DNA of 64,000 nucleotides from Nostoc sp. LPT (GTDB lineage Bacteria; Cyanobacteriota; Cyanobacteriia; Cyanobacteriales; Nostocaceae). The notes under the pieces are model-generated. The model did not search any database. It saw only the letters and a list, made by a program, of their open reading frames with translations, and had not been told where the DNA came from. Positions 1-64,000 of the stretch are shown in pieces. How positions within the stretch are numbered: position 1 is the stretch's first letter; every line of letters starts with the position of its first letter. The stretch is from assembly GCF_017115165.1 (NCBI RefSeq), contig NZ_JABXKF010000135.1, forward strand, positions 1-64,000, in the 5' to 3' direction. The position numbers and the translations under genes were made by a program.

Positions 1-1
1 C

Positions 2-529
2 CTACCTTAATGGATTATTGTCGGTTTGAGGCACTTCAAAAACTGAGATGCTCCCCAACGGTACTCCCTTGACTCCTCCAGAGCTATTGATTTGATTTTG
101 GGCTTGGGCTATCCCACGTAAAATTTCTAAGGAGGCATTGGGGTCAGTGCCAAATGGTACAGAGGCCACGATGGTGTAGCTCTTGGAAGAACCGATGCGG
201 GCATTGTTAAGAAAAATTAATGCTTCTGGATCGTTACGGTTGAGTTTTAGGGCAGCTGTGAAATTGGCGATCGCCTTATCATAACTTTTAGCTGCGATCG
301 CCTGTACTCCTTCTTTTTTTACTGGAGAAATGTCACCCGGAGTAAAAGATTTTTCTCCAAAACTAATGCGGTCTTGCAAGGATGAATTGTTGCCTGGTTG
401 TTGATTTTGAATGTTGGTATTACCAATTTTGACCCCATTGTTAGTAAACCACCAAAAACCACCGCCAACTATTCCAACTGTCAGCAGCAGGGCCAAAGCT
501 AAAATTGTGGTTTCATTTTTTTGTGACAT
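2..529 (-). CDS. Short membrane-anchored TPR / periplasmic-binding-like protein, apparently truncated
   Basis: The 175-residue product has an N-terminal membrane anchor or signal (about residues 8-28), a Gln/Asn-rich linker, one TPR-like helix pair (about 75-110), then the first strand and helix of a type-1 periplasmic ligand-binding fold (from about residue 117). That fold normally runs some 300 residues further, but here a TAG stop (revcomp of 2-4) ends the frame right after an NNP motif that should continue into the domain. Either the gene is frameshifted here or the rest lies left of the window in another frame. It lies downstream of, and on the same strand as, the Ser/Thr kinase and a mini-paralogue of its own N-terminus. 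Family assignment is inference; the early stop is seen directly. Confidence 0.5.
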   Translation of the reverse strand: MSQKNETTILALALLLTVGIVGGGFWWFTNNGVKIGNTNIQNQQPGNNSSLQDRISFGEKSFTPGDISPVKKEGVQAIAAKSYDKAIANFTAALKLNRNDPEALIFLNNARIGSSKSYTIVASVPFGTDPNASLEILRGIAQAQNQINSSGGVKGVPLGSISVFEVPQTDNNPLR

Positions 530-635
530 AAATAAGTTTCAATAAAGTAAAAATATTTATTATGAAGAATTTAGAACTCAAAAGTCAGTATGAATTCTGT
601 ACACTGGGTGGTGAATATTGGTTTAAAACCGTACT

Positions 636-673
636 TCTCTACGAGACGCTACCGCGAACGTCTCGCTACACGC
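636..673. repeat. Interspersed Nostoc-type palindromic repeat
   Basis: A degenerate inverted repeat built on ACGAGACG / CGTCTCG. A related unit occurs at 2298-2324 (CTCTACGAGATGCTACGCGA). These short GC-rich palindromes are typical filler between genes in Nostocales. Confidence 0.6.
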
Positions 674-700
674 TTTCGCCCACCAAGGGCGAAACTATTA

Positions 701-823
701 TTAAGTATACGTTCCGTTTAATTGCGGCCACCGTTTCATAAGAAACCATAGACCACCAAAGATTACACCAATAGTGATGACAACGGCTAAAAAAAGACTA
801 AGTGTTTCGTTTTTCTGAAACAT
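701..823 (-). CDS. 40-residue mini-paralogue of the neighbouring gene's N-terminus
   Basis: A short frame with ATG at 823 and TAA at 701-703. It begins MFQKNET followed by one hydrophobic segment and a basic stretch. The neighbouring protein begins MSQKNET followed by a very similar hydrophobic segment, so this looks like a duplicated N-terminal anchor that stops at residue 40. It could be a decayed duplicate or a small single-span membrane protein. No convincing ribosome binding site is visible. It sits between the kinase gene and the downstream ligand-binding-like gene on the same strand. Confidence 0.45.
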   Translation of the reverse strand: MFQKNETLSLFLAVVITIGVIFGGLWFLMKRWPQLNGTYT

Positions 824-851
824 TTATGTAGCTGTTAGCACTAGAATTTTT

Positions 852-2255
852 TTAAAGTAAGAGAGATAATAATTTATAAATAAGTCGAAATACAGCGGTT
901 AGTGAAATAGCTACTAAGCCTGCTCCAACTGCTAAAATCACCACTGACGAAAGGTCTTGACCTCCCCGTAAAAAGGGGACAAAAAAAATAATTACAAAAG
1001 TAATTGTGGGAATAATTAATAAATCGAACTTTTCAATCCACCGCCTGGTTTGGGCAAAAATTAGTATACCTAAAATCAGCGCAGAAGTAGTCAAGGTAAC
1101 TATTGGTGATTTTACTAGACTGAAGAGGGCGATCGCGATCAATGCACCCTCAAATCCACTAAATGCCGCCCCACCCAATAATTCCAATGTAGAAAACGCT
1201 GGCTGAGTTGGTGGACGACGGGGAACAACAGGATTAGAACCTTTGGATGGTTGTGGGGGGAGGGTTGCAGAGGGCGAATTAAGTTGTGTAGGGGCTTGAA
1301 CTGCCTGTGAGTTAAGTGCGCGTAGAACCTCCTGGGCTGACTGGAAGCGCTGATTAGCCGCAGGTAGCAGCATCTTGTCTAAAATGTCAGCAAGGTGAGG
1401 GTTGACACTTACTTGGGTTCGCCATTTCCATTGGTTACTATAAGCATCAAATAGTTGAATTGCTTCCTTATTTGTTAACAAGGTAATCAGAGTTACAGCT
1501 AAAGCGTATAAATCTGTAGATGGAAATACTTGCCCCCCAGCCATCTGTTCAGGCGGTGCAAATCCCATAGAATAAATTCCTGTGGAAGAAGCCGCAGAAC
1601 CAAGTGCAGCATTTGTTACTTGCTTGACTGCACCAAAGTCTAGTAAGAAAAGTTTACCATCACGACGACGCATGATGTTTGAAGGTTTAATGTCTCTGTG
1701 GATAATGCCTCTGTCATGGACAAACTCTAGTACCCTCAGAATTCCTTGTAATACCTCTAACACTTGCTGTTCAGAAAATTTCCCCTGTTGAATTAATTCT
1801 TCCTCTAAGGTTTGCCCGTCAATGTATTCTTGCACCAAGTAAAAAAATTGGTCTTGCTCACCTGGTTGCAAGCTATTAACTATCACTGGAAAGAAGGCAA
1901 ACAAGTCAGGAATTCGCTCGTGATCGTTACCAAGCTGTGCTAAAACTTCTGCTTCTCTTTCAAACATTAACTGCGCTTGTTGCAGTTGAGTTAAAGTTAA
2001 ATTTCCCGATGGTTGAAACTGTTTAACCACACATTGACGCATTCCTGGTATTCGGCGATCGCGTGCCAAAAATGCTGCTCCAAACCCGCCCCTTCCCAGG
2101 AGTTTCGTTGGCACGTATCGACCATCTAGCATCAATGGCATACCACAGGTAGTGCAATATTTTTGCTGGGTTGTTTTGAGTGTCGTAACATTATCTAAAT
2201 CGGCAAAATAGTTTTGTGGGCGTGGACAACGTGGACGAGTGCAGTAAACTTCCAT
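852..2255 (-). CDS. Ser/Thr protein kinase with N-terminal zinc ribbon and C-terminal membrane segments
   Basis: A 467-residue Hanks-type kinase. It has a four-Cys zinc-ribbon-like head (Cys5, Cys10, Cys34, Cys37), a glycine loop GRGGFG at 54-59, the ATP lysine in VVKQF (Lys78), a catalytic loop HRDIKPSN at 186-193, DFG at 206-208 and a PPE-type motif near 234. All catalytic residues are present, so it should be active. A Pro-rich linker (about 315-352) leads to four hydrophobic segments (about 360-460), placing the kinase at the membrane with its catalytic domain probably in the cytoplasm. Cyanobacteria carry many such kinases; the substrate is unknown. The ATG at 2255 gives the full zinc ribbon. 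Confidence 0.9.
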   Translation of the reverse strand: MEVYCTRPRCPRPQNYFADLDNVTTLKTTQQKYCTTCGMPLMLDGRYVPTKLLGRGGFGAAFLARDRRIPGMRQCVVKQFQPSGNLTLTQLQQAQLMFEREAEVLAQLGNDHERIPDLFAFFPVIVNSLQPGEQDQFFYLVQEYIDGQTLEEELIQQGKFSEQQVLEVLQGILRVLEFVHDRGIIHRDIKPSNIMRRRDGKLFLLDFGAVKQVTNAALGSAASSTGIYSMGFAPPEQMAGGQVFPSTDLYALAVTLITLLTNKEAIQLFDAYSNQWKWRTQVSVNPHLADILDKMLLPAANQRFQSAQEVLRALNSQAVQAPTQLNSPSATLPPQPSKGSNPVVPRRPPTQPAFSTLELLGGAAFSGFEGALIAIALFSLVKSPIVTLTTSALILGILIFAQTRRWIEKFDLLIIPTITFVIIFFVPFLRGGQDLSSVVILAVGAGLVAISLTAVFRLIYKLLSLLL

Positions 2256-2297
2256 TTTCGTGATTAGTCAAAATAATTCGCAATTGATAATACTCGC

Positions 2298-2324
2298 CTT
2301 CTCTACGAGATGCTACGCGAATGG
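2298..2324. repeat. Interspersed palindromic repeat in the kinase-rbcR gap
   Basis: Second copy of the CTCTACGAGA-type unit, followed by ACGTAATTCGTAATTA heptamer-like repeats. The remainder of 2256-2560 shows no gene; it holds direct AT-rich repeats such as TAATTACGAATTA. Confidence 0.5.
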
Positions 2325-2560
2325 CAAGAAGCAAGCTACGTAATTCGTAATTAGTTCCGGTTACAGAGTAACTAAATTTGTTAATGAGGAATAGGAAACT
2401 TTTTTCCTGATGTCAAACCCTTGGCTTGCCTACAGCACCCTGCACGAACACAATGGGTTAATAATTACGAATTAAGTTAGCGACAGAGGAGCGTCATTAC
2501 GAATTATTTGGTCATTTACAAAAAACAAAGGACAAATGACAAGGGACTAATAACCTGATT

Positions 2561-3574
2561 TTAGTCTTCGCCAGATAAGGTGGGTGTTGCTACCTCCAAT
2601 GTAGTTAACACTAGACTTTTTTGTGTTAATTTTAACACATCTTGATTCCATCCTGGGTTCGCAAACTGGGGCAAGATTTCTTGACTAAAGGCTTCTGCGG
2701 CCTTGGATCTATAGCGATTGGGATTACAAATCAGCCACAGCGTCCGTTTGACGACAACGCCTTCAATGGGAGTACGGTGCAAAACGCCCATTTGTAACTC
2801 TTTAGCGATCGCACTAGTTGAGACAAAGGCAGCCCCTAGACCAGATTGCACAGCATTTTTAATCGCTTCAATGGAATTCAATTCCATTTCAACTTTAAAA
2901 CGTCTGGTATCGATTTCACAGCGTGCTAGCACTTGGTCAATGACTTTGCGGATAGTCGATTGGGAATCTAGGGCAATGAATTGTAATTTATACAGGTCTT
3001 CTTTCTGGATTTTTTCAAGTTTGGTAAAAGGATGAAAGACAGGTATGATCAGCGCTAGCTCGTCCTCAGCGTAAGGAATCACGTCTAAAGATTCTGACAG
3101 TTCACCGGGAATTTCACCGCCGATAATTGCCAGATCGACTTGTCCGTTAGCGACACTCCAAGCAGTCCGCCTGGTAGAGTGGACGTGTAATTGCACTGCC
3201 ACATCTGGATATTTTTGTCGGAACATACCGATCATTCTGGGCAAAAGATAAGTGCCGGTGGTTTGAGAAGCACCGACAATTAAAGTACCACCTTGGAGAT
3301 TTTGTAAATCCTCGATCGCGCGGCAGGTTTCCTGACAGAGACTGAGGATTTTTTCACCGTAGTTTAAGAGTAGATGCCCGGCTTCGGTTAACTGAGCGCG
3401 TCGTCCTCCACGATCGAATAAGGGGACATCGAGTTGCCGTTCGAGATTTTGGACTTGCAAACTGACGGCAGGTTGGGAGACGTAAAGACTATCAGCGGCA
3501 CGCTTGAAGCTTCCTTCTTGGGCGATCGCTTTCAGGATACGTAACTGATCTAAAGTGAAAGGAAGGTCAGACAT
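2561..3574 (-). CDS. rbcR: LysR-type transcriptional regulator, RbcR/Ycf30 type
   Basis: The product has a winged HTH at residues 5-65 ([17 protein letters not shown] recognition region) and a LysR effector-binding domain from about 90. The sequence matches my memory of cyanobacterial RbcR/Ycf30, the activator of Calvin-cycle rbc genes and related to NdhR/CmpR regulators that sense carbon metabolites. An upstream in-frame TTG at 3583 exists, but the ATG at 3574 (MSDLPFTL) fits the family start and is used here. It lies near the NDH-1 genes, as I recall it doing in other Nostocales. Target assignment is inference; the LysR family call is secure. Confidence 0.88.
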
Positions 3575-3618
3575 AAGGCTCAACCCACAAACTTTTAAAG
3601 GAGCAGATGCACGTAATA

Positions 3619-3652
3619 AATCCGGTTTGACAGCAATCAGCCGGACATGATT
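3619..3652. repeat. Short relic sharing the GCCGGACATGAT end of the 42 kb MITE
   Basis: The rbcR-Z-ISO gap contains TCCGGTT followed within 20 bases by AGCCGGACATGAT, the same terminal motifs as the element at 42086-42213. It may be an internally deleted copy. Short and therefore uncertain. Confidence 0.35.
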
Positions 3653-3780
3653 TGTTGCATATTAAACTTGAAGGATTGACTCGAAAAAGACAATAGCACA
3701 ACATCTTGACTAAAGTCCCCTTTTGAATACTTTGTGGTATTGGTTGTACTGAATTCAGTTTTCTTTAAATTACTTCACCT

Positions 3781-4503
3781 GTGTATATGCTGCTGATTTC
3801 TTGGTTGACACCCAGTCATTTTGTCATACTAGGGTTACAAATAGTTTTTGCGATCGCTCACAGTGGAGGCGCTGCTTTACGCCCTTGGGCAGAAAAATAT
3901 ATTAGCCCAAGGTTTTATCGCATTCTCTTTGCATTAGTCAGCCTACCGTTGGCTGTGATATTAATTATTTACTTTTTTGGGCACCGCTATGATGGTTTGC
4001 AAATTTGGCAGGTACAAGGGGTGCCAGGAGTGCGAGAATTTGTTTGGCTGCTGTCAGCAATCTCGTTCTTGTTTTTATATCCTGCTACCTTCAATCTACT
4101 AGAAATTGCTGCTATTCAAAAGCCCCAAGTTCATCTCTACGAAACAGGAATTATTCGGATTACCCGTCATCCCCAGATGGTAGGACAAATAATTTGGTGT
4201 GTTGCCCATACTCTCTGGCTGGGTACTACCTTTACCCTTGTGACTTCCATTGGATTGATATTGCATCACTTGTTTGGGGTTTGGCACGGCGATCGCCGTT
4301 TGAGCGATCGTTATGGGGAAGCTTTTGAAATTGCCAGACAGCGGACTTCAATTATTCCCTGTAAAGCAATTATTGACGGGCGTCAATCTCTCAGATGGCA
4401 GGAATTTCTCCGCCCCGCCTATTTGGGAGTTACTATTTTTATAGCTTTGCTTTGGTGGTCGCACCCTCTGTTACTGGAAGCAACTAGTAGGATAGGATGG
4501 TAA
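3781..4503 (+). CDS. NnrU-family membrane protein, homologue of plant 15-cis-zeta-carotene isomerase (Z-ISO)
   Basis: A 240-residue integral membrane protein with about six hydrophobic segments. Conserved blocks match plant Z-ISO very closely as I remember it: AHSGGAALRPWAEK, RYDGLQIWQVQGVPG, YPATFNLLEIAA, RITRHPQMVGQ, HHLFGVWHGDRRL and RTSIIP. Z-ISO is a heme-dependent isomerase acting on the 15-15' cis double bond of tri-cis-zeta-carotene, so this gene probably acts between phytoene desaturase and zeta-carotene desaturase in the thylakoid or plasma membrane. His residues in AHSGG and RHPQ are candidate heme ligands. The start is GTG at 3781; an ATG lies at 3787. General NnrU annotation (denitrification) would be misleading. 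Confidence 0.85.
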   Translation: MYMLLISWLTPSHFVILGLQIVFAIAHSGGAALRPWAEKYISPRFYRILFALVSLPLAVILIIYFFGHRYDGLQIWQVQGVPGVREFVWLLSAISFLFLYPATFNLLEIAAIQKPQVHLYETGIIRITRHPQMVGQIIWCVAHTLWLGTTFTLVTSIGLILHHLFGVWHGDRRLSDRYGEAFEIARQRTSIIPCKAIIDGRQSLRWQEFLRPAYLGVTIFIALLWWSHPLLLEATSRIGW

Positions 4504-4734
4504 CTTTAGACGATCCCTAATGTCAGCAAAAAATCCAAAATAGATGGAAATTTCAGCTTATCAATTGCTCCAAATCAATGTAGGATAAATTCAAACATCT
4601 ATCAGTGGGGGGTGCGTTCAGCCAGCTTGAGATTTTATATTGGTAGTCGTTGGTCAGTTGCCTTTCCTTGAAAAAAAGTGGCGGATTCAGTCAAATCCCC
4701 AGGCAGCCATGGCAATCAGGAGTTAAACATCCAA

Positions 4735-4765
4735 AAAAGCCAACGTGACTACTAAGGTGGCTTTT
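4735..4765 (+). terminator. Hairpin AAAAGCCA...TGGCTTTT
   Basis: An 8-base perfect stem (AAAAGCCA / TGGCTTTT) with a 15-base loop and a terminal T-run. It lies 230 bases after the Z-ISO stop, so it either terminates a long 3' UTR or ends an unannotated small RNA from this gap. Confidence 0.45.
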
Positions 4766-4883
4766 CTGTCAGAGACACATTAACGCCCTCAATTTTTGCC
4801 AATTATTCTGTGTCCTGAATATTTGTGTCCTGAAAGCATCTATCGGCAGTTAGTGACTTGCCAATCCTCCGCTGAAGCAGTAG

Positions 4884-4904
4884 CTGAGTCCTGAGTCCTG
4901 AGTA
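4884..4904. repeat. STRR heptamer run (TGAGTCC)
   Basis: Tandem TGAGTCC units. A related run in the opposite sense (ACTCAGGACTCAGGACTCAG) lies at 5531-5559 after the thioredoxin gene. STRR heptamers are characteristic of heterocystous cyanobacteria. Confidence 0.75.
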
Positions 4905-5113
4905 AAAGCAAGTAACTTAGTATTCACAGCTTGGCAATTAGTCCCAATCCCCGCTTTAACTCTAAAAGAAAAATAAACGAGTTCCTCATTCAATCCGCTA
5001 ACTTTAGTTATGGACTTCTACTCAGCAACCAGAACTCGGACTCAGTACTACTCAATTCAGTACTGATAGCTAGTTTGATATAAAAATAAAAACCTTATAA
5101 TCCAAGAGGCGTC

Positions 5114-5500
5114 ATGGTGTTGTCGGTTAGTGAGCGGACATTTACTGAAGAAGTTTTAGAATCTCCTATTCCTGTTTTAGTTAACTTTGAAGCACCTTGG
5201 TGTGGCTTGTGTCGAGTTATTCACCCACTATTGTTGCAATTTCAAGCCCAGTGCGGGGATGAAATTAAATTAGTCGGGGTTAACGCCGATCAAAATTTTA
5301 AATTGTCTACTACCTATAGGCTAAAATCACTACCCACTTTACTATTGATTGAAAATGGCACCATTCGCCATCGCTTGGAATGCTTTCGCGGCAGAGAAGA
5401 TTTACGTCTAGCTTTAGAAGAGATTAAAGCCAGCTACAGCAATTACCCCAAAATCTACAAAAGTTCAAAAACAGTGGATTTAGAGTGTCGGTCAGCCTGA
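5114..5500 (+). CDS. trxC: Thioredoxin-like protein with WCGLC active site
   Basis: A 128-residue thioredoxin fold. The redox motif is WCGLC (residues 29-33) instead of the canonical WCGPC, and the cis-proline is in SLPTL. A charged, flexible C-terminal tail of about 20 residues follows the fold. The Gly-Leu dipeptide is, as I recall, the hallmark of the cyanobacterial C-type thioredoxin, which is a poor general disulfide reductase. It is followed by a strong terminator, so it is probably monocistronic. The family call is secure; the trxC symbol depends on the active-site variant. Confidence 0.8.
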   Translation: MVLSVSERTFTEEVLESPIPVLVNFEAPWCGLCRVIHPLLLQFQAQCGDEIKLVGVNADQNFKLSTTYRLKSLPTLLLIENGTIRHRLECFRGREDLRLALEEIKASYSNYPKIYKSSKTVDLECRSA

Positions 5501-5593
5501 AAAGATTACCCAGTCGTGAGTAATAATTAAACTCAGGACTCAGGACTCAGAACTCAGAGCTATTCTCGACAAATCTAAAGCCATGCTTAATAC

Positions 5594-5625
5594 CCCACCC
5601 AATCAGCCTTGGGTGGGTTATTTTA
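5594..5625 (+). terminator. Rho-independent terminator after the thioredoxin gene
   Basis: CCCACCCAA / TTGGGTGGG stem with a 6-base loop followed by TTATTTTA. Confidence 0.75.
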
Positions 5626-5699
5626 TCCTAAAGGGTGTGTGTCACAATTATTAACAGTTTCGACACGCTAATCAAGAATTCTAAAAGTAGGCGTCAGTG

Positions 5700-7802
5700 A
5701 TGGAAGTAATCTATCAGTATGCCTGGCTGATTCCGGTGTTCCCTCTTTTTGGGGCGATGCTGGTCGGTCTAGGGTTAATCTCGTTGAATCAGGTGACAAA
5801 CCGCCTACGGCAGCTTAACGCTGTGGTGATTATCTCCATGATGGCAGCAGCTATGGGGCTGTCGTTTGCCTTGTTGTGGAGTCAAATTCAAGGACACGCG
5901 CCTTATCTCCGTACCTTTGAGTGGGCGGCAGCAGGTAATTTTCACCTGAGCATGGGCTACACTATTGACCACCTGACAGCCCTAATGCTGGTGATTGTCA
6001 CAACGGTAGCCTGCTTAGTCATGGTTTACACCGATGGCTACATGGCTCACGATCCCGGTTATGTGAGGTTTTACGCCTATCTAAGTTTGTTTGGCTCTTC
6101 AATGTTAGGTCTGGTGATCAGCCCCAACCTAGTACAGATTTATATCTTCTGGGAACTTGTGGGGATGTGTTCTTACTTGCTGGTCGGCTTTTGGTACGAT
6201 CGCAAGTCAGCAGCCGATGCCGCGCAAAAAGCATTTGTTACCAACCGCGTAGGCGACTTTGGTCTATTACTCGGTATTTTGGGGCTGTTCTGGGCAACAG
6301 GAAGCTTTGATTTTAATATCATGGGCGATCGCCTCGCCCAACTCGTAGAATCAGGTTCTATCAGCAATTTTCTCGCTGTCCTGTTTGCGATTTTAGTTTT
6401 CTTAGGGCCAGTAGCGAAATCAGCCCAATTCCCCCTCCATGTCTGGCTACCAGACGCAATGGAAGGCCCCACCCCCATTTCTGCCTTGATTCACGCAGCA
6501 ACGATGGTGGCGGCGGGTGTTTTCCTGATTGCCCGGATGTACCCAGTATTTGAAGACGTTCCAGCCGCAATGAATGTCATTGCCTTTACTGGGGCGTTTA
6601 CGGCGTTCTTGGGGGCAACCATTGCCATTACCCAAAATGACATCAAAAAGGGCTTGGCTTACTCCACCATTTCCCAACTCGGTTACATGGTGATGGCAAT
6701 GGGAATAGGTTCCTACAGTGCGGGACTATTTCACCTGATGACCCATGCCTATTTCAAGGCGATGCTGTTCTTGGGTTCAGGTTCAGTAATTCATGGTATG
6801 GAAGGTGTGGTTGGACATGACCCTGCCTTAGCCCAAGATATGCGCTTGATGGGCGGACTGCGAAAGTATATGCCCGTCACAGCAACTACCTTTTTGATTG
6901 GTTGCTTGGCAATTTCTGGTATTCCGCCCTTTGCTGGTTTCTGGTCAAAAGATGAAATTCTAGGGAAGGCTTTTGAGGCGAACCCACTCCTCTGGTTTAT
7001 CGGGTGGCTAACTGCCGGGATTACTGCTTTCTATATGTTTAGAATGTATTTTTCGACATTTGAAGGTAAATTCCGGGGTACTGACGAGAAAATCAAGGAA
7101 AAACTCAAGAAGGCAGCCACAATTGTTCTGGAGTTAGAGTCAGAAGAACTAGCCCCGAATTTTGGGCCTGGGGCAATGAAAAAAGGAGAATTGGCGGCAA
7201 CTGGTGCACACCATGACTCCCATGATCATGACTCCCACGGGCATCACAGCGACTCTCCTCACGAATCGCCGTGGACAATGACTCTGCCATTAGTATTTTT
7301 GGCTGTGCCTTCGATTTTCATTGGTTTAGTGGGAACTCCCTACGCCAATTATTTTGAAGAGTTTATCTTTCCTCCTAACGAAATCACCGAAGTTCTAGAA
7401 AAGGCTTCCGAGTTCAATCCGACGGAATTCTACATTATGGCGGGTGCCTCAGTGGGAATTTCCTTGGTTGCGATTACCTTAGCTTCGCTGATGTATTTGC
7501 GCCGTAAGATTGACCCGGCTGCGATCGCTGCTAAAATCCAACCACTTTACGAGTTATCCCTCAATAAGTGGTACTTTGATGACATTTACCATCGGGTTTT
7601 TGTCCTCGGCTTGCGTCGCCTAGCTAGACAAGTTATGGAAGTTGACTTCCGCGTTGTCGATGGTGCTGTTAACCTCACAGGCTTTTTCACCCTTGTCAGC
7701 GGTGAAGGTCTGAAGTACCTAGAAAACGGTCGCGCTCAATTCTATGCCTTGATTGTGTTTGGGGCGGTTTTGGGTTTAGTGATTGTCTTTGGTGTTACCT
7801 GA
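5700..7802 (+). CDS. ndhF: NAD(P)H-quinone oxidoreductase (NDH-1) subunit 5, NdhF
   Basis: A 700-residue proton-pumping subunit of the photosynthetic NDH-1 complex, homologous to NuoL/ND5, acting in cyclic electron flow and respiration at the thylakoid membrane. Some 14-16 hydrophobic helices are visible, with the antiporter-like core motifs KSAQFPLHVWLPDAMEGPTP and LIHAATMVAAGV and the terminal lateral helix. A His/Asp-rich loop (about residues 500-525, with repeated HDSHDHDSHGHH) is a variable stromal loop. GTG at 5697 is also in frame; ATG at 5700 is preferred. It is usually directly followed by ndhD1, but here ndhD lies 3.9 kb away beyond two accessory genes. It is likely the NdhF1 paralogue of NDH-1L. 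Confidence 0.95.
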   Translation: MEVIYQYAWLIPVFPLFGAMLVGLGLISLNQVTNRLRQLNAVVIISMMAAAMGLSFALLWSQIQGHAPYLRTFEWAAAGNFHLSMGYTIDHLTALMLVIVTTVACLVMVYTDGYMAHDPGYVRFYAYLSLFGSSMLGLVISPNLVQIYIFWELVGMCSYLLVGFWYDRKSAADAAQKAFVTNRVGDFGLLLGILGLFWATGSFDFNIMGDRLAQLVESGSISNFLAVLFAILVFLGPVAKSAQFPLHVWLPDAMEGPTPISALIHAATMVAAGVFLIARMYPVFEDVPAAMNVIAFTGAFTAFLGATIAITQNDIKKGLAYSTISQLGYMVMAMGIGSYSAGLFHLMTHAYFKAMLFLGSGSVIHGMEGVVGHDPALAQDMRLMGGLRKYMPVTATTFLIGCLAISGIPPFAGFWSKDEILGKAFEANPLLWFIGWLTAGITAFYMFRMYFSTFEGKFRGTDEKIKEKLKKAATIVLELESEELAPNFGPGAMKKGELAATGAHHDSHDHDSHGHHSDSPHESPWTMTLPLVFLAVPSIFIGLVGTPYANYFEEFIFPPNEITEVLEKASEFNPTEFYIMAGASVGISLVAITLASLMYLRRKIDPAAIAAKIQPLYELSLNKWYFDDIYHRVFVLGLRRLARQVMEVDFRVVDGAVNLTGFFTLVSGEGLKYLENGRAQFYALIVFGAVLGLVIVFGVT

Positions 7803-7813
7803 TTTTCATAGAA

Positions 7814-7841
7814 GCAAAGGGGCGGTTGTCTGCCCCTTTGC
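7814..7841 (+). terminator. Strong hairpin after ndhF
   Basis: GCAAAGGGGC / GCCCCTTTGC stem of 10 pairs with an 8-base loop, just after the ndhF stop. No clean T-run follows, so it may act as a 3' end stabiliser or a bidirectional terminator with the convergent channel gene. Confidence 0.55.
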
Positions 7842-7903
7842 CTCTACATTGCTCAAGTCTCTAATTTCAGGAATAACATAATAGGCTTCTCTAACAAATT
7901 GCT

Positions 7904-10039
7904 TTAGAAAAATATAAAAATAGTAATTAACAGCAACAGTTTCAGAAGAGAAGGCCAGTAAAATATTTTAGCTATCAAGTTATCTTTATACTGTAACAGC
8001 TTTAAATCTGGTTTTACGAGCATTAAAACAGCGTTAATAGTTATTAAGAAAATGTAGAAATAAATAACTAAGTAGAAAAACTCGAAATAAACAAGTTCTT
8101 TAGCAAGGACTTGTTCCCTAAGCGAAACTTGGTCAAGAATGACAATAAAAATAAAACCAGCACAAGCTGCCAAAACCTCCATAGCCTTATCTCTATCGGC
8201 AATTACCAGCATGGCAAACAGCATGACAACGACTACAAACAGCGGGCCGATTCTGGAGATAAAAATACTGATAACTTGGCGTTTGGTAGTAATATTGAAA
8301 TTCAGTTCAGGAACATTTGTTTTAAAAATAGTATTTTGTATCCCAAAATTGCTATCGTATGTCGCATAAAGATATTCAAAAAAACTATCTTCAATCTGCC
8401 AGCCATCCAAAACTAGTCTCTTATCCAAACCAGGATGGGCGCTGGGGTTAATAATTTTATAACTCTCAAAATCGGGCGTGAGAAATACTTGGCGGTTTAA
8501 ATTACTTTGAGCGTTAAAATCGCTGTGCCATAACCGAATTTGAATATCTTTGTAGTCAAAGGGATAGTGAGAGTAATCCAAATTTTGCAGCACTGTAGCT
8601 TCCACATACCAGCCAATAACCTCAACATTTCCTTGAGTATAATGGTAAGCTTCCTTCACTTGTACATCGTTGACACTGACAGCATCCGGCATAATAAAAC
8701 CGCGAGTCAACCCATCGTGAATGCCTTTGGTATACTTCTGCCAGATGTAACCCGTCATAAAAACTTTTTTAGCACTTCCAAATTCTAAGGACTGAATGAA
8801 AATTCCAGTAGGCACATATAACGGCGGCTTTCGGTTTAAGTTTTTATTTAACTTGACTTGGGGAGCCAATAATTTATCAACTTGTGCTTGATTAAGCAGG
8901 ACGTTGTGATTGGCTATATAGTTGCGATCGCCCAAAGCTAATTTCCAAATCATTCCGATTTCTGTGGCAAACAAGATACTAGAGATTGACGACACTATCC
9001 ACACTCGGCTAGCACGAAACTCATAAGCCCGCAACATTAGAACTGACAAACAAATGAAAAACCAGACCAAGGCTAAACAGCTTAAGATTAGCGTTTGCCG
9101 CTTAGTTTGATCATCTAGCAAAACTTCTTGTTTGAGAAAGACTACTCCCACCACCCAATTATTCAGCTTAGTTGGTTGCAGGAAAAACCAAGAATTTTGA
9201 CCTGTGGTTTCATCGAACAACTCCGCTTCGCCTTCCTTACCTTGAAGCGCCTGTTTAACTAATGCTAGGAGTTGTTTGTTGTTCTGCTTGGCAGCAATTT
9301 CAACCAAGTTGTTTTGCTGTTTTACATTATCAGTAATCGTATGATAGACAAAAGTTCCATTTTTAGAAAGAACAAAGGCGTACCCCGTTTTTCCCAGTTC
9401 CAGTTTTAAGGAATCAATCAACTGTTGTATTTGACTTAAGGAATATTCACTAAAAAGAACTCCTTGCGGCAATTTTTGTTTGCCTTGCAAACGATAGAAC
9501 GGAGCATAAAATCCCACTATGGGTTCAGTCAAGAAAGACTGCTGTGACCTGCGGTAAGGTTCTCCCCAAGATGCTCCATCCTGCAACGTCTTGCGATACC
9601 AGGGATATTTTGTGTTGTCATCATTCTTCTCTTGTTGTCCCAATTGCACACTGTTGTTTACCCTGAAATAGACAGGTGCATCTAGCTTTTGGGATTTGCT
9701 TCTACTAACACCAGCTTCATAAGCTGCACCGAAGGTAGCAAGATAAGGGTTTTTTTCAATTTTTTGTTGGAGTTGCGCTGATAGTTGCTCATCGTTGATT
9801 TCACCTGTTGTGAGGGAGTTAGCAAGAGCAAGAGAATTATCTTGAGTGTTACGCAGTTCGTTCTCGATCTCCAGAGTCGTTAGTACAGCTTCTCGCTGGG
9901 CTTGGTTTTTAGTTTTTTGAAGTCTCTGTTGTGCGGTGTGCCAATAGGTGTAAAACCCAAATAGAGCTAATGCAAGAGTGATACCACAAAGGGTTAGTAA
10001 TGTAAAGAATAGTATTTTTTGCTTTTTATTCTTTTCCAT
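7904..10039 (-). CDS. Cache-domain pentameric ligand-gated ion channel-like protein
   Basis: A 711-residue membrane protein. Order of parts: TM 10-30; a large extracytoplasmic region 33-310 that reads as a double Cache sensor (TGYAFVLSKNGTFVYH, WFFLQPTKLNNWVVGVV); TM 316-337; TM 345-368; a second extracytoplasmic domain 375-588; then four hydrophobic helices, 588-613, 617-637, 648-674 and 692-711. The second domain carries TGYIWQKY and the YPFDYKDIQ stretch (492-500), which matches the Pro-loop/Cys-loop signature (F/Y-P-F-D) of pentameric ligand-gated channels, and the last four helices fit M1-M4. As in other prokaryotic members, no Cys-loop disulfide is present. The ligand and conducted ion are unknown. 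It is divergent from the PstS-like gene 105 bases away and convergent with ndhF. The channel assignment rests on motif and topology only. Confidence 0.72.
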   Translation of the reverse strand: MEKNKKQKILFFTLLTLCGITLALALFGFYTYWHTAQQRLQKTKNQAQREAVLTTLEIENELRNTQDNSLALANSLTTGEINDEQLSAQLQQKIEKNPYLATFGAAYEAGVSRSKSQKLDAPVYFRVNNSVQLGQQEKNDDNTKYPWYRKTLQDGASWGEPYRRSQQSFLTEPIVGFYAPFYRLQGKQKLPQGVLFSEYSLSQIQQLIDSLKLELGKTGYAFVLSKNGTFVYHTITDNVKQQNNLVEIAAKQNNKQLLALVKQALQGKEGEAELFDETTGQNSWFFLQPTKLNNWVVGVVFLKQEVLLDDQTKRQTLILSCLALVWFFICLSVLMLRAYEFRASRVWIVSSISSILFATEIGMIWKLALGDRNYIANHNVLLNQAQVDKLLAPQVKLNKNLNRKPPLYVPTGIFIQSLEFGSAKKVFMTGYIWQKYTKGIHDGLTRGFIMPDAVSVNDVQVKEAYHYTQGNVEVIGWYVEATVLQNLDYSHYPFDYKDIQIRLWHSDFNAQSNLNRQVFLTPDFESYKIINPSAHPGLDKRLVLDGWQIEDSFFEYLYATYDSNFGIQNTIFKTNVPELNFNITTKRQVISIFISRIGPLFVVVVMLFAMLVIADRDKAMEVLAACAGFIFIVILDQVSLREQVLAKELVYFEFFYLVIYFYIFLITINAVLMLVKPDLKLLQYKDNLIAKIFYWPSLLKLLLLITIFIFF

Positions 10040-10144
10040 AAATGCCAGTTATCAAAAGCGTAAATAAATTTTCTCGTAAAGTATTCTGACACTTTTCCAT
10101 ATAATTTACATATAAATTGGCTGTATCTATTTATAGTTAAAATA
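10040..10144. promoter_or_regulatory. Shared divergent promoter region
   Basis: A 105-base AT-rich interval separates the start codons of the channel-like gene (leftward) and the PstS-like gene (rightward), so any regulator bound here could control both. No clear operator or box was recognised. Confidence 0.4.
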
Positions 10145-11200
10145 ATGATTCATATTAGGTGTTTTTTAGCAACTATCTTATTGGTGAGTTTGACTGCTTG
10201 TACCAGCGAGCAAAGGCAAGTTTATACTCCACTAGACAGCAGAGTAAATGGCAATACTGGCTTAGGTGCAAGTAAAAATGTACTGATTGACGGTTCGGGT
10301 ACGGTTTCTGTTATTAGTGAAGCAATGAAAGAACAATTTAGAAAAGTAAACCCCAATGTAAGAATCGCTATTGGGAAGAACGGTACTGGAGACGGCTTTA
10401 CAAGGTTTTGCCTTGGCGTAACTGATATCTCAATGGCAGCCCGTCCGATAAAAAAGTCAGAGATTGAAGCCTGCCAAAAAAACAACATTGAATTCGTTGA
10501 ATTGCCCCTTGCCCTTGATGGCATCTCCCTTGTAGTCAATCGCACCAACACTTGGGCTACTTGCCTCAAACCTCAAGAACTGAGCAAAATATGGGAGTCT
10601 GCTGCATCAGGCAAAATCGTTAACTGGAACCAAGTTCGTAATGATTACCCCGATCAATATCCCCTCATACTGGCTGGACCGGCTGTAGGCACTGGTACTG
10701 TAGACTATTTTAGTGAGGTGATAATTGGCAAAAGTGGGAAAATCCGCAACGACTACAAAACCAGTGAAGAGGAAAGCGTAACTGTTCAGACAGTCGCGTC
10801 TGAGCCGGGAGGTCTTGGCTTTACATCCTTTTCCCGCTACCTAAAAAATCAGAACATTCTCAAGGCTCTTGCTATTGAGAACAAGGAAGGTAAATGTGTA
10901 GAGCCAAGCCCAGAAACGATCGCCAACAGCAGCTATAATCCCCTTTCCCGTCCTCTATTTATATACGTCAGCAAGACAGCTCTTAAAGAAAATCCTGTCG
11001 TCAAAGTTTTTGCAGATTACCACCTAAATGCTGCTAACCGTTCCTTAATCTCAGAAAGTGGCTACGTTCCTTTGCCGGATAACTTGCTAGCAAAGGTGCG
11101 ATCGCGTTTAGATCATGCGATCGCTGGCTCGGTTTTTGAGGAAGGGTCGCCAGCCAATGTCAAACTTGCAGATCAACTAGCAAGTTCCAAACAGAGGTAG
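10145..11200 (+). CDS. PstS-like phosphate-family substrate-binding lipoprotein
   Basis: A 351-residue protein with a lipoprotein signal (lipobox LTAC, lipidated Cys19) and a PBP type-2 fold of the PstS family: DGSGTVSVISEA near residue 50, TDISMAARPIKKSE (about 92-105), then VGTGTVDYF and VASEPGGLGFTSFSRY. These are the loops that bind phosphate in PstS, though the usual R-x-x-SGT loop is altered to GPAVGTGT, so the ligand may differ. No pstC, pstA or pstB gene is nearby. Its only close neighbour is the divergent Cache/channel protein, which suggests a sensory rather than a transport role. That link is inference. Confidence 0.8.
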   Translation: MIHIRCFLATILLVSLTACTSEQRQVYTPLDSRVNGNTGLGASKNVLIDGSGTVSVISEAMKEQFRKVNPNVRIAIGKNGTGDGFTRFCLGVTDISMAARPIKKSEIEACQKNNIEFVELPLALDGISLVVNRTNTWATCLKPQELSKIWESAASGKIVNWNQVRNDYPDQYPLILAGPAVGTGTVDYFSEVIIGKSGKIRNDYKTSEEESVTVQTVASEPGGLGFTSFSRYLKNQNILKALAIENKEGKCVEPSPETIANSSYNPLSRPLFIYVSKTALKENPVVKVFADYHLNAANRSLISESGYVPLPDNLLAKVRSRLDHAIAGSVFEEGSPANVKLADQLASSKQR

Positions 11201-11729
11201 AAAACAGATACTAGCGTGACAAGTCTAATATGGTACTAGGTTTATTTAAACCAAGGAATGACTCATAGTAAGTTGATAAGCTGGCAAGGGCCGACCCAGG
11301 AAGCATGGTGATAAATTCAAACTGAGTGAATCCTCTACATAGAGCGAAGTCACTCAAAGTTTAGGAATGAACTGATCGCTTTTACCCAAGAATTGCCCTA
11401 TCGTTTTTCTCCACACTACTGAGAAATGAGAGGCATTATGCGATTCGGTTGGAAAATTGTTTTATTCCTTTCCTCTCAAGGTATTAATTCCTTTTGCCAT
11501 CTCAAAATAAGCGAACGTACAGTTTTTAGGGTAAATTTTTGACAAGACTTGGAGTATCACAACGCACATTTTGCACCCCCAAATGTCAAAAAAGACTCCC
11601 AAGAAAAGAAATGGGGGATTGCTAATTTAATTAAATCAACCTAACGAGGAAGACGAAATCCCCAAAAAGCTGTTACTTAATAACTAGTGACTTTTTGCCA
11701 AACATGATTTTGATAGCAGACGAATTGTG
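11201..11729. other. Intergenic region upstream of ndhD
   Basis: About 530 bases with no supported gene. It is of mixed composition, with weak short inverted repeats only. It presumably holds an independent ndhD promoter, since the upstream gene is a PstS-like lipoprotein and not ndhF. Confidence 0.4.
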
Positions 11730-13307
11730 ATGAATACAGCTAATTTTCCGTGGCTGACGACGATTATTCTGTTGCCAATAGCCGCGTCGCTACTTCTTCC
11801 CATCATCCCTGACAAAGAAGGCAAAACAGTGCGCTGGTACTCCCTGATCGTGGGGCTGATAGATTTTGCACTAATTGTTTACGCTTTTTATACTGGGTAT
11901 GATTTTTCCAATCCAGATTTGCAGTTAGTGGAGAGTTACCCCTGGGTACCACAATTGGGTTTGAATTGGTCAGTAGGAGCAGATGGCTTGTCCATGCCCC
12001 TAATTATTTTGACTGGATTCATTACCACGCTGGCGATTTTAGCAGCTTGGCCTGTTACCTTCAAGCCGAAGCTATTTTACTTCTTGATTTTGGCGATGTA
12101 TGGCGGTCAGATTGCCGTGTTCGCTGTCCAGGATATGCTGTTATTTTTCCTGGTGTGGGAACTGGAACTAGTACCGATATACTTTCTGCTGTCGATTTGG
12201 GGAGGCAAAAGGCGGCAATATGCAGCAACCAAATTTATTTTATACACCGCAGGCGGGTCGCTGTTTATTTTGCTGTCTGCCCTGACAATGGGATTTTACG
12301 GCGATACGGTGACGTTTGACATGCGATCGCTCGCCTTAAAAGATTTCGCCCTGAATTTCCAACTTGCCCTTTATGCTGGATTCCTAATTGCTTACGCTGT
12401 CAAGTTGCCGATTATTCCTTTGCACACCTGGCTACCTGATGCCCACGGTGAAGCTACAGCCCCTGTACACATGTTATTAGCAGGTATTCTCTTGAAAATG
12501 GGCGGTTACGCCTTAGTTCGGATGAATGCCCAAATGCTCCCCGATGCCCACGCTTATTTTGCACCAGTGTTCGTAGTTTTGGGGGTAGTTAATATCATCT
12601 ACGCTGCCTTGACATCCTTTGCCCAGCGCAACCTAAAGCGAAAAATTGCCTACTCCTCAATTTCTCACATGGGCTTTGTGATGATTGGTATCGCCTCCTT
12701 CACCGATTTGGGATTGAGTGGGGCAGTATTGCAAATGGTTTCCCACGGGTTAATTGGGGCGAGTTTGTTCTTCCTGGTCGGCGCAACTTACGATCGCACA
12801 CACACCCTGATGTTGGATGAAATGGGCGGTGTCGCTAAGAGAATGCCGAAGATTTTCGCCATGTTCACCACCTGTTCAATGGCTTCTTTGGCATTGCCAG
12901 GGATGAGCGGTTTCGTGGCAGAATTAATGGTATTTGTCGGCTTTGCTACTAGCGATGCTTATAGCTCTACCTTCAAAGTTATCGTGGTGTTTTTGATGGC
13001 AGTGGGAGTGATTTTAACTCCGATTTATCTGCTGTCGATGTTGCGAGAAATTTTCTACGGTAAAGAGAACGAGGAATTAGTTTCTCACCAAGCTTTGATA
13101 GATGCTGAACCCCGTGAAGTATTTATCATTGCCTGTTTGTTAATTCCAATTATTGGTATTGGTTTCTATCCAAAATTGCTGACTCAAATGTATGACGCTA
13201 CAACTGTACAATTGACGGCAAGATTGCGGGATTCTGTACCGACATTAGCACAGCAAAAAGAAGAAACACTAAAGGTTTCTTTGAGTGCACCGGAAATTGG
13301 TAATTAA
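11730..13307 (+). CDS. ndhD: NAD(P)H-quinone oxidoreductase (NDH-1) subunit 4, NdhD
   Basis: A 525-residue antiporter-like proton-pumping subunit homologous to NuoM/ND4. About 14 hydrophobic helices are present, with the conserved glutamate helix ([20 protein letters not shown]) and the [21 protein letters not shown] and [17 protein letters not shown] motifs. Together with NdhF it belongs to the distal membrane arm of NDH-1L. The starts GTG 11727 and ATG 11730 are both in frame; the ATG is used. A clear terminator follows. It is probably the ndhD1 paralogue because of the ndhF partner. Confidence 0.95.
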
Positions 13308-13346
13308 GTTGCGATCGCTAGTTTAGTTTAAATATTTATTTCTTCC

Positions 13347-13373
13347 AGGGCGGGTATAAAACCTGCCCTTTTT
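13347..13373 (+). terminator. Rho-independent terminator of ndhD
   Basis: AGGGCGGGT / ACCTGCCCT stem with one internal mismatch, a 5-base loop and a following T-run. Confidence 0.8.
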
Positions 13374-13559
13374 GTTACTCACTGAACTAAGTTAAAAAAA
13401 TTCTGTACGGGGTAAGATGAGTAGATATATTTTTTCCAATTGCATTGTTTGGGAAAATAAGCTTCTATAATTTATTTCCAAGGGCTATCAAAATCAGTGC
13501 GATCGCACATCAATAGATTACGTACAATCTATCTAGAATCAGATTTGGCAAAACCGCTC

Positions 13560-14282
13560 ATGTTAAACTACGATCCACTGCATTGTTTGCCATCTTCCGA
13601 AGAACTACCCGACTCAGATGATACTGCTGTGGATAATGAACTCCAAAATTTAATTCCCGGCTTGCTAAAAACGATCCTAGCTTTGGTTTGGTGCGATCGC
13701 TGGGATTGGTTTTTTGGTGTTGATATGGGTATTTATTATCACCCAGATAAACCAGCTATTGTCCCTGATGGGTTTCTCAGCTTAGGAGTTAAACGCTTCA
13801 TTGATGAGGACTTGCGCCTAAGTTATGTGCTGTGGGAAGAAAATAAACTGCCAATTTTAGCATTGGAAGTTGTTTCCCAAATATATCGAGAAGAATATAA
13901 CATCAAGAAAGAATTTTATGCCAAAGAATTAGGAATTTTGTACTACGTTGTGTATAGTCCCCTGCGGCGTAAAAAGACACCTTTGGAGGTATATCGCTTA
14001 GTTGATGGGGAATATATCTTAATGTCAGGAAATTCCGTTTGGCTACCAGAAATTGGTTTAGGAATTGGGCGAGAACGGGGAATTTATCAAGGTATAGTGC
14101 GGGAATGGCTGTACTGGTATGACGAAGAAGGGCAAAGATTGCTGACACCAGAAGAACGCATCAGGGAAGCGGAAGAACGCACAGCTTTTGAAGAACAGCG
14201 ACGTGTGGAAGCAGAACAACAAGTTAAAATGTTAATTGAAAGGTTGAATGCGCTTGGTGTTGATCCAGAAACTTTGTCATAG
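13560..14282 (+). CDS. Uma2-family (DUF820) putative restriction-endonuclease-like protein
   Basis: About 240 residues. The start used is ATG 13560 (MLNYDPLHCLPSSEELP), the usual opening of this very common cyanobacterial family; an upstream GTG frame from 13497 adds 21 atypical residues. The core is a PD-(D/E)XK fold: the VPDGFLSLGV and LPILALEVVS segments carry the D and E-x-V parts of the active site, followed by KKEFYAKELGILYYVVYSP. The C-terminus is a charged coiled coil (EERIREAEERTAFEEQRR) ending with ALGVDPETL. The biological role of Uma2 proteins is poorly known; multiple copies per genome are usual. Confidence 0.85.
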   Translation: MLNYDPLHCLPSSEELPDSDDTAVDNELQNLIPGLLKTILALVWCDRWDWFFGVDMGIYYHPDKPAIVPDGFLSLGVKRFIDEDLRLSYVLWEENKLPILALEVVSQIYREEYNIKKEFYAKELGILYYVVYSPLRRKKTPLEVYRLVDGEYILMSGNSVWLPEIGLGIGRERGIYQGIVREWLYWYDEEGQRLLTPEERIREAEERTAFEEQRRVEAEQQVKMLIERLNALGVDPETLS

Positions 14283-14431
14283 ATTCACCAAATTTTGTAG
14301 TTTTTGCTGCCTTAATGTTAATTAGCTTACTGGCTAGGGAATTATATCTATAAATAACTCATAGCTTGACGATACAAATCGTAAAAGCGGGTTGCTCAAT
14401 AAATATATTTACCAAAACCTGCATCAAAAAT

Positions 14432-15154
14432 ATGGAAGTTAAATTAGGATTTGGAGCATTCCCAAAACCTCAATATGTGTTTGTCAGCAAAGAATCTGAT
14501 CACTGTTGGTATGTGCTTGCTGAAGATGAAAAACGCATCCCAATTTATGAAAGAGCCTTGACTGGGGTAATTACAGGAATAGAAGTTAATAAAAAGGTTG
14601 AAAATACATTTGGAGAAGTTATCAGAACAGATTTAAATGTTTTGGCAGATAAACCTTATATTATCCGTTCAGGAAGCGATACCTATTTTTGTAAAGGCTT
14701 ATTGCTGTCTTTAGATATTCTTACTTTTGAACAACTGCGTCATCCGCTTACTATTGCCGTTAGTCCTGGAGATAAAAAAGTAGTATTCTGTAATATTTAC
14801 GATCCAGTCACTTATCGCTCTGTAGGTGTTAGTTGGGATGGACATAAGGAATTAGACTGGCAAGCTTTAGGGCAAAAAGTAAGTTTAAAAATTAATAAAA
14901 TTAACAATTTTAATCCAGATAAAAATCAATCTCAATCAGAAACAATTGACAATATAAAAGCGGTTGAATTCCGTGATGTTTTTATAGCTAAAAGTGACAC
15001 ATATTTAGCCCAATTAAATTGGACTCCAGAGCAAGGAAGGGATTATTTGCAGCAGAGATATGGTAAGCGATCACGTCTACAACTCACTGATACAGAAATT
15101 CTGGACTTTATTGATTACTTAAAGCTACAACTAACCCAAAACTGCCCAACTTAG
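14432..15154 (+). CDS. Hypothetical cytoplasmic protein, 240 residues
   Basis: Not recognised with confidence. The start used is ATG 14432 (MEVKLGFGAFPKP); the frame also opens at a TTG at 14366. There is no signal peptide or membrane helix. The body is beta-rich (residues 1-190). A separate C-terminal helical unit (about 195-240, WTPEQGRDYLQQRYGKRSR then LTDTEILDFIDYL) resembles a small module I recall at the ends of several cyanobacterial DNA-metabolism and hypothetical proteins. It stands alone between Uma2 and the toxin-antitoxin patch. Confidence 0.6.
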   Translation: MEVKLGFGAFPKPQYVFVSKESDHCWYVLAEDEKRIPIYERALTGVITGIEVNKKVENTFGEVIRTDLNVLADKPYIIRSGSDTYFCKGLLLSLDILTFEQLRHPLTIAVSPGDKKVVFCNIYDPVTYRSVGVSWDGHKELDWQALGQKVSLKINKINNFNPDKNQSQSETIDNIKAVEFRDVFIAKSDTYLAQLNWTPEQGRDYLQQRYGKRSRLQLTDTEILDFIDYLKLQLTQNCPT

Positions 15155-15180
15155 CTTCTGTTGGTGAGCTTTGGATAATT

Positions 15181-15211
15181 GCGACGCCGAATAGCCCGTC
15201 GTAAACATCGC
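15181..15211. repeat. Interspersed repeat TAGCCCGTCGTAAACATCGC
   Basis: The first of three copies in the window; the others are at 16333-16360 (same sense) and 59083-59112 (opposite sense). The core AGCCCGTCGTAGACATCGC is a familiar Nostoc intergenic repeat. Confidence 0.65.
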
Positions 15212-15297
15212 CCTTTTGCTAGACTGAGATGCTAGGCTAGGATAATTGCGATCGCAGAATTAGGTTAAATAAAAGTACCTGATATTAAAATACTTGC

Positions 15298-15531
15298 ATG
15301 AACTCAAGGGTTGATTTGTTAACTCGCATTACTCAAACTCCTGGTCAGTGTGGTGGTCGTCCTTGTATTCGAGGCATGAGAATTCGTGTGAATGACATTT
15401 TAGAAATGTTGGCTGAGAATGTCAGTGTTTCTGAGATTTTAGAGGATTTTCCCGATCTCGAACTCGAAGATATCCAAGCTTGTTTATTGTTCGCAGCACG
15501 GAGAACTGACTTTCCTCGACTGATAGCATGA
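15298..15531 (+). CDS. DUF433-family antitoxin
   Basis: A 77-residue protein with the DUF433 pattern PGQCGGRPCIRGMRI, RVNDILEMLAENVSVSEILEDFPDLELEDIQACL. These proteins are HTH-containing antitoxins paired with PIN-like DUF5615 toxins. The stop overlaps the start of the following toxin frame (ATGA at 15528), the usual coupling. The antitoxin is intact while its toxin is truncated. Confidence 0.85.
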   Translation: MNSRVDLLTRITQTPGQCGGRPCIRGMRIRVNDILEMLAENVSVSEILEDFPDLELEDIQACLLFAARRTDFPRLIA

Positions 15532-15704
15532 AAATTTGGATTGATGCTCAGTTGCCTCCTACATTAGCACTTTGGCTAACTGAGACTTTTGACGTAGAGG
15601 CTATTGCCCTACGAAAGCTTGGATTACGAGATGCTAAAGATGTAGAGATTTTTGAGGCAGCACGAGTCGCTAATGCAGTAATCATGACCAAAGACTTATG
15701 TTAA
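15528..15704 (+). pseudogene. Truncated DUF5615 PIN-like toxin
   Basis: 58 residues starting MKIWIDAQLPPTLALWL and running to VIMTKDLC before a TAA. The family normally continues about 40-60 residues past the TKD motif, which carries a catalytic acidic residue, so the last third of the PIN-like fold is missing. The 3' end overlaps the tail of the opposite-strand brnA gene by nine bases, so the truncation marks an old recombination junction. The toxin is probably inactive. Confidence 0.8.
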
Positions 15705-15974
15705 CTTCGCCTCAGACACTGGATAAGCTTTGTGTGCTTCTGCATAAATCTTTAATGCTACAGCCATCTGCTGTTCGGCAGTCTCTCCCTGCTCTTTGAA
15801 CCAAGCAAAAGTTTCAGGATCTACCTTAACTGTTATTGTTACAGCTGACTTGGGCATTCGCAATTGTGCTTTAGCAAAAAACTCTTCTGACAAAGGTGGA
15901 ATATCTGAGGTGTCAATGTCTTCGTCACTCATTGCATCGACTCTAACCCAATCGGTTCTTGAGGTATTGTTCAT
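15696..15974 (-). CDS. brnA: BrnA-type antitoxin
   Basis: A 92-residue BrnA family protein. It has an acidic N-terminus with MSDEDIDTSDIPPLSEEFF, then a ribbon-helix-helix region with VTITVKVDPETFAWFKEQG. BrnA represses its own promoter and neutralises the BrnT ribonuclease. Its start overlaps the 3' end of the upstream brnT remnant by 32 bases, normal for this operon. Its partner toxin is disrupted, so this antitoxin is an orphan unless it cross-acts with the BrnT at 17.6 kb. Confidence 0.82.
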   Translation of the reverse strand: MNNTSRTDWVRVDAMSDEDIDTSDIPPLSEEFFAKAQLRMPKSAVTITVKVDPETFAWFKEQGETAEQQMAVALKIYAEAHKAYPVSEAKLT

Positions 15975-16229
15975 AGCTTTTTCGTTCGTGAGACAGTGCC
16001 TTTCTTAATGAGATGATCTGAACCATTTCTTCACCAGGCTCGGTGTAAATAACTACTATGGTTCGTCTATCAAGTAGTCCAATACCGAGATACCGATCCT
16101 CTCCATAGTCCTCTCGTTCATCTAGGTAGACAAGCATGGGTAATTAAAGATGCGGAAAGCATCAGCAAAGTCTTAACCATGCTTTGTGATGTTGCTTTGG
16201 TTTTTACGCTCATCCCACTCAAACTTCAT
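15943..16229 (-). pseudogene. brnT: Disrupted BrnT toxin gene
   Basis: Reading leftward from ATG at 16229 gives MKFEWDERKNQSNITKHG, then an in-frame TAA at 16173-16175 where BrnT has Ile, then DFADAFRIFNYP. Around 16138-16143 the frame shifts, and the rest (MLVYLDEREDYGEDRYLGIG to ISLRKALSHERKSYEQYL) continues in another frame to 15943. All parts of a normal BrnT of about 95 residues are present, so this is a gene killed by one stop and one frameshift. A partial product from 16137 would lack the N-terminal strands and helix. Confidence 0.85.
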
Positions 16230-16332
16230 GGACTCAATATACTAGTGACACCAGAAAAATCAACTGCTTTAATTTTCATCGCCAATCATCTCTACAAGAT
16301 TGCGACTAATTATTCTAGCGTCAAGTCGAGTA

Positions 16333-16360
16333 CGTAGGCGTAGCCCGTCGTAGACATCGC
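16333..16360. repeat. Interspersed repeat CGTAGCCCGTCGTAGACATCGC
   Basis: Same family as 15181-15211. It lies in a 270-base gap together with other palindromic debris (GCGGCAAGCCGC near 16410). Confidence 0.65.
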
Positions 16361-16489
16361 TTGTCCATTGCATTGAGGTGTTAGCCTCCCACAGGTGCGA
16401 TGCCTGGCGGCAAGCCGCTAAAAAGCGTCTACGCACAAGCAGTGTGGTTGCTGAAGATACATAAATTGCTGGGTTTCCTTACTTAAAAT

Positions 16490-16529
16490 CAATTTACACT
16501 AATGAGCGATCGCATTAGTGTATAAATTG
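16490..16529. repeat. Inverted repeat around a HIP1 octamer
   Basis: Arms of 15 and 17 bases (CAATTTACACTAATG and CATTAGTGTATAAATTG) flank the central AGCGATCG. It overlaps the end of the truncated ATPase frame and may be a terminator-like structure or the mark of the truncation event. Confidence 0.55.
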
Positions 16530-16978
16530 ACTTCATTTATTGGAGATGTTTTTTTATAAAAACCATGTTCTTGGAATAGGTTTTCATTAACATCAAAATT
16601 CAAAAATACTTTTGCCGAATAATTTGAATTAAATGCAGAAAAGGACAAATTAGTAACTAATTCTGTATAACTTAATATTTTGCCATATGTTTCAAAATCA
16701 ATATTTACATAACTAAAGTCTTTAGAAGCTTTTATATAATCCTTTTTGCCTATTTTGAAAAACTGATTTTCTTCTACTTCCTGTAATTTACCATATTTAC
16801 TTCTTTTTAGTTCGATAAGTCCATCAACTATAAAGGATAACAATAAGGTTTTACCCGTACCATTTTTACCAAGAAATATTAAGGGAGGGATTGGATAGGA
16901 ATTGTTATCGAATTCAAAATTTAAGCTTATATTATTTATAGGGCCGTAATTCTGAATCTGTAAATTTTTAATATACAT
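16499..16978 (-). pseudogene. N-terminal stub of an AAA/ABC-type ATPase
   Basis: 159 residues beginning MYIKNLQIQNYGPINNISL, an SMC/RecF-like N-terminal strand pattern, with a Walker A motif GKNGTGKT at about residues 38-45. There is no signature or Walker B motif: the frame stops at the inverted repeat at 16490-16529. Related AAA_15/AAA_21 proteins have 350-600 residues and often serve in defence. Base composition is distinctly AT-rich compared with its neighbours, suggesting acquisition by transfer and later deletion. Confidence 0.75.
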
Positions 16979-17017
16979 TTAAGTCTGTCACTTACTTTTT
17001 ATGATTTTAGTTTAAAT

Positions 17018-17122
17018 TGCCAATTAACCCGATACCAGTATTGAAAGCTAGCACTAAAACTGCTGAGAGTTGAGTTGAATTGATTGGAATGTTAAAAATT
17101 TTAACGATACTAGTATAGCGTT
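17018..17122. repeat. Partial duplicate of the LapA-like gene at 18 kb
   Basis: The stretch around 17018-17122 repeats pieces of 17950-18050. Both contain CCAATTAACCCGA..., an ...AAAGCTA(G/A)CAC block, and GATTGGAATGTTAAAAATTT followed by TAACGATAC. Similarity is strong but interrupted, so this is a degenerate duplicate of the LapA-like coding region. Confidence 0.75.
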
Positions 17123-17205
17123 TTGAAGATGCCAGCGATGCGATCGCAATAGTTGGGCTGTCTGTTCAATCCACAAATTAAAATCTGCTTTATAAGTTGC
17201 GTTCA
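17054..17205 (-). pseudogene. Chimeric relic: DUF29-like start fused to LapA-like fragment
   Basis: From ATG at 17205 the frame reads NATYKADFNLWIEQTAQLLR, typical of the opening of DUF29 proteins (about 140 residues, common in cyanobacteria). After about 27 residues it switches to LVSLKFLTFQSIQ, which is word for word the LapA-like protein of 17852-18130. This is a fusion of two gene fragments and is unlikely to be functional. Confidence 0.7.
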
Positions 17206-17240
17206 TAGCCGTTATCGATCTTAGGCAAGCCAAAATATCC

Positions 17241-17498
17241 TCATTTTCCGATGCGCTCAAGTTCCTCTCGCAATACTCGCCGTAATGTCTCTTCTAACGG
17301 TTCACGGCGCTGCTGAATGTACTCACGCAAGGCATCGTTAATCAAAGTTTGGTAATTTCCCCCACCTGCTGCATGAACTTGGTCACGAAACCATGCTAGT
17401 ACTTCATCATCTAGGCGAATTGTAATTCTAGTTTTACCTGTTGGTGTTGATTCAATCGCTCCCCGCTTGCCTTGGCTAAAATCATACTCAGCTTCCAT
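17241..17498 (-). CDS. brnA: BrnA-type antitoxin (intact module)
   Basis: 85 residues with the RHH segment KTRITIRLDDEVLAWFRDQV, then YQTLINDALREYIQQRR and a charged C-terminal helix. Starts three bases after the brnT stop, so the pair is one operon. Antitoxin and autorepressor by family knowledge. Confidence 0.85.
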   Translation of the reverse strand: MEAEYDFSQGKRGAIESTPTGKTRITIRLDDEVLAWFRDQVHAAGGGNYQTLINDALREYIQQRREPLEETLRRVLREELERIGK

Positions 17499-17501
17499 AA
17501 C

Positions 17502-17768
17502 TTATCCCTCCTCATACTGCTTTTGTTCATAGCGCGTAGCTTGGCGGGCAGAAATTAATCGAATCTCATCATTGCGCCATGTATACACAACTATTAAAAC
17601 TCGACTGAAAGCATCTATCCCAATAGTGATAAATCTCTCTTCATCAAAACGTTCATCCGTGATGGTAATTGCTAAATCGTCAGAAAACACGGTTACTGCA
17701 TCAGTAAAGTCAATGCCATGCTTGCGAAGATTAGCTGCTGCCTTATCCGTATCCCACTGATACGCCAT
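17502..17768 (-). CDS. brnT: BrnT-type ribonuclease toxin (intact module)
   Basis: 88 residues with the full BrnT pattern: YQWDTDKAAANLRKHGIDF, DAVTVFSD, ITIGIDAFSRVLIVVYTWR and IRLISARQATRYEQKQYEE. BrnT is a RelE-fold ribonuclease that blocks translation. Compared with the disrupted copy at 16 kb, every block is intact, so the module is probably active. Overall similarity between the two BrnTs is only moderate, so they are separate acquisitions and not a recent duplication. Confidence 0.88.
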   Translation of the reverse strand: MAYQWDTDKAAANLRKHGIDFTDAVTVFSDDLAITITDERFDEERFITIGIDAFSRVLIVVYTWRNDEIRLISARQATRYEQKQYEEG

Positions 17769-17851
17769 CTAAATCTATTGTATGCACATTCGTGCATATT
17801 AGTAGATGAAGATTACTTAACTGGTGTAATTTTATGTGTTTTTTTCAAACC

Positions 17852-18130
17852 TTAAAAATCTTCATCGTCAACAAAAAATTCCGCATCTTCTTCCAATCGA
17901 GAATTACCCTGTCCAATACCAGCAAGTCCCCACAGAGGTTGCAGCAGTGCCATACCAATTAACCCGACAACGGCACTAAAAGCTAACACCAAACCCATTG
18001 GTATCTGAATCGATTGGAATGTTAAAAATTTTAACGATACGGGTGTGGCATTTTGGACTGAAATAATTGCGATCGCGATTACCCAAACCGCTACAACTAG
18101 AGATGTCAAAAAAGGAGCGAAAGTTTTCAT
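17852..18130 (-). CDS. LapA-like (DUF1049) small membrane protein
   Basis: About 92 residues from ATG 18130 (MKTFAPFLTSLVVAVW). There are two hydrophobic helices, with the DUF1049/LapA signature VQNATPVSLKFLTFQSIQIPMG between them, and an acidic tail (EEDAEFFVDDEDF). In E. coli the LapA homologue helps LPS assembly; the cyanobacterial role is not established. A TTG frame start upstream (18172) adds an unlikely N-terminus. A degraded copy of part of this gene lies at 17018-17122. Confidence 0.8.
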   Translation of the reverse strand: MKTFAPFLTSLVVAVWVIAIAIISVQNATPVSLKFLTFQSIQIPMGLVLAFSAVVGLIGMALLQPLWGLAGIGQGNSRLEEDAEFFVDDEDF

Positions 18131-18183
18131 ACTTTGATTGAAGTGAGAAGTTAGGAGTTGTATTTTGCTCAAAAACAGAAATC

Positions 18184-18254
18184 AGGAGTTAAGAATTGTA
18201 AATTAATAATTCTTAACTCCTAATTCATAACTCTTAACTTTTAATTCCTAACTC
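18184..18254. repeat. STRR run with perfect 14-base hairpin
   Basis: AGGAGTTAAGAATT (18184-18197) pairs perfectly with AATTCTTAACTCCT (18208-18221), followed by more TAACTC-type heptamers. It sits between the phosphoglucomutase and the LapA-like gene and could act as a terminator. Confidence 0.65.
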
Positions 18255-18261
18255 TGACAGA

Positions 18262-19686
18262 TTAAACTGCTACTGCCTCTAGTTTAGCAATGGCACTCTC
18301 TAACTCTTGGGCGATTTGGGTGAGTTTTTCGGGAGTGTTGGTTTCTAGGTAGACACGTACCAGTGGTTCTGTACCGGAAGGACGCAGTAAAACCCAGCTA
18401 CCTTCTTCTAAATAGAGCTTAATACCGTCTTTACGCCCCACTTCCTTGACTTTAATTCCTGCTACCTCTGTAGGTGGATTTTTAGTAAAGGAGTCGATGA
18501 CGGCGGTTTTGTGCGCCTCTGTGAGGTGCAAGTCTAGGCGGTTGTTGTAAAGTGGCCCATCAGCTTCAGCGATCGCTTCCTTGACAAGTTGACTTAGCGG
18601 TTTGCCTTCATAAGCGATCGCTTCTGCCACCAGCATATCGGCTAATACCCCGTCTTTTTCGGGAATATGACCAATAATACTCAAACCACCTGATTCCTCT
18701 CCACCGATTAATACGGCAGTTTCGCGCATTTTTTCGCCGATGTATTTAAAACCAACTGCTGTTTCGTAAATTTGTAGCCCATTTTTAGCAGCGAAATTAT
18801 CCAGCAGGTGGGTTGTAGCGACAGTACGGACTATGGCGCCAGTTTTACCTTTGTTTTTGATTAAATGACGTGCTAGAAGTAGCAGCACAGTATTCGGAGT
18901 GAGGACATTTCCTTGTTCATCAACGATACCAAAGCGATCGCTATCTCCATCCGTCGCCAAGCCCAAATCAGCTTGATCGCGAACTACTGCTTCCACTAAC
19001 TCAACTAACTGTTCTCCTTTGGGTTCTGGCATCCCACCCCCAAATAAAACATCCCTCCAATCGTGGAAACTTTCTAACTGAACGCCACTATGTTGCAAAA
19101 CTTCATCTAAATAACCGCGAGAGGTAGAATACAAAGCATCGTACTTCACCTTTAAATTAGCGCTTTTGATCTTTTCTACATCAAGTAGAGTGTAGATAAA
19201 TTGCAGGTAATCTGGTTTGGGATCGAAAATTGAAATTGAACCTGATGGGTTGCTCCCAGGCAACTCATCCGATGCACCTTCTATATTTGCCACAATAGTA
19301 TCAGTAATCTCTGGAGTGGCAGGCCCAGCATAATCGGGTATATATTTAATTCCACAGTAGGGTGCTGGATTATGGCTAGCAGTAAACATTAACGCCCCAG
19401 CGGAATTTAGGTGACGGGCGTTGTAGGCAATTACTGGTGTAGGGCAATCCCGATCGGTAATTTTCACAGTCCAACCCAAGTCTGCTAGTACTTGAGCCGC
19501 TGTTTGGGCAAACTGGTCAGCTAAAAAGCGAGTATCGTAGGCAATAAGTACTGGTCTATCTTTTGTGTAGGCTGTTTCTAAGTAAGTGGCGATTGCCCTT
19601 GTTACTTTCCGCACATTAGGGAAAGTAAAGTCATCGGCAATAATCCCTCGCCATCCATCGGTACCAAATTTTATCTTGCTAGACAT
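18262..19686 (-). CDS. Phosphoglucomutase/phosphomannomutase family enzyme
   Basis: A 474-residue alpha-D-phosphohexomutase. Markers in order: KFGTDGWRGIIADDF at the N-terminus, the active-site serine loop TASHNP, the metal loop DGDSDR, the sugar-specificity loop GGEESGG, and the phosphate-binding RPSGTEPLVRVY. All catalytic motifs are intact. It interconverts hexose 1- and 6-phosphates, feeding glycogen or envelope sugar synthesis; the motif set does not settle glucose versus mannose. Start: ATG 19686 (MSSKIKFGTDG), preferred over GTG 19695. Confidence 0.92.
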   Translation of the reverse strand: MSSKIKFGTDGWRGIIADDFTFPNVRKVTRAIATYLETAYTKDRPVLIAYDTRFLADQFAQTAAQVLADLGWTVKITDRDCPTPVIAYNARHLNSAGALMFTASHNPAPYCGIKYIPDYAGPATPEITDTIVANIEGASDELPGSNPSGSISIFDPKPDYLQFIYTLLDVEKIKSANLKVKYDALYSTSRGYLDEVLQHSGVQLESFHDWRDVLFGGGMPEPKGEQLVELVEAVVRDQADLGLATDGDSDRFGIVDEQGNVLTPNTVLLLLARHLIKNKGKTGAIVRTVATTHLLDNFAAKNGLQIYETAVGFKYIGEKMRETAVLIGGEESGGLSIIGHIPEKDGVLADMLVAEAIAYEGKPLSQLVKEAIAEADGPLYNNRLDLHLTEAHKTAVIDSFTKNPPTEVAGIKVKEVGRKDGIKLYLEEGSWVLLRPSGTEPLVRVYLETNTPEKLTQIAQELESAIAKLEAVAV

Positions 19687-19832
19687 TTTTGCCACTTGCT
19701 CCGGTACATTATCAGTACTATAAAAGCTTCCCGCAAAGCGTGTGTAGCAGCAAGTATCCTCCGAAGTTCTTTTCTAAGGAAGCCTTAGCTTAAACTTCTC
19801 CCCACCGTATTTTCTCTCACTGTTTCTGAGCA

Positions 19833-20687
19833 ATGTCAACCCCCGATCGACCTTTTGCCAGTTATCACCTTTGGTCTCTAGTTGCCCCAGCGACTGGGCA
19901 AGAACGCTGGCATTGCCAGATGAGACGGGGGTTTATCAAAGCACGGCAACACGAACCACAAGTCAAAGCGCTTTTAACGCAAGCCACCGCGCCCCAGCGG
20001 ATTGGCATACTAGCGCAAAAAGGCATTTATGAGTTTCATCATCACAGGTATCTGTTGAAGCAAGCAGATGGTGTAGAAAGAGTTGCACAGCTACTTAAAT
20101 TAGGCAACTCAAGCGTTCAAGTCCAGCAACGCGTGCTGCAAATTTTGAAAAAATATCACGATGCGCCATTGCTTTTGGATAAAGATATTATCCAATTAAC
20201 TCCGGGTGATGAAGGCTTTCCCAAACCGATACTAGTAGAACAAGAAGATTATTGCTTTCGCTTATACGCGGCTATGGACTGCGTTTTTATTGAGTCTGAT
20301 AGTACTTTACATATTTTGGATTTCAAAACTGGTAAGTCGGCTTTTGACAAACGACAGGCATTAGTTTACTTGTTAGCTGCTCGTTATCTTTACCCTGGAC
20401 GAGAAGCTGTTGCATCATTTTATAATTTAGAAATATGTAAAAAGTCAGAGTTAATTAGTATTAATAATAGTGAATTAGAATCCTTAAAATTTGAGTTAGC
20501 GAATATTGCCCACAAGCACCAGCACGATTTGCAAAAATATCAGGAAGAAACTAGTAATTTCAGTAAAATATTCCCTCCTAATCCTGGCTCTCACTGCCGC
20601 TTTTGCCCATTTAACTCGATTTGTGAGTTTGCCGATTTTAAGCAGCATCAATCATATCCATTGCCCAGTTTAAGAGTTAATAGCTAA
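19833..20687 (+). CDS. PD-(D/E)XK (Cas4/RecB-like) nuclease family protein
   Basis: 284 residues. The nuclease core is visible at AMDCVFIESDSTLHILDFKTGKS (the D and D-x-K motif) with the following RQALVYLLAARYLYPG helix (the Q-x-x-x-Y motif of RecB nucleases). The C-terminus has CRFCPFNSICEF, a Cys triad expected to bind an Fe-S cluster with one upstream Cys, as in Cas4 and AddB-type proteins. There is no CRISPR array or cas gene nearby, so this is more likely a stand-alone DNA repair or housekeeping nuclease. It is divergent from the phosphoglucomutase gene. Confidence 0.8.
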   Translation: MSTPDRPFASYHLWSLVAPATGQERWHCQMRRGFIKARQHEPQVKALLTQATAPQRIGILAQKGIYEFHHHRYLLKQADGVERVAQLLKLGNSSVQVQQRVLQILKKYHDAPLLLDKDIIQLTPGDEGFPKPILVEQEDYCFRLYAAMDCVFIESDSTLHILDFKTGKSAFDKRQALVYLLAARYLYPGREAVASFYNLEICKKSELISINNSELESLKFELANIAHKHQHDLQKYQEETSNFSKIFPPNPGSHCRFCPFNSICEFADFKQHQSYPLPSLRVNS

Positions 20688-20803
20688 TTAGTTTACCTGT
20701 TTATATTGGTTCAATTTTCAAAAAAATCTACTAAATACTCGTATTTTTACTGACCTGATTCTCTTCTCTTATCAGACAACCTAGATGTTAGATACACCGA
20801 TTT

Positions 20804-20965
20804 TTATCGGAAATCAAAGGGTTTAAGACCCCTACCTCTACAGGTAGCGCGGAGTCGGAGCCACTCCGCCTCCAAATCATTTTCAGTCGGGGTTTAAATC
20901 CCCGTCTGAAAATGTCTAAAATGTTTGAATGCGTGAATGCGTGAATGCGTGAATTGTTATTTGGT
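20804..20965. repeat. Interspersed repeat, copy 1 (empty site)
   Basis: About 110 bases containing GGGTTTAAGACCCCTAC, GGAGCCACTCCGCCTCC and CGGGGTTTAAATCCCCG hairpins, then ATGTCTAAAATGTTTGAAT and three GCGTGAAT octamers. The same order of blocks recurs at 41981-42265. The surrounding 419-base gap (20688-21106) has no other supported content. Confidence 0.75.
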
Positions 20966-21106
20966 GTCCAACCACAGGGCGATCGCATTCCAACACTCAC
21001 AATCATACTGCCGAAATAGGACAATCGGATAATCGGATAAAAAACTAAATCAACATAGCCTAAAAAGCTATGCAAAAATTAAGCGGTTGTACGCTGTGCA
21101 AGGTTG

Positions 21107-21280
21107 ATGAGTGAAAAGAAGGAATTACGGGGCTATGTTTCTCCAGAGTTAAACCGATTGTTTCGGGCTGTGGTAGTCAAAGATAAAAACCTCAGCGATC
21201 GTATCGCTGAGGCTTTAGAAGACTGGCTCAATAAGCCTGAAAACCAGGAGCTAATTAAAAAGCATAATTTGGGTAAATAA
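21107..21280 (+). CDS. Small ribbon-helix-helix-like protein, 57 residues
   Basis: ATG 21107 to TAA 21280. The sequence ELRGYVSPELNRLFRAVVV, then DKNLSDRIAEALEDWLNKP, fits a short strand plus two helices as in Arc/CopG/ParG-type DNA-binding proteins and antitoxins. No toxin partner is adjacent; the next gene is convergent. HIP1-like GCGATCGTATCGC is embedded in the coding sequence. It could be an orphan antitoxin or a small regulator. The call rests on the fold-like pattern only. Confidence 0.55.
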   Translation: MSEKKELRGYVSPELNRLFRAVVVKDKNLSDRIAEALEDWLNKPENQELIKKHNLGK

Positions 21281-21291
21281 ATCGAAGAAAT

Positions 21292-22962
21292 TCAAAAAGG
21301 CGGTAATTCTTTAAGAATTGTGAATCGAATATGATTAATCGCCAAATCACCGATGGGGATATCTTGTTTGGTTAGCCGCGCACCTTGACTTGTCACGGTT
21401 TCAAAGGTTATGCCTTTGCCAATTTCAATGTGATACCAGCATAAGCCCATAAAAAAGCGCGTCGGATAAGGCCCACCTTCACTCACATCGTCAGGATTTG
21501 ATTCCATTGGCAACCAGCCAAAATTCGGGACGTAGAATTCCAGCCAAACATGATTAAAGTCGGGTTGTAACGGTACTCCTACGAAGTCACTATGGGGAGG
21601 ACATTTGTACCTGCCTACGGTGCGGCAGGGGATACCATTTAAACGGGATAGGGCAAGTAAAACACCGACATATTCGCCACAGGAACCAACGCCCCGCTCT
21701 AAAACTATATCTGGTGTGTCAATGTAAGGTTTAATACCGTAGGATAACTCATCATAAACATAGTTGCGGATGCTGTGCATTTTCCGCAGCACATTGGTTT
21801 CAGAACCAATCGCTTCTCTGGCGGAACGGCGAACAATGGTAGTATCCATTGCTAAATCGTCGTCGTCCACTAGGTAGCGTGTTTGTAATTCTGGGGACAG
21901 TTCCGGTATATTTTCCACATCTCTAGGTGTAATGCGGTACTTAATCCCTCGAACTTCCAAAAGTGCTTTCCAGCCAAATATATGCCGTTCTCCTGGTGCA
22001 AGAGAATCAAATTTAAAGACTGCTACACGTTGCCCCTCTATGACTTCTTCGGTAAAGGGCATACCAATAGGTTCAACGTGTTTCACCTTTTGACGCTCAG
22101 TTTCCGATGGTAAGGCGATGCGCCATTCGACATCAGGTAAATGAACTTCGTCTAGAGGTGCAATTTCCTCAGCATAGGACATTTCAATCAGATAGCCATT
22201 GGAAAGGGCGTAACGCTTATCTGGCTGGTAATGATAATACAGAGGATGAATAAAAGTGCGATCGCGGAATGTTAGCTCATGACTCGGATCGGCATTGGGG
22301 TTATCCCGGATATAAGGCTCCTCTGAGGCGTAGGCGACGTAAATACTTTCTTTGCCTGTTTCGGCATTTTTATGTATTGCTATGCCTGTAGGACATTCAA
22401 AGGGTGTCAGGACGCTAAATTGCAGTTCTCCCGTGGCTCTGTCCATCGCGTAAACTGATTGTTCGGTGCGATCGCAAATCCATAGCATTTCTTGGTTGAC
22501 TGCCAAATTCTCTACTCCAACTCCAGGGGCATAAAATTTAGTAATCTCTTTTCGCGTTTCGCGGTCAAAAACCAGAATGTAGCCCAGCCTTTGACAACTA
22601 ACATAAACTGTTGTTTCCCAAACAGCAACGCCATCAGCTGGATAAGGCAATGTTACAAAATGTTCTAGATCCAAAGTGTCGAGCTTGCACAAATAAACAC
22701 TATTTTCTCGGCTTACCCACAGGGTATCATCCCACGCCGCTAGACCAGTGACATCGGTAAATTCTTCAACTTGATGGGGATTGAGAATTTTGCTGTTGTC
22801 AGAGGTAGGATCGATCTCCAGTAGATGTCCTTTAATACTGTCAATGGCAATCAGTCTATCTTTAATGAAAGTAATGCCACACAGGGCAGCAGCAGTAAGC
22901 GGTCGAATTGTTCTTTGCCCAAACATTTGGCTAACGGTCAAAGTGGGGAGTGCAAAACTCAT
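21292..22962 (-). CDS. Transglutaminase-like protease/peptide-processing protein with N-terminal beta-propeller
   Basis: About 556 residues. The first half contains repeated LWV/VYV strands (AAWDDTLWVSRENSVYLCKL, VAVWETTVYVSCQRLG, NLAVNQEMLWICDR), an NHL/SMP-30-like propeller. The second half is a transglutaminase-like fold with the Cys in GVGSCGEYVGVLLALSRLNG, the His in FNHVWLEFYVPNFGW and the Asp in MESNPDD, so the triad is complete. No signal peptide is seen, so it is probably cytoplasmic. The start at ATG 22962 (MSFALPTLTV) is preferred: the longer frame to 23016 only translates a CCTTTAGGTAGGGGAGG-type repeat. Substrate unknown. Confidence 0.78.
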   Translation of the reverse strand: MSFALPTLTVSQMFGQRTIRPLTAAALCGITFIKDRLIAIDSIKGHLLEIDPTSDNSKILNPHQVEEFTDVTGLAAWDDTLWVSRENSVYLCKLDTLDLEHFVTLPYPADGVAVWETTVYVSCQRLGYILVFDRETRKEITKFYAPGVGVENLAVNQEMLWICDRTEQSVYAMDRATGELQFSVLTPFECPTGIAIHKNAETGKESIYVAYASEEPYIRDNPNADPSHELTFRDRTFIHPLYYHYQPDKRYALSNGYLIEMSYAEEIAPLDEVHLPDVEWRIALPSETERQKVKHVEPIGMPFTEEVIEGQRVAVFKFDSLAPGERHIFGWKALLEVRGIKYRITPRDVENIPELSPELQTRYLVDDDDLAMDTTIVRRSAREAIGSETNVLRKMHSIRNYVYDELSYGIKPYIDTPDIVLERGVGSCGEYVGVLLALSRLNGIPCRTVGRYKCPPHSDFVGVPLQPDFNHVWLEFYVPNFGWLPMESNPDDVSEGGPYPTRFFMGLCWYHIEIGKGITFETVTSQGARLTKQDIPIGDLAINHIRFTILKELPPF

Positions 22963-23234
22963 AAAACCTTGTGGTAAGTGTAAAAAACCCTCACCTTTAG
23001 GTAGGGGAGGAAACATGACTCAAGCGGTTTTACCGCCGTCACACCAATTGCTTAAGATGGAAAATCCTAGTCGAGCAATGGCTCCCCCGATTGGGGTGGA
23101 TGAAAAGTGCTGAGTTAAAAGACTACCCACAATGGGCGTTGCTCTTACTAAGTACATCAATTAGTGGTTTTCGATCGCCACGTTTACAGCGGGGTACTAA
23201 TAATTATCGGTACAATCTGTTCCGAAAAACTCTT

Positions 23235-23365
23235 TCGTGAGAAATAATACTATGTCAAAACAGGAGGAATTTACAAATATTAAGAATTACATATACACTC
23301 ATACAACTGGGCGATCAGCTTAATGTAACTTTAGAAGATGCAATTCCTGCCATCACTAAATTATG
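23235..23365 (+). pseudogene. Possible relic of a small coding region
   Basis: One frame reads YTLIQLGDQLNVTLEDAIPAITKL before a TGA stop at 23363-23365, a very protein-like C-terminus, but there is no start codon. A neighbouring frame opens MSKQEEFTNIKNY after a purine-rich site. A frameshift would join them. The rest of the 22963-23400 gap shows no gene. Confidence 0.3.
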
Positions 23366-23400
23366 ATCGAATTTTGTAACCATTTGCTGTGACCTACACG

Positions 23401-26259
23401 ATGTCTGCTAATTCTCTGCCTGAAGGTGCCGCCGTTTGGCATAGTTTAGAAGTTGATAAAGCGCTAGACCTGCTTGATAGTAACGCAGACAGCGGCTTAA
23501 CACCCCAAGAAATTCAACAGAGATTACAAAAATACGGCCCCAACGAACTTGAAGAAACTGCTGGCCGTAGTGCTTGGGAAATTCTGCTCGATCAGTTCAA
23601 GAACATTATGTTGTTGATGCTGATTGGCGTAGCTCTCATTTCTGGGTTTTTAGACCTGATGGCTTTGCGGGAGGGCAGATTAAAGCCTGGTGAAGTGCCA
23701 TTTAAAGATACGATCGCAATTTTAGCAATTGTTATTCTCAATGGCATACTCGGCTACGTCCAAGAAAGCCGCGCCGAAAAAGCCCTGGCTGCTTTGAAAA
23801 AAATGACTTCTCCCTTAGTGCGGGTGCTTCGCGACGCCAGACTGGTGGAGATAGCAGCGAAAGAACTAGTTCCAGGGGATGTAATGCTGCTAGAAGCTGG
23901 GATGCAGATAGCCGCAGATGGACGCTTGATCGAACAGTCTAATTTACAAGTGCGTGAGTCGGCATTGACTGGTGAAGCGGAAGCGGTGAATAAACAGGCA
24001 TCATTAAAATTGCCGGAGGAAACATCATTAGGCGATCGCCTCAATGTCGTCTTTCAAGGAACTGAAGTAGTCCAAGGACGCGCCAAGGTTCTGGTGACCA
24101 ACACCGCAATGACTACAGAACTGGGTAAAATTGCTGCGATGTTACAGGCGGTGGAAAGTGAACCTACGCCTTTACAGCAGCGGATGACTCAACTGGGTAA
24201 TGTCCTAGTTACGGGTTCTTTAATTCTCGTGGCGATCGTCGTCGTTGGCGGTGTCCTCAAGGATGGAGGTTTTAAAAACATCCAAGAACTCTTGGAAGTT
24301 TCCTTGAGTATGGCGGTTGCTGTAGTACCAGAAGGTTTACCTGCTGTAATTACCGTCACCTTGGCACTGGGAACCCAGCGAATGGTACGCCAAAATGCCT
24401 TGATTCGCAAATTGCCAGCAGTGGAAACATTGGGTTCTGTAACCACTATCTGCTCTGATAAAACCGGCACCCTGACTCAAAATAAAATGGTGGTGCAATC
24501 GATTTCCACCAATAACAAAACTTTTCGCGTTACTGGCGAAGGTTATGCTCCCACAGGGGACTTTCAGTTAAATGGTGAAAAAATTTCCCTAGAGGAGTCT
24601 CCAGAAATCTCCACGTTATCAGTCGCCTGTGCTGTTTGTAATGATTCAGTCTTGCAAAAAGAACAAGGTGAATGGGCGATTTTGGGAGATCCGACAGAAG
24701 GGGCATTACTCACCCTAGCGGGAAAAGCCGGAATCGAAAAAGACCAGTGGAACAGTAAGTTACCTCGCGTTGGAGAGTTCCCCTTTTCCTCAGAACGGAA
24801 GCGGATGAGCGTGATTTCTCAGGTGGAGGGAGTCGCCACAGGTGAAGCATTTTCGAGAGGTGTTGACCCTGCGATCGCTGGTTTTCTGCAATCGGAACCT
24901 TATTTAATGTTTACCAAAGGTTCTCCAGAGTTAACCCTGGCACGTTGCACTCAGATTCATTTGGGTAATGACACAGGCCGCTTGACCGAAGAACAACGCC
25001 AGAAAATTTTGGCAGAAAATGACCAAATGGCGAGTAAAGGTTTACGGGTGCTAGGTTTTGCCTACAAACCCCTGGTGGAGATTCCCCCGGAAGGTTCAGA
25101 TGAGACATCTGAGCAAGATTTAGTCTGGCTGGGATTGGTGGGAATGCTAGATGCACCACGCCCAGAGGTAAGGGCAGCTGTGCAAGAGTGCCGAGAAGCA
25201 GGTATTCGCCCAGTGATGATTACTGGCGACCACCAATTAACAGCACGAGCGATCGCCACCGATTTAGGAATTGCTCAAGAAGGCGATCGCCTGCTTACGG
25301 GTCAAGAATTGCAACGGATGACTGACCAGGAATTAGAGCAAAACGTTGACCTGGTGAGCATCTATGCCAGAGTTTCCCCAGAACACAAACTGCGAATTGT
25401 CCAAGCACTGCAACGCCGGGGTCGATTTGTGGCGATGACAGGCGATGGTGTCAACGATGCCCCAGCCCTCAAACAAGCCGACATCGGTATTGCAATGGGC
25501 ATTACTGGCACTGATGTCAGTAAAGAAGCCAGTGACATGGTGTTACTTGATGACAACTTCGCCACCATTGTCAGCGCTACCAAGGAAGGCAGAGTTGTTT
25601 ACACCAACATCCGCCGCTTTATTAAATATATCTTGGGCAGTAATATTGGTGAAGTTCTCACAATTGCAGCCGCACCCTTAATCGGCTTGGGAGGCGTTCC
25701 CCTGACTCCCTTACAAATTTTGTGGATGAACTTGGTGACAGATGGTTTACCAGCCTTGGCATTAGCTGTGGAACCTCCAGAACCGGATGTCATGCAACGT
25801 CCACCTTTTAGTCCCCGCGAAAGTATTTTCGCTAGGGGATTGGGTTCTTATATGATTCGCATTGGCATCATTTTTGCCATTATCAGTATTGCCTTGATGT
25901 GGTGGGCTTATCAACATACCCATGCTGCTGGGTATCAGGGCAATCCCGAAGCTTGGAAAACAATGGTATTTACTACCTTGTGTATTGCCCAAATGGGTCA
26001 TGCGATCGCCATTCGCTCCAACAACCGACTGACGATCGAGATGAATCCCTTCTCCAATATATTTGTCCTAGCGGCTATTGTCGTCACCACGATTTTGCAG
26101 CTGATGCTAGTTTATGTCCCACCTCTGCGAGATTTCTTTGGTACTCACTACTTGAATATGCAAGAGTTGGGGGTTTGTATTGGTTTCAGTGCTTTAATGT
26201 TTGTCTGGATTGAAGCGGAGAAGATATTCTTGCGGATTATGGGCAAGAAGGCCGTTTGA
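23401..26259 (+). CDS. P2A-type cation (probably Ca2+) transporting ATPase
   Basis: A 952-residue P-type ATPase of the PacL/SERCA group. Features in order: a cation-ATPase N-terminal domain; M1-M2; the actuator loop with LTGEAEAV; M4 with the VPEGLP ion-binding motif; the phosphorylation motif [11 protein letters not shown] (Asp353); nucleotide-binding domain with KGSPE; the hinge [21 protein letters not shown]5-M6 with [12 protein letters not shown]; and C-terminal M7-M10. It exports Ca2+ or a related cation at the plasma membrane. PEGLP in M4 supports P2A; Mn2+ cannot be excluded. ATG 23401 is preferred to GTG 23389. Confidence 0.92.
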
Positions 26260-26263
26260 AAAA

Positions 26264-26366
26264 GTGAGGAGTTATGAGTGAAGAGTTATGAGTTACTAAG
26301 ATATGAGTTTTCAATTCCTAACTCCTAACTCCTAACTCCTAACTCTTACCTCTTCGCTCCTAACTT
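26264..26366. repeat. STRR island (GAGTTAT / CCTAACT) in both orientations
   Basis: AGGAGTTATGAG units on the left face TAACTCCTAACTCC units on the right, so the transcript can fold into a long imperfect hairpin between the P-type ATPase and recF. Confidence 0.75.
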
Positions 26367-26372
26367 TTCCCT

Positions 26373-27497
26373 ATGTACCTAAAAACTCTAAACCTCCGAC
26401 AATTTCGCAATTATCAAGACCAAAATGTTGAGTTTACTGCTGCCAAAACAATTTTGGTAGGTAATAACGCTCAGGGAAAGTCGAACTTGTTGGAGGCGGT
26501 GGAGTTGCTGGCGACATTGCGATCGCACCGCATGACCCGCGATCGCGATTTAGTTCAAGAAGGGGAAGCCATAGCCCAAATTAATGCCACCCTTGAGCGA
26601 CAAACAGGTGTTAGTGACCTGACCTTGACCTTGCGCCGCAATGGTCGCCGTAGCGTTGCTCTCAATGGCGAATCGATCCGCCGTCAAATGGATTTTCTTG
26701 GCGTTCTCAATGCAGTCCAATTTTCCAGCTTGGATTTAGAACTAGTACGCGGCGGCCCCGAAGGTCGCCGCAACTGGTTAGATACACTCTTAATTCAACT
26801 TGAACCAGTTTATGCTCACATTTTGCAGCAGTATAATCATGTGTTGCGCCAGCGCAATGCCTTTTTAAAACGCCATGTAGAGACGTTAGATGCAACGTCT
26901 TTACAATCAGAACTAGCGCTGTGGGATGCACAGTTAGCTACTACAGGAACTAGGGTAATTAGACGACGCGATCGCGCTATCCAAAGATTAGCTCCCATTG
27001 CTACCACTTGGCACGGCAGTATCAGTGGCAGTACAGAAATTCTACAAATCAAGTATGTACCTAATATTCCTTTAGAGGATAACCAGCCAGAAGAAGTACA
27101 GCAAGCTTTTTTAGCAAAAATTCAGCAGCGAACCGTTGCTGAAATGCACCAAGGTACTACTCTTGTCGGCCCCCATCGAGACGAAATAGAATTAACCATT
27201 AACCAGACACCCGCTCGTCAATATGGTTCTCAAGGTCAACAACGAACGCTGGTTCTAGCCTTAAAATTAGCCGAATTACAATTAATTGAAGAAGTCGTCA
27301 AAGAGCCACCATTACTATTACTTGATGATGTTCTTGCCGAACTAGATTTATCCCGCCAAAATCAATTGCTGGATGCCATTCAAGACCGCTTTCAAACTCT
27401 GATTACTACCACTCACTTGGGTTCTTTTGATTCCCAGTGGTTGAAGTCATCCCAAATTATTTTCGTGAAAGCAGGAGAATTAACAATTAAAAATTAA
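26373..27497 (+). CDS. recF: DNA replication and repair protein RecF
   Basis: A 374-residue SMC-like ATPase that loads RecA at ssDNA gaps with RecO and RecR. N-terminus [14 protein letters not shown]; Walker [10 protein letters not shown] (30-38); signature region [17 protein letters not shown]; Walker [13 protein letters not shown]. All motifs are complete. Residues about 168-178 ([11 protein letters not shown]) are encoded by a copy of a typical intergenic palindrome (26877-26904), which looks like an in-frame repeat insertion in the coiled arm. Preceded by STRR repeats instead of dnaN, as expected in cyanobacteria. Confidence 0.95.
26877..26904. repeat. Interspersed palindrome inside recF
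   Basis: GTAGAGACGTT and AACGTCTTTAC flank AGATGC. It resembles the GTAGAGACGT-type palindromes usually found between genes in Nostoc, and is kept in frame here. Confidence 0.65.
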
Positions 27498-27550
27498 AAT
27501 TTTAAAGACATTTTTGTACAGGGATTTATAATAGCGCTCATCTGTCTCTA

Positions 27551-28018
27551 CTATAATTTTTTTTGATGTTTTTCAAACCTTTTAAAAACGTTGAGAATCA
27601 AAAAAGTCAGCACAGCACTGATTAATCCTAACTGCCATAAACCACAGCCAGCAGCAATTCCCAATGCAGACGAAATCCAAATAGCCGCTGCTGAGGTGAG
27701 TCCGTGAATTTCAAGTTGCTGTGATTCTTGGGAAGATTGACGCACAATTTCTCCAGCACCGAGAAATCCTACACCAGCTGCAATCCCCTGAACCACGCGG
27801 CTAAGTGCATCAGGACTAGCTTGCAGTCCTCCTGTTTGCATGATTATCAAGGTAAATAAGGCTGAACCCAAACTTACCAGTATATGAGTTCTTAAACCGG
27901 CTGGTTTGCGCCTAATTTGGCGTTCTAAGCCGATAATTGCTCCCATAAGCAATGCAATGCATAGCCGGAAGCTGATATTCAGCCAATCATTGGTTGCAAG
28001 GTAGTAAGTGTTTGGCAA
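27551..28018 (-). CDS. MgtC/SapB-family membrane protein
   Basis: 155 residues, about four to five hydrophobic helices with the family motifs GAIIGLERQIRRKPAGLRTHILVSLGSALF (read in part), RVVQGIAAGVGFLGAGEI and GLTSAAAIWISSALGIAAG. Members of this family are linked to growth at low Mg2+ and to modulation of ATP synthase or other membrane proteins. It lacks the soluble C-terminal ACT-like domain of MgtC itself, so it is the short SapB-like form. The only start in a good position is TTG 28018. Confidence 0.85.
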   Translation of the reverse strand: MPNTYYLATNDWLNISFRLCIALLMGAIIGLERQIRRKPAGLRTHILVSLGSALFTLIIMQTGGLQASPDALSRVVQGIAAGVGFLGAGEIVRQSSQESQQLEIHGLTSAAAIWISSALGIAAGCGLWQLGLISAVLTFLILNVFKRFEKHQKKL

Positions 28019-28716
28019 TGTTTATTCTGATATGAAGAACTATATATACTTAGGTTAACTCGTAATAATTTTATAAAAATAGTACAAAATTATTCTAATG
28101 TTTTATTAATGGAGTTTAATCCAATGGGTATAGTACAGTAGCCGATCTCATCTTTGGATTCTATCAATTCAGGAATGGTTTTAGACTGAGAATTAATATT
28201 TTCGATTGTTAGGATTATTTTTCAATAAAATATTATTCTGGTCAATCAATGGAGATTTGCATTGTTAAATTATGGCAACGACCGTAATTTGGGCAAACTA
28301 GATGAATTTTAAGTTTATTAAATAGTTTTTTGGCTATTTAAAATGACGGAGCTAGAAAATAATACCTTAACTTGTTAGATTTAACCCATACACTTAATAA
28401 TTAAATATGATACTGCCATGTACAACTCAAGCAAATCAGCTATACAGCGTATTTCAAGTTACTGAAGTACGCAACGACTCGTCTCAAAGCCAGGTATAAA
28501 GCCTGTTTTACTTCTGAATTCTGAGTTCTGAATTCTGCTGTCAAGAGTTTCTACCTCCTGCCTCCTGCTGCAAAACCCGTAACTTTGTACTTCATACAAA
28601 AGAAAACTGCTGTAAGTCCTGAGCACTTTTTATTCAGGAGTCAGTGGATTAACCTGATAACGTACCAGAAAAAATAGCTGTGGCTACAAATAGACAACTG
28701 ACAACTAAAAAATTGA
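28019..28716. other. AT-rich intergenic region, 698 bases
   Basis: No supported gene. It contains short STRR-like runs (TTCTGAATTCTGAGTTCTGAATTCTG near 28500, CTCCTGCCTCCTGCTGC near 28556) and a weak CAGG/CCTG hairpin with a T-run near 28490. It probably includes promoters for the flanking divergent genes. Confidence 0.5.
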
Positions 28717-31065
28717 GTGGATAAACTCTACTGGCTAGACCAAATTAAACTACAAGACCGCGCCAAAGTAGGTGACAAAGCGTTTTACTTGAGCAAAATT
28801 ATCCAGCGTGGCTATCCGGTGATGCCTGGTTTTGTAATTTCGGCGGAAATTTTGCGACAATTTCTCGAAAATCTCAATAGTTCAGAATCATTAGTCGCTG
28901 ACTTACCCCATTCTTCGTTACACCTGGATGTAACTAATTGGCGTCAACTTCAGCAGGTAGCTAGTCGCTTGCGCCAAGAAATTCTGACTGCAACTGTGGC
29001 ACAGCAGTGGGTAAGTGCAATTTTCCAAGTAGCTAGAGAATGGCAAACTAGGTGTTTGATTCTTCGGCCAACTTTGGCAGTATCGACTGCTAACCCAGGT
29101 ATAAACAACAATATATCGGGTTTGCTGGAGTCGGTATTTTGCCAGTGCGAACCCGAAGCGATCGCTTTGGCTCTAAAGCGTACCTGGAGCCAAATATTTC
29201 GGGCCAGAAGTCTATTATATTGGCAGCACTCAGGAATAAATCTCCAACAAATTAATCTTGCAGTTCTGATACAACCTGTTGAGAATGCGATCGCCAGTGG
29301 CTCGCTCACAACCAATTCCTCTGGGTGGAAAATTGAAGCTACTTGGGGATTAGGAATTGCGATCGCTCAAGGCGAAGTACAACCAGATATTTACTACATT
29401 CAACCAGAAACTGGGGTTGTGCTTGAGCAACAACTGGGCAATAAAATGCTGGCTTATGGTGTTGATGATGCAGCATCTGGAACTTTTTCGCAACCCGTAC
29501 CCAACTCAGTGCTAACACCAGATCGCAATTGTCTGATTACCTATATACTTCCAGAAGCACAACAAAAACAGTACTCTTTACAAGAAGAATACTTACAACA
29601 AATAATTTCTCTGGGAACTCAACTGGTAAGTGAACTAGGTAAAACTTTTACCATTAAGTGGACTATCACTCAACAAACAACATCTGACAAGCTTTACATA
29701 ACACAAGTTAGTCCTTCCCAATCAATTTCCCACTCACACTTCATTCGGGGATTAGGAGCAGCCGGGGGACGGGTTATAGCCACTGCTTTGGTAATTATTA
29801 ATCCGCAACAGAAACCCGAACAACTACCGAAGGAAGTAATTTTAGTAGTACCAACGATTACACCTGATTGGTTGCCATTATTGCAACAAGTTGGTGGTAT
29901 TATCACAGAACAAGGAGGATTAACCAGTCACGCGGCAATTCTAGCTAGAGAATTAGGTATCACAGCAGTAGTCAACGCCACATCTGCCACAACTTTAATC
30001 CAAACTGGCGAACGACTGCTGCTTGATGGCGACAGAGGAGAAGTTTTTCGCATCAAAGGAGACTCAAAGGAGGAGATGGACAAAGGCAGAGAAGAAAATC
30101 TTCTTTCCTCCCATCACCTTAACCCGAAAGCACCCCATGCTTCTGTTACGTCTCATCTACCTATGATTGCTACTCAACTGCTGGTTAACTTGAGTCAGTC
30201 CACTTTAATAGAACAAGTGCAAAACCTGCCTGTGGATGGAGTGGGATTGTTGCGTTCCGAATTGATGGTACTAAATATATTGAACGGGCAACATCCCAAT
30301 AGTTGGATTTTAAGCGGGCGTCAGGCAGAATTGTTAGAGCTATGGTCTGAGCAGATTATGCAGTTTGCCCGTGCCTTTGCACCAAAGCCAGTTTTTTATC
30401 GTTCTTTAGATTGGCGATCACAGGATTTACCATCATTGAGTGATAGTTTACAATCTTCGCCCCAATTGATGTTAGGTGAACGCGGCACCTTTAGCTATTT
30501 ACAAAATCCCGCAGTCTTTGAGCTGGAACTGAAAGCATTGGTGAGCGTACAGCAGGCTGGCTACACTAATGTCAATCTACTGTTGCCCTTTGTGCGGACT
30601 GTAGAAGAATTTGTCTTTTGCCGTCGCAAAGTTGAGCAAGCTTTTTTAACCGAGGTGGTGCAGTTTCAATTGTGGATGATGGCAGAAGTGCCAAGTATCT
30701 TGTTTTTATTACCAGAATATGTTGTAGCAGGTGTGGCGGGAATTTCTATTGGTACAAATGACCTGACCCAATTATTGCTAGGAGTGGATCGAGAACAAGG
30801 ACAGCTAGCAAAAGTATTTAATGAACGTCATCCAGCAGTTATGGGTGCGATCGCTCAACTGATCCAAATGGCTAAAAGTGTCGATATACCTTGTTCAATC
30901 TGCGGTCAAGCACCAGCCCTCTACCCAGAAATTATTGATAAATTAGTGGAATGGGGTATTACTTCCATTTCTGTTGAACCAGAAGCAGTCGAGCGAACAT
31001 ATCAAGCGATCGCTCGTGCTGAACAACGCATAATTTTAGCAGCAGCACGCCGAAAACTGCATTAG
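28717..31065 (+). CDS. Divergent PEP synthase / PEP-utilising enzyme-like protein
   Basis: 782 residues with the three-domain plan of pyruvate water dikinase. The N-terminal ATP-grasp-like domain (1-340) starts well (GDKAFYLSKIIQRGYPVMPGFVIS), but the usual VRSSA(T/S)-D motif is replaced by ILRPTLAVSTANPG, so ATP binding may be impaired. The central phosphohistidine domain is intact with GGLTSHAAILARELG (catalytic His). A low-complexity linker (about residues 448-480) is inserted. The C-terminal PEP-binding barrel has GERGTFSYL, ISIGTNDLTQLLLGVDR and PCSICGQAP with the catalytic Cys. It may be a specialised phosphotransfer protein and not a true PpsA. GTG start. Confidence 0.75.
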   Translation: MDKLYWLDQIKLQDRAKVGDKAFYLSKIIQRGYPVMPGFVISAEILRQFLENLNSSESLVADLPHSSLHLDVTNWRQLQQVASRLRQEILTATVAQQWVSAIFQVAREWQTRCLILRPTLAVSTANPGINNNISGLLESVFCQCEPEAIALALKRTWSQIFRARSLLYWQHSGINLQQINLAVLIQPVENAIASGSLTTNSSGWKIEATWGLGIAIAQGEVQPDIYYIQPETGVVLEQQLGNKMLAYGVDDAASGTFSQPVPNSVLTPDRNCLITYILPEAQQKQYSLQEEYLQQIISLGTQLVSELGKTFTIKWTITQQTTSDKLYITQVSPSQSISHSHFIRGLGAAGGRVIATALVIINPQQKPEQLPKEVILVVPTITPDWLPLLQQVGGIITEQGGLTSHAAILARELGITAVVNATSATTLIQTGERLLLDGDRGEVFRIKGDSKEEMDKGREENLLSSHHLNPKAPHASVTSHLPMIATQLLVNLSQSTLIEQVQNLPVDGVGLLRSELMVLNILNGQHPNSWILSGRQAELLELWSEQIMQFARAFAPKPVFYRSLDWRSQDLPSLSDSLQSSPQLMLGERGTFSYLQNPAVFELELKALVSVQQAGYTNVNLLLPFVRTVEEFVFCRRKVEQAFLTEVVQFQLWMMAEVPSILFLLPEYVVAGVAGISIGTNDLTQLLLGVDREQGQLAKVFNERHPAVMGAIAQLIQMAKSVDIPCSICGQAPALYPEIIDKLVEWGITSISVEPEAVERTYQAIARAEQRIILAAARRKLH

Positions 31066-31754
31066 CTAGGAGTGTGATTCAATGATTCTAGGCGTAACAG
31101 CCATGTGTTGAAGTGGGGGCACCTGCTCCGAATTACTTCTAGTCCAATTAGTTCAGCTAACTGTGGTCCAAAAGCAGACTTCGCTTTTCCATAATCAGGA
31201 AACTTAGCGATGATGCGTTTACTGGGAGCTGTCTGCTGTCCGTCGTTGATCAACTCAGGTGTCTCATATTGATTAGCGATCGCGTTAAGAGCCTCAATCT
31301 CCTTTGTACAATGAGCATCAAGATATTCAAAGCACGTTGGATCAGCAAAAAGGTATGCCTCGTATTCATGTAACTGAATGTACGGGATAAATCGGGGATC
31401 ACTGATATCCTCTGCAAAGCGTTGCTCTAGAAATTCGACCCGTTGTACAGGATTTTGCCGCAGACTCTCAGCTTCAGCCAATCCCGGAAAATCAGGAGCA
31501 ATAGCATACAAATCAATCATAGTAGTAAAGAACACCTTAGAGCCTTTCTCCTGCTTGAGAAAGCGCAGGATGTCATCTTTCATAGGCTCGTACTTTCGAC
31601 CGCCACCGCGATGCACATGACCTTTTTTTCTGGCATGGGCAATCAGTATAATCTTGTCCATCAAAACACTATGTTGAGCAAGATATAGTTTTAGGAGGTT
31701 ATCGGCGAATGTCTGCTCGGTTTGTCCTTCAGCAAATAGGTAGAGGCGCATCAT
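31062..31754 (-). CDS. DUF4276 protein, putative TOPRIM-like partner of the upstream ATPase
   Basis: 230 residues. The start is ATG 31754, which overlaps the ATPase stop codon by one base (TAATG), so the two are translationally coupled; a longer frame to 31820 lies inside the ATPase gene. It begins LYLFAEGQTEQTF: the E-G-x-T-E motif fits a TOPRIM-like fold. Later it has TMIDLYAIAPDFPG and QLHEYEAYLFADP with possible metal-binding acidic residues. DUF4276 genes often sit beside AAA ATPases. By analogy to PARIS (AriA-AriB) or RloA-RloB, it may be an effector nuclease of a defence pair; this role is inference. Confidence 0.75.
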   Translation of the reverse strand: MMRLYLFAEGQTEQTFADNLLKLYLAQHSVLMDKIILIAHARKKGHVHRGGGRKYEPMKDDILRFLKQEKGSKVFFTTMIDLYAIAPDFPGLAEAESLRQNPVQRVEFLEQRFAEDISDPRFIPYIQLHEYEAYLFADPTCFEYLDAHCTKEIEALNAIANQYETPELINDGQQTAPSKRIIAKFPDYGKAKSAFGPQLAELIGLEVIRSRCPHFNTWLLRLESLNHTPS

Positions 31755-32854
31755 TAATGCGGTCCTCCCCCAATGATATTTTTCTCCCAGACTTCTCCCA
31801 GACTGTACTCGTCGAGCCAAGCTTCTAATTCTGTGGGATTGAGCTGCTTAAATTGCGACTCCTTACCCTCTCGGTTTACCGCAATCACATCTTCAAGATC
31901 AAAATTATCTAAGAAGGAGCTCGATTGGGTGCTGATGAGAATTTGCGTATGAAGCGAAGCCTTGCTAAACAAGGCAGCCATAACATTTAGAGCATAGGGG
32001 TGAAGACCTAATTCTGGCTCATCAACAACGATGAGTTCTGGTAGTTTATCTTCTGGCTGTAAGAGCAGTGTTACAAGACATATAGCGCGTAAAGTGCCAT
32101 CTGAAAATTGATGGGGTCCAAATACCCTATCTGACTCCTTTTCTTGCCAGTTCAGAATGACACGATTAGATGCATCTGGCTCAAGAACAAAGTCATCGAA
32201 AAATGGTGCAATCAAACGGATTGTTCCGACGATACGTTGATAAGCTGAAATATTGTCTTCGCGGAATTTCAGAAGTAATGCAGCTAAATTTCCGGCATCA
32301 GGCATGAGCCATCGGTTATCGCCAATGTAACAGGATTGCCGCACTCCCGCCGTAGAAGATGTATCATGAAAGTGATATACACGACAACGATCAAGCAAGT
32401 ACTTGAGAGCCTTGGCTGTTTGTTTACCTCCGTCTGCTGCTTCACTAATTTTTGTTTCCTGATGCCCTGCACCTAAGTGGTCAATTCTTGGGGATGTCCT
32501 ACCCGTTTGCAGAAAGCTCAATGTCTCTTCAGCAAAGAACAGAGTATCACCAGCGGCATAGAATAACCGCAGATGATAGGTATCCACCCCGTTTTCGACT
32601 TCAAACTCCAATTTTGCTTCTATCTGAGGAGTTATTTTAGGTCCAAAATGCAAGAGGGACTGAGCACGCCCTGACATACCGATATATTGTTGGAAGCGTC
32701 CAGCCATCATCTCATTAAGCATCTTGAAGAACGAGATGAGATTGCTTTTACCTGCTCCATTTGCTCCAATCAAAATATTTAAGGGGCGCAACTTAATATC
32801 CATCGCCTTAATAGACTTGAATCCGTTAAGGGTTAATCGTTGCAGCCTGTTCAA
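31754..32854 (-). CDS. AAA_21-type ATPase (OLD/RloA/AriA-like)
   Basis: 366 residues with an SMC/ABC-like ATPase fold: LTLNGFKSIKAMDIKLRPLN at the N-terminus, Walker A GANGAGKSN (30-38), signature FSDGTLRAICLVTLLL, Walker B LIVVDEPELGLH, and the following D-loop and ISTQSSSFLD switch. There is no fused TOPRIM domain. The next gene, coupled by TAATG, supplies one in the form of DUF4276. First gene of a two-gene operon. Phage-defence pairs have this design, but a housekeeping role cannot be excluded. Confidence 0.85.
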   Translation of the reverse strand: MNRLQRLTLNGFKSIKAMDIKLRPLNILIGANGAGKSNLISFFKMLNEMMAGRFQQYIGMSGRAQSLLHFGPKITPQIEAKLEFEVENGVDTYHLRLFYAAGDTLFFAEETLSFLQTGRTSPRIDHLGAGHQETKISEAADGGKQTAKALKYLLDRCRVYHFHDTSSTAGVRQSCYIGDNRWLMPDAGNLAALLLKFREDNISAYQRIVGTIRLIAPFFDDFVLEPDASNRVILNWQEKESDRVFGPHQFSDGTLRAICLVTLLLQPEDKLPELIVVDEPELGLHPYALNVMAALFSKASLHTQILISTQSSSFLDNFDLEDVIAVNREGKESQFKQLNPTELEAWLDEYSLGEVWEKNIIGGGPH

Positions 32855-33014
32855 AAGTCGGTCTCCTGAATTTATAAATCAAAGTATATTAAGTAGAATC
32901 GTATATTAAATAGAATCTTGGTCATTTTACCTTGTTATTATGCAAGGAGCGAATAATAATCATCGTTGGTGTTGTATATAGCACATTCAAATTTATACAA
33001 CACCGCGAAAATAC

Positions 33015-34187
33015 TCAATATCGGTAAATCGCCGCAACGGCTGTGCTATATGGAATTTGTTCAAAGGGAATAGCGTAAACCGTGCCACCATTTAATAAAG
33101 TATGAGCAGCAACAAAATCCAACAAATCCTCATCACCAGCTTCTTTTTCTGGGTGCAAATAAACCGTTTCTGAGGTTGGATCAAATAAACCCCACTGTTG
33201 CTGACCAACTGCAACTAGTAATGAATCCACGCGTTGGTAATAAGCGGCTGAGACAACTTCTTCAAGCTTGTTAGATGCTTTACCAGTATCACCACTAAAC
33301 AACTCGTGAAATTGCTCTAAAGCATCCTGCTGTGACTTTTGGAAATCAGCCTCGACAATCGGCCAAGCTTGGTTATGTAACTCTTGGGCGCTGAGTATTT
33401 CTGGATTACCAGTGATAGCTTCATCCACCAAATGCTGGTAAGTATTTGCCTGTCTATACAAAGGTAAGAGATACTCTACGCCAGCCAGCACCAAAGGCGC
33501 TTTTTGCGATCGCAGTTTTTCGTGTAATGCGCCATCAACAATTTGAAAGAATTGGAGGATGTCTTCTTGGCGTTTATCCTTGTCAGGGCTTCCTTGCCCG
33601 TGAAACGTGCCTGGTTGTGAAGAAGCATTGGCAGTTCCCCCTTTTGATGTGGCGATGCGAAACTGACCTTCTTTAGCAGTCTCGTCTTTTTGCAAAGCTT
33701 GATCTAGACTTTTAGGGAGATTTTCTACTTCCAACTCATTGACGCTGTAGCGTGTTCCTTCAAAGAACCTGACATCTTGTTGACTCAAAGCCAGTATATA
33801 GAAACGACCATTGCCATTTAAAATTGGCAGCAGTGGCTTGATGTGAAATCGGTCTGTAATCACGACTAACTCTTGAAAATCAATTGGCAGGGTATAATAG
33901 CGAAAAATATTTTCAGAAATAAAAATCGCCAACCCTTGCTCTCCCATTTGCTCCCAAAATTCTTGGGTATCAAGTTCATGGGATTTTTCTAATAATGCGA
34001 TCACATCTTTCTGTTGCAAACCCGCATCAATTAAACGAGTCTCCGCTTCCTTGACCAAATTTTTAAAGCGAATTGGGTCTTGTCGCACTTCTGGCCCGGC
34101 TGGGTGCGTTGGCATATAAATGGAAACACAATTTCCTTTTGGCTGTTCTATTAATGTCTTGATTTCCTCTCTAGAGATTAATTGCAT
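33015..34187 (-). CDS. baeRF7-domain protein (bacterial eRF1-like family)
   Basis: 390 residues starting MQLISREEIKTLIEQPKGNCVSIYMPTHPAG, characteristic of the bacterial archaeo-eukaryotic release-factor-like (baeRF7) proteins. A central segment FYILALSQQDVRFFEG and a C-terminal half with LVLAGVEYLLPLYRQAN and HTLLNGGTVYAIP fit domains 2 and 3 of the eRF1 architecture. Such proteins are proposed to act on stalled ribosomes or related RNA substrates; the function is not established. A Gly/Ser-rich linker lies near residues 180-205. A purine-rich GGGGGG sits upstream of the ATG. Confidence 0.85.
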   Translation of the reverse strand: MQLISREEIKTLIEQPKGNCVSIYMPTHPAGPEVRQDPIRFKNLVKEAETRLIDAGLQQKDVIALLEKSHELDTQEFWEQMGEQGLAIFISENIFRYYTLPIDFQELVVITDRFHIKPLLPILNGNGRFYILALSQQDVRFFEGTRYSVNELEVENLPKSLDQALQKDETAKEGQFRIATSKGGTANASSQPGTFHGQGSPDKDKRQEDILQFFQIVDGALHEKLRSQKAPLVLAGVEYLLPLYRQANTYQHLVDEAITGNPEILSAQELHNQAWPIVEADFQKSQQDALEQFHELFSGDTGKASNKLEEVVSAAYYQRVDSLLVAVGQQQWGLFDPTSETVYLHPEKEAGDEDLLDFVAAHTLLNGGTVYAIPFEQIPYSTAVAAIYRY

Positions 34188-34458
34188 ATTATATCCCCCC
34201 TATCAACATGACTAGATACATCAGACCAGACCATCGATATTCAACGATCTGATAAAACGTTATTCTCAGGTGATGGCGGTTGAAGTTCAACCGTTTACTT
34301 CTGAGTTGATTTCACCTCAAACAGAGTTTAGTTGAAGGAGAGTTTAGTTGCATCTTTCTTTTGATAAAAAATTACCCATTGTATACACTATCCTTTAGAT
34401 GGATAAATCGGTGGTTTCAGAAGAATTCTGAGGTCAATTGTTAGGAGGTTGGTTAAGT

Positions 34459-34935
34459 ATGGGGTTTTGGGAGGAAGACTCAATAGAGTACGAAACATTC
34501 AAAAAATACGAATATGCATTATCTGCAATTGGTGTAGATTTTGGCAGGGAAGACGTGAAGGATATCTTAGAAGTATGTTGTTTTGGCCTCGAAGATGCTT
34601 TAAAAGCCGTCATTGCGTATTGGATTTGGTTGCAGCAGCAAGAAAAACCAATGGAATATCCTAGCGCCGTATTAATCCGCGCACTTAACGAACAGTGGAA
34701 ACCAAAAAATTGGTGTGAAGAATGGTTTGGTTTACCCCAGCTGCAATCTCAAGGGCAAAGGTGGTATGAAAGTGCTACTAAGATTTGGGGTTATGATCTA
34801 CGCAATCATACTGTTGCAAATATTGCTTATGACCGAGGAAAAGAGTATATTGTATTTACCAATGGCAAAAAATTGCTTGTAGAGACAGCATGGCGCTGGG
34901 GATGGGAACGAGTGCTTAACTACGCAACTATTTGA
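34459..34935 (+). CDS. Hypothetical protein, 158 residues, upstream partner of HNH-DnaB helicase
   Basis: Not recognised. ATG 34459 has a strong ribosome binding site (AGGAGG at 34443-34448); an upstream TTG frame is unlikely. The protein is Trp- and Glu-rich with alpha-helical character and no membrane segment. It contains LEDALKAVIAYWIWLQQQEKP, then PSAVLIRALNEQWKPKNWC; the second block recalls small helical segments of replication-associated proteins, but no assignment is safe. The next gene (HNH-DnaB) begins 15 bases after its stop, so the two probably form an operon. Confidence 0.7.
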   Translation: MGFWEEDSIEYETFKKYEYALSAIGVDFGREDVKDILEVCCFGLEDALKAVIAYWIWLQQQEKPMEYPSAVLIRALNEQWKPKNWCEEWFGLPQLQSQGQRWYESATKIWGYDLRNHTVANIAYDRGKEYIVFTNGKKLLVETAWRWGWERVLNYATI

Positions 34936-34949
34936 TAAAGAAGTGTCTT

Positions 34950-36482
34950 ATGTCGTTAAACTACTACGAATATATAAATTCTCAGGACTGGCAGGAAGTC
35001 CGCAAACTAGCCTTGCGACGATCTGGGCATAAATGTCAAATTTGTGGAAAAACAAATGATTTAGATGTTCATCATAATTCCTACGATAATCTTGGTAATG
35101 AACGGGAGCATTTAGAAGATTTAGTAGTACTGTGTTCTGAGCATCATCAACTCTATCATGATTCATTAGCTGAGGTTGATAGGCTTGCAGACCAAAGATT
35201 GGAAGAAAGACTACTTGGAGCTTTACTCCAGCAAATTCCTGCTTTCATTAAAAGCTTATCTGATTTTCCTCCTGATATTTTTACATCTAGTTTGAGAAGA
35301 GAAGTTTTTAATTACTTATGTTACAGGGCTAGTGAGGAAAAAGCGGTTGATTCAGTAATCATAGCTGGCTATTTAGCCCAATGTAAAGTTTTGGAAGCAG
35401 AAGAAGCTGAAAAAGTGCTAAATAACTGGGTTAGTTCTTGCCCTAACTTACAGAATGCAGAAAGTTATGCAAAAGAACTATATGACTTATATCTGCGCCG
35501 ACAAATTCAACAGTTACCTGCTAAAATTACACGACTTAATCGAAACTACCAGCGACCTATTATCGAATTAATCGATACTATACAGACATCTATTCAGGTA
35601 ATCGTTAACAAAAGTGACACAAATCAACTAATTCATATATCAGATATAGTAGTCCAAACCTTTCAAAATATAGAAGAAAGATATCAAGGTATAACATTAC
35701 CTGGCATTCCTTGTGGATTTTATGACTTGGATGCAATGACTAGCGGATTTCAGCGTTCTGATTTAATTATTGTGGCTGGACGGCCATCAATGGGCAAATC
35801 TGCCTTCTGCTTAGATATTGCTTCCAATGTCACTAATGTTTATAAACTACCAGTTTGCATCTTTAGTTTAGAGATGTCAAAAGAGCAAGTTGTCCAACGC
35901 TTATTGTCAGCAGAAGCACAAATCGAAAGTAGTTACTTGCGGACAGGTCGCATTAGCAAAAATCAGTGGACACCTCTCTCACTTGCCATATCAAACTTGG
36001 CTGAACTTCCAATTTATATTGATGACCGTCCAAATCTTAGTGTTGCTAAGATTCAGTCTAAAGCCCGCCAAGTTATGCTTGAACACGAGAATTTCTTAGG
36101 GTTAATTGTGATTGATTACATACAGTTATTGACAGGAGACAATGATGAAAATCGTGCGCGGGAATTAGCAAAGATTACACGTTCTCTAAAAGGACTAGCC
36201 AAAGAACTCAATGTTCCTGTAATTGTATTATCTCAACTTAATCGAAGTGTAGAGTCTCGAACTAATAAACGACCAATGCTGTCAGATTTAAAAGAGTCAG
36301 GTTCTATTGAGGAAGATGCTGATTTAGTACTCATGCTTTACCGCGATGAATATTACTCTCCTGATACTCCCGATCGAGGTATTGCAGAAGTCATTCTAGC
36401 TAAACACCGCAACGGCCCCACAGGAACAATTAAGCTTTTATTCAACACACAGTTTGCTTGCTTCAAGAACATAAAGTTTTAA
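34950..36482 (+). CDS. DnaB-family replicative helicase with N-terminal HNH nuclease domain
   Basis: 510 residues from ATG 34950. Residues 12-75 form an HNH/zinc domain: CQICG (Cys29, Cys32), VHHNSYDNLGNE (His41, His42), and LVVLCSEHHQLYH (Cys62, His65/66). Residues about 82-185 are a DnaB N-terminal collar domain (EERLLGALLQ). Residues 250-510 are the RecA-like helicase: PCGFYDLDAMTSGFQRSDLIIVAGRPSMGKS (Walker A 277-284, read in parts), SLEMSKEQ, Walker B LIVIDYIQLL (385-394), DLKESGSIEEDAD and KHRNGPTG. All helicase motifs look complete. Normal DnaB lacks the nuclease head, so this is a second, specialised helicase, perhaps of plasmid, phage or defence origin. The HNH domain is not placed like an intein. 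Confidence 0.88.
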   Translation: MSLNYYEYINSQDWQEVRKLALRRSGHKCQICGKTNDLDVHHNSYDNLGNEREHLEDLVVLCSEHHQLYHDSLAEVDRLADQRLEERLLGALLQQIPAFIKSLSDFPPDIFTSSLRREVFNYLCYRASEEKAVDSVIIAGYLAQCKVLEAEEAEKVLNNWVSSCPNLQNAESYAKELYDLYLRRQIQQLPAKITRLNRNYQRPIIELIDTIQTSIQVIVNKSDTNQLIHISDIVVQTFQNIEERYQGITLPGIPCGFYDLDAMTSGFQRSDLIIVAGRPSMGKSAFCLDIASNVTNVYKLPVCIFSLEMSKEQVVQRLLSAEAQIESSYLRTGRISKNQWTPLSLAISNLAELPIYIDDRPNLSVAKIQSKARQVMLEHENFLGLIVIDYIQLLTGDNDENRARELAKITRSLKGLAKELNVPVIVLSQLNRSVESRTNKRPMLSDLKESGSIEEDADLVLMLYRDEYYSPDTPDRGIAEVILAKHRNGPTGTIKLLFNTQFACFKNIKF

Positions 36483-36572
36483 AGTATTAAGCTATGCCCA
36501 TAGGGGGCGTAGTAATTCACCTTGTGTTTTATAAAATAATAGAAAGTCAAGATTTTGATCAAAAACCTTCAA

Positions 36573-37235
36573 TCATCCAGCATTTGGAGTGTTAGGATCA
36601 GATTGCTCTGTCTTAAGAGGATATGCATTTTTTGGTTGCCTAACAAAACCTAAAGTTACTCGTTTCATAATCCAGTACAAACCTGCAAGTACCACAAAGG
36701 TGATAGCAATAATCACCAGGGGCTGTTTTCCCAGAATTTCTTCTACCCCCTTGGTAAGAACGGCATCGGGTTGAGTAATAAAATCCCAACTGTTGAAACG
36801 CAAAAATCGCCCCCAATAAACACCAACGGCACAGAGAAAATGTGTAATTGTCTCAAGGCGCCAAATCCATTGGCTCTTACCGATGCGATGTAAGTAGTGA
36901 CCCCAATTAATTAACGATATTACATAAGCTTCAAATCCACTTAAAATTACTAGCATATATAGAGGAATGAGTACTAAAGTAATCATCCACACCGATTGAA
37001 TCGTGCGGATATCATCTATCAAGTGAATTACATCGGTCAACAAATATGGTGCATTTGGTAAGAAAGCATAGAAAACTAAGAATCCTAGCCACCAAAGCCA
37101 AGTGCCACCGCGCCTCATGCGAAATAGCCAGATACTCAAAGCCAAAGGTATAAAAGCCAGAAACAAATTCCAAGTCATCCAACTCATATTAATTCGCAAG
37201 ACCTGCACGACTCTGGCTATCAATTCTTCTTTCAT
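36573..37235 (-). CDS. DUF1361 integral membrane protein
   Basis: 220 residues with about six hydrophobic helices and the DUF1361 pattern: FLPNAPYLLTDVIHL near residue 60, then GFEAYVISLINWG and VGVYWGRFLRFNSWD. Function unknown; found across cyanobacteria and Firmicutes. Its C-terminal tail is polar (KTEQSDPNTPNAG). It converges with the helicase gene. Confidence 0.85.
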   Translation of the reverse strand: MKEELIARVVQVLRINMSWMTWNLFLAFIPLALSIWLFRMRRGGTWLWWLGFLVFYAFLPNAPYLLTDVIHLIDDIRTIQSVWMITLVLIPLYMLVILSGFEAYVISLINWGHYLHRIGKSQWIWRLETITHFLCAVGVYWGRFLRFNSWDFITQPDAVLTKGVEEILGKQPLVIIAITFVVLAGLYWIMKRVTLGFVRQPKNAYPLKTEQSDPNTPNAG

Positions 37236-37721
37236 AGGTGCTTACTCGGAAGATGTTTGATTGATCTAGATTCACTCTGTAGTCTTAGTGTTAACCTTAG
37301 CGATCGAGTTTTTGTAGCCTCCAAGAAAATTAATTTCCTCCAATATCAGACAATATTTGTGTGTCAGTTAGAAGTAAATGCATACTGATATATGTCCAAA
37401 ATTCAGAGTTTTTGTGTATTTTATGCTGGAGGATGAAATTTATCAATCAATCGGCTTAAGCCACTAGTATAGCCAGAAAATCATCAGGGTAAAACATACC
37501 ACCGAAAGGTAGTCTGAGCAACAAAAACGCCGCAAATAACTGATGATGGACTTTTTTAATTGCAATGTTGCCCCTCTGCTAACTCTTATATTGATTTCAT
37601 TTTGCCCTGCTAGAGTTCCAGAAGCACCCAAAATTTTTGTCAAGTCAGCCTTTGCTCAAGGGCGGGCGAGACGCCCACCCGACAAGAAGTAGTTGGATAT
37701 TTTTTATTGAAAAGTCTCTAA
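37236..37721. other. Intergenic region, 486 bases
   Basis: No supported gene. A short palindrome ACCACCGAAAGGTAGT near 37500 and the string GGGCGGGCGAGACGCCCACCCGAC near 37660 (hairpin GGGCG..CGCCC) are the only visible structures; the latter could terminate transcription of the repeat-rich secreted protein gene. Confidence 0.4.
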
Positions 37722-39032
37722 CTAACGCAGTAGCACTCGACTACGAGGGCCGATCACTTGTTTGGGTGAAGTAGGTATTGTACAGTTATTAGCAGAATCC
37801 TGTGAACAAGCAGGTTGAGCAAGGGTTGCACGGTTGACAACTACTTGATTAACCTCTAAAAAATTACCACTACTGAATTCGATATTAGGTGTAGTAGAGA
37901 GCGATGGAGAATTAGATCCAGATGTAGGTGTCGAGGAAATAATCGCACTACCACTATCAACTACAGGTGCAACAATCAGTGTGCTACCACTATTAACTAT
38001 TGGTGCAACAGTCAGTGTGCTACCACCATCAACTATTGGTGCAACAGTCAGTGTGCTACCACCATCAACTATTGGTGCAACAGTCAGTGTGCTACCACCA
38101 TCAACTATTGGTGCAACAGTCAGTGTGCTACTACCATCAACTATTGGTGCAACAGTCAGTGTGCTACCACCATCAACTATTGGTGTAGGAGCGATCGCAC
38201 TACTATCAATTACTGATGGAGGAATGAGTGTACTTCCACCGTTAATTACTGGCGGGGGAGTGGGTATACTTCCACCGTTAATTACTGGCGGGGGAGTGGG
38301 TATACTTCCATTAGCAGTACTTGGTGTAGGAGTTATGAGAGTTGCAGTTGCAGGTACTTTGATTTCTATTCTTGCTAGGGGTGAGTTAGTCATTTCCAAA
38401 GATGTCACCTTTGGCGAACCTGGGAGATCGGATTTGAAATCAAAGACTGTGGGGGTTGCAGCACCATTGCGATTGCTATATCGGACTCCATATCCACTCA
38501 CTTCAAAAGTACCCTGATACTGGTTTCCAGTGTTTGGATCGGTGACAGTACCAGTGTATAAGGCTTTTGTGAGATTAAATTCATCCTGAACTACTCCTTG
38601 AAATGTGGTTCCTGCCAATTGTCCCTGGTATTTATAGGGTGTCAACTCACCGCCAGAGAGAATCGGCGAAGTCAGAACGCCATTAAAGGAGACAATCGGA
38701 ATGCCTTTAAAGTCAACAAAATAATGCAAACTACCATCAGCACGTGTTTTTACCTGCACATAGTCTGACTTGTATATAGGGACGTAATTAGGATTGTTCT
38801 TAGTACCTAAGTTCCGCGAGTAAGTCCCCGTGTCGTCTGTATCAACACGAGTAATGCTTTGATTGAAATTGGGATTATTTCTGGGGAGTTGGATAGTCCC
38901 TGATAATGTGCCAGTGCTTTGAATTGTGATTTGAGCGAAAGCACTTGTTCCACCTAAACCGATGATGACTGCGGCTAAACTGCTGCTGCTAACAAGAACA
39001 CAACCCAACTGAACTGATGAATTTAATTTCAT
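37722..39032 (-). CDS. Secreted protein with 12-residue Ser/Thr/Val repeats
   Basis: About 436 residues from ATG 39032, with AAGGAGC upstream. A signal peptide ends near AFAQ. A globular part (about 35-235) has no recognised family but shows beta-rich blocks such as YQGQLAGTTFQGVVQDEF and YQGTFEVSGYGVRYSNRNG. Then come two SIPTPPPVINGG units and about six to seven copies of a 12-residue unit like VDGGSTLTVAPI, then a Ser/Thr-rich spacer and a C-terminal segment with two Cys. It may be an outer-surface or sheath protein. The repeat number is likely to vary between strains. Confidence 0.75.
   Translation of the reverse strand: MKLNSSVQLGCVLVSSSSLAAVIIGLGGTSAFAQITIQSTGTLSGTIQLPRNNPNFNQSITRVDTDDTGTYSRNLGTKNNPNYVPIYKSDYVQVKTRADGSLHYFVDFKGIPIVSFNGVLTSPILSGGELTPYKYQGQLAGTTFQGVVQDEFNLTKALYTGTVTDPNTGNQYQGTFEVSGYGVRYSNRNGAATPTVFDFKSDLPGSPKVTSLEMTNSPLARIEIKVPATATLITPTPSTANGSIPTPPPVINGGSIPTPPPVINGGSTLIPPSVIDSSAIAPTPIVDGGSTLTVAPIVDGSSTLTVAPIVDGGSTLTVAPIVDGGSTLTVAPIVDGGSTLTVAPIVNSGSTLIVAPVVDSGSAIISSTPTSGSNSPSLSTTPNIEFSSGNFLEVNQVVVNRATLAQPACSQDSANNCTIPTSPKQVIGPRSRVLLR
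37945..38190. repeat. 36-base coding tandem repeat
   Basis: About seven 36-base units (GTGCTACCACCATCAACTAT then TGGTGCAACAGTCA) in register, several nearly identical. Two further 36-base units of another type follow at about 38240-38310. The period is a multiple of three, so the reading frame is kept. Confidence 0.9.
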
Positions 39033-39171
39033 GAACAATTTGCTCCTTTAATCACGTATCAAAAAAAACACACACGGTTTTTCCTTGCTCCCACTAGGCA
39101 ATGAAAGCATCTAATACTGAACCAGTAAGTACAAAAATGGCGTATTTTATTACATCTACACCAGTACAAGA

Positions 39172-41034
39172 TTAAAACCGGAAACTTGCTCTTAATGTTC
39201 CAACGATTAATGCATCGTTAGCAGCATTGTGATCGGGATTGAAAATAACGAATAAGCCTGGAGTCAAGGCGATATTCTCACTCAGTTGAGCGCGGTAAAA
39301 AACTTCTACGTGAATTGATGTGTCACTACGTCCACCTGCTGTCCCCCCATCAGAAAAGTTGGGAAAATTGAAGCCGTCGGGTAAAGTACTGGAAGTAATT
39401 TTGGGCGGTTGTCCAACGAGAACGCCCCCTAAATTCCCAAGACGAAACAAATTAGGAAAAGCCGCAAACACCATCCAGTTAGTAGTTTCTACACTTCCAG
39501 AAAGGTTAGATGGCTTGGAGGAAGTAAAGCCACCCCAACCGCCCAAATGCAAGTTAGGGTTAATTCGCCAAGCAACGGTAGCGCCAATGGCTTGGGTATC
39601 GAAAGCTGTAGGATCTGCAAAAGGTGAAATCAGTTGAGAATCGCCAATACCACCTCCCAGTAAGCCATCTGGGGAGTGGGAATAGAGATAATGTATGCCG
39701 ACATCGATATTATTTGTGGGTGCTAAACTTAACTGAGCGCCAGCAGTATATCTACCGCCAAATAGTCCACCCTGGTTGATGTCGCCAGGAAAACTGGGTA
39801 TTTCGGCACTATAAACACCTTGCAAACTGATGCGATCGCTAATCTGCCAGTCAAAGCCTATACCACCAATGCCGTTACCAATACTTAAAATCGGGTTTCG
39901 CTGACCAAATAGAGAAATTGCACCGTCGCTAGAACCTTCTAAAGGGCTAATACCGCGAAAGGTGTTAATCGGGTTGACTCCCCCTGTACCTACGACAATT
40001 CCCAAGTTATCCGAGAGAAGAAATCGATAAGATAAGTCACTAATAACTAGATTGTTGTCTGTGTTTGACTCGAAACCCAACCGTCCCATATTAGTAGATA
40101 ACAACGATGCATTAGAACTCAAATTACCCGCAGACAGCCCTGTTAGCAGTAAATCTCGCCCTGTAAACGACGTTGCTAAGGTTAGTTGGGCGCTACTTGT
40201 GAAAGTCAGATTGGTTTTCTCCTGGCGTTCAGGTACTCCATCTCTAGGAAACAAATCCACATCGGGGCTATTGGTTCCCTGAACGCTAAAAATGGCTTGA
40301 CCAAATAATCTGGTAGTTGTGGAAAACCGATTTCCTTGTAATTCACTAGTCTGCTTTTCCACAGCTTCGACACGCTGCTGTAATTGCTGCAACTCTGCTT
40401 TGAATTCGCCTTGCAACCTTTGCAGCAAGATTAAATCTTCATTATTAACAGTATTAATTTTATTGTTAGTGATCGCATTGTTAATCTTCTCCAAACAAGC
40501 ATTTAAACCAGCTGCAAATTCATAACGGCTGATGCTACGATTCCCCAGATAAGTCCCATCAGCGTATCCTGCAATGCAGCCATAGCGTTCTACTAAAGAC
40601 TGCAAAGCACTAAAAGCCCAGTCGGAGGGTTGCACGTCCTGGAGTTGCGATACTGAGGTGACTTGAGACATTTGGTTGTCTGAGTCTGAGGGATGAAGAG
40701 ATTGGGAAAATTTTTCTGTGCTTTCCTGGTTCTGTACAACTTCTGTTACAGGTTGAGTATCTTTTAATTTAGGTAAGTTAGAGGAACTAATGAATTGAAT
40801 TTTTTCTCTAACTTTTCTAAATATATTTACGTACTTATTTTTGATAATTGGCGACGTGGTTATATCTGGCTGCACGAATTCAGGTGGTGTAATTTCAGCA
40901 GGTGAGACAACTTGAGATAAATTATCCTGTGTTGACTGCTGCACTGGATTGTCTGACAGAATTACGGACTGTTCTGGTAAATTGAGCGCAGATATTGGCA
41001 CTGTTGCCAGCACACTCGCCATCAGTAGACTCAT
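39172..41034 (-). CDS. Outer-membrane carbohydrate/iron-uptake porin with SLH domain
   Basis: 620 residues in the cyanobacterial SLH-OprB porin class. A hydrophobic N-terminal signal (ending near ISA), a polar linker of about 110 residues, one SLH motif (VQPSDWAFSALQSLVERYGC, then ADGTYLGNRSISRYEFAAGLNACL), a coiled coil (LQGEFKAELQQLQQRVEAVEK), then a beta-barrel from about 240 to a C-terminal FRASFRF ending in Phe. The SLH part binds peptidoglycan-linked glycan, while the barrel forms the pore. Members are implicated in iron or inorganic-ion uptake. The linker is longer than usual. Confidence 0.88.
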   Translation of the reverse strand: MSLLMASVLATVPISALNLPEQSVILSDNPVQQSTQDNLSQVVSPAEITPPEFVQPDITTSPIIKNKYVNIFRKVREKIQFISSSNLPKLKDTQPVTEVVQNQESTEKFSQSLHPSDSDNQMSQVTSVSQLQDVQPSDWAFSALQSLVERYGCIAGYADGTYLGNRSISRYEFAAGLNACLEKINNAITNNKINTVNNEDLILLQRLQGEFKAELQQLQQRVEAVEKQTSELQGNRFSTTTRLFGQAIFSVQGTNSPDVDLFPRDGVPERQEKTNLTFTSSAQLTLATSFTGRDLLLTGLSAGNLSSNASLLSTNMGRLGFESNTDNNLVISDLSYRFLLSDNLGIVVGTGGVNPINTFRGISPLEGSSDGAISLFGQRNPILSIGNGIGGIGFDWQISDRISLQGVYSAEIPSFPGDINQGGLFGGRYTAGAQLSLAPTNNIDVGIHYLYSHSPDGLLGGGIGDSQLISPFADPTAFDTQAIGATVAWRINPNLHLGGWGGFTSSKPSNLSGSVETTNWMVFAAFPNLFRLGNLGGVLVGQPPKITSSTLPDGFNFPNFSDGGTAGGRSDTSIHVEVFYRAQLSENIALTPGLFVIFNPDHNAANDALIVGTLRASFRF

Positions 41035-41154
41035 ATCACTCCTGGTATTTCATTTGACTTGCACCAATATTTCTTTTGACAGATAAAGTTGGTGTATATC
41101 AGGAATTTTTTTGAAAAGAAAGTGATAAAAGTTACCTTAGCTCAGAGTGTTAAG

Positions 41155-41287
41155 GGAAAGCAGAGGAGCAGGGGGGCAGGGAGATGAAGGAGATGAGGGG
41201 ACAAGGAGACAAGGAGATAAACAAAACTCCTAACTCTTAACTCAGCACTCAGCACTCAGCACTCAGCACTCAGCACTCCTAACGCTC
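41155..41287. repeat. Purine-rich repeat plus ACTCAGC STRR run
   Basis: AGCAGGGGGGCAGGGAGATG and GGGACAAGGAGACAAGGAG-type repeats, followed by TAACTC and at least five ACTCAGC heptamers. The same heptamer returns at 52715-52735 and the purine-rich family at 48973-49090 and 60036-60075. Confidence 0.8.
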
Positions 41288-41302
41288 AATGCCCCAGATA
41301 GA

Positions 41303-41779
41303 TTATTCTGGTTCGCTACAATACTTATTCATCTGATTCACTAATGTATCTGACTGTTTGCCAAGAGTTGTAGCTGTTGTCAGTGCTGAGTCAATTTCGT
41401 CTCTCGCCTTTTGGATTTTTTCTCTCCCAGATACCGAGGCTTCTGCTGTCTTGGTTGCACCAAGCGCCTTACCTGCTTTAGCGATCGCTTGACTGAGATT
41501 CTGAAAAATCTTGACAAAACCGTTTTGAAATTCTTTCAACTTGGGGTCTGTTAAGTTCAGTTCCTTAATTGATTTAGTCACAAATTCCAAATCTTTAGAC
41601 AGCTGTATGCTGGTTATCACTTGCGTTCCTTTATTTTTATCAATCAGAGAAGTTCCAGCATTCACAACTCGAACCAGTCGCTGGCACTGGGAGACTTTAG
41701 TTTCGCTGCAACTAGTAATGAACAAAGCAATGCTTAGGCTAACAGGAGCAAGAACAGTATATTTATGTGAAACAGACAT
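41303..41779 (-). CDS. Predicted lipoprotein, helical
   Basis: 158 residues from ATG 41779 (MSVSHKYTVLAPVS); a longer frame to 41887 adds an unlikely N-terminus. It has a lipoprotein signal with lipobox FITSC near residue 24. The mature part is mostly helical (KELNLTDPKLKEFQNGFVKIFQNLSQAIAKAG in two runs, then a charged helix), ending in a second Cys region (NKYCSEPE). No family recognised; similar small helical lipoproteins are common in Nostoc. Confidence 0.7.
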   Translation of the reverse strand: MSVSHKYTVLAPVSLSIALFITSCSETKVSQCQRLVRVVNAGTSLIDKNKGTQVITSIQLSKDLEFVTKSIKELNLTDPKLKEFQNGFVKIFQNLSQAIAKAGKALGATKTAEASVSGREKIQKARDEIDSALTTATTLGKQSDTLVNQMNKYCSEPE

Positions 41780-41980
41780 TAACACCCCAACAGCAATAAA
41801 ACTGAGAATATAGTATCCAATATTACGAGTAAAGATAGTAATTAAGGTAGGGGTATTGGGCAGGAGGCAGGAGTTAGGGACTTCCAACTAAAAAAATATC
41901 CTATCGCTGTGTAGGCAGTTCTTGCTGGGAGCTCAAAGCTTGGGGAGAAAGAAAAATATTATCTGAATAAATTGGATAAT

Positions 41981-42265
41981 TTATCGTAAATTCAAGGGTT
42001 TAAGACCCCTACATTTATATGTAGCGCAAAGTTGGAGCCACTCCGCCTCCGATCAGTTTCAGTCGTGGTTTAAATCCCCGTCTGATATCGTGTCCGGTTA
42101 AAGACTTATCATTAAGACCGCAGAGGAGCAGAGGGGCTCCAGGTGCAGAGGAGAGGGGTTTTTGGGCTTTCTGCATAGATTCAGGAATTATAACTAATTA
42201 GCCGGACATGATATGAAATGTCTAAAATGTTTGAATTTTGAATGCGTGAATTTTGAATTGTTAAT
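41981..42265. repeat. Interspersed repeat, copy 2, interrupted by a MITE
   Basis: Same ordered blocks as 20804-20965 (GGGTTTAAGACCCCTAC, GGAGCCACTCCGCCTCC, GGTTTAAATCCCCGTCTGA, then ATGTCTAAAATGTTTGAAT), but split after CCGTCTGA by a 128-base insert with inverted ends. It lies in a 667-base non-coding stretch (41780-42446). Confidence 0.78.
42086..42213. mobile_element. Small MITE-like element nested in the repeat
   Basis: 128 bases with 12-base terminal inverted repeats, TATCGTGTCCGG and CCGGACATGATA (one mismatch), flanked by TGA on both sides, a possible target duplication. The interior is non-coding and includes AGGAGCAGAGG purine motifs. Copy 1 of the host repeat at 20.9 kb lacks the insert, which serves as an empty site. 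Confidence 0.7.
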
Positions 42266-42285
42266 TTCTAGAAGTCCCTTAGAAA

Positions 42286-42411
42286 ACTCAGTTCATCCAT
42301 TTTTGAACTCGATTCATCCACCTTTGATACTCATTAATGAGTCTTTGAACTACGTTTATCCACCTTTGATACTCGTCAACGAGTCTTTGATACTCGTGAA
42401 AGGAGCTACGA
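42286..42411. repeat. 21-base tandem array (TACTC...TTTGA)
   Basis: Six degenerate 21-base units, for example TACTCGTCAACGAGTCTTTGA and TACTCATTAATGAGTCTTTGA, which contain small palindromes (ACTCATTAATGAGT). Same period and similar TACTC core as the array at 58847-58976. Confidence 0.75.
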
Positions 42412-42446
42412 AATCCACTTGCTTCCTCACTCCCTCTGATCTGGAA

Positions 42447-43211
42447 TCACCAATCTATCGGCAAACCCAACTGGTCTAAAGTAGCACCATCCTGCAAAAG
42501 TGGTTGAATATCGCTGTCTATTTGAATACGACCACCAGATAGCACCAAAGCGCGTTGAGTAACTCTGCCTAACCAATGTAGATCATGGGAGGCAATTAAT
42601 ATTACCTGCACGGGTAACTTTAATAATACTTGCGCCAAATGACGCCGCCATGCTGGATCGAGACCGTTAGTTGGCTCATCCAAAATTAGAATTGTTGGTT
42701 CTAAGGCTAAAATCGAAGCTAGGGCAGCTAGGCGTCTTTGTCCACCAGAAAGCTCGTGGGCGGAACGATTGGCATAGGCTTCTAGACCAAAATCAGCTAA
42801 TAACTGTCGGGCGCGATCGCTAGCCTCTGCTCGTGACATTCCATAGTTACGTGGCCCAAAGGTAATATCTTCCAAGATGGTCGGCATAAATAGTTGGTCG
42901 TTGGCATCTTGGAAGCTAAAGCCAATTTGACGACGCACTTGGGGTAAAGTTTGCGGTTCTACGGGAATGCCATTAATAGTAATTTTTCCTGTTTGCGGTT
43001 GTTTTAAGCCGATTAAGTTCTCCAACAAGGTGCTTTTTCCAGAACCAGTTGCTCCCATCAATGCCACGCGATCGCCTTTCTTCAAGCTAAAAGATATTTC
43101 CTGTAATACTGGCTCTTGGTGGGAATATGCATACACCAGGTTCTTAACCTCGACTACAGCTGCATGGGGATTATCGGTTGATAATTGGGGATTAGAAGTT
43201 AATGATTTCAA
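42447..43211 (-). CDS. cbiO: Cobalt/nickel ECF transporter ATPase component
   Basis: 254-residue ABC ATPase: Walker A GATGSGKST, Q-loop FSFQDANDQLF, signature ELSGGQRRLAALASILALEP, Walker B TILILDEPTNGLDPA and the H-loop ASHDLHWLG. It energises the CbiMQ membrane complex. Last gene of the cbiM-cbiQ-cbiO operon, about 60 bases after cbiQ. The start is a TTG at 43211; no better start is available upstream. It differs from heterodimeric EcfA pairs, since only one ATPase gene is present. Confidence 0.9.
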   Translation of the reverse strand: MKSLTSNPQLSTDNPHAAVVEVKNLVYAYSHQEPVLQEISFSLKKGDRVALMGATGSGKSTLLENLIGLKQPQTGKITINGIPVEPQTLPQVRRQIGFSFQDANDQLFMPTILEDITFGPRNYGMSRAEASDRARQLLADFGLEAYANRSAHELSGGQRRLAALASILALEPTILILDEPTNGLDPAWRRHLAQVLLKLPVQVILIASHDLHWLGRVTQRALVLSGGRIQIDSDIQPLLQDGATLDQLGLPIDW

Positions 43212-43271
43212 AATTTACAAACTCAATATTTAAGTAGTCGTGATCAACTGCGTAACGGAGTTGGGAGTGGG

Positions 43272-43925
43272 TTAAATTTTGTAAGAAGTTAGGGTTACAC
43301 TAGCAGCGATCGCCCAAGCTAGTAATAGGGCAAAACGTTCTTTTGGTCTGAGGGTAGAATCTATGGGTAATTGTCCGTTGTAACCACGAGCTACCATTGC
43401 TGCATAGACTCGCTCTGCTCTATCTAGACTACGGAGATACAAAGCTCCAATCATGGCAGCACTGGCATAGCGCAACCATCCCGTAGTTCCATTCAGACCA
43501 CGTAGTTGGGCGCTGCGCTGCATCCGCGTCACTTCTGAGAGCAAAATTTCCATATATTGCCCAGCTAATAACAAGTTTTCCTTTAAAGGTGCTGGTACTG
43601 GTAATGTTTTGAGGGCAATGCCGAAACTGTGGGGGGGTAAGGTTAATAAAAAACTATTCATCGTCACCAGACAAACCAGCGAACGAACTAGCAAAAAACT
43701 GGCTCGTTCCCATCCTAAGGGTAATGCTAGCAATGACAAAAAAATTAATTCTGTACCGAGTAATCCTCCCAATTGGCGAATTGGTACGCGTAAGAAGCAA
43801 GCCCATAAAAGTGCGATCGCGCCATATATACTTAGTCCATACCAGGCATGATGCTTTAATAAAGCTGCTCCCACCACAATCACTAGAGACAGTTGCAAGC
43901 GTAGCGGTAAGGAAAGTTTAAGCAT
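43272..43925 (-). CDS. cbiQ: Cobalt/nickel ECF transporter T component
   Basis: 217 residues with five to six hydrophobic helices and the CbiQ coupling motifs: QRSAQLRGLNG (an A-R-G-like box) and the second box AMVARGYNGQLP. It connects the S unit (CbiM) to the ATPase. Overlaps cbiM by eight bases, indicating translational coupling. Confidence 0.9.
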   Translation of the reverse strand: MLKLSLPLRLQLSLVIVVGAALLKHHAWYGLSIYGAIALLWACFLRVPIRQLGGLLGTELIFLSLLALPLGWERASFLLVRSLVCLVTMNSFLLTLPPHSFGIALKTLPVPAPLKENLLLAGQYMEILLSEVTRMQRSAQLRGLNGTTGWLRYASAAMIGALYLRSLDRAERVYAAMVARGYNGQLPIDSTLRPKERFALLLAWAIAASVTLTSYKI

Positions 43926-44841
43926 TCTTCGGTTTCACTACCTTGGCAATTCCAAAGGCAACAGCAAAGCAAACCGCAGCTCCCACTAGTCCAGCAATAC
44001 TAGTGCCAATTTGCCCCAAACCCTCAATTCCATAGTCAGCTAAGGGAGTTGGCACAATTATCCGTACTTGACTTGCTAAATTGAGGAAGCCAGTATTTTC
44101 AGCAACTTTCTCCAAACCATCAGGCCATGCTGAGGCAAAGAGTGACAGCACTCCCGCAATCAAAAAAATAGTGACAATGGGCACTGACCAGCCGCGAAAC
44201 TCCTGCTGTTCGCCTGGTAACAAATCTGGTCTGGCTCTGGCTAGATAAGTCAGCACACCCCCGGTAATCAGTCCTTCGCCAATGCCAATCAAAATATGCA
44301 CACCAGTCATGGCTGGTAAAACTATCGCTACCGGCGCAGTTCCTGAGAGGGCTAATTCAATAGCACAAACGATCGCAGCTACCACTACACTCACACCAGC
44401 TGCAATCCCAGCTGCTAAGGGTAAGCGCCCTTTAGACCCCCCCAACAGCCGTTGCAAGGTTTCGGTTAAAACCCAGCCAACCCAAACCCCAACTACTGCC
44501 ATGTTAAAAATGTTTGCTCCCAAGGCTGTAATGCCACCATCAGCAAATAGCACGGCTTGAATAATCAAAACTGTGGCCAGACACAACGTTCCTGCCCAAG
44601 GACTGCCCAAAACGATCGCAGCTAAGGTTCCCCCTAACAAGTGACCACTAGTACCTCCTGCTACTGGAAAATTGATCATCTGGGCGGCAAAAATGAAGGC
44701 GGTGGTTAGTCCCAATATCGGGGCACGACGAATACCAAAAGCCTCTTGCGATCGCCCGAAGGCAACAAACAGCGCTGCCGCACTCGCTAAACCGGTAGCC
44801 CCTGCCACCGGAATAGAAACAAATCCATCAGGAATATGCAT
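43918..44841 (-). CDS. cbiM: Cobalt/nickel ECF substrate-specific component CbiM fused to a CbiN-like tail
   Basis: 307 residues. The N-terminus MHIPDGFVSIPVAGATG holds the metal-binding His2 of the CbiM/NikM family; AAQMINFPVAGGTSGHLLGG is the other conserved metal loop. About eight helices are visible. A C-terminal CbiN-like (PDGLE) domain is fused: WPDGLEKVAENTGF and then VPTPLADYGIEGLG. This is the MN-type fusion also common in nickel systems, so Co2+ versus Ni2+ cannot be decided. No cobalamin riboswitch was recognised in the long upstream gap. Confidence 0.92.
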   Translation of the reverse strand: MHIPDGFVSIPVAGATGLASAAALFVAFGRSQEAFGIRRAPILGLTTAFIFAAQMINFPVAGGTSGHLLGGTLAAIVLGSPWAGTLCLATVLIIQAVLFADGGITALGANIFNMAVVGVWVGWVLTETLQRLLGGSKGRLPLAAGIAAGVSVVVAAIVCAIELALSGTAPVAIVLPAMTGVHILIGIGEGLITGGVLTYLARARPDLLPGEQQEFRGWSVPIVTIFLIAGVLSLFASAWPDGLEKVAENTGFLNLASQVRIIVPTPLADYGIEGLGQIGTSIAGLVGAAVCFAVAFGIAKVVKPKNA

Positions 44842-45758
44842 GATCTACCCTGTATTCTTAGAGGTTCATTTACTCAAAACAAGCAATAAAACTACGCCAT
44901 CAATATTAATAACAAACAAAACTTTTCTGTTTTTTGCAATGCCCTATTGGGGGATTTTATTGTGTTACTTTTGACATATTTACAATACAATGTTTACTCA
45001 ATATTATACTTATTTAATAACTTATTAATTTTTGTTAAGCTTATTTTTTATTTTACCAAACGTTGACAAATCTGACAAAATGGGGCTGTACAGATATAGT
45101 CTCATTTGGTTCATGAAATTACTGTTAAATATAAGTAATAGCGAAATAGTAACTGCTTCTTACCTTATGGAGTAGTTCGTTTTTTCAAAAATCAAATAGT
45201 AATCTATAGCTGCTCTTAACAGTTTAGAAATATAAGTATTTCTAAAAAAATATTTGAATTTTTCTTTGTTTTGTAGTGTTTAATTAATTCAAGATTTATG
45301 GCATCAACAATTAAATTTTTACGGGTATAACAAGCTTATGTAATCAGCATTAGCACTTTATTCTTACCTTTTTGTAACAAGAATAATATATAAATATTAC
45401 CAAAATTTTCGATACTCCATATTAAATTAATGATTCCCATAGTATTAAAAATTCATCAAGATATGCTTAATTGACTGTATATTTGCTGACTTAGTTTAAT
45501 TAAAACTACAGGATATTTCTACAAAATTACGTAACTTTTCGTATAATATCATAAAAACAAAGAGTGAAATGTAAAATTTAGATGATATATGGGAAAATAC
45601 TGAGAATCAAAGTGCGGAAATTACTAAAGTTTCAGGGCATCTAACTGTAACAAAAGTATTCCTCAAGTTTTGAGTAACTAGGTTCAGTTAATAAAGTCAG
45701 CAGATGTTTGCCTCTATTTTCCACAGATTTTACACACCCTCGTTCTGCAATTTGGAAT
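44842..45758. other. AT-rich intergenic region, about 0.9 kb
   Basis: No supported coding sequence. It is very AT-rich with poly-T and poly-A tracts. It separates divergent genes (cbiM leftward, glycosyltransferase rightward). I looked for the cobalamin-riboswitch B12-box and for NikR-like palindromes and saw neither. An ATG at 45704 begins a very short frame only. Confidence 0.5.
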
Positions 45759-46997
45759 ATGAAAACAAACTCATCCAACTCGCTGTTAGCAGTATCAACT
45801 GGCCCACTAAAGATTTCAGAGTTGCCTCCCAACTCCGTGGGTACAGGTGATGAATCTATTCATCTTTCTCTAGTAATTCCTACTTATAAAGAGCGTGAAA
45901 ACATCAAGAATGTAGTCAACGTATTGAGTCAATTACTGGATGAATCTATTGCAGGAAACTATGAACTAATAGTGGTAGATGATGATAGCCCAGACCGAAC
46001 CTGGGAGATAGCACAATCTTTGACGACAGAATACCCCCAGTTGCGGGTGATGCGACGCCAACAGGAACGGGGGCTGTCTTCAGCGGTGATTCGTGGGTGG
46101 CAAGCAGCTACAGGGAGTGTCTTGGGGGTGATTGATGGAGATTTACAGCATCCACCAGAGATACTAATACAACTGTTGCGTAGTATTGAGCAAGGAGCAG
46201 ATTTGGCAGTAGCTAGCCGTCATATAGAAGGAGGCGGTGTTAGTAGCTGGAGTGTTGTTAGGCGTTTCTTGTCTCGTGGCGCTCAGTTGTTAGGCTTGGT
46301 GATCTTACCGGGGGTATTGGGCAGAGTTTCTGACCCGATGAGTGGTTATTTTATGGTGCGCCGGAGTGCGATCGCAGGTGCAACACTTAATCCAGTCGGA
46401 TACAAAATTCTCCTAGAAGTAATCGGGCGAGGAAAAGTAGACCAAGTTGCCGAGGTTGGGTATGTGTTTTGCGAACGCAAAGAGGGCGAGAGTAAGGTGA
46501 CATGGAAGCAATATATAGATTACATCCACCACTTGGTACGGTTACGGCTTTCCACAGGGAAAGTAGGACGATTGAGTAGAAAAGTCAAATTCCCCATCGG
46601 TCGATTTGTCCGTTTTGGGTTTGTTGGCTTTAGTGGTGTGTTTGTGGATTTAACGGTGTTTCACTTGCTGCGTACTGTAATTCATTTAGGTTTAACTCGC
46701 AGTACAATTCTTTCGGCCGGAGTGGCAATCGTAAATAATTTCCTATGGAATGATGTATGGACTTTTAGTGATATTTCTCAGGGGCAACGTGCTTTGCATC
46801 AACGTTTCAAGCGATTCTTAAAGTTCAGTGCGGTCTGTTTGGCAGGAGTTATATTACAAGCTCTAATAATTAATTTTCTCTATAATGTCTTGGAAATAAA
46901 TCAGTATTTAGCTAAGTTGATAGCGATCGCAGTTGCTACCATCTGGAATTTCTGGGTTAACTTGAAACTTAGCTGGCGCGTCACAGACGTGAAATAA
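45759..46997 (+). CDS. GT2 (dolichol-phosphate mannosyltransferase-like) fused to GtrA
   Basis: 412 residues from ATG 45759; a TTG frame reaches 45708. A family 2 glycosyltransferase domain (about 35-275): LSLVIPTYKERENI, LIVVDDDSPDRTWE, GVIDGDLQHPPE (acidic metal-binding motif), SDPMSGYFMVRRS and FCERKEGESKV. Then a GtrA domain of four helices (about 285-412): FVRFGFVGFSGVFVD and NNFLWNDVWTF. The enzyme would transfer a sugar from NDP-sugar to a polyprenyl phosphate and the GtrA part may flip it. The downstream GT39 is a plausible user of the lipid-linked sugar. Confidence 0.9.
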   Translation: MKTNSSNSLLAVSTGPLKISELPPNSVGTGDESIHLSLVIPTYKERENIKNVVNVLSQLLDESIAGNYELIVVDDDSPDRTWEIAQSLTTEYPQLRVMRRQQERGLSSAVIRGWQAATGSVLGVIDGDLQHPPEILIQLLRSIEQGADLAVASRHIEGGGVSSWSVVRRFLSRGAQLLGLVILPGVLGRVSDPMSGYFMVRRSAIAGATLNPVGYKILLEVIGRGKVDQVAEVGYVFCERKEGESKVTWKQYIDYIHHLVRLRLSTGKVGRLSRKVKFPIGRFVRFGFVGFSGVFVDLTVFHLLRTVIHLGLTRSTILSAGVAIVNNFLWNDVWTFSDISQGQRALHQRFKRFLKFSAVCLAGVILQALIINFLYNVLEINQYLAKLIAIAVATIWNFWVNLKLSWRVTDVK

Positions 46998-47099
46998 TCA
47001 CAACGAGGGATTTGAGATTTAGATTTTTATTTTTAGATTTTAGAACGAACTTAAATCTCAAACGTCAAATCTACAAATCCATTCTTGTGAGGCCCGGCA

Positions 47100-48968
47100 A
47101 TGAGAGTTCTTTTCCAAGGTGCATTTTATTTTTACAAACAAATTATCTCGTTGCTACCTCTATCAGCTACCCATTTCCTGCCTCTGGCAGATAAAAACTC
47201 CAACTCACAACGCAAGCATTGGCATAATTGGCAGACTCGCCTTCCTCCTTCCTGGGTTCATCTCTTGCCGATCTTAATCTGGTTGATTGTCGGCATCAGC
47301 TTGCGCCTAGTCAACTTGACTGCAAAGCCTCCTTGGACTGATGAGTTTGCCACCTTGGTGTTTAGCTTGGGAAATACTTTTTTATCAGTACCCCTAGATC
47401 GAGCGATCGCACCTGATATTCTATTACAACCACTGCAACCAAACCCAGCGGCGACTATTGGTGATGTCATTCACAACTTAGCTACACAAGATAGTCATCC
47501 ACCACTGTATTTTGTGCTGGCTTACCTGTGGATGAAATTATTTCCTAGCGGCGGAGGATTAGTATCGCTGTTTGGTGCGCGATCGCTACCAGCTATATTC
47601 GGTGCTGCCTCCATTCCGTGTGTTTACGTATTAGGCAGGGTAGCGTTTCGTTCGCGATTAGTGGGACACTTGACTGCTGCCATGATGGCAGTATCACCCT
47701 ACGGCGTATTTTTAGCACAAGAAGCGCGTCATTACACTTTGGCAGTCTTATGGGTAATTGGTTCCTTCACCTGCTTAGTAATTGCCACACGTCATATTCA
47801 AAACCGCACACCTTTACCTATATGGGTAGCACTTTTATGGGTAGGAATTAATGCTTTAGGTATTGCTACTCATTATTTCTTCACCCTGACTCTTTGCACA
47901 GAAGTCATAGTTTTGATTTTTCTTGCTTGGCTTCAATTGCAAACTAGCAGCAAATTTTCTCTTTTCTTCTCTCCTCTCTGGCAACGTATTTATGCCGTTG
48001 TTATAGGTACTTGTGTAGCGGGTTTAATTTGGATACCAACCTTGTTAGAGAATAAAAATCGTGATAATTTAACCGAGTGGATTCGAGTTTCGCGTGTTGG
48101 ACTAGATTGGTTCAGCCCAATTTTTCAAGCTTTAGGAACATTGATTGCAATGATTTCCTTATTACCAGTTGAATCTTCTCAAGCTTTGGTTGTGATTCCT
48201 TCTGGATTGGTGATGTTGACTTTCTTTATTTGGGCAGTACCAATTTTGTTGCGTGGAATTAAAATTCAATTACAGCACCGAGAAAGCCGGATGATGATTC
48301 AGGTGCTTGCTGGAGTAGTTATCAGTGCGATCGCTTTATTCTTTATATTTACGTACTTTTTGGGTATTGACCTCACCAGGGGTGCTAGATATAACTTTGT
48401 TTACTTTCCCGCGATCGTTGTTTTACTAGGTGCAAGTCTTGCAGTTTGTTGGCATCCTCCCCAGGAATGGATGGAAACAGAGCCAGCGAAAAATGGGATA
48501 ACAAGCATAGGTAAATGGGGAATAAACGGGAAAAAAGCCGTAATATTAATTTGGTTAATGGCATTTTTCAGTGCTGTTACAGTAATTTGCAATCTCGGCT
48601 ATCAAAAATATTATCGTCCTGACCTGTTTGTGCAACTAATTCAACAAAGATCTGCGACACCAGTACTGATTGCCACCACCCACAAAACTTATGTACACAC
48701 TGGGGAAATGATGGGAGTTGCGAGGGAGATTAAACTTGCAAATTCACTCCAAAATTCTCTGTTTCTCCTTGCTCATCAAGATCGAGATCCGAATGCTTCC
48801 ACCATTTCTCTAAAAAATACTTTAAAGAAATTACCACGACCTTTTGACCTGTGGCTGGTAAACTTTCACGCACCCGTAGCAGAAACCGCGAACACATGTG
48901 TTATGTCTGATACTCAATCTTTGCCAAGCATAGATGGCTACGAATATGAACTTTATCATTGTCAATAA
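47100..48968 (+). CDS. GT39/ArnT-like polyprenyl-phosphate-dependent glycosyltransferase
   Basis: 622 residues with about ten to eleven hydrophobic helices. A GT-C signature follows the first helix: PPWTDEF (catalytic Asp81 and Glu82), then DSHPPLYFVLAYLW and FLAQEARHYTL, as in the ArnT/PMT family. A polar C-terminal region (about 510-622) is exposed outside the membrane. It should use polyprenyl-phosphate sugars made by the upstream GT2-GtrA enzyme, 102 bases away on the same strand, to modify a glycan or protein. Acceptor unknown. Confidence 0.88.
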   Translation: MRVLFQGAFYFYKQIISLLPLSATHFLPLADKNSNSQRKHWHNWQTRLPPSWVHLLPILIWLIVGISLRLVNLTAKPPWTDEFATLVFSLGNTFLSVPLDRAIAPDILLQPLQPNPAATIGDVIHNLATQDSHPPLYFVLAYLWMKLFPSGGGLVSLFGARSLPAIFGAASIPCVYVLGRVAFRSRLVGHLTAAMMAVSPYGVFLAQEARHYTLAVLWVIGSFTCLVIATRHIQNRTPLPIWVALLWVGINALGIATHYFFTLTLCTEVIVLIFLAWLQLQTSSKFSLFFSPLWQRIYAVVIGTCVAGLIWIPTLLENKNRDNLTEWIRVSRVGLDWFSPIFQALGTLIAMISLLPVESSQALVVIPSGLVMLTFFIWAVPILLRGIKIQLQHRESRMMIQVLAGVVISAIALFFIFTYFLGIDLTRGARYNFVYFPAIVVLLGASLAVCWHPPQEWMETEPAKNGITSIGKWGINGKKAVILIWLMAFFSAVTVICNLGYQKYYRPDLFVQLIQQRSATPVLIATTHKTYVHTGEMMGVAREIKLANSLQNSLFLLAHQDRDPNASTISLKNTLKKLPRPFDLWLVNFHAPVAETANTCVMSDTQSLPSIDGYEYELYHCQ

Positions 48969-48972
48969 GCTG

Positions 48973-49090
48973 GGGAGTGGGGAGCAGGGAGCAGGGGGAG
49001 ATGAGGGGGACAAGGAGGACAAGGGGACAAAAGTTAGAACTTGCAACAAGTCTTTCCCTTCTCCTTGTCCCCAATTCTCCTTGTCCCCAA
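48973..49090. repeat. Purine/pyrimidine mirror and inverted repeats
   Basis: GGGGAGCAGGGAGCAGGGGG and GGACAAGGAGGACAAGGGGAC on the left face CTCCTTGTCCCCAATTCTCC and TTGTCCCC on the right, giving a long imperfect hairpin. Found between GT39 and the nucleotidyltransferase gene in a 322-base gap. May act as a terminator or structured 3' end. Confidence 0.7.
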
Positions 49091-49290
49091 GTCCTCTTCC
49101 CAATGCCCTGCAAAAGCCTTGTACAAAACTTTTGACTTTTGACTTTTAACTTTTGACTTCCGCCTTGCGGTAATGCATCTTGTGGAAGTTCCTCAAATAT
49201 CAATATCCATAGCAGACTAGAGAAAGAAAAACAAAATATATCTGACACTTTTCAAGTAGCGAAAGCTATAACTAGTTATAAGGAGGATTT

Positions 49291-51819
49291 ATGCGTGCAG
49301 TATTGATGGCAGGGGGTTCGGGAACGCGGCTTCGCCCGTTAACTTGCGATCTGCCGAAACCGATGGTGCCGATTTTAAATCGACCAATTGCCGAACATAT
49401 TATCAATCTTCTCAAACGACATCAAATTACAGAAGTTATTGCAACATTGCATTATTTACCTGATGTCTTGCGAGACTACTTTCAAGATGGCAGCGATTTT
49501 GGTGTCCAGATGACTTATGCCGTCGAAGAAGATCAGCCTTTGGGTACAGCTGGCTGTGTGAAAAACATTGCCGAACTTCTTGATGAAACTTTTTTAGTTA
49601 TTAGCGGTGATAGCATAACAGATTTTGACCTGACAGCAGCGATCGCATTTCACAAACAAAAGAAGTCAAAAGCTACTTTGATTTTAACCAGGGTTCCCAA
49701 TCCGATTGAATTTGGAGTGGTGATTACCGACGAGGAGACACGGATTCGGCGATTTTTAGAAAAACCCTCTAGTAGTGAAATTTTTTCTGATACCGTTAAC
49801 ACTGGTACTTATATTCTCGAACCAGAAGTTTTGGAATATCTGCCAGCAAACGTTGAATGTGACTTTTCTAAAGACTTATTCCCCTTACTACTAACAAAAG
49901 ATGAGCCAATGTATGGTTACATTGCTCAAGGTTATTGGTGTGATGTTGGTCACTTAGATGCCTATCGCGAGGCTCAGTATGACGCGTTAGATCGAAAAGT
50001 GCAACTAGATTATGCCTACAAAGAAGTTTCCCATGAGTTATGGGTAGGCCAAAATACCTACATCGACCATACGGCTGTGATTGAAGCCCCAGCAGTAATT
50101 GGTGACAATTGCCGCATTGGTGCAAGAGTACAAATTGAGGCAGGAACCGTAATTGGGGATAATGTCACTATTGGCGCTGATGCTAATCTTAAACGTCCCA
50201 TAGTGTGGAATGGGGCATTCATTGGCGATGAAGCAGCTCTTTCTGCCTGTGTGATTTCCCGTGGCGCTCGTGTAGACCGCCGCGCTCAAGTATTAGAAGC
50301 TGCGGTTGTAGGTTCGCTTTCCACGGTGGGAGAAGAAGCGCAAATTAGCCCTGGTGTGCGTGTTTGGCCCAGTAAAAAGATTGAGTCAGGGGCAATTTTA
50401 AACATTAACTTGATTTGGGGGAACACCGCCCAACGCAATTTATTTGGGCAACGTGGTGTCCAAGGATTAGCTAATATCGACATCACCCCAGAATTCGCTG
50501 TGAAATTGGGAGCTGCTTACGGTTCTACCTTAAAACCTGGTTCTAAGGTAACGGTTTCCCGTGACCAGCGTAATGTCTCTCGGATGGTGACGCGATCGCT
50601 GATTGCTGGTTTAATGTCAGTAGGTGTTGACATTCAAAACCTCGATGCCACAGCTATCCCCATCGCCCGTACTGTTATACCCACAATGTCGGTAGCTGGT
50701 GGTATCCACGTCCGGGTACACCCCGACCGCCCTGACTACATTCTGATTGAATTCATGGATGCCAAGGGCATTAATATCTCCAAAGCTCTGGAAAAGAAAA
50801 TTGAAGGTGCTTATTTTAAGGAAGATATGCGGCGGGCGCTAATTCATGAAATTGGGGATGTGTCTTATCCCAGCCAAGTCATGGATCGCTACTGTACTGC
50901 TTTTGAGAAACTGTTGCATGTTCATACACTCCGCAACAGTCGCGCAAAAGTGGTGATTGACTATGTTTATGCGGTGTCGGGGGCAGTTTTACCCCAAATG
51001 TTAGATAAATTTGGCGCTGATGCAGTCGTGCTGAATGCCAGTGTCAATAAAACGGCGATGTCAATCACCGATCGCGAAGGATTGCTGACTCAGTTAGGTC
51101 ATGTTGTGGAGGCATTAAAAGCTAACTTTGGGGTGCAAGTATCCGCGAATGGAGAACAGCTAATTTTAGTTGATGAATCAGGCTACCCAATTCGTGGGGA
51201 AATGTTAACAGCACTGATGGTAGACATGATATTAACCGCTAACCCCAGAGGAACAGTAGTTGTACCAGTTCATGCTTCCAGCGCTATCGAACAAGTTGCG
51301 CGTCGCCATGATGGCAGAGTGATTCGCACTAAAGCCAACCCTACAGCTTTAATGGAAGCTTGCCAGAAAAACCCGAATGTGGTAATTGGAGGTAGTGGAG
51401 AGACTGGTTTTATTTTCCCGCAACTGCATCCGGGATTTGATGCCATGTTCTGCATTGCGAAGATAATTGAGATGTTGACTATCCAAGAGCGATCGCTTGC
51501 TGCTGCGCGGTCAGAATTGCCTCGTGTAATTCACAAAACTTATACAGTCCGTTGCCCGTGGACAGCCAAGGGTGCTTTGATGCGTTACTTGGTGGAAACT
51601 CATCCAGCCCAAAACCTAGAATTAATTGATGGAGTGAAAATTTGTCAACCCTATGATGACAGTTGGTTGTTAGTTTTACCAGATGCCAGCGAACCACTGG
51701 TGCATTTGTATGCAAATAGCAACGATCGCGAATGGGTAGATGAGACTGTGAGAAACTACCGCACCCGTGTCCAGTCGTTTGTGGAAAGACAACAAGAATA
51801 TCAACCAGCCGAAGTTTAA
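49291..51819 (+). CDS. Mannose-1-phosphate guanylyltransferase-like protein with degenerate phosphomannomutase domain
   Basis: 842 residues behind a strong ribosome binding site (AAGGAGG). Domain 1 (1-235) is an NDP-sugar pyrophosphorylase: [20 protein letters not shown] (G-G-x-G-T-R-L) and [11 protein letters not shown]. Domain 2 (about 245-375) is a left-handed beta-helix of hexapeptides ([21 protein letters not shown]). Domain 3 (about 380-840) has the phosphohexomutase fold, but the serine loop TASHNP is replaced by [14 protein letters not shown] and the DGDGDR metal loop by [12 protein letters not shown], so mutase activity is doubtful. I recall this architecture as conserved in cyanobacteria. 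Probably makes GDP-mannose (or another NDP-hexose) for envelope glycans. Confidence 0.88.
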
Positions 51820-51820
51820 T

Positions 51821-51891
51821 TTATAATTCGTAATTCGTAATTCGTAATTGAACTCTTTAATTACGAACTACGAATTAGCAATTACAAATTA
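51821..51891. repeat. ATTCGTA heptamer run and inverse
   Basis: Three TAATTCGTAATTCG-type units, then TTACGAACTACGAATTAGC, so the two halves are self-complementary. It lies right after the nucleotidyltransferase stop and may form the transcript's 3' hairpin. Confidence 0.75.
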
Positions 51892-51912
51892 TGTTCTGAG
51901 GGTTCCAAATTA

Positions 51913-52215
51913 TCATTGAGAACATTCTGGTAAATTTTTCTCAGCGTAATTGCAATCAAAATAAATTAAAGCTTCCCTAGTAGAGGGGAATGCTCTAGTT
52001 ATGTTGTATGGGTTACTTTCTGGACTTGCTTCATATAGCCAAACTTTCAAATAGTAATAATTATTATCATCAGTAGACCATAATTCATAACGGTAATTAC
52101 CTCCTGATCCCTGACTATTTAAATAGTCAGCTAGTACTTTATTTGATGTAGACACAAAGCTTAATACAGTCAAAACCGGAATTACAGCTAGTTTTAGTAT
52201 TTGGATTAATTTCAT
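51913..52215 (-). CDS. Small secreted hypothetical protein
   Basis: 100 residues with a clear signal peptide (cleavage near VLADY) and a mature part of about 70 residues rich in Tyr, Asn and Ser (YRYELWSTDDNNYYYLKVWLY), ending with two Cys. It looks like the small cyanobacterial exported proteins of unknown function. Stands alone; no recognised domain. Confidence 0.65.
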   Translation of the reverse strand: MKLIQILKLAVIPVLTVLSFVSTSNKVLADYLNSQGSGGNYRYELWSTDDNNYYYLKVWLYEASPESNPYNITRAFPSTREALIYFDCNYAEKNLPECSQ

Positions 52216-52321
52216 AAATGCACAAAAAACTTACTCCCTCTAGCTTCATTTACCGAAGTAATTTTTGAAACCAGTAATTATCAGGAATGTTTTGTGAGGA
52301 TATCGTAAGGTATTTAGTCTT

Positions 52322-52344
52322 TCAAGACGCGATAAATCGCGTCT
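52322..52344. repeat. Palindrome AGACGCGATAAATCGCGTCT
   Basis: A near-perfect 20-base palindrome, AGACGCGAT / ATCGCGTCT, of the type scattered in Nostoc intergenic regions. A less perfect relative occurs inside recF. Confidence 0.7.
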
Positions 52345-52455
52345 CTACAAGCGTTATCGATATTTTTAGCAGCGATCGCACTATTTCTCAATCAATTTTC
52401 TTGATTAAATAGCTGAAAACTGCTGTCAACAAATTATTCTAGAAAACAGTCTGAT

Positions 52456-52698
52456 TCATTCTCCAGAGGTTTGAAAAACTGCCTGCGTTCCTCTGTTTGG
52501 GGTGCCGGAAAACACGAATAACTGTTGATTCTCTGGTAAAGCTGAACCTTCACCGAGATAACGATGAAGTCCTACTGCCATATCTCCTGTAGGAGTGAGT
52601 TTGAAACTAACTTCTTCAAATTCAGCTTCACGCAAAAGTTTGCGGACAGTATCAGAATGGCAAATATCCTTAGTATCTCCACGAGTCCAAACGATCAA
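52456..52698 (-). pseudogene. C-terminal fragment of a class I methyltransferase-like protein
   Basis: 80 residues (IVWTRGDTKDICHSDTVRK, then LLREAEFEEVSFKLTPTGDMAVGLHRYLG) that read like the last strands of an SAM-dependent methyltransferase. There is no start codon other than TTG and no SAM-binding glycine loop upstream. Directly 5' the DNA becomes GTGCTGAGT heptamer repeats, so the front of the gene is missing. Family assignment is tentative. Confidence 0.5.
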
Positions 52699-52934
52699 GG
52701 AACCTTTTTTACCATACTCAGTGCTGAGTGCTGAGTAATAAAAAGAGTACGGGCTAAACGCCCCGCTTCCGCTAACAGCACTTTCGCACTTGGGTTTTTG
52801 CCCCGCCCGACGTTAAGCGGAATCTTGCAATCGGGAGAAGGTTGATACCCCGCATATTGTGGGCGGTCTTTTACCAGTCTTTTGGCATAAGGGGCAATTT
52901 CCGTTTGATTTAAACTATCCTCTTGCAGAGTGCA
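52695..52934 (-). pseudogene. Unidentified coding fragment ending in STRR repeats
   Basis: An open frame on the minus strand without a start: LNQTEIAPYAKRLVKDRPQY, then PDCKIPLNVGRGKNPSAKVLL and AEAGRLARTLF, after which it runs into ACTCAGC heptamers (52715-52735) and stops at 52695. The text is clearly protein-like, with higher GC than its surroundings. I do not recognise the family. It looks like a gene piece cut at the heptamer run. Confidence 0.4.
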
Positions 52935-53434
52935 TTATTCACTTTTAATATTAAAATACAGTAACTCGATAAAGTTATAGTATTTTACTCGACCAAAAAA
53001 TGGCGTCACATAACTCCTCCAAGATCGAGTCTTGTACCGCTTTTAGCCCAAACTCTTTTGTTTAGACGTTCATCTCAACTACTTCTATTCGAGTAAGTGC
53101 AAGGTTTTTAACCAATTAAGGTACGAGAATTCTTGCTGCCTCGTCTAGTTTTCGGTTTGGTTCCTGAAAGTCTTAACAAAAGTTTACTTAGTTAAATAAA
53201 AAAGACTCTCAATAAGTCTGGTAGTATATCTTCAGAGTTATTGAGACTGATACTCATTAAGTGGGTCATGTATTTCAGGTATTTGCAAACTTTCTGAAAA
53301 GATAACGCTTTTGACTTGCGTGGCAGTTCAAACACTGGAGTCGATGCCTTGATGGGCAGCGAACGCTGGATTAACCAACCTCTCAGGGCGACTTTTCTGC
53401 ATAGCACACAACTATTTATTTATCAGGTGTCAAT
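52935..53434. other. Intergenic/regulatory region upstream of flavodoxin
   Basis: 500 bases without a supported gene. It contains the candidate Fur box at 53238-53260 and probably the isiB promoter. Confidence 0.5.
53238..53260. promoter_or_regulatory. Candidate Fur box
   Basis: TTATTGAG-N7-CTCATTAA: 7 of 8 arm positions are complementary and the AT-rich form resembles cyanobacterial FurA sites. It lies 175 bases before the flavodoxin gene, a classic iron-starvation-induced gene. Confidence 0.45.
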
Positions 53435-53947
53435 ATGTCAAAAAAAATTGGTTTGTTTTACGGTACTCAAACTGGCAACACTGAATCTGATGCTGAAAAA
53501 ATTCGGGATGAGTTTGGTGGTGATGTTGTAACATTACATCCCATTTACGAGGCGGATACTAGCACTTTTGATGAGTATGACTTGCTGATTATTGGCTCTC
53601 CCACTTGGGATATTGGTCAACTTCAGAGCGATTGGGAAGGCTTTTTCTCCGATCTGGATCAAATAGATTTTAGTGGTAAGTTGGTTGCCTATTTTGGTGA
53701 TGGAGACCAATATGGCTATAGCGATAACTTCCAGGATGCAATTGGAATTCTGGAAGAAAAGATTTCCCAGCGAGGCGGTAAAACTGTTGGCTACTGGCCA
53801 ACTGAGGGATATGACTTTGAGAATTCTAGAGCCTTGAAAAATGGCAAGTTTGTCGGATTGGCACTTGATGAAGGTAGTCAATCTGAGCTAACAGATGAGC
53901 GAATTAAAACTTGGGTTGCTCAGTTGAAGACAGAATTTGGTTTGTAG
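53435..53947 (+). CDS. isiB: Long-chain flavodoxin
   Basis: 170-residue FMN electron carrier that replaces ferredoxin under iron limitation. FMN phosphate loop GTQTGNTE (residues 10-17); isoalloxazine loops SPTWDIGQLQSDW and FGDGDQYGYSDNF; the long-chain insertion is present (EGYDFENSRALKNGKF). Residues are as in Anabaena flavodoxin from memory. A probable Fur site lies upstream and a hairpin lies between this gene and the following hydrolase. No isiA gene precedes it here. Confidence 0.95.
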   Translation: MSKKIGLFYGTQTGNTESDAEKIRDEFGGDVVTLHPIYEADTSTFDEYDLLIIGSPTWDIGQLQSDWEGFFSDLDQIDFSGKLVAYFGDGDQYGYSDNFQDAIGILEEKISQRGGKTVGYWPTEGYDFENSRALKNGKFVGLALDEGSQSELTDERIKTWVAQLKTEFGL

Positions 53948-53954
53948 AGATTTG

Positions 53955-53980
53955 GGGCGCACGGCTAGCTGTGCGCCTTT
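53955..53980 (+). terminator. Hairpin between isiB and the hydrolase
   Basis: GGCGCAC / GTGCGCC perfect stem, 8-base loop, followed by TTTATT. It may be a partial terminator controlling expression of the downstream gene. Confidence 0.7.
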
Positions 53981-54014
53981 ATTGAAATTGATAATTTGGA
54001 AGTTATAGGTATTT

Positions 54015-54767
54015 ATGTCTGATTCATTTGATGTTTTATGGTTAAGTGCCAGTCCTGTTTTACAGCGTTTTGATAAACCATTACTTGAACATTTATCTAG
54101 TTATATAAATGTCGCCCAGTGGGAATACCAGCAAACTAAAGATGAAGCCAGTTGCATAGATCAAGCTGTGGAGTTGCTGTATAAATTTTTAGAATGGCGC
54201 GATCGCCCCGTGCATTTAGCAGGACATGGGATGGGTGGTGCGATCGCTTTAACCTTTGCGCGTCGATTTCCTCAAAAAGTGCGATCGCTCACTCTGCTGG
54301 CTGTTGCAGCTCAACCTGCAAACAATTGGCAAGCTCACTATTACTTTCAACGACAACTTTTTAGCATCAGCCGTGAGTTAGTTTTAGCAAGTAGCGTTCG
54401 CAGTCTTTTTGGAAATCAACCACCTCATACTACTAAGAAGTTAGTAGCTGCCTTAGATAAAGATTTAGAACAATCTCCATCATCACACTCTTTATTTAAG
54501 TTGGTTTATTTACCCAAGGGCGGAGTTTCTATGCCAATGATGGTATGTGGTAGCAAGAGCGATCCTGTAGTCAATCCACCTGCATTGCATGACTGGTTGA
54601 ATTGGTTGAAGCCAGAAGATAAACTCTGGGAATGCCCACAAGGGTATCATTTTTTTCACTACTTCTATCCTCAACAGGTTGGCGAACAGATTTTGAGTTT
54701 TTGGCAACACCATCATCCGCATCTACTGGAAGCATCTGCATTATCTTTTAGCATCTCTACAAATTAG
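54015..54767 (+). CDS. Alpha/beta hydrolase-fold protein, isiC-like, with altered nucleophile
   Basis: 250 residues of the alpha/beta hydrolase fold. The nucleophile elbow reads GHGMGG (residues 70-75): the catalytic Ser of GHSMGG is Gly72 (codon GGG). The acid and base positions seem kept (GSKSDPVV and GYHFFHYFYP). It is on the same strand as flavodoxin, 67 bases after it. In several cyanobacteria an isiABC operon carries a hydrolase-like isiC, which matches this position. Without the Ser it is likely non-catalytic or uses another mechanism. Confidence 0.8.
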   Translation: MSDSFDVLWLSASPVLQRFDKPLLEHLSSYINVAQWEYQQTKDEASCIDQAVELLYKFLEWRDRPVHLAGHGMGGAIALTFARRFPQKVRSLTLLAVAAQPANNWQAHYYFQRQLFSISRELVLASSVRSLFGNQPPHTTKKLVAALDKDLEQSPSSHSLFKLVYLPKGGVSMPMMVCGSKSDPVVNPPALHDWLNWLKPEDKLWECPQGYHFFHYFYPQQVGEQILSFWQHHHPHLLEASALSFSISTN

Positions 54768-54924
54768 TAACTTTGAGAGTGCGATGTCTGACGACAAGCC
54801 TTACGGCTACGCAGTTGTGAAATTTGGGGTTTAATGGGGTGCGATCGCCTTTAGTATTGACGCTGCGATCGCTAATCATTTTACCACTCATTATTGATAC
54901 TTCATCCTCTCAAGCTGGGTGTAA

Positions 54925-56526
54925 TCATTCGGATAGGCGTTCTCGAAAATAAAGACGATATAAATTACAAAGGCATTGAACTTTATTTTCTTTAAATTTA
55001 ATTAAGCCCAGACTGCGTAATTTAAAACTTTGTGTATAGTCTAATTGCACAGGAATATCACTCTCAATAACTTTTTTCATCGCTGCTTTTAACAATTTAT
55101 CTTCTTCTAGTAGTGAAAGATAGGGATGTAAAAAGCCTCTAAATAATCCCTCGTCAGTGGGAGCAACTTTCAGAAATTGTTCTAAAGTTAAATTACCTGT
55201 GGCAATTTGATAAAGAGCAGTTCTTAATAAATAAGGATGACCATCAATCATTTCCTTTAATTGTCCGATTTCTGTATCTGACCAATTTAATTTATGTCGT
55301 TGCACTAATTCTTTTATTTGTGTGACGTTGAATTCTCCGATTTCGATAGGTAAACCTACATTAAAGGGGGATTGATTGACATTTAAAGAAACATATACTT
55401 CTTGAGAATGAGCAATTACTAAACGCAATTTTTGCCAGATTTCCTCGTTTTTACCGTTTTCATGCCAAGCTCGGAGTAGAGCAAAAAATTCTTGAGCAAT
55501 TTCGGGATAAGGAAAAATTTTATCAATATCATCTAAGCCTAATACTAAGGGAACATCAATATTTTTTAATAAATAGTCTTTTAAATAATTAGTGCAGTTA
55601 ACTTGACTGCTTAAGCGTCTTTTCCAAGATTGATCTATTTTATCTTCTAGTCCTAATTCATAACTCAGAGTTGCACAGAATGCCTGTAAGAAATTATTGA
55701 GATCGGTAAGATTTTCTTGACTCCATAAATTAATAGAAACTGTGCGATAACCTTTTTGTTTACTATGCTCAAGAATGCGACTCATTAAAGAAGTTTTACC
55801 CATCTTTTGCGGCGCTTTGATGCGGATTAACGCCCCTGGTTGGAGGATGGATTCATAACATTTAATTTCCACCTCTGGACGTTCGATATAAAACAGGGAA
55901 TTAAGAGGAACTTGACCATCAGTATTTTCAAAAATCACTGAGGAGTTATTCTCTTTTGCTTTTGGTGTTGATTGTTTAACAATGGCTAGATTAATTAGCA
56001 ATTGTTGCTTAATAAACTGACTCACTCCCTTGTAGACTAAATTCTCTGTTGATTTTGGCTTGGTGATAGAAAGATGGTCATCATCTGTAGCGGTAGGTTG
56101 GACATCTTTGATGCCTGGGTTAGCGCTATCTGGGTCTACAACTAAAAAACCTTGAGTGGGCTTTGTTTCAAAATAAACTTTTGTAGTAATTTCCAAAGAA
56201 TCAACATTTTGCCGATACCACTCGTTAAGTTGACGCAGTTGGGGAATATGTGCTTTCAATTCATTAACACTAACAGAGCTTCGTGCCAAAATACCAATTT
56301 TATCGACTAAGTTAGCGAGATGAGAACCAGTGTGAGGAGTGGATAGAAATACAATGCCTTTTGTCTGTTGAATAACTGCTTTTTTTTGAAAGGTCTGAGC
56401 ATTACGCAGCATTTCTTTAACTAATAATCCACCCATACTATGAGCGATAAAAATTATTGGGTATTTTCCAATATCATAAACTTCTAAATATTCTTGTAAA
56501 TTACTAGCTCTATCAAAGAGTGGCAT
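54925..56526 (-). CDS. Truncated alpha/beta hydrolase (esterase) fused to AAA-like ATPase domain
   Basis: 533 residues from ATG 56526. The first 190 residues are the second half of a lipase/esterase: IIFIAHSMGGLLVKEML (nucleophile Ser30), FLSTPHTGSHLANLVDK and DDDHLSITKP (His). The first strands and the oxyanion loop are missing; homologous text in the same frame continues upstream to about 56589 ([17 protein letters not shown]), so the 5' end is lost at the junction with the next gene. The rest is an AAA_35-like ATPase: KAPQKMGKTSLMSRIL (Walker A) and PLVLGLDDIDKIF (Walker B). Probably a damaged signalling or defence NTPase. Confidence 0.75.
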   Translation of the reverse strand: MPLFDRASNLQEYLEVYDIGKYPIIFIAHSMGGLLVKEMLRNAQTFQKKAVIQQTKGIVFLSTPHTGSHLANLVDKIGILARSSVSVNELKAHIPQLRQLNEWYRQNVDSLEITTKVYFETKPTQGFLVVDPDSANPGIKDVQPTATDDDHLSITKPKSTENLVYKGVSQFIKQQLLINLAIVKQSTPKAKENNSSVIFENTDGQVPLNSLFYIERPEVEIKCYESILQPGALIRIKAPQKMGKTSLMSRILEHSKQKGYRTVSINLWSQENLTDLNNFLQAFCATLSYELGLEDKIDQSWKRRLSSQVNCTNYLKDYLLKNIDVPLVLGLDDIDKIFPYPEIAQEFFALLRAWHENGKNEEIWQKLRLVIAHSQEVYVSLNVNQSPFNVGLPIEIGEFNVTQIKELVQRHKLNWSDTEIGQLKEMIDGHPYLLRTALYQIATGNLTLEQFLKVAPTDEGLFRGFLHPYLSLLEEDKLLKAAMKKVIESDIPVQLDYTQSFKLRSLGLIKFKENKVQCLCNLYRLYFRERLSE

Positions 56527-56551
56527 TGTTGAACCTCTCCATTCAAAGGGT

Positions 56552-58813
56552 TCAGCTTTGTAGCCAGAAGACCAAATACCTAAATCTGGTCTTTCTTGTG
56601 CGTTCTTCCTTTCCTGCCGAATAGAGAATAAACTGCCAATTTTTTAAATCTGCTTCCCTCCATCTTTGCTGCTGCATTAGATAGTCTAATTCATTCAATA
56701 AATGCTTTTTTAAAGATTCAGCATAAACTGGATTTGAGCTATCCATTTTTTTTAGTTGACGATAAAGCAAAGCTACAATATCAGCATTACCATTGTAGAG
56801 AATATTTAGGTCTAAGGTAAATAAATCAAGATGAGACTTAAACTGAGATTTAAGACTACTGATAGAATCAAATGCTTTCTTATAATCTGCTAAAGCCTTA
56901 GATTTATTTGAGCGTTCCTCTAATTTACCTTTAACGTAGTTAATATAAACTAAAGTAGCTAAATTGTCGGGGGTTTTATCAATTTCATTTTCTATTATTG
57001 ATAATTTTTCCAGGCTTTTAGTAAAATTTATTTCAGCCTTTTCTAATTCTAAATCTTTTTTATTTGGCTCTTTTTCAGCATCAGCTAGATATTGATACCC
57101 TAAAACCAACGAACTATTTAATAAAGCCTCTTTTAGCTGATAATTATTAATTTTCTTCTGCAATACTAAACCTGCAATATTCAAAAACTGATTGGCTTCG
57201 TTTGTTTTTCCCTTTTGTTGCAGTTTAGAAGCCACTGCTGATAATTTTCTAATTTTATCAATAGATTGGTTGAGTTCATTTGTATTTCTGTTAGCGGTTT
57301 CAAGCCCAATAAATGCACCTATTGCTAGCAAACATGTAAGCCCTAAAGTAATAAATAAAACCACTATTCCAAAACGTATTCTTTTCCTAGCAATTACCAA
57401 TTGCTTTTCTGCTTTCTGTTTAGCTTTACCTTCAATTTGTCTAGCCCTTTCTGCTGCTTCCTTTTCTTTCCTTTCTCTTTCTAATTCTGCCTGTATTTCT
57501 GTTTCTGCTAGTTCTTCTTTTCGCTGTAGTGTCCAACTAGCGGCTAAAAATTCTCCATCTTGAAAACTTAAACTTTTACCTTTTGCCCAATTTTCCGCTT
57601 CTACTAAAGTTTGACCCCGCAATAAACGAGACTCATCCTCTTTTTTTGATAATATCCACTGACGATAATTCTCTGCATAAGGACGCAAACTAGCTAAACT
57701 TTTCTCAATCCATAAGCTGTCAAAAATGGTTTGATAAATTAGGTTATAAACCTTTAATGTACTCTCTTTTTTAACAACGATTCCCGCTAACTGTAAATCA
57801 CTCTGTTCAATACTACTATCAATATCTATTCCGCCTGAGTGCCATACTTGCTGATACAAATCTAATAAATATGCTGCTTTCTGTTCATCTCTTTTTAAAA
57901 TTCTATCCCGAATTGTTCTAAAATGTTCTGGTTCATCTTGAGATTCCCAGTTCTGAATCACTCTATTTCTGACTAAATTCTCTACAAAAGTAGCTTCTTC
58001 ACCTGGGGAAATTACAATTGCAGATTTACGGACAAATTCACAGACTTTCTGAGTCAAAAATGGCTGTCCTCCAGTCCAGTCTAAAATTGCTTTTAGTACG
58101 GCTTCCGGGTTGCTAGTTTGTCCAGAGAATCCGTTGATTAAAGGTAAAGCTTCTGCAAATTCAAATCCGGTTAATTCAATTCCTTTGCCAATATTAAAAG
58201 GAGTGCGCTTTTTATCTTGAATTAACTCAGATGGGGTGGCGACTCCCAAAAGCACAAAAGTAATGCGTTGATATTCAGGATTATCAACTCTTTGATTAAA
58301 GAAAGCTCGAATTAAAGCAAAAAAATCATCAACCGGAAAATTTAAACTGAGAACACTATCAATTTCATCTATAAAAATAACAATCTGTGTGGAAATTAAT
58401 TTGAGTAATTTGTCAATAAATTTACCAAAAATCTGCACATCAGAAAAGCGGGAATTTTCTTCCCATAACTCATCTATATCAAACTGCTCACCTAAGTTTA
58501 AACTTTCAGAACCAGCAATAGTATCAATAATCCCAGAATACCATTGTTCAGACTTTAGCCCTGATGTCCCAATTGCGGTTAAATCAATAGATACACAAGC
58601 AATTCCTTCACCCTGTAACTTTTGCATTGTGCGGACACGCAAACTGGATTTACCCATTTGTCGAGAGTTGAGGACAAAACAAAACTCTCCAGCTTTCACA
58701 GCCTGATACAAATCTGCATCAGCCTTACGCGTGACGTAGGTAGGTGCATTTGCAGGAAGACTACCACCAAATTGATATTGATAATCTTGGGGAACAGGCA
58801 AATTTATAGTCAT
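56552..58813 (-). CDS. AAA-like ATPase with TM helix and truncated GUN4-like C-terminus
   Basis: 753 residues. An AAA_35 ATPase (1-410) with [10 protein letters not shown] (Walker A, Lys55) and [12 protein letters not shown] (Walker B), then a long Glu/Lys/Arg coiled coil (about 425-470), a TM helix (about 478-500), a helical TPR-like stretch, and from about 700 the start of a GUN4-like domain ([19 protein letters not shown], then YSAGKEER). After GKEER the reading frame departs into unrelated text ([14 protein letters not shown]) and stops, so the GUN4 domain is cut. Such proteins are frequent in Nostoc; the function is unknown. Confidence 0.78.
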
Positions 58814-58846
58814 ACTTTATATGGCTAATAGTTTAAATTATACCTA

Positions 58847-58976
58847 GAAGTCGTTTTGAAGTACTCCAAAGTCGTTTTGAGGTACTCCAAAGTCGTTTTG
58901 AGGTACTCCAAAGTCGTTTTGAAGTACTCCAAAGTCGTTTTGAAGTACTCCAAAGTCGTTTTGAGGTACTTCAAAC
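58847..58976. repeat. 21-base tandem array (GTCGTTTTGARGTACTCCAAA)
   Basis: About six near-identical 21-base units directly upstream of the AAA-GUN4 gene, alternating GAAGTACTCC and GAGGTACTCC. The gap 58814-59154 otherwise holds only an interspersed palindrome at 59083-59112. The period is 21 with no spacers, so this is not a CRISPR. Confidence 0.9.
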
Positions 58977-59082
58977 CTTGTCGCACCGCGATCGAGTACA
59001 CCGGTAGGATCGACTTTATTCTGTTTTGAGGAAATATGGGAAGCCAATGTGCGTCTACGTTCAAAGAATTCATGGTAAGTCA

Positions 59083-59112
59083 AGCGATATCTACGACGGG
59101 CTACGCCTACGC
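59083..59112. repeat. Interspersed repeat (inverse copy of the 15.2/16.3 kb family)
   Basis: Reverse complement reads GGCGTAGCCCGTCGTAGATATCGC, matching the copies at 15181 and 16333. Confidence 0.65.
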
Positions 59113-59154
59113 CACTTTGCTACTTCTAAAAATATCAACTAGGCAATTGGTTTC

Positions 59155-60465
59155 TTAAGGAAATATCGCCAACTCAGTTTCCGGATCAAAAAAGTGAATT
59201 TTCTCTAGAGTTAGAGATAACCAAAGTTGCTCACCAACTTGTACAAATCGGTCTGGTGGTATTCGCACTTGCAAGGATTTGGCTGTAGTCGCAGGTTGAG
59301 ATCCCGGTTCAGCAATCTTAACAGCGAGAAAGGAATCGTTGCCGAGATTTTCTACCAAATCTACTTGTACTGGTAGGTTTTTAGTGGCAGGCATACTCAA
59401 GTTCAAGTGTTCTGGGCGAATGCCTAAAATTAGAGTTTTCCCATCATATTTTTGTAAAGCTTTTCCCCAAACTTCTGGCAGGGTGAAACGCAACTGGGAA
59501 TGAGTAATCAACTGCGGGGCATGAAATTCTACAGGAATAAAATTCATCGGTGGTGAACCAATGAATTCTGCTACAAAAAGGTTAGCAGGACGGTTGTAAA
59601 GTTCTAGGGGAGAAGCAACTTGCTGAATTTTACCCTCAGACATAATTGCAATGCGATCACCCATTGTCATCGCTTCTGTTTGATCGTGGGTGACGTAAAT
59701 TGTCGTTGTCCCCAATTGGCGCTGCAATTTCACAATTTGGGCGCGGGTTTCCGCCCGCAGTTTGGCATCTAAGTTAGAAAGCGGCTCATCCATTAAGAAT
59801 ACTTGGGGGTCACGTGCGATCGCCCTTCCCAATGCAACCCGTTGTCTTTGTCCCCCAGATAGCTGTTTGGGTAAGCGATTCAGCAATGTTTCGATTTGCA
59901 ACAGTTGAGCAACACTACGCACCTGTTCATTTACCGCGCGTTCTTTGTCAGAAGTGTAGCGCAGTCCTTTAGGTAACTTTCTGGTCGCCCCCACAAAAAA
60001 ATTTTCCGCCCACGTCCGAAGATGTGGAGTATTTCCTCCTCTGCTCCTCTGCTCCTCTGCTCCCCTGCTTCCCGTGCGACGTAACCCAAAGGCGATATTG
60101 TCATACACCGTCATGTGGGGATAGAGGGCGTAATTTTGAAACACCATTGCGATGTCGCGTTCCTTGGGTGGTAGGTCATTAATCAAGCGATCGCCTACCC
60201 AAATATTACCGCCAGTCATCACTTCTAACCCGGCGATTAACCGCAGCAGAGTGCTTTTACCACAACCAGAAGGGCCCACCAGCACCATAAACTCGCCATC
60301 TGCGATCGTCAGGTTAATCCGCCGCAAGACATTGACACTTTCCGCACGTGGCGCTACATCAGTTTTTTCCGCAAGTGTGAGAGGAGATTGGGTTTGTGAG
60401 CTAGCACTTTCCCCTTTACGTGAGGAAAAGCTTTTATAAACGTTTTCTAAAATAACTTGGGACAC
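59155..60465 (-). CDS. UgpC/MalK-type ABC transporter ATPase with internal repeat insertion
   Basis: 436 residues (GTG start). Walker A GPSGCGKST (64-72), Q-loop MVFQNYALYPHMTV, signature LSGGQRQR (202-209), Walker B FLMDEPLSNLDAKLR, H-loop VTHDQ, then a TOBE-type C-terminal sugar-transporter regulatory domain (GIRPEHLNL). It should energise import of a sugar, glycerol phosphate or compatible solute with separately encoded permeases. Two stretches are not part of the family: residues 14-45 and especially about 131-175, encoded in part by the AGCAGAGGAGCAGAGG purine repeat (60036-60075). The frame stays open, so the protein may tolerate it. Confidence 0.88.
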   Translation of the reverse strand: MSQVILENVYKSFSSRKGESASSQTQSPLTLAEKTDVAPRAESVNVLRRINLTIADGEFMVLVGPSGCGKSTLLRLIAGLEVMTGGNIWVGDRLINDLPPKERDIAMVFQNYALYPHMTVYDNIAFGLRRTGSRGAEEQRSRGGNTPHLRTWAENFFVGATRKLPKGLRYTSDKERAVNEQVRSVAQLLQIETLLNRLPKQLSGGQRQRVALGRAIARDPQVFLMDEPLSNLDAKLRAETRAQIVKLQRQLGTTTIYVTHDQTEAMTMGDRIAIMSEGKIQQVASPLELYNRPANLFVAEFIGSPPMNFIPVEFHAPQLITHSQLRFTLPEVWGKALQKYDGKTLILGIRPEHLNLSMPATKNLPVQVDLVENLGNDSFLAVKIAEPGSQPATTAKSLQVRIPPDRFVQVGEQLWLSLTLEKIHFFDPETELAIFP

Positions 60466-60651
60466 AACTGTTAATTATTATCACTGGGCATGGAGCATCG
60501 GTCATGGGGCATTGGAAAAAGGACTAATGACTAATGACACTTTAGCGCTCATAATAATACACGTTCAGGGTAAATACGAAAAGTTAAAAAAATAGCTTTA
60601 ACCATAAAAAGCAAACTATTCTAAATTTTAGGGCTGTCAAAAGGTGTTGTT

Positions 60652-61905
60652 ATGACTACCGATGTACCTAAAAATCTTTCCCAACCAAGTGTTAACCCTG
60701 TCCATGACATTGTAGACGTACAAACTACAGATTGTTGCATTGTGGGTGGGGGGCCAGCAGGAGCAGTATTGGCGCTGTTGTTAGCGCGTCAAGGCATTTC
60801 TGTGATGCTGCTGGAAGCACACAAAGACTTGGATCGCGATTTTCGTGGCGATACGATTCATCCGTCGGTGATGGAAATTATGGAGGAATTGGGACTTAGC
60901 GATCGCTTGCTAGGACTTCCCCATACCAAAATGCGCCAAATTAGTATTCAAACTCCTCAAGATAATGTCACATTCGCAGATTTTAGCCATCTGAAAACCC
61001 ATTATCCCTACATTACAATGCTTCCCCAGGTGAAATTCCTGGAGTTCATCACCCAAGAAGCAGAAAAATATCCTAATTTCCATCTGGTAATGGGTGCGAA
61101 TGTGCAGGAATTAATTACAGAAAATGGTGTGATTCAAGGTGTCCGCTATCGAGGAGGCGGTGGTTGGCATGAAATTCGGGCAATACTGACAGTTGGTGCA
61201 GACGGTCGCCACTCACGTTTACGCCACCTGGGTGAGTTTGAATCCATCGAAACTTCGCCGCCAATGGATGTCCTCTGGTTTCGCCTACCACGTCAGCCAG
61301 AAGACCCTGAAGGGGGAATGGGGCGCTTTGGTCAAGGTAAGCTAATCGCCATGCTTGACCGTGGTGATGAGTGGCAACTTGCCTATGTTATTCCTAAAGG
61401 AGGCTATCAACAACTAAGGGCTGCGGGTTTGGAGGAATTGAAAAAATCTTTTGTGGAAGTAGTGCCAGAATTTCAGCAACGCATTCAAAATTTACATGAT
61501 TGGTCACAAATAGCTTTTCTCTCTGTCGAGTCCAGCCGTGTCAAACGTTGGTATCGTGAAGGTTTGTTACTCATCGGTGATGCAGCTCATATAATGTCCC
61601 CCGTTGGTGGAGTTGGCATTAACTACGCGATTCAAGATGCTGTAGTTGCGGCGAATGTACTTAGCAAACCGCTCAAAAACCGAGAAGTACAACTTAGCGA
61701 TCTAGCAAAAGTACAGCGTCAACGCGAGTTGCCTACACGTATCATTCAGGCGTTTCAAACTTTTATTCAAAAGCGGGTATTGGCCCCGGTTCTCACCTCA
61801 AATCGCACCTTTGTACCACCTGCGTTTTTGCGCTTACCTATCTTGCGCGACCTTCCAGCCAGGTTGATCGCCTTGGGTGTTTTTCCAGTTCACGTCAAGG
61901 CTTAA
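60652..61905 (+). CDS. FAD-dependent monooxygenase (UbiH/PHBH family)
   Basis: 417 residues of the aromatic-ring hydroxylase/UbiH-like group. FAD-binding dinucleotide fold CCIVGGGPAGAVLALLLARQG, the middle motif VGADGRHSRLRHL, and the GD motif LIGDAAHIMSPVGGVGINYAIQDA. All FAD motifs are intact. It has no membrane segment. The substrate is unknown; close relatives are often annotated as 2-polyprenyl or halogenase-like oxidoreductases. Monocistronic. Confidence 0.85.
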   Translation: MTTDVPKNLSQPSVNPVHDIVDVQTTDCCIVGGGPAGAVLALLLARQGISVMLLEAHKDLDRDFRGDTIHPSVMEIMEELGLSDRLLGLPHTKMRQISIQTPQDNVTFADFSHLKTHYPYITMLPQVKFLEFITQEAEKYPNFHLVMGANVQELITENGVIQGVRYRGGGGWHEIRAILTVGADGRHSRLRHLGEFESIETSPPMDVLWFRLPRQPEDPEGGMGRFGQGKLIAMLDRGDEWQLAYVIPKGGYQQLRAAGLEELKKSFVEVVPEFQQRIQNLHDWSQIAFLSVESSRVKRWYREGLLLIGDAAHIMSPVGGVGINYAIQDAVVAANVLSKPLKNREVQLSDLAKVQRQRELPTRIIQAFQTFIQKRVLAPVLTSNRTFVPPAFLRLPILRDLPARLIALGVFPVHVKA

Positions 61906-61987
61906 TTTTTGCCAAGAATTTTTTCTATTTAATTAATTAAGTGGTACAATAATACTACTCTATGCAGAATTGAATGCTCAATTTAGT

Positions 61988-62044
61988 CAAGCGAAGGTGG
62001 CGAACAGTATACTCAATGCTGTTCAAAGCGATCGCTTGGCTTTT
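61988..62044 (+). ncRNA. Double-stem structure upstream of ssb
   Basis: CAAGCGA (61988-61994) pairs with TCGCTTG (62032-62038), enclosing GAACAG/CTGTTC, and is followed by GCTTTT. Could be a terminator for the monooxygenase gene or a small structured RNA. No known family recognised. Confidence 0.35.
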
Positions 62045-62202
62045 ATGCTAGAAAGGATTAAAAACAGAGAGTGGATGTAGAAAATTTGTTTAAACATTAT
62101 TAAAAAATACAAAAGATTAAACCTATCTAGATATTAATTGGCACTACATAGAAAAACCCCCTCTTTTTGAATCAGTACTTTTTGCAGTCAGGAGTAATTT
62201 TA

Positions 62203-62775
62203 ATGAACAGCTGCGTTTTAATGGCAGAAATTATTAACGAACCGCAACTCCGCTATACATCCGATAATCTGGGAGTCACGGAAATGCTGGTGCAGTTTCC
62301 CAATTCCCAGAAACCAGAAGATCCGCCAGCCACGCTAAAAGTTGTTGGCTGGGGGAATTTAGCGACAGAAATTCAGCAAAACTACCACCAAGGCGATCGT
62401 GTCATCTTGGTAGGACGTTTAACTATGAATACTGTTGATCGTCAAGAAGGTTTTAAAGAAAAACGTGCTGAATTGACAGTACAACAAATTCAATCTGTTG
62501 GAGGTAGTTTTAATACCGATCCATTGCCATCAGCAACCGTAACTCCATCATTCACTGAAACTGCTCCCCGACAACCATCTTCAGCATCTCGTCCTCCACA
62601 GAAAGACGTTACCACTTACGAGTCACCACGTCCAGCGCCTACTCCAGCGACAAATCCTGTTGGCGTTGCTCCCCAAACGAAAACTTACGAACCCGTACCC
62701 CAACCCACATATGAGCGAACCACTTATCCAGCAGTGAAAGAGGAAGAACCAGATCCAGATGATATTCCCTTCTAA
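62203..62775 (+). CDS. ssb: Single-stranded DNA-binding protein
   Basis: 190 residues from ATG 62203 (MNSCVLMAEIINEPQLRY), with GGAG in the upstream ribosome binding site; a TTG frame at 62167 is not needed. An OB fold (1-105) contains VVGWGNLATEIQQNYHQGDRVILVGRL; then a Pro/Thr/Ser-rich linker and the acidic protein-interaction tip EEEPDPDDIPF. It coats ssDNA in replication and repair. The sequence type resembles the SSB-like Ycf41-related proteins of cyanobacteria as well as true Ssb; the DDIPF tip favours a true Ssb. Confidence 0.85.
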   Translation: MNSCVLMAEIINEPQLRYTSDNLGVTEMLVQFPNSQKPEDPPATLKVVGWGNLATEIQQNYHQGDRVILVGRLTMNTVDRQEGFKEKRAELTVQQIQSVGGSFNTDPLPSATVTPSFTETAPRQPSSASRPPQKDVTTYESPRPAPTPATNPVGVAPQTKTYEPVPQPTYERTTYPAVKEEEPDPDDIPF

Positions 62776-62847
62776 AGTTGCTAGTTGAGCGTGTATTCAA
62801 TTTGCTTATATACTTAGCAGAAAGCATTACGATTAGATAATTTCTAC

Positions 62848-62880
62848 AAATAGCCATCCTTTAGGATGTGCTATTTTTTT
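62848..62880 (+). terminator. Terminator of ssb
   Basis: AAATAGCCATCC / GGATGTGCTATTT stem with a TTTA loop followed by a run of Ts. Confidence 0.85.
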
Positions 62881-62992
62881 GTCTGTGTTAATGCTTTGCG
62901 CTTTGTAGTGAGACATCGCTTATTTTAGCGGCGAGCCAAGGATAGAGAAAGGTATACTCTTTTTAATCAGCGTTTGTAACACTTCATGGTAA

Positions 62993-64000
62993 ATGACTAC
63001 ACCTGACGAATTAGTTGCCATATTTGACCGTATCCGCGATGGTATTCAAGATGAGAGAGATATTTTACTATTAGGACAATGGCTGAAAAATAGCAATGAT
63101 TACAATGTCCTACAATTGGGCAAAAACATTATCAATATTGCTGATGGTAAGGATATTCATATTGGCGATCGCACTTACTATAATACAGATGCTGCAAGCA
63201 TCAAGGCTGTTCTTCGAGAAGTATTAACAGAGCTAATTGATACTATTAATCCCGAAAAATCGCCTCAGCAAAATTCTCAAATTTATCTGATGGCTAATTT
63301 TTTACCTCAGACTACCAATGAAAATGCTGTAGTAACCAGCAATTCACTAACGCAACAACTTCCTCCAAACTTACCAGCTATCACAAAGTTCGAGTTTGAA
63401 GTCGTAACTATAGATACTCAAGGAATAGAAATAAAGCGTTGCCTTAAACAAGCTGAGTATTTTATAGAGAGTCTAGCAGATAGCGTAATATTAGAAATGG
63501 TTTCTATTGCTGGTGGTAAATTCCAAATGGGCGCACCTCTAGATGAATCTGAATCACTTGAGGATGAACGTCCTCAACATCTAGTTACTATAAAACCCTT
63601 TTTTATAGGTAAGTATCTCATTACTCAAGCTCAGTGGAGGGTTATTGCAAATCTCCCAAAAATAAAACGTCGTCTTGAACTAGAACCATCTTGTTTTAAA
63701 GGAGATAACTTACCCGTAGAAAGAGTTTCTTGGTATGATGCACAAGAGTTTTGTGAGCGACTTTCACGAAAAATAGGAAGAAAATATCGCTTATCTAGCG
63801 AAGCTGAATGGGAATATGCTTGTCGTGCTAAAACATCAACTCCATTCCATTTTGGCAAAATAATTAGACCGAATTTAGCTAATTATTGTGGATTAAACGA
63901 AAATATTAATAGTACTGCTTGCCAACAAACAACAGAAGTTGGCAGTTTTCCAGCTAATGCGTTTGGAATTTATGATATGCACGGCTTAGTCTGGGAGTGG
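62993..64000 (+). CDS. Formylglycine-generating-enzyme (SUMF1) domain protein with N-terminal effector-associated-like domain; runs off the window
   Basis: ATG 62993; 336 codons, open to the window end. Residues 1-80 are a small helical adaptor ending NIINIADGKDIHIGDRTYY, a motif I recall in cyanobacterial effector-associated domains attached to caspases, NACHT ATPases and signalling domains. A linker (about 85-160) leads to an SUMF1/FGE-sulfatase domain: MVSIAGGKFQMGAP, DERPQHLVTIKPFFIGKYLIT (read in two parts), PVERVSWYDAQEFCERLS, YRLSSEAEWEYACRA, and VGSFPANAFGIYDMHGLVWEW. The catalytic Cys region lies beyond the window, so oxidase activity cannot be judged. A signalling or conflict-system role is inferred from the N-terminal domain. 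Confidence 0.85.
   Translation, partial: MTTPDELVAIFDRIRDGIQDERDILLLGQWLKNSNDYNVLQLGKNIINIADGKDIHIGDRTYYNTDAASIKAVLREVLTELIDTINPEKSPQQNSQIYLMANFLPQTTNENAVVTSNSLTQQLPPNLPAITKFEFEVVTIDTQGIEIKRCLKQAEYFIESLADSVILEMVSIAGGKFQMGAPLDESESLEDERPQHLVTIKPFFIGKYLITQAQWRVIANLPKIKRRLELEPSCFKGDNLPVERVSWYDAQEFCERLSRKIGRKYRLSSEAEWEYACRAKTSTPFHFGKIIRPNLANYCGLNENINSTACQQTTEVGSFPANAFGIYDMHGLVWEW

What the first reader, a model, noticed from the sequence alone, without database searches (positions are those of the whole stretch)
7904..11200. Cache-domain ligand-gated channel-like protein paired with a PstS-like lipoprotein
The 711-residue protein has two extracytoplasmic sensor regions: a double-Cache-like domain and a second domain with the YPFD Pro-loop and four terminal helices typical of pentameric ligand-gated channels. 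A divergently transcribed PstS-like binding lipoprotein without any transporter genes lies 105 bases away. A substrate-binding protein that presents a ligand, phosphate or other, to a Cache-gated ion channel would be an unusual bacterial signalling system. The topology and motifs are seen; the channel assignment and functional link are inference.
Basis: partly seen in the sequence, partly recalled or inferred. Interest (0 to 1): 0.85.

Follow-up and report, generated by a model that had tools for sequence, protein, structure and literature searches.

The report
Sensor-gated ion channel with binding protein
A cyanobacterial gene encodes a relative of animal neurotransmitter receptors that carries an extra sensor domain and is paired with a small-molecule-binding lipoprotein; the receptor type has been known since 2004-5, but this pairing, and similar pairings elsewhere, make a ligand-delivery mechanism testable.

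Summary
The 711-aa protein is a double-Cache sensor joined to a full pentameric ligand-gated ion channel (pLGIC) module. Its AlphaFold2 model (pLDDT 87) matches solved dCache domains and GLIC; the Pro-loop proline is 73 of 73 and the pre-M1 arginine 72 of 73 in the alignment. The PstS-like lipoprotein is 105 bp away, divergent; a pstC search of the genome found nothing on this contig.

The pair is not a feature of the genus: 1 of 53 genomes has the channel, in a variable slot between ndhF1 and ndhD1. On a tree of 68 channels, 9 of 11 rows of one cyanobacterial clade have a PstS-like gene nearby, in several orientations, some fused to SBP_bac_3; none of the 57 other rows has (10 of them on short contigs). 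Seven non-cyanobacterial Cache-channel genes lie co-directional with a type-I binding-protein gene; such genes are 8 of 197 within two places, 1 of 360 beyond.

Phosphate is doubtful: three inferred contact positions differ and no Pho box was found. Docking and gating are inference. Tasneem et al. already described Cache-fused prokaryotic pLGICs and binding-protein neighbours. Verdict: new variant of a known kind, worth a bench test.

The parts
7904..10039 (-). Cache-pLGIC channel subunit gene, 711 aa
9959..10015 (-). TM1, N-terminal anchor (residues 9-27), positive N-terminus MEKNKKQK
   Evidence: hydropathy; helix in model
9140..9913 (-). double Cache (dCache_1) sensor, residues 43-300
   Evidence: Pfam; PDB profile hits; Foldseek
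9035..9112 (-). TM2 after the Cache domain, residues 310-335
8930..9013 (-). TM3 before the ligand-binding domain, residues 343-370
8279..8821 (-). pLGIC extracellular beta-sandwich, residues 407-587
8555..8566 (-). Pro-loop YPFD, residues 492-495; P in 73 of 73, D in 69 of 73 (E in 4)
7910..8275 (-). four helices M1-M4, residues 589-710
8111..8194 (-). M2, presumed pore-lining helix, residues 616-643 (E621 near its start; F631 in 69 of 73)
   Evidence: pore role inferred from pLGIC homology
10040..10144 (.). 105-bp divergent intergenic region; no Pho-box-like match in it, no excess of promoter-like sites around it
10145..11200 (+). PstS-like (PBP type II) binding lipoprotein gene, 351 aa
10190..10201 (+). 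lipobox LTAC, residues 16-19
   Evidence: sequence read; motif recalled

Best explanation
The 711-aa protein is a subunit of a homopentameric pLGIC with two extracytoplasmic input modules: a membrane-tethered double Cache domain and the channel's own ligand-binding sandwich. The PstS-like lipoprotein is an accessory periplasmic binding protein: it captures a small ligand and docks on the Cache domain (or hands the ligand over), which shifts the TM1/TM2/TM3 helices and gates ion flow through the M2-lined pore. Shown: both folds in one predicted chain, the gene pair, its recurrence in one clade, and type-I binding-protein genes beside other Cache-pLGICs. Inferred: pentamer, conduction, physical docking, gating direction, ligand. 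Phosphate is possible but not favoured.
For: AF2 model pLDDT 87.4, pTM 0.80. Foldseek hits to dCache (TMt up to 0.79) and to GLIC and GLIC chimeras (E from 2.5e-11, TMt up to 0.75). C-terminal profile hits GLIC-type chains, best E 3.9e-4. Superfamily signature residues. On the channel tree the 9 linked rows used fall in one starred set of 11, 0 of 57 other rows linked, 3 changes, 0 of 500 shuffles as few. Linked PstS-like proteins cluster on their own tree: 2 changes, 0 of 500 shuffles as few. Type-I binding proteins: 8 of 197 genes within two places against 1 of 360 beyond, p 0.0014; PstS/SBP3 type 6 of 197 against 2 of 360, p 0.026. Brasilonema has both kinds beside its channel.
Against: Only 13 of 70 non-redundant Cache-pLGIC loci have a binding protein of these kinds within two genes. 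Orientation and spacing of the PstS-like gene vary from a slight overlap to 3.7 kb, so a shared promoter is often impossible. An Okeania member with 8 kb visible on both sides (L078) lacks it, as does L037; the other unlinked row of the clade, L073, ends 158 bp after the channel and is uninformative. Distances of the two proteins correlate over 8 linked pairs (r 0.92, 12 of 20000 permutations as high) but not convincingly without near-duplicates (r 0.42, 93 of 720); unlinked paralogues of five genomes also correlated (r 0.91, 10 of 120; linked, same five: 0.95, 4 of 120). The node that unites the linked PstS-like proteins is weak (78/53) and holds three unlinked ones; 0% of 200 bootstrap trees make them one clade; one clade of the six more diverged is not rejected (AU p 0.089). 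No Pfam channel model matched. No functional data.
Confidence: 0.5

Rival explanations
1. The channel works alone; the PstS-like gene is a scavenging lipoprotein that travels with it through shared horizontal transfer or inherited synteny, without physical interaction.
For: The pair sits in a slot that carries different cargo in relatives. The two Okeania copies aligned keep 23 of 24 conserved motif positions and lie about 0.5 and 0.9 kb away, convergent. Distance correlation is weak without near-duplicates.
Against: Linkage survives several rearrangements of orientation across cyanobacterial families, and other phyla link different binding proteins to the same channel type.
Confidence: 0.27
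2. A phosphate-starvation sensor: the lipoprotein binds phosphate like PstS and reports it to the channel.
For: TIGR02136 hit at 5.9e-73 and 4jwo hit at 2e-62; the Okeania copies keep the motif region.
Against: In the window copy S79N, S99A and S183T replace positions that I equate by recall with phosphate contacts of E. coli PstS; 7 of 24 positions conserved in the motif segments of unlinked copies are changed, although other conserved positions decay in proportion (40 of 52 kept, Fisher p 0.58). No Pho-box match between the genes and no excess in the window. Some partners elsewhere are type-I binding proteins.
Confidence: 0.13
3. The protein kept the pLGIC fold but signals through a cytoplasmic output rather than ion flux; the TPR-fused versions point to protein-protein interaction.
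For: The Spirulina and SBLK channels carry an N-terminal extension of about 550 residues; Pfam finds TPRs in the Spirulina one, and the SBLK one reads alike.
Against: Only these two of the 11 linked channels are that long. Pro-loop, pre-M1 arginine and M2-M3 residues are near invariant, as expected if gating is under selection.
Confidence: 0.1

Closest known systems
Prokaryotic ART-LGICs with MCP-N/Cache fusion (Tasneem et al., PMC549065; Methanosarcina, Cytophaga, Microbulbifer)
   Same: Cache input domain N-terminal to a pLGIC core; PBP-II and Cache gene neighbours reported for some prokaryotic channels. Methanosarcina and Cellvibrionaceae members fall in the family found here.
   Different: In the parts I read, cyanobacterial members were described with the simple architecture, and no PstS-like/SBP_bac_3 fusion partner, TPR fusion or TM hairpin between Cache and LBD is mentioned; I did not read the whole paper or see its figure 3.
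GLIC (Gloeobacter proton-gated pLGIC)
   Same: LBD plus M1-M4 fold, TMt about 0.7; collinear profile hit.
   Different: About 15% identity in the structural alignment; GLIC has no Cache domain and no accessory helices (recalled; chain lengths of about 310).
DeCLIC (PMC9897478, PMC12664993; passages read)
   Same: A pLGIC with an extra N-terminal periplasmic module.
   Different: Its NTD lobes are described as homologous to other regulatory domains, including calcium-binding ones, and 'Cache' does not occur in either text; the 2022 paper calls it the only family member with an extra NTD and a determined structure.
LuxP-LuxQ (PMC5467912, passages read)
   Same: A periplasmic binding protein works with a membrane receptor; this is my working model for the input side.
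   Different: Output is a histidine kinase, not an ion channel; LuxP as a type-I binding protein and the fold of the LuxQ sensor are recalled.
PstS/SphX-type phosphate-binding proteins (TIGR02136)
   Same: Family match above cut-off; 46% and 41% identity to the two closest other copies in the same genome.
   Different: Not next to pstC; inferred pocket positions altered.

Membership tests
pLGIC (Pro-loop receptor) | beta-sandwich LBD followed by four TM helices | tested here: met
   (predicted model)
pLGIC (Pro-loop receptor) | Cys-loop proline, the only residue called absolutely conserved in the abstract of PMC4795631 | tested here: met
   P493 in 73 of 73 rows of A2
pLGIC (Pro-loop receptor) | acidic residue in the loop and basic residue at the end of the LBD (PMC549065) | tested here: met
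   D495: D 69, E 4 of 73; R587 72 of 73
pLGIC (Pro-loop receptor) | match to a Pfam channel model | tested here: not met
   no such model at E up to 1 for the window protein or its C-terminal half, nor at E up to 0.1 among the families matched by the 25 members of A1. Membership rests on profile-to-PDB (best E 3.9e-4), fold and signature residues
pLGIC (Pro-loop receptor) | pentamer that conducts ions on ligand binding | not testable with these tools
   single-chain prediction only
dCache_1 sensor | Pfam match above cut-off and the double-Cache fold | tested here: met
   49.7 bits against 45; 25 of 25 A1 members match; Foldseek
dCache_1AA amino-acid sensor | arginine equivalent to PctA R126 (PMC10104139, passages) | tested here: not met
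   the position two before W147 is Y145 in the window and R in 3 of 73 rows; HMMER alignment only, equivalence read from the RPWY of PctA/PctB
PstS transporter subunit | TIGR02136 above cut-off | tested here: met
   245.6 bits against 206.6
PstS transporter subunit | lies with pst transporter genes | tested here: not met
   13 pstC-model matches in the genome, none on C36; flanking genes are ndhF- and ndhD-like
PstS transporter subunit | phosphate-contact residues kept | tested here: inconclusive
   17 of 24 motif positions kept; contacts assigned by recall

The most novel reading that the evidence does not exclude
A family of prokaryotic pLGICs gated through a Cache domain by separate periplasmic binding proteins, interchangeable in type (PstS-like, SBP_bac_3-PstS fusions, type-I proteins), as in a LuxP-LuxQ receptor whose output is an ion channel. 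No such gating mode has been shown for any pLGIC that I know of or that searches listed.
Probability: 0.35. Interest if true: 0.8.

Novelty: new variant of a known kind. Interest (0 to 1): 0.58.

Why it matters
What prokaryotic pLGICs sense and do in the cell is largely open (my knowledge of the field). A recurring channel plus binding-protein pair gives a concrete ligand-finding route: identify what the soluble protein binds, then test the channel. If true it would also show a pLGIC modulated by a second protein on the extracytoplasmic side, through a sensor tethered beside the channel.

Tried and rejected
Pfam/NCBIfam on the C-terminal half: no channel model. Bridging through simple channel-like ORFs of about 345-378 aa from the same order: they align over the Pro-loop and helices, but the four scanned also have no Pfam channel hit, so they do not bridge.

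Re-specified binding pocket of the PstS-like protein: the motif positions decay no faster than other conserved positions (Fisher p 0.58 for the window, 0.32 to 1.0 for the other seven linked copies), so a targeted change of ligand is not shown. The comparison is partly circular, since the consensus comes from the unlinked copies; 2 of 25 unlinked copies were left out of it and of the tree.

Co-evolution of the two proteins by distance correlation: not supported beyond near-duplicates.

Pho box between the genes: none; window count 31 against 35.3 expected (consensus typed from recall). Promoter-like sites 7 against 8.5 expected, terminator-like 1 against 3.8.

Fusion of channel and PstS-like protein in one ORF: no ORF matched both.

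Rows dropped. A2: ORFs outside 640-800 aa and L080, L092, L113, L142, with one cut from the long Spirulina ORF added. Channel tree: eight further loci left out, two of them near-duplicate linked Okeania loci, and L032 and L079 added. Neighbour count: eight redundant loci left out, genes of 150 aa or more only. Pfam neighbour scan: 88 of 189 listed neighbours, chosen from non-cyanobacterial loci. My notebook says 10 of 40 for and 11 of 79; both should read 9 (plus the window).
Full report
What is there. The window carries, between ndhF-like (5697-7802) and ndhD-like (11727-13307) genes, a 711-aa ORF on the minus strand and, 105 bp from its start, a divergent 351-aa ORF. The gene names ndhF1/ndhD1 are mine from the sequences. 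Pfam finds dCache_1 at residues 43-300, and NCBIfam finds TIGR02136 in the lipoprotein. Nothing in Pfam or NCBIfam names the C-terminal half.

Fold. With 73 family sequences (window included) AlphaFold2 gives pLDDT 87.4 and pTM 0.80 for the whole chain. Foldseek against the PDB returns two sets among its 50 listed rows: solved dCache domains (for example 9heh, 3lib, 5wbf; TMt 0.71-0.79) and pLGICs (GLIC and GLIC-GABA-A chimeras, E from 2.5e-11, TMt 0.66-0.75; animal GABA-A chains 0.55-0.64). Sequence agrees more weakly: the full-length profile hits GLIC only at E 0.068 or worse, but a profile of 19 diverse C-terminal halves hits a GLIC chimera (5osa) at 3.9e-4 and GLIC entries from 0.001, collinear from before the Pro-loop into the helices. 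P493 is 73 of 73, R587 72 of 73, R641 73 of 73. Hydropathy gives seven TM segments (eight windows, two overlapping): one before Cache, two between Cache and LBD, four after. So the Cache domain is membrane-tethered and not simply stacked on the LBD; this is a model, not a structure.

Distribution. The C-terminal half finds matches in 61 of 388 genomes of the order at E 0.001; by my hand count 46 of these are at 1e-20 or better, the other 15 being remote channel-like ORFs or fragments. No other genome of the window's family code f1 is among the 61. In the genus, 1 of 53 genomes has it at E 1e-40, the window's own. A scan of genome contigs found 158 relatives and kept 79 loci, from cyanobacteria, Pseudomonadota, Chloroflexota, Acidobacteriota, Nitrospirota, Methanosarcina-type archaea and others. 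Cache-less versions of 413-495 aa exist, and versions with an N-terminal TPR region.

Insertion slot. Of the 52 other genomes of the genus I fetched 15 regions; the ndhF-ndhD distance could be measured in 12: 233 to 5826 bp, with varied ORFs in most. In the other three the best ndhF-like match was a paralogue. None of the 15 matched the channel or the lipoprotein. An earlier look with 1.5-kb flanks mostly did not reach ndhF. The window thus holds the pair as the contents of a variable slot, which fits acquisition as a unit but does not prove it.

The partner. Layouts are divergent (window; Spirulina, with ORFs overlapping by 29 bp; SBLK at 79 bp; Prochloraceae at 3.7 kb), convergent (G003 at 88 bp, Okeania at 0.5 to about 3 kb, Brasilonema with one gene between) or co-directional (Xenococcus, where the partner is broken into two ORFs). 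In Spirulina, SBLK, Xenococcus and Prochloraceae the partner joins an SBP_bac_3 and a PstS-like part; Pfam was run on two of these, a home-made profile on all. On a tree of 68 channels the nine linked rows used fall in one starred set of 11. Of the two unlinked rows there, L073 has only 158 bp after the channel, so its downstream side is unseen; L078 has 8 kb on both sides without the gene. None of the 57 other rows is linked; 10 of them have under 1.5 kb on one side, so the zero is somewhat soft. The linked PstS-like proteins also cluster, with weak support for one group. In the window's genome nine matches exist; the two closest besides the window's own are 46% and 41% identical, and the 41% one lies beside pstC. 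All 25 channel-bearing genomes tested have PstS-like matches somewhere, so the gene family itself is common; what is special is the place.

Other partners. Among 70 non-redundant loci, type-I binding proteins make up 8 of 197 genes within two places of the channel and 1 of 360 beyond (Fisher p 0.0014); PstS/SBP_bac_3 types 6 of 197 and 2 of 360 (p 0.026; one of the two is the Prochloraceae partner itself). Loci share ancestry, so these p-values are optimistic. In all, 13 of 70 loci have a binding protein of either kind within two genes. Seven of the eight type-I cases are outside cyanobacteria (Nitrospirota, two Acidobacteriota, four Pseudomonadota), co-directional and overlapping or within 100 bp. 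The Pfam scan of 88 of 189 neighbours, non-cyanobacterial loci only, gave Peripla_BP_6 in 6, the most frequent, then Peripla_BP_5, eCIS_core and Rhodanese in 4 each; Cache families in 2 and SBP_bac_5 in 1. Brasilonema has a Peripla_BP_5 protein between channel and PstS-like gene.

Ligand. Most unlinked copies share the segments DGSSTVFP, SGTGGGF, ISNASRPI, DSGTYDYF or close forms; the window reads DGSGTVSV, NGTGDGF, ISMAARPI, GTGTVDYF. This argues against plain phosphate binding, but the segments decay with the rest of the protein. The amino-acid-sensor arginine of dCache_1AA is Y145 here and R in 3 of 73 rows. The ligand is unknown.

Literature. Tasneem et al. (PMC549065; passages and one of six parts of the main text read) already reported Cache fusions, PBP-I fusions, PBP-II and Cache neighbours, and proposed that such proteins concentrate or sense ligands for the channel. 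Searches for later work on Cache or solute-binding proteins with pLGICs (open-access library only) showed nothing on this family in their listings; of the listed papers I opened passages of the DeCLIC papers, PMC4795631 (abstract and one passage) and PMC2950845. Absence from these searches is not proof of novelty.

Judgement. The fold claim is secure (about 0.95). Working together is about even to slightly likely, and unproven. The mechanism is a LuxP-LuxQ-like input on an ion channel, proposed by analogy.

Noticed in passing
window 7803-11726, and loci L190-L204: The ndhF1-ndhD1 interval is a variable slot in the genus: 233 to 5826 bp in 12 measurable of 15 fetched congeneric regions, with differing ORFs.
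   Followed up: partly
L074:4181-6262, L121:2481-4235: Lipoprotein-like ORFs that join an SBP_bac_3 domain to a PstS-like domain beside Cache-pLGIC genes.
   Followed up: partly
L091:5539-5991 and L121:4602-5054: Two similar-looking 150-aa ORFs (by eye; twin-arginine-like, cysteine-bearing N-terminus) lie near the channel in Xenococcus and Prochloraceae; not identified.
   Followed up: no
L034, L036-L039 and others cluster 2 (9 loci): A mechanosensitive-channel-like gene (Pfam MS_channel_2nd in L078:5621-6832) recurs beside the Okeania-type Cache-pLGIC.
   Followed up: no
L059, L060, L062, L064-L066 (cluster 5, 6 loci): A recurring gene family of about 190-320 aa near Microcystis-, Geitlerinema- and Phormidium-type Cache-pLGICs; not identified.
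   Followed up: no
L146:5454-9257: A 1267-aa channel ORF in a Euryarchaeota genome has a long N-terminal part that was not examined.
   Followed up: no
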